A stretch of 39,225 nucleotides of DNA from an uncultured Merdimonas sp. (GTDB lineage: Bacteria; Bacillota; Clostridia; Lachnospirales; Lachnospiraceae): NCBI GenBank assembly GCA_944375745.1, contig CALWAV010000044.1, positions 1 through 39,225 on the forward strand, in the 5' to 3' direction. Numbering within the stretch: the stretch's first letter is position 1; every line of letters starts with the position of its first letter. This document shows, in pieces, positions 1 to 39,225 of the stretch. The notes beneath the pieces are model-generated. The model was not told where the DNA came from. It saw nothing but the letters and a program-made list of their open reading frames with translations, and searched no databases. The translations under genes were made by a program, and so were the position numbers.

Positions 1-35
1 CAACGATTTCAAAATTAATCAACGAACTGGTTTAA
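1..35 (+). CDS. 3' end of an upstream gene (partial)
   Basis: One reading frame entering from the left edge encodes a short tail ending ...SKLINELV and stops at TAA 33-35, just ahead of the acsC ribosome binding site. In acetogens the gene before acsC is usually acsD (small corrinoid protein subunit) or a CooC/AcsV-type accessory gene. Eleven codons are too few to tell these apart. The short gap suggests the same operon as acsC. Confidence 0.4.
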   Translation, partial: TISKLINELV

Positions 36-59
36 TCGAGGGAAGGAGGAGAAATTACC

Positions 60-1418
60 ATGGCATTGAAAGGCTTGGATATCTTTAAATTAACACCGAA
101 GACAAACTGTAAGGAGTGCGGCAGCCCCACCTGTATGGCATTCGCCATGAAGGTAGCTCAGGGCGCCGTAGAGATCAGCAAGTGTCCTCATATGTCCGAG
201 GAAGCGCTGGCGACTCTGTCTGAGGCAACCGCACCGCCCATGAAGACCATCAAGGTCGGCACAGGCGAGGCTGAGTATACACTGGGCGGCGAGACCGTTC
301 TGTACCGTCATGAGAAGACCTTCGTAAGCAAGACAAGATATGCGACAGCGATCTCCTGCTGCGATGAGAACATGGACGCAAAGCTGGAAGAGCTGAAGAA
401 GGTTGATTACGAGCGTATCGGCGAGCGCATGCATGTTGAGATGCTGTATCTTACATACTGCGGAAGCTGTGACGCCGCAGGTTATGCTGCATTCGTAAAG
501 AAAGTAATGGAGGAGGCTCCGGACAAGACTCTCGTTCTGGACTGCACCAATGTGGAAGCTGCAAAGGCTGCCCTGGATGTATGTAAGGACAAGAAGCCGA
601 TCCTGGACGGCGCTGACGCTTCCAATTACGAGGAGATGAGCAAGCTGGCCACAGAGGCAGGCGTAGTTCTGGGTGTACGCGGCGCGGATATCAACGAGCT
701 GTATGACACCACAGCAGCGATTGAGAAGCTGGGCAACAAGAACCTGGTTCTGAATGTAGGCGCTGCTTCCATCAAGGACGCATTTGCGACTGCTGTACAG
801 ATCCGCCGGGCGGCTCTGAAGGATACCAACCGTACCTTCGGTTATCCGTCTATCGTAAATGCGGCTGCTCTGGCACCTGGAGATTCCAGAATGCAGGCTG
901 CTCTGGCATCCCTGTTTACTGTAAAATATGGTTCCATCGTTGTTATGGAAGGCATGAGCTATGCACAGGCTCTGCCGCTGTACGGTCTGCGTCAGAACGT
1001 ATTCACCGATCCGCAGAAGCCCATGAAGGTTGAGCCGGGCATCTACCCGCTGAACGGCGGAGACGAGAATTCCGTATGTCTGACCACTGTAGACTTCGCT
1101 CTGACCTACTTCGTAGTATCCGGAGAGCTGGAGCGTTCCGGCGTTCCCTGCAACCTGATCATCAGCGATGCAGGCGGACTTTCCGTACTGACAGCATGGG
1201 CTGCAGGAAAGCTTTCTTCTACTTCCGTATCCAAGTTCATCCAGGAGAATGTAGAAGACAAGATCAAGTGCAGAAAGCTGATCATCCCCGGAAAGGTAGC
1301 AGTTCTGAAAGGCGATATCGAGGCGAAACTGCCGGGCTGGGAAGTTATCGTAGCTCCCAACGAGGCGGTACAGCTTGTGAAGTTCTTGAAGGACATGCAG
1401 GCAAACGGCGAGATCTAA
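60..1418 (+). CDS. acsC: Corrinoid iron-sulfur protein large (gamma) subunit AcsC
   Basis: This cytoplasmic protein of 452 aa is the large subunit of the corrinoid Fe-S protein. It accepts a methyl group from methyl-tetrahydrofolate (via AcsE) on its cobalt and hands it to the A-cluster of acetyl-CoA synthase. The N-terminus shows the family's [4Fe-4S] motif, with C17, C20, C25 and C42 in CKECGSPTC...KC spacing. This cluster keeps the corrinoid in the Co(I) state. A TIM-barrel region follows, then a C-terminal corrinoid-binding region. The length fits the family (about 445-450 aa). AAGGAGG at 43-49 lies 10 nt before the ATG. acsE follows after 128 nt. The partner small subunit AcsD should lie to the left of the window. 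The family call is certain; cofactor roles come from knowledge of the Moorella and Acetobacterium homologues. Confidence 0.96.
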   Translation: MALKGLDIFKLTPKTNCKECGSPTCMAFAMKVAQGAVEISKCPHMSEEALATLSEATAPPMKTIKVGTGEAEYTLGGETVLYRHEKTFVSKTRYATAISCCDENMDAKLEELKKVDYERIGERMHVEMLYLTYCGSCDAAGYAAFVKKVMEEAPDKTLVLDCTNVEAAKAALDVCKDKKPILDGADASNYEEMSKLATEAGVVLGVRGADINELYDTTAAIEKLGNKNLVLNVGAASIKDAFATAVQIRRAALKDTNRTFGYPSIVNAAALAPGDSRMQAALASLFTVKYGSIVVMEGMSYAQALPLYGLRQNVFTDPQKPMKVEPGIYPLNGGDENSVCLTTVDFALTYFVVSGELERSGVPCNLIISDAGGLSVLTAWAAGKLSSTSVSKFIQENVEDKIKCRKLIIPGKVAVLKGDIEAKLPGWEVIVAPNEAVQLVKFLKDMQANGEI

Positions 1419-1546
1419 AAGCTGCCTGCTGAGGATATGTTAATTATGCAGGGCAGCCGCCGGTCAGGCATGCAGTTTGAAAGCAGAGCTTTTGGACTGC
1501 GGTCTGTGTAAGCGGGCTGCCCCGCGAAGATAAAGGAGAAGAAACT
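1419..1546. other. acsC-acsE intergenic spacer with small inverted repeats
   Basis: The 128-nt spacer has no ORF of note. GCTGCCTGC (1421-1429) can pair with GCAGGGCAGC (about 1447-1456), and further short GC-rich complementary stretches follow. No T-run is present, so these look more like mRNA-processing or stability hairpins than a terminator. acsE has its own ribosome binding site (AAAGGAG) just before its ATG. Confidence 0.3.
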
Positions 1547-2335
1547 ATGTCAAAATTCATTGTTATCGGAGAGAGACTCTCCACTACCGCACCGGCTATC
1601 AACCGTGCGTTTTCCGGCAGAGATCCGGAGCCGATCCTGAAGAGAGCAAAGGAGCAGCTGGATGCAGGCGCTACCTACCTTGACGTAAATATCGGACCGG
1701 CAGAGAATGACGGACCGGAGCTGATGAAGTGGGCTGTTGAGCTGCTGCAGAGCAACTTCGACAATGTGCCGCTGGCTCTGGATACTTCCAACAAGGCAGC
1801 TATCGAGGCTGGTATCTCCGTTTACAACCGTTCCAAGGGAAAACCGATTGTAAACTCCGCTGACGCTGCAGGAAGAATCGAGTACATCGATCTGGCAGCT
1901 GCCAATGATGCCATCGTAATCGCTCTGTGCAACGGCGAAGGAATCGCCAAGGACAATGACGAGCGTATGATGTACATGCAGACCATGATGGAGCGTGGTA
2001 TGGAGCATGGCATGAACGTGGAAGAGGATATGTGGTTTGACCCGCTGTTCCTGGTTATCAAGGGAATGCAGGACAAGCAGATGCAGGTTCTGGAGTTCAT
2101 CAAGATGATCTCCGATATGGGCATGCAGAGCACCGGTGGACTTTCCAATAACTCCAACGGAATGCCGAAGCACATCCGTCCGATTATGGACTCCGCTATG
2201 GTAGCCATGGCTATGATGAACGGACTGACCTCCGCTATCGTAAATCCCTGCGATCTGCGTCTGATGGAGACCATCAAGTCCTGCGATATCATCAAGAACA
2301 ACAACCTGTACGCAGATTCCTACCTGGAGATCTAA
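1547..2335 (+). CDS. acsE: Methyl-tetrahydrofolate:corrinoid Fe-S protein methyltransferase AcsE
   Basis: The 262-aa protein moves the N5-methyl group of methyl-H4F to the cobalt of the corrinoid Fe-S protein (AcsC/AcsD), the step joining the methyl branch to acetyl-CoA synthesis. It is one compact pterin-binding TIM barrel. The start IGERLSTTAPAINRAF and the segments YLDVNIGPAENDGPE, LALDTSNKAAIEAG and STGGLSNNSNGMP are those of the AcsE/MetH pterin-binding family. The Asp and Asn residues in these loops are the usual pterin ligands. Length matches the Moorella enzyme (262 aa). The ATG at 1547 follows an AAAGGAG site. It is flanked by acsC and acsB, the classical neighbourhood, and is followed by a strong terminator at 2390. 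It probably acts as a homodimer, as in the family. Confidence 0.96.
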   Translation: MSKFIVIGERLSTTAPAINRAFSGRDPEPILKRAKEQLDAGATYLDVNIGPAENDGPELMKWAVELLQSNFDNVPLALDTSNKAAIEAGISVYNRSKGKPIVNSADAAGRIEYIDLAAANDAIVIALCNGEGIAKDNDERMMYMQTMMERGMEHGMNVEEDMWFDPLFLVIKGMQDKQMQVLEFIKMISDMGMQSTGGLSNNSNGMPKHIRPIMDSAMVAMAMMNGLTSAIVNPCDLRLMETIKSCDIIKNNNLYADSYLEI

Positions 2336-2389
2336 CCTTTGAGATTTCATCTCTGAAGGCTGGGAGAGCGAATACCGGACAGAAGAAAC

Positions 2390-2427
2390 GCCGCGCGGTC
2401 AGAAAAACAGGATCGCGCGGCATTTTT
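2390..2427 (+). terminator. Intrinsic terminator after acsE
   Basis: GCCGCGCGGTC (2390-2400) pairs with GATCGCGCGGC (2411-2421) over 11 bp with one G-U pair, and is followed directly by ATTTTT. It separates acsE from acsB, so acsB is not simply read through from acsC-acsE. Confidence 0.85.
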
Positions 2428-2477
2428 GTACATTTACACAGTTTATGCAATCTTTACAAATCCTCCGGAGGGGGTTA

Positions 2478-2506
2478 TTGACTTCTTTGTACATGAGTGA
2501 TAAAAT
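2478..2506 (+). promoter_or_regulatory. Sigma-A type promoter for acsB
   Basis: TTGACT at 2478-2483 and TAAAAT at 2501-2506 are spaced by exactly 17 nt and lie between the acsE terminator and the acsB start. The inferred transcript starts near 2513, giving a leader of about 40 nt. Confidence 0.75.
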
Positions 2507-2550
2507 TTAAACAATAAGGATAAGGAAAGAATCCAAGGAGGAATTTGAGT

Positions 2551-4686
2551 ATGAGCGCATTAATGGATTTAATCTACAAAGGTTCCAATGCGGTCGCCGG
2601 TCTTACAGAGAATGCTGTAAATGAAGCGATTGCAAAGTATGGAGAGGACAAGAAGGTAGCGATGCCTGACACCGCTTATTTTCTTCCGACGATTTACGCA
2701 GCCACAGGCGTAAAGGTGACAAAGCTGGGCGATCTGCCGGCCTGTGTAAATGTTCAGAAAAGCCTGATTACCAATAAGGAGGATCTGGGTGAGGCTCTGA
2801 ACGCAGGACTTGCCACAGCAGTGGGAGCGGAGATTCTTGAAGCTCTGAAGTATGTGGACAATGCAGATCCGTATGCAGAGGACAGCGGAATCGGATTTGT
2901 GCCGGACCCGGTCATCCGTTCTCTGGGCGTGCCGCTGGTTACCGGAGATATCCCTGGCGTGGCGGTAGTGCTTGGCAAGGCTGACAATGCGGAAGACGTG
3001 GTAAAGGTTGTAAAGGATTATCAGAGCAAAGGTATTCTGACGCTGATGGTCGGCGACTGTATTGAGCAGTGCGCAGAAGGCGGCGTGAAGCTGGGCCTTG
3101 ATTTCCGTGTAGTTCCTCTGGGACATGATGTGACCGCAGTGATCCATGCAGTGACCGTGGCTGTCCGTGCCGGACTGATCTTCGGCAATCTGACACCGGG
3201 CGATCTGCCGGGACTGCTGAAATACACAAAGGAAAGAGTACCGGCCTTCGTAAATACCTTCGGACCTATTGACGAAGTAGTGGTTTCCGCAGGCGCAGGC
3301 GCTATTGCGCTGGGATTCCCGGTTGTTGTGGATATTGATCTGGGCGAGAATCAGGTTCCGGGCGCTCTGGAGTCTGTGACAGACCATGACAATACGGTAA
3401 AGAAATCTCTGGAGCTGCGCAATATCAAGATTAAAGTGACAGAGCTTCCGATTCCGGTGGCTTTCGCTTCTGCTTTTGAAGGCGAGATTATCCGTAAGGG
3501 CGATATGCAGGTAGAGTTCAGCTCTCATAAGGCGCCTACCTGTGAGCTGGTAGAGACCGTATCCGCAGATGAGATTGAAGATCACAAGATCACAGTGGTA
3601 GGAAAAGACGTGGACGAGCTGGAGCCGGGCAAGACCTATGCGCTGGCTACCTACATCAAGGTGGCAGGAGCCAAGATGCAGCCTGACTTTGAGCCGGTTA
3701 TTGAGCGTAAGATTCATGCATGGTACAATTACATGGAAGGCGTGATGCACACCGGACAGAGAAACCAGATTCGTATCCGTATCAGCAAGGAAGCCTATGA
3801 AAAGGGACTCCGCCTGAAAGATTTCGGAGAAGTCATCTATGTAATGCTTATGGATGAGTTTGATATGGTTGTAGACAAATGTGAGGTCGAGATCATTACA
3901 GATACAGAGAAGGTTCAGGAGCTGCTGGAGAAGAAGGCAATGCCTGCCTATGAGAGAAGAGATGAGCGTCTGGAGAATCTGACAGATGAGAGCGTAGACG
4001 AGTTCTACACCTGCACGCTGTGCCAGTCCTTTGCTCCGTCTCACTGCTGCGTGGTTACTCCGGAGCGTCTGGGACTCTGCGGCGCCGTTTCCTGGCTGGA
4101 CGCAAAGGCTACCTATCAGCTGAATCCTACAGGACCCAGCCAGCCCATCTCCAAGGAAGGCTGTGAGGATGAGGTAAAGGGTGTATACCCGGATGTCAAT
4201 AAGAAAGTGGAAGAGGCTACCCAGGGCGCGCTGACTCGTGTTACCCTGTACTCTATCATGGAAGATCCCATGACCTCCTGCGGATGCTTCGAGTGTATCT
4301 GCGGTATCGAGCCCTTCTCCAACGGTGTCATCATTGCGAACCGTGAGTACGCAGGCATGACGCCTCTGGGAATGACCTTTGGTGAGCTGGCCAGCATGAC
4401 AGGCGGCGGAGTGCAGACACCGGGCTTCATGGGCCATGGACGCCACTTCATTTCTTCCAAGAAGTTCATGAGCGCTGAGGGCGGCTTCGAGCGTATCGTA
4501 TGGATGCCCAAGGAGCTGAAAGACGATGTGGCAGAGAGACTGAACAAGGCTGCCAAGGAGAAATACGGCATTGATAACTTTACAGATATGATCGCTGACG
4601 AGACCATAGCCACAGATGAGGAGACCCTGATGGCGTTCCTTCAGGAAAAGAATCATCCGGTGCTTGGACTGGATCCGATTATGTAA
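2551..4686 (+). CDS. acsB: Acetyl-CoA synthase catalytic subunit AcsB (CODH/ACS beta/alpha)
   Basis: At 711 aa this is acetyl-CoA synthase, which condenses CO (delivered by CO dehydrogenase), the methyl group from the corrinoid protein and CoA at the Ni-Ni-[4Fe-4S] A-cluster. The cluster ligands are all visible: C488, C491, C500 and C510, and the C577-G578-C579 motif that holds the distal nickel. These positions equal the published Moorella thermoacetica numbering (506, 509, 518, 528, 595, 597) minus 18 throughout, so the spacing is fully conserved. The N-terminal CODH-docking domain is also present. I chose ATG 2551, 9 nt after AAGGAGG (2535-2541). The in-frame TTG at 2545 sits too close to that site. 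It has its own promoter and terminator. The CO dehydrogenase gene (acsA) is not in the window. Confidence 0.97.
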   Translation: MSALMDLIYKGSNAVAGLTENAVNEAIAKYGEDKKVAMPDTAYFLPTIYAATGVKVTKLGDLPACVNVQKSLITNKEDLGEALNAGLATAVGAEILEALKYVDNADPYAEDSGIGFVPDPVIRSLGVPLVTGDIPGVAVVLGKADNAEDVVKVVKDYQSKGILTLMVGDCIEQCAEGGVKLGLDFRVVPLGHDVTAVIHAVTVAVRAGLIFGNLTPGDLPGLLKYTKERVPAFVNTFGPIDEVVVSAGAGAIALGFPVVVDIDLGENQVPGALESVTDHDNTVKKSLELRNIKIKVTELPIPVAFASAFEGEIIRKGDMQVEFSSHKAPTCELVETVSADEIEDHKITVVGKDVDELEPGKTYALATYIKVAGAKMQPDFEPVIERKIHAWYNYMEGVMHTGQRNQIRIRISKEAYEKGLRLKDFGEVIYVMLMDEFDMVVDKCEVEIITDTEKVQELLEKKAMPAYERRDERLENLTDESVDEFYTCTLCQSFAPSHCCVVTPERLGLCGAVSWLDAKATYQLNPTGPSQPISKEGCEDEVKGVYPDVNKKVEEATQGALTRVTLYSIMEDPMTSCGCFECICGIEPFSNGVIIANREYAGMTPLGMTFGELASMTGGGVQTPGFMGHGRHFISSKKFMSAEGGFERIVWMPKELKDDVAERLNKAAKEKYGIDNFTDMIADETIATDEETLMAFLQEKNHPVLGLDPIM

Positions 4687-4716
4687 AGATATAGAAGCCT
4701 GCATCTCAGGCAGAGG

Positions 4717-4760
4717 AAACCGAATGCCCTGCAGCTGTTTCTGTAGGGTATTCGGTTTTT
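4717..4760 (+). terminator. Intrinsic terminator after acsB
   Basis: ACCGAATGCCCT (4719-4730) pairs with AGGGTATTCGGT (4745-4756) with one mismatch or wobble, and a T-run follows. It closes the acsB transcription unit. Confidence 0.85.
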
Positions 4761-4792
4761 AAAACAGAAGAAAGGGCGGAAGAGGAAAACAG

Positions 4793-5383
4793 ATGCAGAT
4801 CTGGACAGCTTCGGGCAGAGAAAAGAAAAACCATTATGCGGCAGTCAGTATCTTTGGGATAGTGGGTATTACTGCTCTGGCAATGGGGTTCTGCATAGTT
4901 TTTTCGATTCTGCTTCTCCTTTTTGACTGGTCTGCCTGGACCGGCCTTTTGTTTTGTATTGCGGACACAGCGCTGGCTGTCTGGCTGGCAGTCCGGGTGG
5001 GACGCCGCGCCCGGAAGGACAGTCTGCTGTTCTGCCTGGACGATGAGGGGCGGCTTTTTGCTGTAGATGCGGGCCAGATAGTTCCCTGCCAGGGCGGGCT
5101 GCTGGGATATGGCCAGATGGCTTTGGAGATTCAGAGCGAGATAGAACGCCTGAAAAGACAGATAACAGAGCAGAGGCAGGCGCCAGCCCGGGGAGAGATG
5201 ATTCTGTCAGTGGAAAAAATGAGAGAGAAGGAAAATGGTTGCAGGCTGGTCTGCCGGGTGAGAAATCTGGAAGGAAGAGAATACAGACGCAGGTGGTTTG
5301 TGGCCAGAGGCTATGAAAATGAAGCAGAGCTGTTCTGGCAGCTGCAGTGCAGAGGGCCAGGGAGGAGCAGTCTGCGGTTTTAG
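4793..5383 (+). CDS. Hypothetical membrane protein
   Basis: I do not recognise a family for this 196-aa protein. It has a short basic N-terminus (SGREKKNHYA), then two adjacent hydrophobic segments at about residues 17-39 and 44-66 that form a membrane hairpin, and then a basic stretch (RVGRRARKD). The C-terminal half of about 125 residues is soluble and presumably cytoplasmic. It includes a charged helix (QSEIERLKRQITEQRQ, residues about 115-130) and a strand-rich tail. The ATG at 4793 is preceded by a GAAAGGGCGGAAGAGGAAAAC purine-rich region. The phosphatidyltransferase gene starts 17 nt after its stop with its own AAAGGAG, so the two are probably co-transcribed. Codon use resembles its neighbours. 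It could be a PH-like or regulatory membrane protein, but nothing in the sequence proves this. Confidence 0.6.
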   Translation: MQIWTASGREKKNHYAAVSIFGIVGITALAMGFCIVFSILLLLFDWSAWTGLLFCIADTALAVWLAVRVGRRARKDSLLFCLDDEGRLFAVDAGQIVPCQGGLLGYGQMALEIQSEIERLKRQITEQRQAPARGEMILSVEKMREKENGCRLVCRVRNLEGREYRRRWFVARGYENEAELFWQLQCRGPGRSSLRF

Positions 5384-5399
5384 ACAAAGGAGAATATTC

Positions 5400-5978
5400 A
5401 TGCATTCAGAATCCGGTAATACAAACAATTCACAGAATAAAATTATTACAATTCCCAATATCCTGTCCTTTTTCCGTCTCTGCCTGATTCCTGTGATCAT
5501 TTGGCTGTATACTGTGAAAAAGAATGATATTTCGGCGGGAGCCGTGCTGATTTTGTCCGGAGCTACCGATGTGGTGGATGGATTTATTGCAAGGCATTTT
5601 CATATGATCAGTAATCTGGGAAAGGTACTCGATCCCATTGCGGACAAGCTGACTCAGGCAGCCATGCTGTTTTGTCTCTGTACCCGGTTTCCGCTTATGG
5701 TTCTTCCTCTTGCGCTGATGGTTTTGAAGGAAGCCTTTATGGGAATCACAGGCCTTCTGATTATACGGAAGACAAAAAGCGTGTTTGGAGCTGACTGGCA
5801 TGGAAAAGCTGCGACGGTTCTGCTTTACGCCACAATGATCATCCATGTGTTCTGGTATCAGATCCCGGTGGCAGTGTCTGATGTGCTGATTGGAGCCTGC
5901 ACTGTCATGATCTTTATTTCCTTTGTGCTCTATGCGCGGCACAATATCCAGCTTCTGAAGGAACAGCCAAAGGATTGA
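5400..5978 (+). CDS. pgsA: CDP-alcohol phosphatidyltransferase (PgsA-like)
   Basis: The 192-aa integral membrane enzyme transfers a phosphatidyl group from CDP-diacylglycerol to an alcohol, most often glycerol-3-phosphate, to start phosphatidylglycerol or cardiolipin synthesis. The full CDP-OH-P motif D-x2-DG-x2-AR-x8-G-x3-D-x3-D is present: D57, D60, G61, A64, R65, G74, D78, D82. The segment ITIPNILSFFRLCLIP before it is typical of the family. About five to six hydrophobic helices are expected and visible. I start at ATG 5400, which has AAAGGAG about 7 nt upstream; an earlier in-frame ATG lies inside the preceding gene. The preferred alcohol cannot be read from the sequence. A second pgsA would be expected in the genome, so this could be a paralogue with another substrate. 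Confidence 0.85.
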   Translation: MHSESGNTNNSQNKIITIPNILSFFRLCLIPVIIWLYTVKKNDISAGAVLILSGATDVVDGFIARHFHMISNLGKVLDPIADKLTQAAMLFCLCTRFPLMVLPLALMVLKEAFMGITGLLIIRKTKSVFGADWHGKAATVLLYATMIIHVFWYQIPVAVSDVLIGACTVMIFISFVLYARHNIQLLKEQPKD

Positions 5979-5987
5979 CCGCTGTTT

Positions 5988-7151
5988 TCAGGAAAGCAGT
6001 GTAAACAGGGACCTCAAAGAAAAGAGAGGTTCCTTTTTTAATGCTTTTTCCAAAAGAGTTTTATTGGGCTCAGAGTGCTCCAGCTCCCGGGCAAAGCGCC
6101 AGGCGGTCCGCTGCAGAGTTTCTGCTGTGGCAGAGTCCGGGTTCTGAAGCCATTCAGCCCGGAAAAACTCCCGAATCAGAGTTACTGCGGCAAAGCAAAA
6201 TTTTATCTTTCCCCAGGCGTCACCGTCATAGACGGCCCCCGCAAAGTAAGTAAAGAGGAAATAGACCATCAGCTGTTCGGCCACAGTGTCTGTAAAAAGA
6301 GTCTGGAAAGCTGCTTCCTGTTCCGGAGAGAAAGGTTCTGCTTCCATTAGTGTTTTTCCTGCTTGTTTTCGGTACTGTTTCCAGTCCGGACGGAGAACTT
6401 CCATTTTTTCAAGTATCTGGAACAGATGCTGCAGCATCTGCTTTTCCGGGGAATATCCGGCCACAGCCTCCGCAGCTTTCGGATCCGGAGCGTACTCTGA
6501 CAGCTTTTGTTCAAACCAGCCCCATACCTTCGAAGAGCCATAGCGCTCCAGAAGCTCATCAGCCTCATACAGCCGGTTTCGGCTGATGCGGTTCTGCAGA
6601 TCATGGGCCAGAGCCAAAATGACAGCCAGGCGCAGACGGAGCGGATGTGTCCGGTCCTGCAGAATCCGAAAGATAAGGCTGCGGGTGTCCATCAGCTTGG
6701 TAAAGATGAAAAAGTCGAATTCCGGATAAGCCTCGGTTTTGCTGTCTTCACCGTGAAGAAAGCGGACGGGTTCTTCGCATTCCAGAATTAGTCTGGCGGC
6801 TTCAGGGCAGGAAAGAGACAGGGACATCTCCCGCAGGCCTTCAAATTCTTCTATATGCCGGGGATAAGTACGGCAGGTCCTGCAGAATGCTTTCTTTCCG
6901 CCGCCTTCCAGGTACAGATCACAGAGGTTTTCATCGTTCAGGAAGGCGCAGCGGCCCTGGTACTGCCGGAAACAGCCTTCCCGCCAGTTGATTTCATTGT
7001 GCAGCCGGGTGCCCAGCAGTCCCTTCTGGCTGCGGTATTTTTTCAGAGAAGCCGGATCAATCTGAATCTGCCATCCGGCACAGCAGGTATCCGGACAGGC
7101 GCCGCCGGTACATTTAAATTTCTTCCAGTAATGAGGAACAGTATACTGCAT
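5988..7151 (-). CDS. fliB: FliB-type flagellin lysine-N-methylase family protein
   Basis: The 387-aa protein matches the FliB family. The N-terminal Cys-rich region is present (KFKCTGGACPDTCCAGW at residues about 12-28, later CRTCRTYPRHIE and LSLSCPEA), as are the long helical middle and tail. FliB of Salmonella methylates lysines of flagellin. The cysteine pattern (CxxxxCxxxCC with CxxC) suggests an Fe-S or metal site and is also seen in YkgJ-like proteins. There are no flagellar genes in the window. Many Lachnospiraceae carry such orphan copies, so the real target is uncertain. It is convergent with the phosphatidyltransferase; that gene's terminator lies inside the 3' coding end of this one. 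The start ATG at 7151 is divergent from the tetR promoter region. Confidence 0.75.
   Translation of the reverse strand: MQYTVPHYWKKFKCTGGACPDTCCAGWQIQIDPASLKKYRSQKGLLGTRLHNEINWREGCFRQYQGRCAFLNDENLCDLYLEGGGKKAFCRTCRTYPRHIEEFEGLREMSLSLSCPEAARLILECEEPVRFLHGEDSKTEAYPEFDFFIFTKLMDTRSLIFRILQDRTHPLRLRLAVILALAHDLQNRISRNRLYEADELLERYGSSKVWGWFEQKLSEYAPDPKAAEAVAGYSPEKQMLQHLFQILEKMEVLRPDWKQYRKQAGKTLMEAEPFSPEQEAAFQTLFTDTVAEQLMVYFLFTYFAGAVYDGDAWGKIKFCFAAVTLIREFFRAEWLQNPDSATAETLQRTAWRFARELEHSEPNKTLLEKALKKEPLFSLRSLFTLLS
6008..6039 (+). terminator. Terminator of the phosphatidyltransferase unit, inside the fliB 3' end
   Basis: GGGACCTC (6008-6015) pairs with GAGGTTCC (6026-6033), followed by TTTTTT. The element lies within the last codons of the opposite-strand FliB-type gene, so the same bases serve as coding sequence and as terminator. 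Confidence 0.65.
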
Positions 7152-7292
7152 GTCTTACACCTCGTAACAGTTTTTGAAATCTTCGGCCTGTTGAAAACAG
7201 CCTTTTTCATTATAGTCTTAATACAGGCAGAGGACAAGCACCGGAAAAGATGAAAAAGTTTTTCATTAACCTTTTATTCATCCCTGTATGCC

Positions 7293-7321
7293 TTGACAGG
7301 CCGCGCTCTGTTTTATAGAAT
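7293..7321 (+). promoter_or_regulatory. Promoter of the tetR gene
   Basis: TTGACA at 7293-7298 (perfect -35) is followed after 17 nt by TAGAAT at 7316-7321. Transcription would begin around 7328, inside the inverted repeat at 7323-7346. Confidence 0.75.
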
Positions 7322-7322
7322 A

Positions 7323-7346
7323 TAACAGTGATATATAACAATGTTA
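7323..7346. promoter_or_regulatory. Candidate TetR operator (autoregulation)
   Basis: TAACAGTG (7323-7330) and CAATGTTA (7339-7346) form an imperfect inverted repeat (7 of 8) around an 8-nt AT spacer. It covers the expected transcription start and lies just before the tetR ribosome binding site, the usual place for an autoregulatory TetR operator. That this TetR binds it is inferred. Confidence 0.5.
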
Positions 7347-7363
7347 CAGAGGAGGCAGAGACG

Positions 7364-7981
7364 GTGGCTGCGGAACCTAAGACTACGCTGGAACTGATTC
7401 ATGACGCGGCGAAGGCTGAATTCCTGGAAAAAGGATTTCAGGCAGCTTCTCTGCGCAATATTGTAAAGACCGCAGGAGTGACCACCGGAGCTTTTTATGG
7501 CTATTATGCCAGCAAAGAGGAGCTCTTTGAGGCCCTGGTAAAGGAGCCGTATGAATTTCTGATGGCACGGTTCCGCAGGGCGCAGGAGGAGTTTGCAGCT
7601 CTGCCGGAGGAGGAGCAGCCGGAAAATCTGTCAGGAATCTCCGGCGCCTGCATGGAGGAGATGCTGGTCTATGCCTATCAGCATCTGGAGGAATTCAAGC
7701 TGATTCTCCTCTGCTCGGAGGGAACCCGCTTTGCGGGGCTGGTGGATGAGATGGTGGAGGTAGAGACAAAGGCGACTCACGATTACCAGGAGGTTCTGGA
7801 GAAGCTGGGAAGACCTTCGCCGGCCATTGATCCGAAGCTGGAGCATATTCTGATTACCGGAATGTTCAACGCGTATTTTGAGCTGATCATCCATGAGATG
7901 CCGCTGGAGCAGGCGATGAATTATCTCGGGGAGATGCGCGCCTTTTATACCGCAGGCTGGATGAAGATTATGGGGCAGTGA
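7364..7981 (+). CDS. TetR/AcrR family transcriptional regulator
   Basis: The 205-aa repressor-type regulator has an N-terminal TetR DNA-binding domain at residues about 8-55. The hallmark helix-turn-helix SLRNIVKTAGVTTGAFYGYY is followed by ASKEELFEAL, and the rest is a helical ligand-binding domain of no assigned specificity. I chose GTG 7364 because AGAGGAGG lies 7 nt before it. The in-frame GTG at 7328 has no ribosome binding site and coincides with the predicted transcription start. It is followed at about 110 nt by two ABC exporter genes on the same strand, which it probably controls; TetR proteins next to such exporters typically respond to an exported or toxic compound. Candidate operators are at 7323-7346 and 8006-8019. 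Confidence 0.88.
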   Translation: MAAEPKTTLELIHDAAKAEFLEKGFQAASLRNIVKTAGVTTGAFYGYYASKEELFEALVKEPYEFLMARFRRAQEEFAALPEEEQPENLSGISGACMEEMLVYAYQHLEEFKLILLCSEGTRFAGLVDEMVEVETKATHDYQEVLEKLGRPSPAIDPKLEHILITGMFNAYFELIIHEMPLEQAMNYLGEMRAFYTAGWMKIMGQ

Positions 7982-8005
7982 TGCTCTATAATTTTTATCA
8001 ATAAG

Positions 8006-8019
8006 TTAGTTAAAACTAA
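8006..8019. promoter_or_regulatory. Palindromic operator candidate before the ABC exporter genes
   Basis: TTAGTT-AA-AACTAA is a perfect palindrome with 6-bp arms in the 108-nt gap between tetR and the first ABC gene. The gap is otherwise AT-rich. Its position suggests regulator binding. It differs from the repeat at 7323-7346, so either they are bound by different proteins or only one is real. Confidence 0.4.
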
Positions 8020-8089
8020 TTTGGATAAGCGGAGATGACTGCAGCGTCTCCATTATCATGATAGAAAGAGAAAAAAGGAGGATTGTGCT

Positions 8090-9868
8090 TTGAAAAAGCA
8101 ATCAAATCTATCAAGGCTGCTGACGCTGGCCGGAGGGTATAAGAGGCTCACGTTTTTGGGCTGCGCGCTCTCCGGAATCGCGGCGGTTCTGGGACTCGTC
8201 CCCTATGTGTGCGTATGGCTGGCAGCGAGAGACGTGCTGGCCGTCTACCCGGACGTCACGGGAGCGTCCGGCATTGTCCGGTGGGGCTGGATGGCGGTAT
8301 GGTTCGCCGTCGCCAATATCCTGGTCTATTTTGCGGCGCTGATGTGTACGCACATTGCGGCTTTCCGCACGGCGCGGAATATGCGCCATCTGGGCACAGC
8401 CCATATTCTGGAGCTTCCTCTGGGATTCTTTACGGGAAACCAGTCGGGAAGGCTCCGGAAAATCATCGATGACAATGCGGCTCTCACAGAGGATCTGCTG
8501 GCTCATAAGCTGGCGGATCTGACGGCTGCGGTGGTGACCCCCATAGCGGCTGTGCTTCTGCTCTTTTCCTTTGACTGGAGAATGGGGCTTCTCTGCCTGC
8601 TGACCATGATCCTGGCCTTTGTATGCATGGCCAGTATGATGGGCGGCAAGAACGCGGGATTTTTCCACCGCTATCAGCGGGAGATAGAGAAAATGAGCGC
8701 GCAGGCCGTAGAGTATGTCCGGGGAATCCCGGTGGTGAAGGTGTTCCAGCAGACCGTATATTCCTTTAAAGCTTTTTATGAGGCCATTCAGTCCTACAGC
8801 GATCTGGCCAGCCAGTATGCCATGAGCTGCCGGAACGGGCAAACCTCGTTTCTTACCTGTATCAACGGCGGCTTCGCCCTGCTGATTCCGGCAGCCCTTC
8901 TTTTGGCCTCCGGCGGAGACGGCTGGGAGGTGCTGGCGGATTTTATCTTTTATGCCCTGTTTGCTCCAGCCTGCGGCGCCATGATCAACCGGATTATGTA
9001 CGCCTCCGAGTCTGTCATGGAGGCAAATGAAGCCATGATGAAGCTGGACCAGATTCTGGAGCAGAAGCCCCTGGAGGAGACGGCCAATCTGAAGAAGCCG
9101 GAGAACGAGACGGTATCCTTCGAGCATGTGACCTTCCAGTATCCCGGCACGGAGCATCCGGCACTGAAGGATGTGAGCTTTACAGTGGAGGAAGGAACTG
9201 TAACCGGGCTGGTGGGCCCCTCCGGCGGCGGAAAGTCCACGGCAGCCTCCCTGATTCCACGGTTCTGGGATGTCCAGAGCGGCCATGTGCGGATCGGAGG
9301 CGTGGATGTGCGGGACATGGACAGCCGGGAGCTGATGAAGCATGTGGCCTTCGTCTTCCAGGATACGAAGCTTTTCAAGGCCAGTCTTCTGGAAAATATC
9401 CGGATGTCCCGCCCTTCCGCGTCTGTGGAGGAGGTGAAGGCGGCGGCTCAGGCCGCCCAGTGCGGTGATATTCTGGAAAAGCTGCCTGCAGGCCTTGATA
9501 CCGTGGTGGGAACGAAGGGGGTATATCTCTCCGGCGGCGAGGCCCAGCGGATCGCGCTGGCGCGGGCGATTCTGAAGGATGCGCCCATCGTGGTCCTTGA
9601 CGAGGCGACAGCATTCGCTGACCCCGAGAACGAAGCCCTGATTCAGAAGGCGTTTGGCGAGCTGACCAGAGGAAAAACGGTGCTGATGATTGCCCACAGG
9701 CTGTCCACGGTGCAGAACGCGGATAAGATTCTGGTCATTGACAAAGGCTCTGTACGGGAGCAGGGAAATCATGAAGAGCTTCTGGCCGCAGGCGGACTGT
9801 ATGCAGAAATGTGGTCGGATTATCAGAAGGCGGCTGCCTGGAAGGTAGAAAGAGGTGAGGAGATATGA
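8090..9868 (+). CDS. ABC transporter, fused permease/ATPase subunit 1
   Basis: This 592-aa half-transporter has six membrane helices in residues about 15-310 and a C-terminal nucleotide-binding domain. That domain has Walker A GPSGGGKST at 376-384, signature LSGGEAQ near 480, Walker B IVVLDEATA near 500 with the catalytic Glu present, and H-loop AHRLST. The D-loop reads FADPEN instead of the common SLDxEN, a variant typical of the IrtA/IrtB and YfiB/YfiC-like subgroup, many of which handle siderophores or peptides. The start is TTG 8090 after AAAAAGGAGG; the GTG at 8085 meets a stop at once. It overlaps the next gene by 4 nt, so the two almost surely form a heterodimeric exporter. The substrate is unknown; the TetR regulator upstream suggests induced export. 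Confidence 0.92.
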   Translation: MKKQSNLSRLLTLAGGYKRLTFLGCALSGIAAVLGLVPYVCVWLAARDVLAVYPDVTGASGIVRWGWMAVWFAVANILVYFAALMCTHIAAFRTARNMRHLGTAHILELPLGFFTGNQSGRLRKIIDDNAALTEDLLAHKLADLTAAVVTPIAAVLLLFSFDWRMGLLCLLTMILAFVCMASMMGGKNAGFFHRYQREIEKMSAQAVEYVRGIPVVKVFQQTVYSFKAFYEAIQSYSDLASQYAMSCRNGQTSFLTCINGGFALLIPAALLLASGGDGWEVLADFIFYALFAPACGAMINRIMYASESVMEANEAMMKLDQILEQKPLEETANLKKPENETVSFEHVTFQYPGTEHPALKDVSFTVEEGTVTGLVGPSGGGKSTAASLIPRFWDVQSGHVRIGGVDVRDMDSRELMKHVAFVFQDTKLFKASLLENIRMSRPSASVEEVKAAAQAAQCGDILEKLPAGLDTVVGTKGVYLSGGEAQRIALARAILKDAPIVVLDEATAFADPENEALIQKAFGELTRGKTVLMIAHRLSTVQNADKILVIDKGSVREQGNHEELLAAGGLYAEMWSDYQKAAAWKVERGEEI

Positions 9869-11625
9869 TTCGCAGGCTTCAGCATGTATTCGCCCTCAGT
9901 GAAAAGGGCGCGAAGGATTTTGTAAAAGCCGTCATCTGGTGCTTTTTCTGTAACATCAGCCTGATGCTGCCTGTAGGCGTGGTTATGGCTGTGATTCAGT
10001 ATCTGCTGGGAACGCTGGAGGCAGGCGGGAACCCGGCGGAAGGCTTATGGCTCTATACGGGAGCGGCGGTTCTGGTGCTGCTGGTCCTGTTCATTCTACA
10101 CTATTTCCAGTACGCGGCTCTGTATCTGGCTACCTATAAGGAGAGCGCGGCCCGAAGAGTGAGCCTGGCGGAAACTCTTCGGCGTCTGCCCTTGAGCTTC
10201 TTCGGAAACAGGGATCTGAGCGATCTGACGGCGACCATGATTGCGGATTGCTCCAGCCTCGATCAGATGTTTTCCCACTATATTCCGCAGCTTTTTGCGT
10301 CTATCTTCTCCACGCTGGTGATCGGGCTCTGCATGTTCGCCGTCAACTGGAGGATGGCGCTTTCCGTGCTCTGGGTGCTCCCGGTGGCGGTGCTTTTGAC
10401 AGCCGGTTCCAAAAAGCTCCAGGATATCTGTGGAACAAAAAATATTCTGGCAAAGAGGGCGGTCGCAGACAACATCCAGGAGTGCCTGGAGACGATTCGG
10501 GATATCAAGGCCTGCAGCCGTCAGGAGGAATATTTAAAGGGACTGGACGGAAAACTGGAATACGCGGAGCGCTGCGCTATCCGCTCTGAGCTTGCCACAG
10601 GTGTCTTCGTGTGCTCGGCCCAGGCATTCTTGCGGATTGGGCTTGCCACTACGGTGCTCACAGGAGCCGGGCTTCTGATCCGGGGCGAGCTTTCCTTTCT
10701 GTATTTTCTGGGCTTCCTGTTCGCGGCGGCGAGACTCTACGATCCGCTGGGGCTCGTCCTGCAGAATATCGCGGCCACGTTCAATGCCAAGCTTCAGATC
10801 AACCGGATGCGGGCCATTCTGGAGCAGCCTGTCCAGACCGGCGCAGATACCTGTGAACCGGATAATTATGACATTACCTTTGACCATGTGAAATTCGCTT
10901 ACCGGGAAAATGAAGGGGTGCTGGACGATGTATCCTTTACGGCAAAGCAGGGGGAGGTGACGGCTCTTGTGGGTCCCTCCGGCGGAGGCAAGTCCACGGC
11001 CTGCAAGCTGGCTGCCCGCTTCTGGGATATCCAGGGCGGCAGGATTACCTTGGGCGGCATCGACATCTCGAAGGTAGACCCGGAGATTCTTCTGAAGCAT
11101 TACTCCTTTGTATTTCAGGATGTGGTGCTGTTTAGGGATACGATTCTGGAAAACATCCGCCTGGGACGGCGGGGAGCCACCGACGAGGAGGTTTATGCGG
11201 CGGCCAGGGCGGCCCGCTGCGACGAGTTCGTCCGGGAGCTGCCGGAGGGCTATCAGACCATGGTGGGAGAGAACGGATCCACCCTGTCCGGCGGAGAGCG
11301 CCAGCGGATTTCCATTGCCCGCGCTCTTTTAAAGGACGCGCCGGTGATTCTGCTTGACGAGGCCACTGCGTCTCTGGATGTGGAAAATGAGACGGCCGTC
11401 CAGGAGGCTATCTCCCGGCTGGTAAAGAACAAGACAGTTCTCATCATTGCCCACCGGATGCGTACTGTGACCGGCGCGGATAAGATCATCGTGCTGTCTG
11501 ACGGCCGTGCAGCCGAGCAGGGCAGGCCGGAAGAGCTGTATGAAAGGAACGGACTTTACACCCATATGGTAAAGCTTCAGACTGAGAGCCAGAACTGGAC
11601 TCTTGAGACCTCAGAAAGAGGATAG
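9865..11625 (+). CDS. ABC transporter, fused permease/ATPase subunit 2
   Basis: The 586-aa partner of the preceding gene has six predicted membrane helices in the first 310 residues and a nucleotide-binding domain. Walker A is GPSGGGKST at about 370-378, the signature LSGGERQ near 474, Walker B VILLDEATASLD and H-loop AHRMRT. Both subunits keep the catalytic Glu after Walker B, so the heterodimer does not look like one with a plainly degenerate ATPase site. Its ATG lies inside the last codons of the previous gene (ATGA overlap), indicating translational coupling. It ends at 11625, 26 nt before a GC-rich hairpin shared with the opposing MATE remnant. The exporter substrate cannot be read from the sequence. 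Confidence 0.92.
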   Translation: MIRRLQHVFALSEKGAKDFVKAVIWCFFCNISLMLPVGVVMAVIQYLLGTLEAGGNPAEGLWLYTGAAVLVLLVLFILHYFQYAALYLATYKESAARRVSLAETLRRLPLSFFGNRDLSDLTATMIADCSSLDQMFSHYIPQLFASIFSTLVIGLCMFAVNWRMALSVLWVLPVAVLLTAGSKKLQDICGTKNILAKRAVADNIQECLETIRDIKACSRQEEYLKGLDGKLEYAERCAIRSELATGVFVCSAQAFLRIGLATTVLTGAGLLIRGELSFLYFLGFLFAAARLYDPLGLVLQNIAATFNAKLQINRMRAILEQPVQTGADTCEPDNYDITFDHVKFAYRENEGVLDDVSFTAKQGEVTALVGPSGGGKSTACKLAARFWDIQGGRITLGGIDISKVDPEILLKHYSFVFQDVVLFRDTILENIRLGRRGATDEEVYAAARAARCDEFVRELPEGYQTMVGENGSTLSGGERQRISIARALLKDAPVILLDEATASLDVENETAVQEAISRLVKNKTVLIIAHRMRTVTGADKIIVLSDGRAAEQGRPEELYERNGLYTHMVKLQTESQNWTLETSERG

Positions 11626-11650
11626 AATATACTGGAAATACAGGAGAACA

Positions 11651-11685
11651 AAAAGCGGCTGCGCGGATTTTTCCCCGCGCAGCTG
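11651..11685. terminator. Hairpin between convergent genes
   Basis: CGGCTGCGCGG (11657-11667 region) pairs with CCGCGCAGCTG (about 11674-11684). The T-run is on the minus-strand side (CTTTTTG after the stem read leftward), so it best terminates the opposing MATE remnant, but it can also slow transcription from the ABC genes. Confidence 0.65.
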
Positions 11686-11697
11686 CTGACTGCTTCT

Positions 11698-12640
11698 TCA
11701 TTCATTTTTCATTTTCCAGTTTTTCCAGACCATTCGGATGACATACAGTATCAGCAGTACAACCCATGAAAATGCTTCCGCATAGGCAATTACCATATTG
11801 AAGAATATGGAAGCCAGAGCATAGGAGAAAAGGATGCGGCTGATGAGAGATACGATTCCGGCGAAGCTTGAATAAACGACGTCGCCAATTCCTTCCAGGT
11901 AGCTGCGGACGGCCGTGGCAAGTCCGTAAACCAGATAGAAGGCGGCAATCCTGTGAAAGAAGCTGTCGCCTATGGCAATTGCCTCTTGTCCGGCTCCAAA
12001 TATGGCAATCAAATGCCCGCCTGCTGAAATCACGAAGGCAGTCAGCAGCAGGGAAACGATGATCATGATTCCTGTGCCGGCAATTAGATTTTTCTTTGCC
12101 TGCCTGGGCCGGCCGGCGCCATAGTCCCGGGCGGTAAGGGTAGAGATGCCGGAGCCAAGATTGATGATAGGAACCATGATAATCGAGTCAACCCGGTAGG
12201 CTGTGGTAACCGCCGCCACCGTCTGTGTGCCAAAGCCATTCATAAAATTCTGCAGAATCAGACTGCCAATGGAGCTTACGCTGGACTGCAGCATGGGCGG
12301 CAGGCCAAAATGGCAGCCCTGTAAAAATACTGCACTGTCAAAGGCTCTCTTATGAAATGAGAATCTTAAGACATCGTATTTCCTGGTGCTGTATAGGACG
12401 AGATAGACTGTCATGGCCGCCTGCGAAAGAACCGTCGCAATCGCTGCGCCTGCGACGCTCCAGCGGAAAAACACCACAAAGATAATATCCAGGACCACAT
12501 TTACGATGGACGACAGGAGGACGGAATAAAAGGGCGCTTTGCTGTCGCCGATACCGCGCAGCGCCGCGGAATAAACGTTATATACGGCGAGAGCAAGAGT
12601 AGCCCTCTTGCATACGGTAGGTGCTTACCCGTTGATGTGA
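11698..12640 (-). pseudogene. MATE family efflux transporter, 5'-truncated
   Basis: The minus strand encodes roughly the last 310 residues of a MATE multidrug/sodium antiporter (normal length about 450). The conserved mid-protein segment YNVYSAALRGIGDS is visible upstream of the first usable start (GTG 12498), followed by helices to the normal C-terminus (MVWKNWKMKNE). Reading upstream, the frame hits a stop at about 12640, right at a change to unrelated AT-rich sequence. The first third of the gene, with helices 1-3 or so, is missing and there is no ribosome binding site. I therefore call it a remnant, unlikely to transport. It is not the other half of the MATE fragment at 36761-37160: both pieces contain overlapping parts of the family, so they come from two different genes. 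Confidence 0.8.
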
Positions 12641-12724
12641 TTTAGACGTATTATAGCAAAAGGGAAATAAGATTTCAAGCAGGCAGGGCTTTTTAAAATG
12701 CAGTTTTTGTAACCGTTTTTTTGT

Positions 12725-13318
12725 TTAATCGGGTACCGGACCGATTCCTGCGGCTCCGATAAAGAAGAACAGGCTTAAAAAGAGAAGCAGAAGAAACAGC
12801 AGAATCAGAGCTGCTGTAAGCGTTTGTCTGTAGGGCTGGCCTCTCAATTTCCGCCAAACTGCATTTCCAAGCAAAAGGACAGAAGCGAAAATGCAGAATA
12901 AAGGAAGCAGTACTCCGGTACAGGTAAAAAGTATCGCATCCGCCTGCCAGTTCAGATTGTCAAAAAGCAAAAGGAAGACTGCGAGAACCAGTATTGTGAT
13001 GGAAATTCGCAGGGTATTTCTGCGTTCCAGCCGGCACTGAAGTTTTGCAGCTTCTAGAGTATCTGAGAGCGCTGTCTCTGCTTCATTGCCGGTTACATGG
13101 TCTGCAGCCAGCCGTTCAGATTTCATCAGCTCCAGAATACTGACACCAAGAGCGTCTGCCAGCGGTTCGATGGTATTAATGTCAGGGAAGCCGATTCCTC
13201 GTTCCCAGCGGCTGACAGATTTATCAGTAACCTGAATTTTCGCAGCCAGTTCAGCCTGCGTCATATTTTCTGCTTTGCGGCAGTCCGCTACAAAAGCTCC
13301 GAATTTCTGTGCGTCCAT
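12725..13318 (-). CDS. XRE-family regulator with membrane-anchored C-terminus
   Basis: In this 197-aa protein, residues about 7-62 form an XRE/Cro-type helix-turn-helix (MTQAELAAKIQVTDKSVSRW and GFPDINTIEPLADALGVSILEL). About 45 hydrophilic residues follow, then three hydrophobic segments at roughly 112-128, 135-158 and 170-195. This HTH-plus-membrane layout is common in Firmicutes regulators that sense envelope conditions. ATG 13318 was chosen because GAGG lies about 10 nt upstream and the protein then starts directly before the HTH; the in-frame GTG at 13348 lacks such a site. It is flanked by two decayed loci, so its original target may be gone. Targets are unknown. Confidence 0.8.
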   Translation of the reverse strand: MDAQKFGAFVADCRKAENMTQAELAAKIQVTDKSVSRWERGIGFPDINTIEPLADALGVSILELMKSERLAADHVTGNEAETALSDTLEAAKLQCRLERRNTLRISITILVLAVFLLLFDNLNWQADAILFTCTGVLLPLFCIFASVLLLGNAVWRKLRGQPYRQTLTAALILLFLLLLFLSLFFFIGAAGIGPVPD

Positions 13319-13634
13319 ATCGGCACATCCTCGCCATAAAGGTATCACAGTTATGGCAATCTGGCAATCGACGCTTTGTTTACCGCTTCGAAAACACTTT
13401 CATGACTGCCGAAAAGCGGAGCTGCGGCGGCGGGGGTTTCGATGGATGAACCTGGTACTCCTGGAAAGTGTATGCGTCTGAATTATACCTGCTTGCAATT
13501 TTTGCATTGTATTTTTGTGAAACCATCCTTTACAATAAAATCAAGCAGCTGAGAACAGGAAGCCTGGTATCCATTTGAGAGTGCCGGGCTTCTGCAGTTA
13601 TGGCAGACTGACAGAGCAGGAGGAGCAGCAGAAT

Positions 13635-13763
13635 ATGAAAAAAAGAGATTTTCTAACAATTATACTGGGCGCGGCAGTGATTTCCGTGGCGCTGGGCGGC
13701 TGCGGCGGAGCCGGAGAAAACGGCTCATCATCTACAGTACGGCTCTTGGAACCGTGGCTCTGA
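13635..13763 (+). pseudogene. Lipoprotein N-terminus joined to permease sequence
   Basis: ATG 13635 follows AGGAGGAGCAG and encodes a clear lipoprotein signal: MKKRDFLTIILGAAVISVAL, then the lipobox LGGC. After GENGSS the frame runs out of frame into the permease sequence that begins near 13725 and stops at 13763. The mature lipoprotein is missing. This looks like a deletion that removed the body of a lipoprotein gene and the front of the neighbouring permease gene. Confidence 0.7.
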
Positions 13764-14299
13764 CAGTACGGATTGTGTCCTGCTTCTTCTGTGGGATCGC
13801 GGCGGGGCTTCTGATCCGTCTGGCCGGAAGAGGAAAGCCGTTTTTCAATTTTTCAGGCTTTGAAGAGGGGAAGAGCCGTGATACAGATCCTAATCCTGTA
13901 CTGCGCCTGCTGAAAAACATCGGCCGCAACATTCGGATTACAGGACCTTATTTTCTGCTGGGTATTGTCCTGTCTGCCCTGTTCCAGCGGTATGTGCCTC
14001 AGGATCTGATGACGGAATTCTTCGGGGGAAACGAGGTCTTTGGCGTCCTGATGGCGGCGACCATAGGCGTGCCGCTCTATGCCTGCGGCGGCGGTACGAT
14101 TCCCCTTCTGCAGTCCTGGCTTCTGGATGGTATGAGCATGGGAAGCGCCGGCGCTTTTATGATTACCGGGCCGTCCACGAAAATCACGAATCTGGGAGCC
14201 CTGAAAATCGTGCTGGGCATCTGGTACTTCCTTTTCTATCTCGTTTTTGTTATGGCTTATTCGTTCCTGACGGGTCTGGTTGTAAATCTTCTGATATAG
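13725..14299 (+). pseudogene. ArsP_1/YraQ-type permease, N-terminus missing
   Basis: The frame from about 13725 reads IIYSTALGTVALTVRIV and continues to the normal family C-terminus. It includes the signature segment GVPLYACGGGTIPLLQSWL and the conserved GPSTKITNLGALKIVLG. About 190 residues remain of roughly 300, so the first transmembrane bundle is lost. The only possible start (GTG or the ATG-like codon near 13754) has no proper ribosome binding site. The family (PF03773, UPF0718) contains predicted permeases, some linked to organoarsenical efflux or redox-active modules. A second, more damaged copy lies at 30734-30910. The 3' end overlaps the opposing LysR gene by 50 nt. Confidence 0.75.
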
Positions 14300-15191
14300 A
14301 AGCCTGGATCAGTTTTTCCGCCGCCTTTACGAACCGGACCACATCCTCCGGGGCGTTCAGGCTGTAGAGCAGTCCATAGGGAATCTGATAATCCCAGTCC
14401 ACAGGAATCGTCACAAGGCCGGGATGCACGTCCTGCCAGCATTCGATGGTCAGCAGCGCATTGCCGGTTTCGGCGCAGCGGTTGAACACGGACAAGTCAT
14501 AGAACTGGGGAGTATCTTCTATCTGGATTTTCGGATGCCGGGTCTCCAGCTCATGGCGGATAAAGTCATTGTGGCCAGAATCCCCCCGTTTGACCATCAT
14601 CAGTGTTTCCTCGTACAGATCTTCCAGTTTCAGCAGCTTTTTTCCGGCCAGGCGGTGCTCCCGGGGCACGGCAATCATCTTCCGGTACATGCCGAGAGGC
14701 AGAAAATTGCAGCGGGAGAGCCAGGCTCTGGAATCGCAGACACCGATGAGAAAATCGAATTTGTCTCCAAGCTTCTCGATTTCCGAGAGAATGCCGTTGT
14801 GGTCGTCCTCAAAGGGAACAAGGTGCAGCTTATAGTCGGGAAAGTCCTGGTTGACCCGGTACCACAGATCCATAAAGGGCTTGGCCGGATTCAGAAGAGA
14901 GGTTCCCACGCAGAAGGTGTGTTCCTCAGCCAGAAGGGCGGCTTGGGCGCTGGCCAGAGATTTCCGTGAATAATCGATGAGAAACCGGGCGTCCTGGTAG
15001 ACGACGGCGCCGGCTTTTGTCAGCCGGATGCCGGAGGGCGTGCGTTCTATGAGCTTCAGGTCCAGCTGGGCCTCCAGAGTATTCATCTGTTTCATGACGG
15101 CAGTGGGAGAAATAAAAAGCTTTCCGGCAGCCTTGGTAAAGCTGCCGCAGTCAGCTACAGCGATAAAGGTATCAAGCAGATGATTATACAT
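14250..15191 (-). CDS. LysR family transcriptional regulator
   Basis: The 313-aa regulator has the winged helix-turn-helix at residues 1-62 (FIAVADCGSFTKAAGKLFIS, then TPSGIRLTKAGAVVYQDAR) and a periplasmic-binding-protein-like effector domain after about residue 90. It is divergent from the flavodoxin, aldo/keto reductase and cupin genes, the standard LysR arrangement, so these are its likely targets, perhaps in response to an electrophile or redox signal. The last 15-18 residues (QASISEDLQPDPSGTNKP) are read through the antisense of the permease 3' end and do not look like family sequence, so the natural C-terminus may have been altered by a rearrangement. The start ATG 15191 is followed by the HTH directly. 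Confidence 0.88.
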   Translation of the reverse strand: MYNHLLDTFIAVADCGSFTKAAGKLFISPTAVMKQMNTLEAQLDLKLIERTPSGIRLTKAGAVVYQDARFLIDYSRKSLASAQAALLAEEHTFCVGTSLLNPAKPFMDLWYRVNQDFPDYKLHLVPFEDDHNGILSEIEKLGDKFDFLIGVCDSRAWLSRCNFLPLGMYRKMIAVPREHRLAGKKLLKLEDLYEETLMMVKRGDSGHNDFIRHELETRHPKIQIEDTPQFYDLSVFNRCAETGNALLTIECWQDVHPGLVTIPVDWDYQIPYGLLYSLNAPEDVVRFVKAAEKLIQASISEDLQPDPSGTNKP

Positions 15192-15265
15192 AAAAACCTC
15201 CTGATTCTTGCGGGCGCCATCCTGTGTCTTTTTGACGGCGGCTCCAGGACATGTATCAACTGTTT

Positions 15266-15282
15266 GTTTATACTACGATAAC
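15266..15282. promoter_or_regulatory. Candidate LysR-binding site in the divergent promoter region
   Basis: GTTTATACTACGATAAC is a loose dyad with a T-N11-A core about 75 nt before the flavodoxin ATG-93. A TATAAT -10 hexamer lies downstream at 15316-15321 with no good -35, as expected for an activator-dependent promoter. Assignment to this LysR is inferred from position only. Confidence 0.35.
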
Positions 15283-15359
15283 ATATTGGAGATTCCCCGT
15301 CAAGAAAAGAACCTCTATAATTAAGGCAGGAAGAAAAAGAAAGAAAGCGGGAGAAAACG

Positions 15360-15860
15360 ATGGCAGAGCTGATTGCATTTTTTTCACGGAGAGATGAGAA
15401 CTATGTAAATGGTCTGATCAAGGTGCTGAACAAGGGAAATACGGAGACGGCGGCGTCGATTCTTCAGAAGCTGACAGGCGCGGATCTGTTTCAAATTGAA
15501 CCGCTGCAGCCCTATGCAAAGGATTACAACGAATGTATTGCCCAGGCACAGGAGGATCAGAAGAGAAATGCCCGGCCGGAATTGAAAAGCTATCCGGAGA
15601 GCCTGGATGATTACGATACGATTTATCTTGGCTACCCCAATTACTGGGGAACCATGCCCATGGCAGTTTTTACATTTCTGGAGCACTTTGATTTTTCCGG
15701 AAAGATCATAAAACCTTTCTGTACCCATGAAGGCAGCGGCCTTGGGAGCAGCGTGGAAGATATCCGAAGGATATGTCCGGGCGCAAAGGTAGAGGCTGGA
15801 CTGGCTATCCGGGGAGGAAACGCGGCCCAGTCCAGACCGGAATTTGAAAAATGGATTTAA
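15360..15860 (+). CDS. Flavodoxin family protein
   Basis: This 166-aa cytoplasmic FMN-binding protein resembles the flavodoxin_4 type. The N-terminal phosphate loop region reads LIAFFSRRDENYVNG...GNTETAA. The middle contains QKRNARPELKSYPESLDDYD and LGYPNYWGTMPMAVFTFLEHFDFSG, and the later loop THEGSGLGSS lies near the isoalloxazine. Both FMN-facing loops appear intact. It should act as a small electron carrier or quinone/nitro-type reductase. It is first of a likely three-gene set with the aldo/keto reductase (39 nt downstream) and the decarboxylase-cupin gene, divergent from LysR. A related flavodoxin lipoprotein at 29177-29808 is frameshifted. Confidence 0.88.
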   Translation: MAELIAFFSRRDENYVNGLIKVLNKGNTETAASILQKLTGADLFQIEPLQPYAKDYNECIAQAQEDQKRNARPELKSYPESLDDYDTIYLGYPNYWGTMPMAVFTFLEHFDFSGKIIKPFCTHEGSGLGSSVEDIRRICPGAKVEAGLAIRGGNAAQSRPEFEKWI

Positions 15861-15898
15861 GAATATTAAGAATAAAGAATAAGGAGGAGCACAAGAAT

Positions 15899-17020
15899 AT
15901 GGCATATTTAGGAGAATCGATTGGAAAACTTGGATTTGGACTGATGAGACTTCCTCAGAAGGAGGACGGCACGATCGATGTGGAACAGACAAAAGAGATG
16001 GTAGATCTGTTCCTTGAGGCTGGCTTTACATACTTTGATACAGCATGGGCCTATGCCGGAAGCGAGGACGCTATCCGTCAGGCGCTGGTGGAGCGCTATC
16101 CGAGAGAGAGCTTCCAGCTGGCCACCAAGAACGCCGCTTGGATTAACTGCAAGACGAGAGAGGAGGCTATTGCACAGTTTGACACCTCCCTGAAGCAGAC
16201 AGGAGCAGGATATTTTGATTTCTATCTGCTCCATAACCTGGGCGAGGGCCGCACGAAATATTTTGACGATTTCGACATGTGGAGCTGGGTGCAGGAAAAG
16301 AAGAAAGAAGGCCTGATTAAGCATGTGGGCTTTTCCTTCCATTCCACGCCGGAAGAACTGGAAGAAATCCTGAACAAGCATCCGGAAATGGAGTTCGTTC
16401 AGCTGCAGATTAACTATGCAGACTGGGAGAATCCGGCCGTACAGTCAAAGGCCTGCTACGAGGTAGCAAGAAAGCATGGCAAGCCCGTAGTAATCATGGA
16501 GCCCATCAAAGGCGGCATGTTGGCAAATCCGCCTGAATCTGTGGCGGAGGTATTCAAAAAAGCTGAGCCCGATTCCTCAGTGGCTTCCTGGGCAGTCCGG
16601 TTCGCCGCAAGCCTGGATGGCGTCATTACCGTACTTTCCGGCATGAGCAATGTAGATCAGATGAAGGATAACCTTTCCTACATGAAGGGCTTCCAGGGAC
16701 TGAACGAAGAGCAGCAGGCTGTAATTGCGAAGGCGCAGGAAGAACTTAAGAAGATTCCGCTGATTCCCTGTACTACCTGCAATTACTGCGCGAAAGTCTG
16801 TCCGAAGAATATCGGTATCTCCGGTTCCTTCACAGCTATGAATCTGCTGACCCTTTACAAAGACAAAGCCTTTGCAAAGCATCAGGAGGAATGGCTGGTA
16901 GGCGGACATGGAAAAGCGCAGGCTGACCAGTGTGTCAAGTGCGGAAAATGTGAGGAGGCATGTCCTCAGCACATCAAGATCCGGGAGAATCTGGAGAAGG
17001 TCTGCGAGGCGCTTCTGTAG
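15899..17020 (+). CDS. Aldo/keto reductase with C-terminal ferredoxin domain
   Basis: The 373-aa protein has an N-terminal AKR TIM barrel (GFGLMRLP; FDTAWAYAGSEDAI with the catalytic Asp/Tyr; later ATKNAAW) that would reduce a carbonyl. Its C-terminus has two [4Fe-4S] motifs, CTTCNYCAKVCP near residue 291 and CVKCGKCEEACP near residue 345. This build is typical of anaerobic Firmicutes and lets ferredoxin-type electrons reach the barrel. I start at ATG 15899, 11 nt after AAGGAGG, rather than at 15851 inside the flavodoxin end. It lies in the LysR-adjacent redox set and its partner may be the flavodoxin before it. The physiological substrate is unknown. Confidence 0.9.
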   Translation: MAYLGESIGKLGFGLMRLPQKEDGTIDVEQTKEMVDLFLEAGFTYFDTAWAYAGSEDAIRQALVERYPRESFQLATKNAAWINCKTREEAIAQFDTSLKQTGAGYFDFYLLHNLGEGRTKYFDDFDMWSWVQEKKKEGLIKHVGFSFHSTPEELEEILNKHPEMEFVQLQINYADWENPAVQSKACYEVARKHGKPVVIMEPIKGGMLANPPESVAEVFKKAEPDSSVASWAVRFAASLDGVITVLSGMSNVDQMKDNLSYMKGFQGLNEEQQAVIAKAQEELKKIPLIPCTTCNYCAKVCPKNIGISGSFTAMNLLTLYKDKAFAKHQEEWLVGGHGKAQADQCVKCGKCEEACPQHIKIRENLEKVCEALL

Positions 17021-17151
17021 GCTGCGGATGAAGACACAGCTGCGGGCCAGGATCTAGGGCGGCAGTTGAAATATTTAAAATTTTGACAGCATAGTTTGAT
17101 TTCGATGACAGGGCATCTGAGAGGATGCCGGTATGACAGGAGGAAAATATC

Positions 17152-17895
17152 ATGGTAAAACAGACAGCAGGCAGAGATGTTCTGGGAGAGTTCGCTCCTA
17201 AATTTGCAGAGTTAAACGATGACGTACTGTTCGGAGAGGTATGGTCCAGAGAAGACATCCTTCCACTGAAGATCCGCTCCATGCTGACTGTGACGGCGCT
17301 TGTGAGCAAGGGAATCATTGATTCCTCCCTGCAGGCGCATCTTACGACTGCAAAGAAGAATGGAGTGACCCGCACAGAGATGGCAGAGCTTCTGACACAC
17401 ATTGCCTTCTATGCAGGCTGGCCCAATGCCTGGGGCGCTTTTCGTCTGGCAAAAGAGGTATATGCGGATGACAATGCGGCGGAGGAGCATGGCGGCTTCT
17501 TCGGTATGGGCGAGCCAAACACTGCGTTTGCACAATACTTTATCGGCCAGAGCTACTTAAAGCCTCTTACAGACGGTTCTAAGACCGTATTTGTGGCTAA
17601 TGTAACCTTTGAACCGGGCTGCCGTAATAACTGGCATATTCATCACGCAAAGAAGGGCGGCGGACAGCTCCTGCTCTGCGTGGACGGAGAAGGCTGGTAC
17701 CAGGAAGAGGGCAAGCCGGCCCAGAGTCTGAAGCCGGGCGATGTAGTTACGATTCCGGCTGAAGTAAAGCATTGGCATGGTGCGAAGAAGGACAGCTGGT
17801 TCAGCCATCTGGCTATCGAGGTTCCCGGCGAGGAGACTGCCAACGAGTGGCTGGAAGCAGTAGACGATGAAGCGTACGCGGCCCTTGAAAAATAA
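17152..17895 (+). CDS. Carboxymuconolactone decarboxylase/cupin fusion protein
   Basis: In this 247-aa protein, residues 1-105 show the CMD/AhpD-like helical fold (REDILPLKIRSMLTVTALVS, then RTEMAELLTHIAFYAGWPNAW). AhpD-type redox cysteines are absent here, so a peroxidase function is unlikely. Residues about 125-235 are a cupin with metal-ligand histidines in NNWHIHHAKKGGGQ and later VKHWHGAKKDSWFSH. Such proteins are often annotated as (R)-mandelonitrile lyase-like or quercetinase-like, but function is not established. The ATG follows GACAGGAGGAAAATATC. It is 131 nt downstream of the aldo/keto reductase and probably the third gene of the LysR-linked set, though TTGAAA at 17066 could be part of its own promoter. 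Confidence 0.85.
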   Translation: MVKQTAGRDVLGEFAPKFAELNDDVLFGEVWSREDILPLKIRSMLTVTALVSKGIIDSSLQAHLTTAKKNGVTRTEMAELLTHIAFYAGWPNAWGAFRLAKEVYADDNAAEEHGGFFGMGEPNTAFAQYFIGQSYLKPLTDGSKTVFVANVTFEPGCRNNWHIHHAKKGGGQLLLCVDGEGWYQEEGKPAQSLKPGDVVTIPAEVKHWHGAKKDSWFSHLAIEVPGEETANEWLEAVDDEAYAALEK

Positions 17896-17938
17896 GAGAA
17901 ACTTAAGAGAAAAATAAGTTTTTCCGTTTTATAACCGG

Positions 17939-17967
17939 TTGCGGATTCCACAGCCCCTGTGTTAAAA
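17939..17967 (+). promoter_or_regulatory. Promoter upstream of the large surface protein gene
   Basis: TTGCGG (17939-17944) and TTAAAA (17962-17967) are 17 nt apart. The spacer holds a small dyad CACAG-CCC-CTGTG at 17949-17961. It would give a leader of about 245 nt before ATG 18220. A weak hairpin (AAACTTA/TAAGTTT, 17899-17921) lies before it and could end the preceding unit. Confidence 0.45.
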
Positions 17968-18029
17968 TTATTATATAGAATAGAACGTGGTACAGGGGTG
18001 ACGGAAGACGCGGAACAAAAGGAAGAAAA

Positions 18030-18057
18030 CAGAATAGAAATATCAGAATAGAAATAT
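18030..18057 (+). repeat. Perfect 14-bp tandem duplication
   Basis: CAGAATAGAAATAT occurs twice head to tail (18030-18043, 18044-18057) in the untranslated leader of the surface protein gene. It may be a slippage product or a variable spacer. Confidence 0.9.
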
Positions 18058-18100
18058 GCGCAGTTCCCGTCCCCTTTACAGGTGATTGAAAGCGTATCCG

Positions 18101-18136
18101 TTATCCACAGATGTACTTATGTATGTCTGTGGATAA
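18101..18136. promoter_or_regulatory. Two inverted, perfect DnaA-box 9-mers
   Basis: TTATCCACAGA (18101-18111) and its exact complement TCTGTGGATAA (18126-18136) face each other across 14 nt. Each contains the consensus DnaA box TTATCCACA (18101-18109 and 18128-18136 complement). No T-run follows, so a terminator is unlikely. The site is in the leader of the surface protein gene, far from any dnaA or dnaN gene in this window. It could be a DnaA-binding regulatory or titration site. An unrelated palindromic operator is the alternative. Confidence 0.55.
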
Positions 18137-18219
18137 TTACGTTTTCGGAGAGAAATTCATACAGTAAGGCCTGATTCCAGACATCGGGCAGAGAATAGTT
18201 CCGAAAAGGGGGGACCGAT

Positions 18220-21200
18220 ATGAAGAATAGAGAGAGATACAGAAAATGCAGAAAAATGTCTGCTATCTGCCACATGACAGCAGCAGTTTTGCTTGTGGCA
18301 GCGCTGCTTTCCGCGGCAGCTCTGGCGGAGCCTGCGAAGGCGGCGGAGCCGGGGCAGTCAGACTCTGCCGCACAGCCAGCTTCTGCTGTACGACTGGGGT
18401 CTGCCGTGCAGCCAGGTTCTGACATACAGCCAGAGGATACCGCTCAGCCTGACTCTGCCGTACAGATAGAAAAGAGCCTTGGCTATGGATACAGCGAGTC
18501 AGAGGCCGTAATCCGGATTACGCTGACAAATGATACGGAGACGAAAATTACAATGAAAAATATCAGTTTTAATCTGACAGATGAAAGCGAATATTTTTCT
18601 GGCGAGACTTATCTCACAGGAACAGCCGGCCAGAATTTCGAGCTCTATCCTGGTGCTGCGGCAGGCCTCTGCTTAGTTAAGTTTCAAACTGGCATGCCTA
18701 TTCAGAAAGAGCCTTATACTGCCAGCCTTCAGATAAAGTATACAGATGCCGATGGTGCAGAACAGAGCCTGTTCTATAAGGTGAATGTGACGGTGGGACA
18801 GAAAAGCATAGGAGACTGCAAAATCCAGGGTATTGAAAAGAAGTATTATTATACCGGTAAAGAAATCAGGCCGGATATCGTCATAGCCAATGGCAGCCAG
18901 ACGCTGACAGCTGGCCAGGACTATACGGTCGAATATGCTTCAAACACAGATGTGGGTACAGGCCGGGTGACCATAACGGGAAAAGGAAATTACAAGGGAA
19001 AGTCAGAGAAGTCCTTTGGGATTGCCTGGTATGACGGGCCTGTGAACCCGCAGTTTAACGGAGAAGAGCTTTCGGGAGCCTGGTATGCGGAAGAGGTACG
19101 GATTACTGCTGAAGGATGTACCATTTCAGATTCGCTGACGGGAACCTTCGCGGACTCCTATCTGGTTTCTGAGGAAGGAGAGCATAACCTTTCTTTATAC
19201 TATAAAACACAGGAAGGCTATCTTACAGATGCGGAAAACTACAGCGTCAAAATTGACAAAAATGCTCCGGTTATAACGGAAATGCAGATTTCCGGCATTA
19301 CGAACCATGCCGCGTCAGTGAATGTCAAAGCAGCTGATACAGGCAGCGGGATTCTCAGGTATTATCTGTACTGTACGCCGGAAGAGCAGGAGACTATTAC
19401 GGCAAAAATGATAAAAGATAACAGTGATACGATGCAGATCGATGCTTCGGAAGCTGTATCAGGCACAGCGGTTTTTTCCTTGCAGGAGCTCTCTGAGGGG
19501 ACTGCGTATTATCTTTATGCGGCAGTGGAAGATGCCTCTGGAAAGCTCAGCGAAGTGGAGACAGGCAGTTTTACTGCAAAGAAAACGGTGCCGGCAGAAG
19601 CTCTTGCTTTAAATGTTTCCGCTTACGCAGATACTGTTTCAGTGGAACTGCTGGCGGACACAGAGGAATATGGTAAAGCGGTGTACCGTCTGCTGGATGC
19701 TTCCGGCCAGACTGTCTTAAAGGACTGGCAGGAGGATCATGTGTTTGCCGGACTGACAGAGAATACAGTTTATACGGTCAACGCGAAATACTCAGGCTCC
19801 GACGCATATATGGAATCAGAAACTGCTAGCAGACAGGTTACGACAAAACGATGGGCTTCTGTGGCGGATCCGGAGAACCTTGCCGCGCGATATGGCCAGG
19901 CCCTTAAGGATATAGCGCTCCCATCGGGGTGGAGCTGGGCAGACAGCTCAGTGCCGGTTACAGTGGCAAACAGCGGATATGAGGCAAGATTCCAGGCGGA
20001 TACAGAGCGGTACGATTATTCCAGAATTGAGGGTTATGATTCTGAAAAGGGATATGTAGCGCGCCTTCTGCCTGTAAAGGTGGCGCCGGCAGAGCCTGTG
20101 CTTACCTGGAAGGCCGGGAATACACAGGCAGTGGTTTACACCGGAAAAGCGGCTTCGGTCGCGGTGCCCGAGGTAACCCTGATAAATAATGAAAGCTTCC
20201 AGGGAACTGTCAGCTGGTCCTGGCGGAAGGAATCTGACAGCAGCGGAAGCTTTACGGCGGGGCTTCCGTCAGAACCCGGAACCTATGTGATACGGGCCGG
20301 TGTGGAAGCGGCAGGTAATTACAGCGCGGTCAGTGCGGATATGAAACTGACCATAGACTGGCTGAAAAACGCGCCGGACGCGGGACTTTCAGACCAGAAT
20401 GGGAAAGCTCTGTCCGCAGGCACCTGGTGCAGCGAAGCTGTGCTGACGGCGCCGGAGGGATATGAAATCAGTCTTGCCCCTGCGGCACAGTATGGAAGCT
20501 CAGCCCGGAGCACAGCGGAAACCGGGAAAAACGGCGGGACAGTTACCTATTATCTGAAACAGACAGCCAGCGGCGGAATCGCCCGGAAGACCGTGACGGT
20601 ATATGTTGACAGGACAGCGCCCGGCGGCAGCATTGCTGTCAGCGGAGTTGTATGGAACCGGACACTGCCGGGCGAAGACTCTGAGCTTCGGATACCTGAA
20701 AAGAAGGAGGTAACAATCAGCGCAGAGGACGGTCAGTCCGGAGTAAAGACTGTGGAATATACCATAAGCGATAAGAAGTGTAAAAGCCGGGAGGAGATTC
20801 AAAAGCTTGGCGGCTGGCTGATTTACAACCCGAACGCAAAGCCGGATATCAAACAGAACGGTACAAATTACGTATATGTGAGAATTACGGATCATGCGGG
20901 AAATATGACCTGGCTGTCTACAGGAAAGATTTTGTATGAAACAGTATCGAAGAATTCCGGCGGTTCCGGCAGTTCCGGCTCCTCCGGCGGTTCCGGCGGA
21001 TCCGGCAGCCAGACCGGGCAGACGCCGTCCTCCGGAACAGGAAGCAAAAACAGCACGAAGAACAGCGGCACAAAAGGCAGCACAGCTGTAAAGACGCCGG
21101 AGAAAGGAACGCCTTATATCCACGGAAGGGAGAGCATAAACGGCTGGACTGCCATCAAAGAGGAACTGGAAAATGCCGAAGACGGAGATACTGTGATCCT

Positions 21201-21840
21201 GAATATGAACGGGGCATCAACAGTCCCGGGAAATGTTCTTTCTGTGATGAAAGGAAGAGATGTCAGTCTGGTCCTGAATATGGAAGAGGATATTGTCTGG
21301 ACGATTGACGGACAGAGTTTTACTGCGGAAGAGATAAACGATATAGATTTCACGGTTGATATGGAGGCCCAGGCGATCCCGGCGGATCTGGTTCAGGAAC
21401 TGGCCGGAGAACGCAGCGCGCTCCAGATAAGCCTGGCTTATGACGGAGAACTTGGGTTTACGGCTGTTCTGACCATCAAGCTGGATGAGAAGTATGCAGG
21501 CCTTTACGCCAGCCTGTTCTATTATCAGGAACAGAGCGGAGAACTGGAGTATCTGGACAGTGAAGAAATTGGAGAGGATGGAGAGGCAGAGCTTTCCTTT
21601 ACCCACGCCTCGGATTATCTTATTGTCATGGATGAAGAGCCATTTGACGGCACAGAGCAGGAGGCTGAGGAGGAAGCTCCGATACTTCCGGAGAAAGACC
21701 TGGATGAGGAGAAGAGCAGTATTCCGTTGCCCATCCTGATTCTGGTAATCTGTGTGATTGTACTGGCAGCCGGAGCGGGGCTCTGCATGTGGCTGATTCG
21801 GAAAAACAGGAAGGAAGATGAAGAGGACAATATAGAATAG
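18220..21840 (+). CDS. Large membrane-anchored surface protein with repeat domains
   Basis: The 1206-aa protein has a basic N-terminus and hydrophobic export segment (residues about 14-40, ending near ALAEPAKAAE). A low-complexity Gln/Pro/Ser/Ala stretch follows (about 43-85). An MBG-like beta domain lies at about 202-268 (YTGKEIRPDIVIANGS...GKGNYKGKSEKSFGI). Next come several beta-sandwich modules introduced by KIDKNAPVITEMQ and VDRTAPGGSI, then a Gly/Ser linker at 912-964, a C-terminal globular region, and one membrane helix (about 1168-1190) followed by charged RKNRKEDEEDNIE. No LPXTG is present, so anchoring is by the helix, not sortase. I see no catalytic domain; adhesion or wall-structural roles are likely but not shown. 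It has its own leader (17967-18219) and precedes a lipoprotein gene. Confidence 0.8.
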   Translation: MKNRERYRKCRKMSAICHMTAAVLLVAALLSAAALAEPAKAAEPGQSDSAAQPASAVRLGSAVQPGSDIQPEDTAQPDSAVQIEKSLGYGYSESEAVIRITLTNDTETKITMKNISFNLTDESEYFSGETYLTGTAGQNFELYPGAAAGLCLVKFQTGMPIQKEPYTASLQIKYTDADGAEQSLFYKVNVTVGQKSIGDCKIQGIEKKYYYTGKEIRPDIVIANGSQTLTAGQDYTVEYASNTDVGTGRVTITGKGNYKGKSEKSFGIAWYDGPVNPQFNGEELSGAWYAEEVRITAEGCTISDSLTGTFADSYLVSEEGEHNLSLYYKTQEGYLTDAENYSVKIDKNAPVITEMQISGITNHAASVNVKAADTGSGILRYYLYCTPEEQETITAKMIKDNSDTMQIDASEAVSGTAVFSLQELSEGTAYYLYAAVEDASGKLSEVETGSFTAKKTVPAEALALNVSAYADTVSVELLADTEEYGKAVYRLLDASGQTVLKDWQEDHVFAGLTENTVYTVNAKYSGSDAYMESETASRQVTTKRWASVADPENLAARYGQALKDIALPSGWSWADSSVPVTVANSGYEARFQADTERYDYSRIEGYDSEKGYVARLLPVKVAPAEPVLTWKAGNTQAVVYTGKAASVAVPEVTLINNESFQGTVSWSWRKESDSSGSFTAGLPSEPGTYVIRAGVEAAGNYSAVSADMKLTIDWLKNAPDAGLSDQNGKALSAGTWCSEAVLTAPEGYEISLAPAAQYGSSARSTAETGKNGGTVTYYLKQTASGGIARKTVTVYVDRTAPGGSIAVSGVVWNRTLPGEDSELRIPEKKEVTISAEDGQSGVKTVEYTISDKKCKSREEIQKLGGWLIYNPNAKPDIKQNGTNYVYVRITDHAGNMTWLSTGKILYETVSKNSGGSGSSGSSGGSGGSGSQTGQTPSSGTGSKNSTKNSGTKGSTAVKTPEKGTPYIHGRESINGWTAIKEELENAEDGDTVILNMNGASTVPGNVLSVMKGRDVSLVLNMEEDIVWTIDGQSFTAEEINDIDFTVDMEAQAIPADLVQELAGERSALQISLAYDGELGFTAVLTIKLDEKYAGLYASLFYYQEQSGELEYLDSEEIGEDGEAELSFTHASDYLIVMDEEPFDGTEQEAEEEAPILPEKDLDEEKSSIPLPILILVICVIVLAAGAGLCMWLIRKNRKEDEEDNIE

Positions 21841-21976
21841 GATGGACAGCAGAGAAGTCCGAAAGATGAAGACTTTCTTAATATTCTTAAAAAGAATGTG
21901 ATTCGCTGGACAGGGGAATGCTGTTTTTGATAGAATAAAGCAGCACCGGGATATCCGGCCCGAAAAGGAGGACATT

Positions 21977-22705
21977 ATGAAATTAAGAAAGCTTATCTGT
22001 ATATTTGGACTTGGCACAGTTCTGATGCTGGCAGCGGCCTGCGGCGGAAATAATGCGGCCCAGGACCAGCAGACTCAGGAAAATACAGCTGTGCAGGAAA
22101 ACACAGAAACAGAAGATGAAAATACAGATTCTGCCGCGGAGGACGGCACAGAGCAGGATGGCGGCACAGAAGAAGCGGTCAGCGACGCTCCGGTCAGAAT
22201 CTACGGAACCATCACCGAAGTGGGCGAGGACACGATTACGGTAGACAATCAGTCGGAAATGTCCACGTCAGGGGAAATCATCCTGAACATTGATCCGGAA
22301 AATACAGTATTGGTGGATGCCCAGACAGGACTGCCCATGACGCTTGCGGATATAGGAGAAGGAAGCTTTGAGGCGTATCTCGGACCGGTTATGACCATGT
22401 CGCTGCCGCCTCATACCACTCCCTATGTGGTGATTGCCAATATTCCGGAAGACGGCGCGGCGCCTCAGTATGCGGTAGCGGCCAGTGACCTGGTACAGGA
22501 GGATGGTTCCTATACTCTGGAGGCTACAGATGGAAGAACCTATAGGATTCCGGAGGATGTGGAGATATCTCCCTTCCGCACGAGAAACATTGTGACGCTT
22601 GAGGATCTGACAGCGGGCAGAGCGGCCCTTATTTGGCTGGATGAAAGCGAGACAGCTGAAAAAGTCGTTCTTCTGGAAGGTGTGCCGGGAATGGAGAACC
22701 AATGA
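21977..22705 (+). CDS. Secreted lipoprotein, unknown function
   Basis: The 242-aa protein carries a signal peptide with lipobox LAAAC (Cys at residue 22), which would be lipidated and anchored outside the membrane. An acidic Gln/Glu/Thr-rich linker of about 50 residues follows. The mature domain (about residues 73-240) begins RIYGTITEVGEDTITVDNQS, an OB-like beta-barrel pattern seen in lipoproteins of Firmicutes but without assigned function. The later segment GRTYRIPEDVEISPF looks like a second beta module. The ATG follows AAAAGGAGG. Its stop overlaps the start of the HAD gene by 4 nt (ATGA), so both are co-translated. Confidence 0.8.
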   Translation: MKLRKLICIFGLGTVLMLAAACGGNNAAQDQQTQENTAVQENTETEDENTDSAAEDGTEQDGGTEEAVSDAPVRIYGTITEVGEDTITVDNQSEMSTSGEIILNIDPENTVLVDAQTGLPMTLADIGEGSFEAYLGPVMTMSLPPHTTPYVVIANIPEDGAAPQYAVAASDLVQEDGSYTLEATDGRTYRIPEDVEISPFRTRNIVTLEDLTAGRAALIWLDESETAEKVVLLEGVPGMENQ

Positions 22706-23472
22706 TACGCGCCGCTTTTTTTGATATCGATGGAACACTTATGGCCCACAGCATCGGAAGAATTCCGGAGGACACCCTGTATGCGCTGGACTGCCTGAAG
22801 AAGAAAGGCATCCGTATTTTTACCAGTACAGGGCGCCATATTCTGGAACTGGACGAACTGGGCATCAGCGGTCTGGGGTTTGACGGACATGTGCTGTTAA
22901 ACGGGCAGCTTTGTCTGGACAAAGAACGGCGGGTATTGGCGGAGGTTCCCATCGGTGATAAGGATATACGGCAGATTTTCCCGGTTTTTGAAGAAAGAAG
23001 AATTCCTCTTTCCTTTGTGGAGAAGGAGAAGATCTACATCAATTATATCAATGAACAAGTAAGGAAAGCGCAGAGAGATGTTTCTTCTGCGCTTCCCGAA
23101 ACTGGAAACTGGGAAGGAGCCCCTGTTTACCTGATTGTCGCTTTTGCAGCAGAAGACACAGTGGCTGAACTGATGAAACACATGCCGCACTGCAGAACTA
23201 CCCGCTGGAATTCCTACGGCGTAGATATTATTGCGGAAGGCGGGGGAAAGGAAAAAGGAATTGAGAAGATGCTCTCGCATTTTTCCATCGGGAGAGAAGA
23301 AGTCATTGCCTTCGGGGATGGAGAAAATGATATGGAGATGCTGGAATACGCGGGTATCGGCGTAGCCATGGGAAACGCGGACGAGAAAGTCAAAGCCTGC
23401 GCAGACTATGTGACAGAAGACGCGGACGAAGGAGGAATCCTGTCGGCTCTCCGGCATTTTGAAATTCTGTAG
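22702..23472 (+). CDS. HAD superfamily phosphatase (Cof/YidA subfamily)
   Basis: The 256-aa cytoplasmic phosphatase has motif I FFDIDGT with nucleophile D8 and acid D10. It also has motif II FTSTGR, a type IIB cap domain in the middle (about residues 85-180), the conserved Lys in GGGKEKGIEK and motif IV GDGENDMEML near residue 205. Cof-type enzymes usually hydrolyse sugar phosphates or flavin-related phosphates; the substrate here is not predictable. The start overlaps the lipoprotein stop (ATGA), so expression is coupled to it. A 21-bp perfect hairpin follows. Confidence 0.9.
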   Translation: MIRAAFFDIDGTLMAHSIGRIPEDTLYALDCLKKKGIRIFTSTGRHILELDELGISGLGFDGHVLLNGQLCLDKERRVLAEVPIGDKDIRQIFPVFEERRIPLSFVEKEKIYINYINEQVRKAQRDVSSALPETGNWEGAPVYLIVAFAAEDTVAELMKHMPHCRTTRWNSYGVDIIAEGGGKEKGIEKMLSHFSIGREEVIAFGDGENDMEMLEYAGIGVAMGNADEKVKACADYVTEDADEGGILSALRHFEIL

Positions 23473-23513
23473 CGGTAAAATGGCATGGAAGGCAGAGCAG
23501 AACGCATAATATT

Positions 23514-23561
23514 AAGAGGAGGTTCCTCTGTAAGAACTTGCTTACAGAGGAACCTCCTCTT
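23514..23561. terminator. Perfect 21-bp inverted repeat between convergent genes
   Basis: The arm at 23514-23534 (starting AAGAGGAGGTTCC) is exactly complementary to 23541-23561, with a 6-nt loop. It lies between the HAD gene and the convergent secreted-protein gene, so a bidirectional terminator is likely. The flanking T/A tracts are only 3-4 nt, shorter than usual. The arms contain GAGGTTCCTC, itself self-complementary. Confidence 0.7.
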
Positions 23562-23598
23562 TGACATGAATTGGAATGAGGGGCTTTGGGAAGCTGTT

Positions 23599-24099
23599 TC
23601 AGCAGGCCTGAATTTCAGAAGCGCCGGAGTTTCCAAAGGTTTTTGTGATTTCCAGGTCCACCCGCTGTTCGGTCAGCCTTTCCGGAGAGGAAAGTTCAAA
23701 ATATACATAGCTTCCATCCAAAGTTTTTGCATAGCCGGCAGCTGTATAGACAGTGCCGCCCGGCAGCTTCTTGGTGAAAAAGAGGTAGGTATGTGTATCA
23801 CGGTCTACCCATTCGCCGATAGAATAGCTGATGCCGCTTTCCGTCAATTCAACTACATCTTCCGATATGTGATCGGAAAGCACCTCGTCCAGAATCCATT
23901 TTTCTGTTTCGTTCAGATTTACATAGGTCAGACTGCAGTCTGATGTGTCTTCTGCAGGAGCTGCGGTTTCCTTCGCGGGTACGGTCGTTCCCGGAGCGGA
24001 AGCTGCTTCCGCAGACATCTCTGTCTTTTCAGAGAAAGGATTCAGATATAAAACCAAGGCAAGCAGCCCGGCAAGGCAGCACAGCGATAACTTTTTCAT
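23599..24099 (-). CDS. Hypothetical secreted protein
   Basis: The 166-aa protein starts MKKLSLCCLAGLLALVLYLN, a signal peptide or signal anchor. The cysteines at 7-8 do not form a proper lipobox. A Pro/Ala/Thr-rich linker to about residue 52 follows, then a compact domain of about 110 residues (LNETEKWILDEVLSDHISEDVVE, then IGEWVDRDTHTYLFFTKKLPGG) with a mixed alpha/beta look. I do not recognise the family. The ATG at 24099 is preceded on the minus strand by AAAGAGGTGGAG. It is convergent with the HAD gene and divergent from the methylene-H4F reductase operon, with 408 nt between. Confidence 0.7.
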   Translation of the reverse strand: MKKLSLCCLAGLLALVLYLNPFSEKTEMSAEAASAPGTTVPAKETAAPAEDTSDCSLTYVNLNETEKWILDEVLSDHISEDVVELTESGISYSIGEWVDRDTHTYLFFTKKLPGGTVYTAAGYAKTLDGSYVYFELSSPERLTEQRVDLEITKTFGNSGASEIQAC

Positions 24100-24507
24100 A
24101 ACTCCACCTCTTTTATAAAATTTCTGTCAAATCAGAAGCTCTGACTTTCCAGAAATATTTTCTCTTTCTTTACGATAAGTATACACAAGAAATGTTACAA
24201 AAATGTTTACAAAAGATTAGAGTTATATTATAAATTCTGAATTAATATTGAAGAATTCAGATAAATAAACAGATTTCCACAGGAAACCCGGAAAAAAGAC
24301 AGAATCCCACAGGGGGAGGAAAACGCTGAGAAAAACATCTTTAGACTAGATTATTTGGACAAGATGTGATATGCTTAATTACATATGGATTGCAGAGAAT
24401 TATTGACTGCTTATTATTTTCTTAAGAGGTACAGAGGGGGAAAATAAAGGGATGGGGATAAGATCTGCAAGTCAAATTTTTAAGGAATACATAAGGAAGG
24501 TGAGCAA
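24100..24507. other. AT-rich divergent intergenic region upstream of the met operon
   Basis: The region holds no convincing gene. I see a tandem pair of near-identical motifs AATGTTACAAA (24191-24201) and AATGTTTACAAA (24202-24213), and an inverted repeat TCTGAATT/AATTCAGA (24236-24243 with 24254-24261). There are also two CCACAGG motifs near 24275 and 24310, and TTGACT near 24402. It must contain the promoters for both flanking genes, but no pair of hexamers is convincing. The long leader before the operon leaves room for regulation. Confidence 0.5.
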
Positions 24508-26472
24508 TTGGAGAATTATACCAAGTACAGGTTGAAAGGAAAAGATGAACTGGCGTCATTACTGGCCGATAAAGACAATCTGTTCATCATTGCCTGCAAC
24601 AAGTGCTTCAAAGAATTTGAGACGATTGACGAACCAGATTGTGGTGAGTTTGAGAAGATTGCTGCTGAGAACGGCAAGACGGTTGTCGGCAGCGCAAAGG
24701 TTGATTTCCTGTGCAACAAGGTCCAGACGGAAAGAGTCATGGAAGGCATGATCCCGGAAGGCGCGGAGAATGTATTTGTGATTTCCTGCGGTCTGGGAAT
24801 CCAGACTGTTGCGGATCTGGCAGGAAAGCCTGTATATGCGGCCAGCAATTCACTGAATTACAGAGGATACCATGGTATGGCTCTGACGGAGCGTAAATGC
24901 GGTGCATGCGCTCAGTGTTACCTGAATGTGACCGGCGGTATCTGTCCTGTGGTGGACTGTTCCAAGAGCCTGCTGAACGGACAGTGCGGAGGCGCTAAAG
25001 ACGGCAAGTGTGAAGTGGACAGCACGAAGGACTGCGCATGGGAAAAGATTTATGAGAGACTGGAAAAGCAGGGACGCCTGGAAGAGTTTCTGAATCAGCC
25101 GGTTCAGATGCGTGATTATTCTAAGGTGAACCATAAGCTGATCAGTGAGTATGTAAAGTCCATCCGCGAGAACCGGCTGGAAGGCTATTATGGCGGTGTT
25201 CATCCCTCAGAGCGCAAGGAGTTTACAGAGCATCTGGCTCTGAAGAGATTCCCGGATCCGGAAGAGGTAGTGATCCCTCTGTCCATGCATGCGGGAGCTC
25301 CGGCAAACCCTGTGGTGCAGGTGGGAGATACTGTAAAAGTAGGACAGAAGATTGGCGAGGCGGCTGCCTTCATCAGCAGCAATATCCATTCCAGCGTCAG
25401 CGGAACGGTGACTGCCATCGAGAACCGTCCTCATGCCACAAGAGGCGAATGTCTTTCTGTTGTGATCCGTTCAGATGGAAAGAATACCCTTGATGAGTCT
25501 GTGAAACCTCATAAGCCTCTGGAAGAGCTGACTCCGGAGGAGATTGTGGACATTATTCAGGAAGCGGGAATCGTCGGAATGGGCGGCGCAGGCTTCCCCA
25601 CCTCTGTGAAGCTGAAGCCCGCCAAGCCGGTGGATACCATTCTGCTGAACGGCTGTGAGTGCGAGCCTCTGCTGACCGCGGACCACAGAGTGCTTCTGGA
25701 GTACGCGGATGATGTCATCTTCGGACTGAAAGCCATTATCAAGGCAGTAGGAGCCGAAAAGGGCGTGATTGTCATTGAGGACAACAAGCCGGATGCCATT
25801 GAGCTTATGAAAGAAAAGACCGCCGGATACAGCAATATCGAAGTGGTGGCGGCCAGAACAAAATATCCTCAGGGCGCTGAGAAAATGCTGATCAAGCGTG
25901 TGACAGGAAGAAAGGTGCCCAGCGGCGGACTGCCTGCAGATGTGGGCTGCGTTGTGAGCAATATCAGCACCACCAAGGCCATCGCTGACGCGATTCAGAC
26001 AGGCATGCCTCTAGTAGAGCGTGTGGTGACTGTGACCGGTGAGAGACTGAAAAATCCGGGCAACTTTATCGTGAAGATCGGTACAAACACTAAGGATCTG
26101 ATCGATTATTGCGGCGGCATCACAGGGGACAGCGAAGTGACCATCAAAGCGGGCGGACCGATGATGGGATTCCTCCTTTCCGATACAAATGTGCCGATTA
26201 TGAAGGGATCCAACGGAATCATTGCCGTGGATACGGATCATACGGCAGAGCAGCCCTGTATCAAGTGCGGCCGCTGTATGGATGTATGTCCCATGGAGCT
26301 TTCTCCGCTGTATTTTGCCAAATATGCGGACGAGCAGAACTGGCAGGGCATGAAGGACAAGAATGTGATGGATTGTATCGAGTGCCGCAGCTGCGAGTAT
26401 ATCTGTTCCTCCAAGATTCCGCTGGTGGCTAAGATCAAAGCCGGAAAAACTGCAGTAAGGGGGATGAAGTAA
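24508..26472 (+). CDS. rnfC2: MetV-RnfC2 fusion: electron-input subunit of methylene-H4F reductase
   Basis: In this 654-aa protein, residues about 1-200 are a complete MetV-like domain: ACNKC, the later SCGLGIQT, CGACAQC, GGICPVVDCSKSLLNGQCGG and GKCEV are all present. Residues about 230-650 are RnfC-like. They include a biotinyl-like segment with SSNIHSSVSGTV, the NADH/flavin motif GMGGAGFPTSVKL near residue 355, and two [4Fe-4S] motifs, CIKCGRCMDVCP and CIECRSCEYIC. In Acetobacterium, MetF, MetV and RnfC2 are separate and form NADH-linked methylene-H4F reductase; here MetV and RnfC are one chain and a second MetV follows 2 nt later. It would take electrons from NADH and pass them to MetF. 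The start is TTG 24508 after AAGGAAGG. The domain reading is firm; the electron route is inferred. Confidence 0.88.
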   Translation: MENYTKYRLKGKDELASLLADKDNLFIIACNKCFKEFETIDEPDCGEFEKIAAENGKTVVGSAKVDFLCNKVQTERVMEGMIPEGAENVFVISCGLGIQTVADLAGKPVYAASNSLNYRGYHGMALTERKCGACAQCYLNVTGGICPVVDCSKSLLNGQCGGAKDGKCEVDSTKDCAWEKIYERLEKQGRLEEFLNQPVQMRDYSKVNHKLISEYVKSIRENRLEGYYGGVHPSERKEFTEHLALKRFPDPEEVVIPLSMHAGAPANPVVQVGDTVKVGQKIGEAAAFISSNIHSSVSGTVTAIENRPHATRGECLSVVIRSDGKNTLDESVKPHKPLEELTPEEIVDIIQEAGIVGMGGAGFPTSVKLKPAKPVDTILLNGCECEPLLTADHRVLLEYADDVIFGLKAIIKAVGAEKGVIVIEDNKPDAIELMKEKTAGYSNIEVVAARTKYPQGAEKMLIKRVTGRKVPSGGLPADVGCVVSNISTTKAIADAIQTGMPLVERVVTVTGERLKNPGNFIVKIGTNTKDLIDYCGGITGDSEVTIKAGGPMMGFLLSDTNVPIMKGSNGIIAVDTDHTAEQPCIKCGRCMDVCPMELSPLYFAKYADEQNWQGMKDKNVMDCIECRSCEYICSSKIPLVAKIKAGKTAVRGMK

Positions 26473-26473
26473 T

Positions 26474-27097
26474 ATGTTAATTACCGAATTAAAAGCCAGA
26501 GAAGCTATTGCGTCTCTGACAGACGGAAAAAAGGTTTTCATCATCAACTGCGAGGGCTGCAAGGAAGTTCATTTCCCGGAAAAGGAAGCCAGAGAGCTTG
26601 GAAAAGAGCTGGCGGCTGAGGGAAAGCTGACCGGATGCATCACGACAGATTATATCTGCAATCCGGAAAATATGCAGCTGCGTCTGAAGGATCATATGGG
26701 CGAGATCGAAGCTGCTGACGTGGTACTTGTTCTTTCCTGCGGCGTAGGCGTGCAGACGATTGCCGGCTATCTGGAAGACAAACCGGTATACGCGGCCTGC
26801 GATACCTATCCGCTGCCGGGATTCCAGGGCGTTACTCCCCTGGAGTATGAGTGTGATCAGTGCGGCGAGTGCTGGCTGAATCTGACCGGAGGAATCTGCC
26901 CCATTACTGCCTGTTCCAAGAGTCTGGTAAACGGACAGTGCGGCGGCTCCAAGAACGGCATGTGCGAAGTGGACAATGAGATGGAGTGCGGCTGGGAGCG
27001 TATTTACAGACGGCTTGCCCAGCTGGGACGCCTGGATCTGCTCAAGTGCCCGACTCAGGTGCGCAATTTCGCGACAGATGAAGAGGTTTCTAAATAA
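26474..27097 (+). CDS. metV: MetV, zinc/iron-sulfur subunit of methylene-H4F reductase
   Basis: The 207-aa stand-alone MetV has family cysteines at NCEGC, YIC, SCGVGVQT, CDQCGEC and GGICPITACSKSLVNGQCGG, then GMCEV and ECGW. In the MetVF and MetFV-RnfC2 enzymes this subunit binds Fe-S and zinc and holds MetF. Every cysteine position also exists in the N-terminal domain of the preceding fusion protein, so the two arose by duplication and both look functional. The ATG lies 2 nt after the stop of the fusion gene, with GGGGGATGAAG as ribosome binding site, so translation is coupled. metF follows after 38 nt. Confidence 0.93.
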   Translation: MLITELKAREAIASLTDGKKVFIINCEGCKEVHFPEKEARELGKELAAEGKLTGCITTDYICNPENMQLRLKDHMGEIEAADVVLVLSCGVGVQTIAGYLEDKPVYAACDTYPLPGFQGVTPLEYECDQCGECWLNLTGGICPITACSKSLVNGQCGGSKNGMCEVDNEMECGWERIYRRLAQLGRLDLLKCPTQVRNFATDEEVSK

Positions 27098-27135
27098 AGA
27101 AAACTTAAAATATCAATGATTAGGAGCAATGTATA

Positions 27136-28014
27136 ATGAAGATTACGGAGTTATTTGAACGTGGTGAATTTGTTGTATCTGCGGAAGTAGGACCGCCAAA
27201 AGGATTTCATGTGGAAGGGCTTCTGGAAGAGGCAAAGACTTATCTGAGCGGTGTGGCCGCAGTGAACGTGACAGACAATCAGTCCTCCGTTATGCGTCTT
27301 GGCTCTCTGGCTATGTGCAAGGCTCTGAAGGATGAGGGACTGACCCCGATTTTCCAGCTGGCATGCCGTGACCGCAACCGGATCGCTCTGGAGTCTGATC
27401 TGTTAAGCGCTGCCATGTTCGGTATTGAGAATATTCTCTGCCTGACAGGCGATCATACCAAGCTGGGAGATCATCCCCAGGCAAAGCCGGTATTTGATCT
27501 GGATTCTGTTTCCCTGCTGCATGCAGTGACAAAGCTGGAAGAAGGAGAGGATCTGGGAGGAAACAAGCTGGTTGGTGAGCCGCCCAAGTTTGCCAAAGGC
27601 GCTGTTGTCTCTCCCTGCAGCGATTCCGTTGACGCGCAGCTTGCGAAGATGGAGAGAAAGGTAGCTGCAGGCGCAGAGTATTTCCAGACTCAGGCCGTAT
27701 TTGAGCCGGAGAAATTTATTAAGTTCATGGAGAAGGCAAAACAGTTCGGCAAGCCGGTTCAGGTGGGAATTATTATTCCGAAGTCTGCCGGAATGGTGCG
27801 TTTCATGAACAATAACGTAGCTGGTATCCATGTTCCCGATGAGATGATCGAGGAGCTGAAAAAGGATCCGGAGAAGACCAAGGCAGGAATCACCGGCGTA
27901 GAGATCGCGGCCCGCATTATCAAAGAATGTAAGCCGTACTGCCAGGGTGTACATATCATGGCACTGGGCTGGGAGTCCAAGGTACCGGAGCTTCTGAAGG
28001 CAGCCGGAATCTAA
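27136..28014 (+). CDS. metF: Methylenetetrahydrofolate reductase MetF
   Basis: This 292-aa FAD-dependent TIM barrel reduces 5,10-methylene-H4F to 5-methyl-H4F, the last reduction of the methyl branch, and feeds AcsE. It shows the N-terminal FVVSAEVGPPKG with the putative catalytic E17, VNVTDNQSS, ACRDRNR, LTGDHTKLGDHP and a full-length barrel ending in IMALGWESKVPELL. The size matches E. coli MetF (296 aa), with no extra regulatory domain. It is last in the operon with the two MetV-containing genes and is followed by a strong terminator at 28060. In acetogens MetF usually does not take NADH directly but depends on MetV and partners, which agrees with this gene order. Confidence 0.95.
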   Translation: MKITELFERGEFVVSAEVGPPKGFHVEGLLEEAKTYLSGVAAVNVTDNQSSVMRLGSLAMCKALKDEGLTPIFQLACRDRNRIALESDLLSAAMFGIENILCLTGDHTKLGDHPQAKPVFDLDSVSLLHAVTKLEEGEDLGGNKLVGEPPKFAKGAVVSPCSDSVDAQLAKMERKVAAGAEYFQTQAVFEPEKFIKFMEKAKQFGKPVQVGIIIPKSAGMVRFMNNNVAGIHVPDEMIEELKKDPEKTKAGITGVEIAARIIKECKPYCQGVHIMALGWESKVPELLKAAGI

Positions 28015-28059
28015 TTTAGGATCCGGACAGAAGTACTGTCAGAGTTAAAAGAAAGAATG

Positions 28060-28105
28060 GCCGCTGCAAAGGCAGAGTGATTATCTGCTTTTGCAGCGGC
28101 TTTTT
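28060..28105 (+). terminator. Intrinsic terminator of the met operon
   Basis: GCCGCTGCAAA plus GGCAGA (28060-28076) pairs with TCTGC plus TTTTGCAGCGGC (about 28084-28100), a stem of roughly 16 bp, followed by TTTTT. It is a strong and well-formed terminator. Confidence 0.92.
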
Positions 28106-28219
28106 AAGATGCCATTACGGGTATTTAAAAGGAATTTCTGCTATATCAGGCCCTGCTCCAGACAATAGTAATAGATTTCATCGCGGCAATGTCAGCTTCT
28201 GTTTGTCCTGTAAGCGCTG

Positions 28220-28248
28220 TTGACTTCTTTTTGCAAGGATGTTATTAT
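28220..28248 (+). promoter_or_regulatory. Promoter of the DUF3786 gene
   Basis: TTGACT (28220-28225) and TATTAT (28243-28248) are 17 nt apart. The -10 lies in a small dyad GTTATT...AATAAC (28241-28257). Transcription should begin near 28255, giving an untranslated leader of about 85 nt. Confidence 0.75.
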
Positions 28249-28257
28249 TAAAATAAC

Positions 28258-28339
28258 ACGATGGCTTTCCTTAGTTCAGGGGCAGACAAATACGGCTCTG
28301 ACCCGCTATGATGAAAGAATACAGGGAAAGGAATGACAA
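28258..28339 (+). other. Structured 5' leader of the DUF3786 gene
   Basis: CTTTCC (near 28265) can pair with GGAAAG just before the start codon. Inside, GGGGCAGA (near 28280) can pair with TCTGACCC (near 28298). The outer stem would cover the ribosome binding site, so the leader could control translation. It does not match a riboswitch class I know. Confidence 0.35.
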
Positions 28340-28954
28340 ATGATGACAGACAGCAGAATACAGAACCGGGCCTTTGACGAAATGCGGAAGTCTGCCCTGC
28401 AGCGTCTGGCGGGAAAAGATCCAGGCATGATTGCGGAAAACACTGGCATCACTTACGACAGGGAGAAGAATGTATTTTCACTGAAGAGCCTGGGAAAGGA
28501 AATAGAAGTTCATTATCCCGGATATGAGATCACACCGGAGCTGAATGAGTGGCATCACCTTCTGCTCCTGCATTATCTGGATATGGCAGACGGCGCGGAA
28601 CTGGAGGGAGAGCTGATGACCTTTGGCGATCTGCCTGGCGGAATGGCCCGGGGAGGCGGTTTTGACCGGCAGAGTGAGAGAATATTGGGCCAGCGGCTGG
28701 GAAACGGGGACCCTGCGCAGGTCCGAAAGGCATGTGAGATGCTTGGCGGGGAAATAAAGCCTTCCAATGCGGATTTGTGCGCGGTATTTTCCATTTTTCC
28801 TTATTATCCGGTTACCTTTAAACTCTGGTTTGCAGACGAGGATATTCCGGGGAGCGGCAGACTGTTTCTGGATAAAAGCGCGGCGCATTTTCTATCTGTG
28901 GAAGATGCGGTGACAGCCGGAACACTGCTGATGGAAAGTCTGACGAAAGAATAA
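28340..28954 (+). CDS. DUF3786 family protein
   Basis: The 204-aa cytoplasmic protein matches DUF3786. Its central block WHHLLLLHYLDMADGAEL, then MTFGDLPGGMARGGGFD, and the later FSIFPYYPVTFKLWFADEDIPGSGR are the family's conserved segments. The N-terminal 80 residues are more variable. DUF3786 proteins occur mainly in strict anaerobes, often near corrinoid or one-carbon genes, but have no proven function. Here it follows the metF operon, under its own promoter and terminator. The start at 28340 (ATGATG) follows GGGAAAGGAATGACAA. A role linked to corrinoid or methyl metabolism is possible but is only guilt by association. Confidence 0.8.
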   Translation: MMTDSRIQNRAFDEMRKSALQRLAGKDPGMIAENTGITYDREKNVFSLKSLGKEIEVHYPGYEITPELNEWHHLLLLHYLDMADGAELEGELMTFGDLPGGMARGGGFDRQSERILGQRLGNGDPAQVRKACEMLGGEIKPSNADLCAVFSIFPYYPVTFKLWFADEDIPGSGRLFLDKSAAHFLSVEDAVTAGTLLMESLTKE

Positions 28955-28997
28955 TAAAGGTGTATAGAAAATAAATATTGAGATATAACGGGAAAGA

Positions 28998-29037
28998 AGC
29001 CTTTCAGTCCGCTAATGGCGGATATGAAGGGCTTTTT
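28998..29037 (+). terminator. Intrinsic terminator after the DUF3786 gene
   Basis: AGCCTTTCAGTCCGC (28998-29012) pairs with GCGGATATGAAGGGCT (29018-29033) with small bulges, then TTTTT. Confidence 0.8.
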
Positions 29038-29176
29038 GACTGTATTATTATGCAGAATCCATTCATTTTATCTATGAACAGCAATAAGATATAAGCATTT
29101 TACTTGACGGTATATTGTATTTATAATTAAAAATGGAAACAAACATATGAGCAGTGGTAAGAAAGGATGAGGATTT

Positions 29177-29808
29177 ATGAAAAAGTTACTTTGTCTGCTC
29201 CTGGCTGGAGCTTTGACATTTTCCATGGCAGCCTGCGGAAACAGCACACAGGATAGTGAAACAGAAACGGAAAATGAAAACACAGAAATTGCAGAAACGG
29301 AAGAATCAGAGGGAACAGCAGAGAATGGACAGAATATTCTGATTGCATACTTTTCCTGGTCGGGCAATACGGAAGAGCTGGCGGGCATGATTCAGAGTGA
29401 ACCGGCGGAGATTTGTTTAAGAGTGAACCGGCGGAGCCTTATACGGAGGATTATGATGCGCTTCTTGACCAGGCTCAGCAGGAACAGCGGGAGAATGCCC
29501 GGCCGGAGCTGGCAGGACAGGTGGAGAACTGGGACAGCTATGACGTGATTTTTGTGGGATATCCGAACTGGTGGAGTGATGCGCCTATGGCTGTCTTAAG
29601 CTTTCTGGAGTCCTATGAGTGTACTGGAAAAACGATTGTTCCATTTAACACCAGCGGTGGCGGCGGTTTTGGAAACAGCCTTGCAAGCATTGAGGAAAGC
29701 GCGGCGGGGGCAGAGATTCTGGAAGGCTTTACTGTGGACGGAGATAATGTAAACAGCGCCCAGGCTGATGTAAGTGAATGGATTTCCGGCCTGGGACTTG
29801 CGCAGTGA
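29177..29808 (+). pseudogene. Flavodoxin-like lipoprotein, single-base frameshift
   Basis: ATG 29177 after AAAGGATGAGG opens a lipoprotein with signal MKKLLCLLLAGALTFSMAA and lipobox AAC, an acidic linker, and the flavodoxin start ILIAYFSWSGNTEELAGM. At about 29400 the frame changes. In the other frame the protein continues GGDLFKSEPAEPYTEDYDAL to a normal flavodoxin C-terminus at 29808 (LGYPNWW-type VGYPNWWSDAPMAVLSF, then FNTSGGGGFGNS). Inserting one A (GAACC to GAAACC) would restore Ser-Glu-Thr-Gly-Gly-Asp-Leu-Phe, a normal family sequence, so this is most simply a 1-nt deletion. It would be an extracytoplasmic FMN protein if repaired. It could also be a sequencing error or a reversible A-tract change, although the run is short. 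Confidence 0.85.
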
Positions 29809-29830
29809 GCAAAAACTGGAGGACGAGAGT

Positions 29831-30667
29831 ATGAAGCTGAAGGCAGCCGTGAAAATGGCAGTTGATATATTAATGACGGGCGTACTCCTTTTTCTGATGG
29901 GATATCAGTTCTGGGGAGATGCAGCTCATGAGTGGGCAGGAGCCGGGATGTTTGTGTTATTTATTCTGCATCATATTCTGAACCGCGGGTGGTACAGAGC
30001 CCTGTTGAAAGGAAAGTATTCCCCGGCGCGGATCTTTCAGCTTGCAATAGATCTGCTGCTGCTTTTGAATATGATTGGACAAATGATAAGTGGAATCATA
30101 CTGTCGCGTCATGTATTCGCGTTTCTGCCGATTAGCGGCGGAATGTCCTTTGCCCGCCTGCTGCACATGCTGGCTGCCGGAGCTGTAATTGCGGTTTATG
30201 GACTTTTTGCGTTTGTCAGCAGGGATTTGCTGACTTATATGTTTCTCCGAACGCAGTTCGTGTTCATGGATTTCAGTGAACCGGCTATTTTGTTTTACCT
30301 GGACTATCTGGCTATGATGGGATTCTTCATTTTTGCAGCCCATTATCTTTCCAAAGGACTGAAAAGGTCTGGAACCGGCCGCAAGAAACAGTCTGCCAGA
30401 ATATTGGATATCAATGTCATGAACCGCCTTTCTGTAGACTGTGACTGTGATGGAAGTCCGGCAGAACCGGATATGCACGATATCGGAATCCTGGCGTCCT
30501 ATGATCCGGTTGCTCTGGATCAGGCATGTATTGATCTGGTCTATGCCGCAGAGGATGGGGCATCCCTGGTAGAGCGGATTGAATCGCGGAACGGCCTTCA
30601 TACGCTGGAGCACGCAGAAGCGATTGGACTTGGAAGCCGGACCTATGAGCTGGTATCCATTGACTGA
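29831..30667 (+). CDS. DUF4405 membrane protein fused to the DUF362 C-terminal segment (chimera)
   Basis: This 278-aa open frame combines two families. Residues 1-197 are DUF4405: membrane helices, the HHILNRGWYRALLKGKYS segment, SFARLLHMLAAG, then YMFLRTQFVFMDFSEPAIL. Between HMLAA and the next helix the usual segment with further histidines (about 30 residues, the probable haem-ligand helix) is missing. From about residue 198 the sequence is the last 80 residues of a DUF362 Fe-S protein (INVMNRLSVDCDCDG, HDIGILASYDPVALDQACID, SRNGLHTLEHAEAIGLGS) without its ferredoxin part. ATG 29831 follows CTGGAGGACG. The frame is intact but the protein is probably non-functional: two in-frame deletions are the simplest explanation. 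It sits between a frameshifted flavodoxin and a permease remnant. Confidence 0.75.
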   Translation: MKLKAAVKMAVDILMTGVLLFLMGYQFWGDAAHEWAGAGMFVLFILHHILNRGWYRALLKGKYSPARIFQLAIDLLLLLNMIGQMISGIILSRHVFAFLPISGGMSFARLLHMLAAGAVIAVYGLFAFVSRDLLTYMFLRTQFVFMDFSEPAILFYLDYLAMMGFFIFAAHYLSKGLKRSGTGRKKQSARILDINVMNRLSVDCDCDGSPAEPDMHDIGILASYDPVALDQACIDLVYAAEDGASLVERIESRNGLHTLEHAEAIGLGSRTYELVSID

Positions 30668-30733
30668 CGGAAAGAAAACTCTCCGTTATGACAGCAGAAA
30701 CTAAGATTAAAAAAGAGAAAGCAGGATGGCCGA

Positions 30734-30910
30734 ATGGACATTTTAAGACGTGAACTGATTTATATCTGGTACTATTTCAGCGTTATGTGCCGGCTGAAGC
30801 CTTTGGAAAACTCTTCGGGGAAAATGAGGGCTTTGGCCTTCTGATGGCGGCAACCATCGGCGTGCCGCTTTATGCCTGCGGAGGGGGGATGATTCCTCTG
30901 CTGCAGCAGT
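30734..30910 (+). pseudogene. ArsP-type permease remnant with internal deletion
   Basis: ATG 30734 starts with MDILRRELIYIWYYF, a typical start of this permease family. The DNA then jumps at TTTCAGCG into the middle of the same family, read in another frame: FQRYVPAEAFGKLFGENEGF and GVPLYACGGGMIPLLQQW. After about 30910 it continues with unrelated sequence (a possible tail KEGKVHLFLGKQ and stop). Thus only two pieces of about 16 and 47 residues remain. The middle piece is clearly similar to 13980-14125 in the other permease remnant. Confidence 0.75.
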
Positions 30911-30996
30911 GGAAGCGGCGAAGGAGGGAAAGGTACATTTGTTTTTGGGAAAACAGTAAACGTTCAACTGGTGTAAGAACCTGTCTGACATTATAG

Positions 30997-31249
30997 ATAG
31001 AATAATTTATGCACATAGCATGTGTATAAAGAGAAAAATATGCTTGTTAAAATAAATAAAATTTATCCGAATAGAAACAAAAAAGCATTCGTTTTGTACT
31101 AAAAATAAAAATTGAGAAAGAAAAATAATATGAAATAAATACAAAAACAGACGAAAATAAGCAAAATATAAAAATGGATGAGCAAGTTTTGAAAATGAAA
31201 AGGGTAAATGGATTATTTATAATGAAAAGGCAAACAAGCAAAAACTATA
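30997..31249. other. Strongly AT-rich leader before the GH110 gene
   Basis: About 250 nt are very rich in A on the plus strand with runs such as AAAATAAATAAAA, far from the window average. There is one small dyad CACATAGCATGTG at 31012-31024. No gene is visible. Promoter hexamers for the GH110 gene must lie here, but several poor candidates compete. The A-rich tract could act as an UP element or reflect foreign DNA. Confidence 0.5.
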
Positions 31250-31264
31250 ATGCAGGAGGGAATC

Positions 31265-34200
31265 ATGAAACAGAAAGCAGTGAAACGAATACTGGCATTT
31301 GCGCTGGCGTTTGCTCTGGGACTTTCCGGGGGACAAGCGGCTTATGCGGCTGAGACATCTTCAGAAAGCGCAGTGACCATACCGATTGTGTGGCCGGGAG
31401 AAGGCGAGGATGCATCCCCTAATATTCAGAAAGCTATTGAGAGGGCAAAAAAGCTGGACAGGCCGGTAATACTGGAATTTGAAAAGGATAAGGTATATCA
31501 TGTTTTTCCGGAAACGGCTTACCATGAAACGGGCTATTATATTTCCAATGCGGCAACCAAGGAGGAAAACCCCAATGGAGAGCGTTGGAGTGCATTGTTC
31601 CTAAAAGACATGGAGAATGTGACAGTTGAGGGAAATAATGCGCTGCTTATGACCCATGGAGTGATGACACCTATTTTGGTGGATAACAGTGAAAATGTAG
31701 TATTTCAGAATCTGCATGTAGATTGGGCCAGACCTACGATGTCGGAGTTTACAGTGACCGAAGTAGGCGATACCTATGCCAGGATCAAAGTAAACGAAAG
31801 CTCTTTATACGAAATCAGCGGCAATCAGGTGCGCTGGCTCAGTGAAAAAAAGCCGGATGGGAGCTATTACTGGACATTAACAGGAGGACTATGTGTGCAG
31901 TATGATCCGGAAAGAGATATTGCATGGCGTTCAAACTTCGGCTGGGGGAATTCTATTACAGATGAGGGTGACAATGTACTGCGGCTTGAATATGGTTCCA
32001 GGCCCAGTCTTACGGTAGGGCAGACCTATCAATTTCGCTCGGGAAGCAGAGATCAGGTGGGTACCTTTATACATAAAAGCAAGAATGTCCATTTTGAAAA
32101 TATGGGATTCCATTACATGCATGGACTGGGCATTGTGGGACAGCGTACAGAAAACCTTTCTTTCAATAAACTGGATTGTACGCCGCGTCCGGAGACGGGA
32201 AGAACCTGTGCAAGCTCTGCGGATTTTATTCAGATTTCCGGCTGCAAGGGTCTTATCAGTATTACAAACAGTGAATTCCGTGGAGCCCATGACGATGTGT
32301 TTAATATTCATGGAACTCATTTACAGATTACAGATGCGATACCGGAAAGCAATCAGATTAAAGTGACATTCAGAGAGACACGTTCCTGGGGATTTGAAGT
32401 CTTTGAGCAGGGCGATGAAATAGAATTTATTAATTCAAACAGCATGCTGCCCTACGGGAAAAACAGGGTAAAAGCGGTTGAAAGGCTGGATGACACGAAT
32501 ATTTTACTGACACTGGAAGAGGCGCTTCCCTCTGATATCCGGGTAGGGGCAGATGTTGTGGAAAATGCCACATGGACGCCGGATGTGCTGGTAAAGGGAA
32601 ATGAAGCATACGCAATTCCTACCAGAGGAATTCTCTGTACTACCAGAGGGAATGTGAGAATTGAAGACAATCTGTTTTACAAGACACAGATGAGCGGCGT
32701 CCTTTTGGAGGATGATGGCCGCGGCTGGTACGAGTCTGGCTACATTACAGACATGACCATTAAGAACAATACGTTTGTAGAATGCGGCGGCCCGGTTATT
32801 TATTCAAACCCGCAGACAAATGTATTGGATCCGGAGAAAACCGTACACTCAAATATTACAATTACAGGGAACACGTTTAAGGGAAACAGTCAGATTCGCG
32901 CTATCAGTACGAAAAATCTGGTGGTGGAAGGAAATATATTTGAAGATGGCGGAAATGTCAGTCTGACGGCATGTAATGGTTATGAAATCGCGGATAATAA
33001 CCAGGGCTTAGGCAGTGTAAGCGCGGATAATTCTGTGGGGGACAGAAGCCTGACTTCACTGAAGCTGGAAAAAGAAGAGGCGCAGGTTACAACCCTGGAT
33101 CGTACAGGAATGAAGGTTACAGAAGCTGTTAACGAGCGTGACGGGTATTCAAGGGATAACATTCTGGATGGAGATAAAGGCACGTTCTGGCACAGCGATT
33201 GGGATAATCCTTTAGAGCAGTATAGCATTACTGTTGACTTGAATGGAGAAAAAAGGTTTAACCGGGTGGCCTATCTTCCAAGACAAAATGAAGCGAATGG
33301 AAGAATTACAGAGTATGAGCTTTATGTGAAAAAACCGGGAAGCAGTGAGTTTGAAAAAATCGCTGAAGGAAATTGGGCGGCATCTGTGGAAGAACAATAT
33401 ATTAATTTTGACACAGTGACTGCCACAGAGATTAAACTGACAGCTACAGATGGAGTAAAAGATTCGTCTAACAGATTTATTGCGTCCATTGCGGAATTGA
33501 ACTTTCAGATGGCAGAAGAGAGCGCAGAGCAGCTGCAGATAGGGCAGAAGCAGAGGCTCCAGATGAAAGTTCTGGGAAAAACAGGTATGCCGGCGCAGCT
33601 TCCGGAAGATGCAGTGACTTATGAGAGCTCTGATGAAACTGTGGCAGTTGTGTCAGATGATGGGACAGTTACAGCTGTAGGACAAGGAGAGGCTGAAATC
33701 ACAGTGACTGTCAGGGCTTACGGGAAAGAATTGTCGGATTCTATTTTGATTCAGGTAGGAGAAGAAACTTATTCATCCATTGAATCGATTGATATCAAAT
33801 GGGAACCGGCAGAGGGCGGAGTCCAGCTTCAGGCGGATATTCAGCCGGAAGGCGCAGGTGCTGATTTGATGTGGGAAGCTGAGACTTGTTCCGGCGCACC
33901 AGCATTGATTACACAGGATGGCTTCTTAAGTATCGCGGGCAATGGAAGGGCAAAGGTGACAGCATATTCCAAGAACGATCCGGAAGTCAGAGATTCTGTG
34001 ATGCTGGTGGCAGCAGAAGAGAAAGAAGCAGACGGAACATGGAACATTATCAATGAGAACAAAGCGAATTGGCAAGTCATAGAAGATGGAAAGCTGGAAC
34101 TGGTAACTGAGAGCGGCGCTATCTGGAGCGGTACGACCAATACGGTAAAGAACGTAATTACCATAGATGCCGGAGCAGAGAATTTTGAACTTGTGACGAA

Positions 34201-36529
34201 GATGGCCTACCAGCCGGGAGCCAATTATGCGGAAGCAGGTATTATTTTCTGTGAAGATCTGGATAATTATGTAATGCTCACAAGAAAGAAGCATTCCGGC
34301 TATAATTCAAACGGAAATATATACAGCATGATCACAGAACAGGGAGGAAATGCGCAGGAGAGTCCTGCTGACCATGTGGTGATTGATGATGTGGCGGATG
34401 ATACAGTCTATTTGAAATTAAAGAAAGAGGGGAATAGTTACAGCGGTTATTATAGCGCGGATGGCCAGGCGTGGAAGCCGGTATGGGAAAATCGTACTCT
34501 GGAATTTTCAGAAATTCCGCGTGTGGGTGTGATAGGATACAATGGCGGCACTGCCGTATACGACTATCTGGAGATAAATGGAACTAAGATTACTTTTGAG
34601 AAGATGAATCCTTCTGTAAAATACATGGAAGCAGAAGCGACAGAGATATTCCAGACGGAAATTCAGATTGTGAGCGGAACCCAGGGACGGGAACCGTATC
34701 TGCCGGATGCGGTAGGTGTTGTGTGGAATGGACAGTATCAGGATCTGGTTGATGTAGACTGGGATACAGAAGGGTATGACGCAGATAAGGTAGGAACCTA
34801 TACTTTAAAAGGAAGTACAGATTCGGCAGATCTTGAAGCGGCTTGTATCATCCATGTGGTTGCAAATAAAGAAAAATTGGAAAAAGTGATTGCCCAGGCA
34901 AACAGAAAACTGGAAGCAGCTTATGAGGCGGAGACATGGAAGGAATTTCAGACAGTTCTTGCGGAAGCAGAGGCTGTGCTTGAAACAGAAGATATGACCC
35001 TGCCGCAGGAGACTGTAGACGAGTGTGCAGGAAAACTGACTGAGGCTATGGACGGGCTGAAAGTAAAAGCAGATCTGGATGGATTAAATACTCTTATTAC
35101 AGAAGCAGAGAAGCTTACCAGTGAACAGGATCCTGAGAAAGTGTATGATAATGAAACACTGGAAGAAGACAGACTCAACGGTTATTATTCGAAAGAGGCC
35201 CTGACTGAACTGGAGAAAATGATTTCAGAATATCAACAGCTTGCAGAGAAATTGCAGGAGATAGAGGATATGATGAAAGATGAAGCGTCAGAAGAGCCTG
35301 AGGAAGAGCCAGGGACACCTGTAGAAGAACCGGAAGAGTCGGAAACACCAGCGGAAGAGCCGGGGATACCTGCGGAAAAACCGGAGGAGCCTGCGGAAAA
35401 ACCGGAAGCGCCAGCAGAGGAGCCGGAAGCACCAGCAGAAGATCCGGAAGAACCCATGGAGGAGCCGGAAATATCTGTGGATGAATTAGAGCTAGCAAAG
35501 ACAGCACAGCTTCAGAAGAAAGAAGTAATAATTGTAAAAACAGCAGCGCAGATACTGGACAATAAAGACAGTATTTTTACAGAAGATGAAAAGGCTCAGT
35601 GTGCAGAGGCATGTGACAGACTGCTTGCCGGCATAGAGAAGCTGGAAAATTCCAAGGTTTCTGTAAGTACAAAAGCATTGGAGACGCAAATTGCAGAGGC
35701 AGAATCCTGGATGAAGAGTGTAGGTTCAGAGAACTATCAGAAAGAAACATGGGCAAATCTGAAAGCAAAAATACAGGAAGGAAAAGCGCTGATAAGTTCT
35801 GGAATATACAGCAATAGGATGGTGGAAAACAAGATTGCTGAAATTACAGCTTTCAGAGACGCGTTAAAGAGATACTATTCTGTAAGTGTAAATGCCAATG
35901 ATGGAGGAAGCGTTACATCAGATGCTGTAAATGGAAAAGTGCTGCAGGGTGAAAGTGTGGAATTCCATATTTATGCGGAAGATGGCTATCTCATTGATAA
36001 GTTGATTGTGAACGGCTCAGAAGTTCCGGTAGATCAGAAAGAAACGAAGTATGTGGTGGAAAACGTGAACTCAGATGTCCGGCTGACAGTTTTCTTTGAG
36101 AAGGAAATGTCGAATTCGGAACAGGGAGGAGGCAGCCACAGCAATACTTCAGGTGGAAGCACAAATGGAGGAAACAGCAGTGTGCCAGCTCCTCTGCCGC
36201 CAACAGAGCAGCCGTCTCCCATTGTTGTAGTGAAAGAGGATACTGTTTATAAAACAGATACAGAGGAAGAAACTGCCATAGACAAGACAGAGCAGGAGAT
36301 TTCTGAGGGCACTGGTGAAGAGCAGGCTGATGCGGCCCAGGAGCAGAAGGAGACAACTGAATCTGACGAGGATAACCTGTCTCTTGATGATCAGGAACTT
36401 GAAGCTTTGAGCGAGAAGGATAATGAGCAGCAGAGTGTCCTTTACTGGCTGATTCTGCTTTTGGTATTGGCAGCAGCAGGCATTCTTATTATTGGCATTG
36501 TAAGACGGCATAAGAAAACAGAAGAATAG
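31265..36529 (+). CDS. Anchored multidomain GH110-type alpha-1,3-galactosidase
   Basis: This 1754-aa cell-surface protein has a signal peptide to about residue 29 (AAYAAE). A right-handed beta-helix of the GH110 family follows to about 600: the start region VWPGEGEDASPNIQKAIERA and the acidic H342-D343-D344 site in RGAHDDVFNIHG, where the family's catalytic aspartates are expected. Next come a discoidin (F5/8 C) domain (616-750), Big_2-like domains (about 755-900), a LamG-like domain (925-1110), a Big_4-like domain (1138-1201), FIVAR helical repeats (1202-1335, 1472-1537), a Pro/Glu linker (1341-1412), a B-repeat-like domain (1538-1615) and a terminal membrane helix (1725-1748). There is no LPXTG. 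GH110 enzymes remove alpha-1,3-galactose, for example from blood-group B antigens. The start ATG 31265 follows GCAGGAGGG. Confidence 0.85.
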   Translation: MKQKAVKRILAFALAFALGLSGGQAAYAAETSSESAVTIPIVWPGEGEDASPNIQKAIERAKKLDRPVILEFEKDKVYHVFPETAYHETGYYISNAATKEENPNGERWSALFLKDMENVTVEGNNALLMTHGVMTPILVDNSENVVFQNLHVDWARPTMSEFTVTEVGDTYARIKVNESSLYEISGNQVRWLSEKKPDGSYYWTLTGGLCVQYDPERDIAWRSNFGWGNSITDEGDNVLRLEYGSRPSLTVGQTYQFRSGSRDQVGTFIHKSKNVHFENMGFHYMHGLGIVGQRTENLSFNKLDCTPRPETGRTCASSADFIQISGCKGLISITNSEFRGAHDDVFNIHGTHLQITDAIPESNQIKVTFRETRSWGFEVFEQGDEIEFINSNSMLPYGKNRVKAVERLDDTNILLTLEEALPSDIRVGADVVENATWTPDVLVKGNEAYAIPTRGILCTTRGNVRIEDNLFYKTQMSGVLLEDDGRGWYESGYITDMTIKNNTFVECGGPVIYSNPQTNVLDPEKTVHSNITITGNTFKGNSQIRAISTKNLVVEGNIFEDGGNVSLTACNGYEIADNNQGLGSVSADNSVGDRSLTSLKLEKEEAQVTTLDRTGMKVTEAVNERDGYSRDNILDGDKGTFWHSDWDNPLEQYSITVDLNGEKRFNRVAYLPRQNEANGRITEYELYVKKPGSSEFEKIAEGNWAASVEEQYINFDTVTATEIKLTATDGVKDSSNRFIASIAELNFQMAEESAEQLQIGQKQRLQMKVLGKTGMPAQLPEDAVTYESSDETVAVVSDDGTVTAVGQGEAEITVTVRAYGKELSDSILIQVGEETYSSIESIDIKWEPAEGGVQLQADIQPEGAGADLMWEAETCSGAPALITQDGFLSIAGNGRAKVTAYSKNDPEVRDSVMLVAAEEKEADGTWNIINENKANWQVIEDGKLELVTESGAIWSGTTNTVKNVITIDAGAENFELVTKMAYQPGANYAEAGIIFCEDLDNYVMLTRKKHSGYNSNGNIYSMITEQGGNAQESPADHVVIDDVADDTVYLKLKKEGNSYSGYYSADGQAWKPVWENRTLEFSEIPRVGVIGYNGGTAVYDYLEINGTKITFEKMNPSVKYMEAEATEIFQTEIQIVSGTQGREPYLPDAVGVVWNGQYQDLVDVDWDTEGYDADKVGTYTLKGSTDSADLEAACIIHVVANKEKLEKVIAQANRKLEAAYEAETWKEFQTVLAEAEAVLETEDMTLPQETVDECAGKLTEAMDGLKVKADLDGLNTLITEAEKLTSEQDPEKVYDNETLEEDRLNGYYSKEALTELEKMISEYQQLAEKLQEIEDMMKDEASEEPEEEPGTPVEEPEESETPAEEPGIPAEKPEEPAEKPEAPAEEPEAPAEDPEEPMEEPEISVDELELAKTAQLQKKEVIIVKTAAQILDNKDSIFTEDEKAQCAEACDRLLAGIEKLENSKVSVSTKALETQIAEAESWMKSVGSENYQKETWANLKAKIQEGKALISSGIYSNRMVENKIAEITAFRDALKRYYSVSVNANDGGSVTSDAVNGKVLQGESVEFHIYAEDGYLIDKLIVNGSEVPVDQKETKYVVENVNSDVRLTVFFEKEMSNSEQGGGSHSNTSGGSTNGGNSSVPAPLPPTEQPSPIVVVKEDTVYKTDTEEETAIDKTEQEISEGTGEEQADAAQEQKETTESDEDNLSLDDQELEALSEKDNEQQSVLYWLILLLVLAAAGILIIGIVRRHKKTEE
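35287..35500 (+). repeat. Pro/Glu-rich repeat tract in the GH110-type gene
   Basis: Imperfect repeats of units such as AEEPEAP, AEKPEEP and AEEPGIP code for an acidic Pro-rich linker, residues about 1341-1412. The DNA repeats are near-identical and could change length by slippage. It probably spaces the catalytic head away from the wall. Confidence 0.8.
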
Positions 36530-36677
36530 GATAGTTATGCGGCAATGTTTTTACGGGTATAAGTACAAGAATATGGCAGAAGAAGAATCGTCTTCTGTAA
36601 ACAGGAAAAAACAGCTTTAAATTTTGTGCAAAATTGCCTTTGAAAACAGCAGGAAAATTTTTTATAATATCCACAGA

Positions 36678-36732
36678 ACGTGTGGCATACAACTTGCGTA
36701 AATCCAGTCAGTTGTATGCCGCGCGTTTTTTT
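36678..36732 (+). terminator. Terminator after the GH110 gene
   Basis: A 17-bp stem, ACGTGTGGCATACAACT (36678-36694) with its complement at 36710-36726 (two G-U pairs), has a 15-nt loop and ends in seven T. It marks the right edge of the GH110 unit; recognisable MATE sequence begins about 30 nt later. Confidence 0.85.
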
Positions 36733-36760
36733 GTGCGGAGAATGCCCCTGCAGCGGCCGA

Positions 36761-37160
36761 AGAGCCGTGGTGGCACTGGCGCTGGCGGTGCTGATCGGAG
36801 ACGGCTGCTGTGCCTTTGTGAGCCTCTGCCTCGGGCGGAATGAAAAAGAGAAGGCCCATCAGAGTATCGGAAATTCGGTCCTGCTCTGTATTCTGGTCAG
36901 TATTGTTCTTACTGTGATCTACCTTGTTTTCATGGACCCGATTCTGACCATGTTCGGCGGCCGTGTCAACGAGGAAACCTTCTATTATGCGAAGGAATAC
37001 TTTTTCTATATTACCCTTGGCGTTCCGTTTTATATGTTCGGCCAGGCCATGAACCCGATCATCCGTTCTGACGGAAGCCCGGGATTTGCTATGGTTTCCA
37101 CAGTGGCGGGAGCAGTGACCAATCTGATTCTCGATCCGGTTTTCATCTTCGGAAAACCGG
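36761..37160 (+). pseudogene. MATE efflux transporter, middle fragment
   Basis: Starting near 36761, the plus strand encodes about 130 residues of a MATE protein (VALALAVLIGDGCCAFVSLC, LGRNEKEKAHQSIGNSV, later FGQAMNPIIRSDGSPGF and LILDPVFIFG). The family's first 60 residues are absent, as is everything after helix 5-6. At about 37150 it runs directly into the antisense of a histidine kinase gene. There is no start or ribosome binding site of its own. It is not the missing part of the MATE remnant at 11698, since both contain the same middle region. Confidence 0.8.
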
Positions 37161-37754
37161 ATTTTCCGGAATTTCCGCTTCTGTCTCAAAGCCTCCATTT
37201 TGCAGAAGCTCATAGAAATCCAGCAGGGTTTCCCGGCAGATTTCACAGGCATCGATGGGAGAGAGGGGCAGCTCCATATCCCCGGATTCCAGTCTGGCGA
37301 GAGTAAAAAACTGAATGATAAGCTCCGAGATGCTTCTTGCCTTTTCTTCTGCCTTTTTCAGCATCTCCATGTCCAGGCTCCCGCCCTGCTCCGCATTCAG
37401 CCGTAGAATCTCCAGATAGCCGGAGAGAACGGTGAGAGACGTTTTCAGATCGTGGGAGATGTTGGAGAGCATTTTCCGGGAGGAGAGCTCCAGACACCGG
37501 AAGTCGGCGCGCTGGTTTCGGAGTTCTTCCAGAATACGATTGATCTGGGAAGCCAGCTCTTTCATTTCCCGGCTGTCCGTAAAGAGGAGAAGCGGTTCTT
37601 CTCTGTCCTGATCGAGGATTGTTTTCAGGCTCTTCTGTATGTCCCGCAGTTCTCTTCTGAGACCTCTTTGGAAGGCGTGCCGCTGATACAGCACGATACA
37701 CAGAAGCATCAAGATGATAAGAGATAGAAGAAAAATAAGCATGTCTTGATTCAT
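37143..37754 (-). pseudogene. Sensor histidine kinase, truncated before the ATPase domain
   Basis: The 203-aa open frame has one membrane helix (residues 5-24), a linker, and a full dimerization/phosphoacceptor domain with H101 in SNISHDLKTSLTVL. It then ends at PENPVF followed by RR and stop. The HATPase domain (N, D/F, G boxes) should follow here but is lost; the DNA beyond is the MATE fragment in the opposite direction. It overlaps the response regulator stop by 4 nt, the normal kinase-after-regulator order. Without the ATPase domain it cannot autophosphorylate, although phosphatase or decoy activity is conceivable. The ATG at 37754 is the expected start. Confidence 0.8.
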
Positions 37755-38461
37755 AGCCCATCCCCCAGCTTATAACCGATGCCCCAGACGGTCAGAATAT
37801 AGCGCGGACTTCTGGGATTGTCTTCAATCTTGCTCCGCAGCCGGCTGATATGGACGTTGACGGCGTTCTCATCTCCGCACCAGGAGTCCTGCCAGACCAG
37901 GGAGTAGAGCTGTTCCTTAGTGTAGACCTTCTTTGGATTCCGGAGTAGAAGCTTCAGAATCTCAAATTCCTTTGCGGTCAGTTCTATCAGCTGGCCGTTC
38001 TTCGTAAGAGAGTAATCGGACAGGTTCATGACCAGCTCTCCGGCTGTCAGCAGTTCCGGACCGGCAGAGGAGGCAGGAGAGAGGCAGTCGTACAGGATGG
38101 TCCTCCGGATATTGGCCCGGATCCGGGCCAGAAGCTCCACCAGGGAAAAGGGCTTGGTGATGTAGTCGTCCGCACTCAGGCCAAGTCCCAGCGTTTTGTC
38201 TGTTTCCGTGTCTCGGGCAGACAGAATGATGACTGGAACAACGCTTTTGCTGCGGATGTGCTGCATGACGTCTATGCCGCTGATACGGGGAATCATCAGA
38301 TCCAGCAGAACGAGACTGTAGGAGGAACTGTCGAACAGGCGGCAGGCTTCCTCGCCGTCAAAGGCGCAGTCCATATCAAAATTTTCTGAAGTCAGATAGG
38401 TTTTCAGCATCTGGCTGACTTCGGGGTCGTCCTCAATCAGCAGAATGTTATGTCTCTGCAT
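37751..38461 (-). CDS. OmpR/PhoB-family response regulator
   Basis: The 236-aa regulator has a receiver domain with acidic pocket E10-D11-D12, phosphoacceptor D54 in LLDLMIPRISG and K103 in ITKPFS. A C-terminal winged-helix domain follows (ELTAKEFEILKLLLRN, then NAVNVHISRLRSKIED and WGIGYKL). It appears intact. ATG 38461 was chosen because AAAGGAC lies about 11 nt upstream and the receiver starts at once; earlier in-frame codons add an unrelated hydrophobic extension. Its cognate kinase, translated from an ATGA overlap, has lost its ATPase domain, so the regulator may be an orphan controlled by another kinase or by acetyl phosphate. The targets are unknown. Confidence 0.9.
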   Translation of the reverse strand: MQRHNILLIEDDPEVSQMLKTYLTSENFDMDCAFDGEEACRLFDSSSYSLVLLDLMIPRISGIDVMQHIRSKSVVPVIILSARDTETDKTLGLGLSADDYITKPFSLVELLARIRANIRRTILYDCLSPASSAGPELLTAGELVMNLSDYSLTKNGQLIELTAKEFEILKLLLRNPKKVYTKEQLYSLVWQDSWCGDENAVNVHISRLRSKIEDNPRSPRYILTVWGIGYKLGDGL

Positions 38462-38526
38462 ATTCAGGCAGTCCTTTCTTGCCATGTAAATAATGTATGC
38501 CGCCATAAAAATTGCCTGCTTAATCT

Positions 38527-39030
38527 TCATAAAGAAGTAAAGTCTGGCGGCAGAAGAAGCTCAAAAATCCGGTAATCGGTCCTCCCGGTGTCCTCGTAGT
38601 ACATCCGGATGGTGCCGCGGTACTGAAATCCCAGCCTGGTATAGACTTTTTCAGCCGGAAGATTTCCGGAGAGCACATCCAGGCGGATGGTTTGAACCTG
38701 CTGCTCATGCGCCAGCCGGATGGCCCATCTGACCATTTCACCTGCGAAGCCCCTGCGGGAAAAGTCCGGATGGACGCCGAGGGCGTGGATGACCAGAAGT
38801 CTGGAATCCGAGACCTGGACGGACCAGCGGATCTGGCGGTAGCCTTCGTTATACTCATGGTTTACCACCATGCAGGCGGCTGCCTTTCCGTTAGCCATGC
38901 CCAGGTACAGTTCGCCTTTTTCGATGGAATGAAGAAGAAATTCCTGGGAAGGATAGATGTCCTTTTCCCAGCCGGGCTTGAATTCCGCGTCTTCCATGGC
39001 GTCCGTCAGAGAATAGTAGAAATCCCGGAC
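38527..39030 (-). pseudogene. GNAT acetyltransferase, N-terminus lost
   Basis: Most of a GNAT N-acetyltransferase is encoded (from MEDAEFKPGWEKDIYP at ATG 38997). It contains the acetyl-CoA site VIHALGVHPDFSRRGFAGEM and the C-terminal NLPAEKVYTRLGFQYRG. Upstream of that Met, the DNA still reads VRDFYYSLTDAM in frame to about 39030, which looks like the family's residues just before it; there it meets ACT-domain sequence in another frame with a stop. There is no ribosome binding site before 38997. A 156-aa product is possible but the first 25-30 residues of the fold are gone. Confidence 0.65.
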
Positions 39031-39225
39031 GTGTAATCTGTATTATAGGTTGAAAGTGCAAAAATCGAAATCCCGTGTTCTGCCAGGAGCTTTGCGATCT
39101 CAGCCAGTATCCCAATCAGAGAAAAGTCCAGAACACCCTGAATGCGGAAGGCTTTCCAGCCGTCATCCCGCTGAATCGTGTTTGGCGGCACATCCTTTGT
39201 CATGCAGACCAGGGAGTTTTCCTCA
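39006..39225 (-). pseudogene. ACT domain protein, partial and 3'-truncated
   Basis: Entering from the right edge on the minus strand, the frame encodes DDGWKAFRIQGVLDFSLIGI and LLAEHGISIFALSTYNTDY, the second ACT domain of small ACT/CASTOR-like proteins. The usual ending after NTDY (another 20-25 residues) is missing. After Tyr the frame runs for about ten unrelated residues into a stop at 39006, inside the GNAT remnant. The 5' end is outside the window. Such domains bind amino acids; no specific ligand can be named. Confidence 0.7.

Follow-up and report, generated by a model that had tools for sequence, protein, structure and literature searches.

An ACT-domain gene and a GNAT acetyltransferase gene truncated at a single join in a draft-genome contig

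At the right end of the window, the 39,225-nucleotide stretch analyzed here, a gene for an ACT_7-domain protein and a gene for a GNAT acetyltransferase, both on the minus strand, each lose one end at a single point. This stretch makes up contig C44 in its entirety; the draft genome to which it belongs (G000) measures 2.64 Mb in 162 contigs and is 83% complete. Both genes are truncated as assembled, whichever the cause, and a new mechanism is not indicated. Our analysis tilts slightly toward a real event in the sampled organism, in which DNA was joined without homology, most simply through a deletion, so that both genes were truncated and left as remnants that are probably non-functional. The coordinates of the features are listed in Table 1.

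Table 1. Truncated genes and junctions in the window
Feature	Coordinates	Strand	Basis or remarks
ACT/GNAT join point	39031..39033	-	ACT homology ends at the Tyr codon 39033-39035; GNAT homology present from 39030 at the latest
ACT_7-domain gene, middle part	39033..39224	-	Homologue alignment and Pfam; 5' end on contig C121, 3' end (~23-25 codons) missing
TSGISTIL, out-of-register tail of the ACT frame to TGA, on GNAT DNA	39006..39032	-	Frames read
GNAT acetyltransferase gene without start and ~13 N-terminal codons	38527..39030	-	Frame, Pfam and alignment of relatives
Junction at 37152 that truncates a MATE fragment (+) and a histidine kinase fragment (-)	37134-37162		Perfect 11-base inverted repeat with 7-base loop
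MATE-family fragment of ~130 residues without both ends	36680-37153	+	N terminus lost near 36755, by eye
Lipoprotein start MKKRDFLTIILGAAVISVALGGCGG (by eye) running into C-terminal half of ArsP_1 permease	13635-14299		Both lose an end near 13735
Second MATE-family gene	11698-12605	-	One MatE match; N-terminal part seems missing, break near 12600 by eye

The ACT frame enters at the right end of the contig and runs normally to STYNTDY, after which eight unrelated codons lead to a TGA at 39008-39006. The contig end also cuts this gene, and its first 34 residues were taken from contig C121 (4497-4654), the end of which (4598-4654) is an exact 57-base overlap with the end of the window (39169..39225). 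This was the sole overlap among the contig ends compared, two masked contigs apart; the comparison comprised the window and 20 other contigs of G000, five of which were covered to 20 kb, without their right ends. On C121, pheS and pheT (named by eye) lie on the strand opposite to the ACT start. The ACT protein, with its start from C121, was aligned with nine complete homologues, to which it is 55 to 67% identical without any internal gap up to NTDY. After TDY, eight of these homologues continue for 23 to 25 more residues and the ninth, L026, for 33. In accordance, the window protein spans positions 2 to 48 of the 65-position Pfam profile ACT_7, compared to 3 to 64 in the L079 homologue: the domain is incomplete, and its N-terminal half and the NTDY region are conserved. 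By sequence, the complete L079 homologue matches Atu0741 (PDB 1zhv; E value, 1.3e-16) and, in the arginine sensor CASTOR1, the last ACT domain (2.4e-11), whereas the window copy lacks the end of this domain. When the genome of the window itself was searched with the C terminus of an ACT homologue, only the window copy up to NTDY was retrieved, which is weak evidence for the absence of the missing end, since that genome is 83% complete. The ACT gene was found in 7 of 15 genomes of the same genus. In three genomes of that genus (L021, L024, and L025) it is, by eye, the next gene after acsB-like DNA; the acsB-like gene of the window is located at the opposite contig end (2545-4686), and the ACT gene there has other neighbors. 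Among the matches listed in a literature search for ACT_7/COG3603, there were only unrelated papers.

The GNAT homology begins with VRDFYYSLTDAM (39030) in a frame other than that of the ACT gene. This frame, open only after a TAA at 39045-39043, reads YRLHVRDFYYSLTDAMEDAEF (VRDFYYSLTDAMEDAEF...), and its first ATG is at 38997. A Pfam scan, made with the window GNAT only, gave a match to the family Acetyltransf_1 (E value, 3e-13; profile positions 12 to 116 of 116), and the core is thus present. Seven relatives of at least 60% identity were compared, six of which are distinct (L051 and L081 look alike); the best were L079 and L080 (67% identical), followed by L051/L081 (61%). In all seven, approximately 13 to 14 residues that end in D-Y-x-x precede the motif V-R/K-x-F-Y-Y, and none of these residues is present in the window. 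A Met is found 13 to 14 residues ahead of the V in six of the seven relatives, the exception being L079. The closest relative, in L079 (4194-5486), is the C-terminal part of a 430-amino-acid frame with a hydrolase-like first part (by eye), indicating that this type of GNAT can belong to a longer protein. With respect to GNAT acetyltransferases of the family Acetyltransf_1, the window protein therefore has the core but neither a start codon nor the N-terminal residues that its relatives carry. No close GNAT was retrieved from the 15 genomes of the same genus, in which the best-scoring match was 32% identical.

These alignments place the join at 39031-39033, because the ACT homologues continue past TDY and the GNAT relatives have an N-terminal stretch that is absent here. 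A preliminary description of this DNA had proposed that the ACT gene runs after NTDY into a GNAT segment in another frame and without a start, and that each gene is cut short at one and the same point near 39030. Both proposals hold: the two minus-strand frames are seen in the sequence, and the alignment with complete homologues of both genes, which that description had called for, reveals the two truncations and a join within 39020-39045. The difference in frame also led us to reject a natural gene fusion. Probably few if any bases are shared at the join. D-Y is encoded near the join both by the ACT gene (in N-T-D-Y) and by the GNAT relatives, but the join does not fall in the register that an exact exchange at D-Y would give. 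A direct repeat of 9 bases, or of 16 bases at 81%, surrounds the join; slippage between its copies was rejected, as both copies are kept and neither is located at the join. Repeats of 9 bases or more were observed at 27 of 400 random window positions, and the repeat is thus unremarkable.

A DNA match across the join was found in none of 40 relatives and none of 15 other members of the genus. Short exact patterns over the join were likewise absent from the collections genome_contigs and viral_contigs, a search that detects near-identical strains only and in collections that may omit the records of the window's own genome. In L079 (8284-8682), L065, and L069 (39-452), the ACT gene has a GNAT gene on its own strand at a distance of a few kb, in differing order. 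In L065 and L069, the ACT gene is upstream of a GNAT gene whose product is only 30% identical, and in L079 the close GNAT is upstream of the ACT gene.

Illegitimate recombination gives joins with few or no shared bases, and illegitimate deletion (microhomology mediated or non-homologous) fuses gene remnants in bacterial genomes. The ACT/GNAT join resembles such fusions in that two unrelated genes on the same strand are each shortened at a single position, where they share few bases or none. According to the reading that we prefer, the DNA of the sampled organism would have undergone a non-homologous join, which a deletion would explain most simply. This event would have removed the last ~23 to 25 ACT codons, any DNA between the two genes, and the start and ~13 codons of the downstream GNAT gene, leaving both as truncated and probably non-functional remnants. 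What the sequence demonstrates is the pair of truncations and the single join point; a real join, a deletion rather than some other rearrangement, and the loss of function are inferred. We give a real non-homologous deletion or rearrangement a slight edge over a chimera of library or assembly origin for several reasons: (i) complete homologues of both genes exist, and ACT and GNAT genes are near each other in other genomes; (ii) the gene statistics are like those of relatives, and the codon usage matches that of G000; (iii) the traced broken genes have a patchy distribution (ACT in 7 of 15 genomes, a close GNAT in 0 of 15, and the kinase described below in 27 of 396); and (iv) there is no long shared sequence that could mislead an assembler.

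The data on codon usage and gene content were as follows. In codon usage, the right-end pieces (ACT, GNAT, response regulator, kinase, and MATE) all fall inside the 5 to 95% range that equally long segments from long G000 genes define; these pieces consequently look like one genome. An origin in another species is therefore unsupported by codon usage, although the best-scoring GNAT in the 15 genomes of the same genus has only 32% identity, whereas the ACT gene is present in 7 of them. The segments contain no internal stops, which is no independent evidence, as they were picked as open frames. A 250-kb sample of G000 that includes the window contains 0.87 genes per kb, with a median gene length of 277 amino acids and a coding fraction of 0.849; three samples of the same genus gave 0.80 to 0.85, 261 to 318, and 0.759 to 0.866, respectively. 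The genome is thus not generally scrambled. As a separate observation, the gene for a 1,759-amino-acid protein at 31250-36529 scored 0.022 in codon usage, which places it under the 5th percentile of long G000 genes; its third-position GC content is 0.43, compared to a mean of 0.60, and it is possibly foreign or repeat biased. No Rfam family matched the window or C121 at gathering scores.

Draft and metagenome assemblies can carry chimeric contig joins, and a substantial possibility, though not the one we prefer, is that the join is an artifact. Pieces of intact genes would then have been linked in a chimeric molecule, formed during library preparation or whole-genome amplification, or by a misjoin during assembly, and in the organism both genes would be complete. 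As in such chimeric joins, the ACT/GNAT join is near a contig end (~195 bases), is one of several in its contig, and was observed in one assembly only, being absent from every other genome searched. Including it, there are five broken points in this 39-kb contig; of the four others, three were placed by eye (at ~12600, ~13735, and ~36755) and one is at 37152. The traced fragments (GNAT, kinase, and ACT) are each homologous in one unbroken frame, and hence show no sign of age. The break at 37152 is inverted: a MATE fragment and a histidine kinase fragment meet inside a perfect 11-base inverted repeat, which folds as DNA at -13.5 kcal/mol (z score, -3.7), and inverted matches of 10 bases or more were found at only 1 of 400 random window positions. 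Chimeric reads at inverted repeats have been described as a product of library preparation in human samples (PMC10908179). Against an artifact, the assembler presumably required shared words of ~57 bases, a length derived from the 57-base exact overlap between the window and C121 and far above anything shared at the ACT/GNAT join. Furthermore, chimeric molecules are rare compared to true ones, the gene statistics of G000 resemble those of its relatives, and the direct repeat around the join is unremarkable.

The genes at the other breaks also appear to be incomplete. At 37152, the MATE fragment matches positions 43 to 161 of the 161-position MatE profile, without a second MatE match, and the kinase has a HisKA match but no ATPase match, its ATPase half being missing. 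This kinase was found in 27 of 396 other genomes of the family, where its open frames cover 287 to 367 amino acids versus 208 here by the same measure. The MATE fragment follows closely on a hairpin and T-run that look like a terminator (by eye), 3' of the 1,759-amino-acid gene, which is surface protein-like. The ArsP_1 permease near 13735 is matched only at profile positions 167 to 293 of 294. When 36400-38600 was searched as DNA against its own genome, 18 short or weak matches (E values up to 1) were returned besides the segment itself, the best of which was 82% over 59 bases; 11 of the 18 were in the response-regulator part. Unnatural coding ends were also sought with a home-made codon model, which was too insensitive: it flagged one of the five breaks (37141) and a probable false positive at 14300.

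We also considered whether the remnants still work, with a short ACT protein being made and the GNAT protein re-initiated at the ATG at 38997 in a new coupled two-gene unit. This is highly improbable. The ATG is located 8 bases past the TGA of the ACT frame, and Acetyltransf_1 is still matched over most of its profile, both of which would fit this idea. However, the ACT domain is without its last 17 profile positions, which we take to be the final helix and strand of the fold; a GNAT protein starting at 38997 would be without ~24 N-terminal residues; by eye, a purine-rich ribosome-binding site is absent ahead of this ATG; and the arrangement was found in none of the searched genomes. Slightly less probable still is the reading that a recent deletion coupled an amino-acid-sensing ACT gene to an acetyltransferase gene at the level of translation, with both still functional in spite of their shortening.

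Most likely, the join goes back to a commonplace deletion of DNA or to an assembly error, rather than marking a novel type of genetic element. The ends of the ACT and GNAT genes, and several other gene ends in this contig, should not be taken as natural ends or fusions before the joins have been confirmed. Two stretches of the contig would be spots of ongoing gene loss if the joins prove real.
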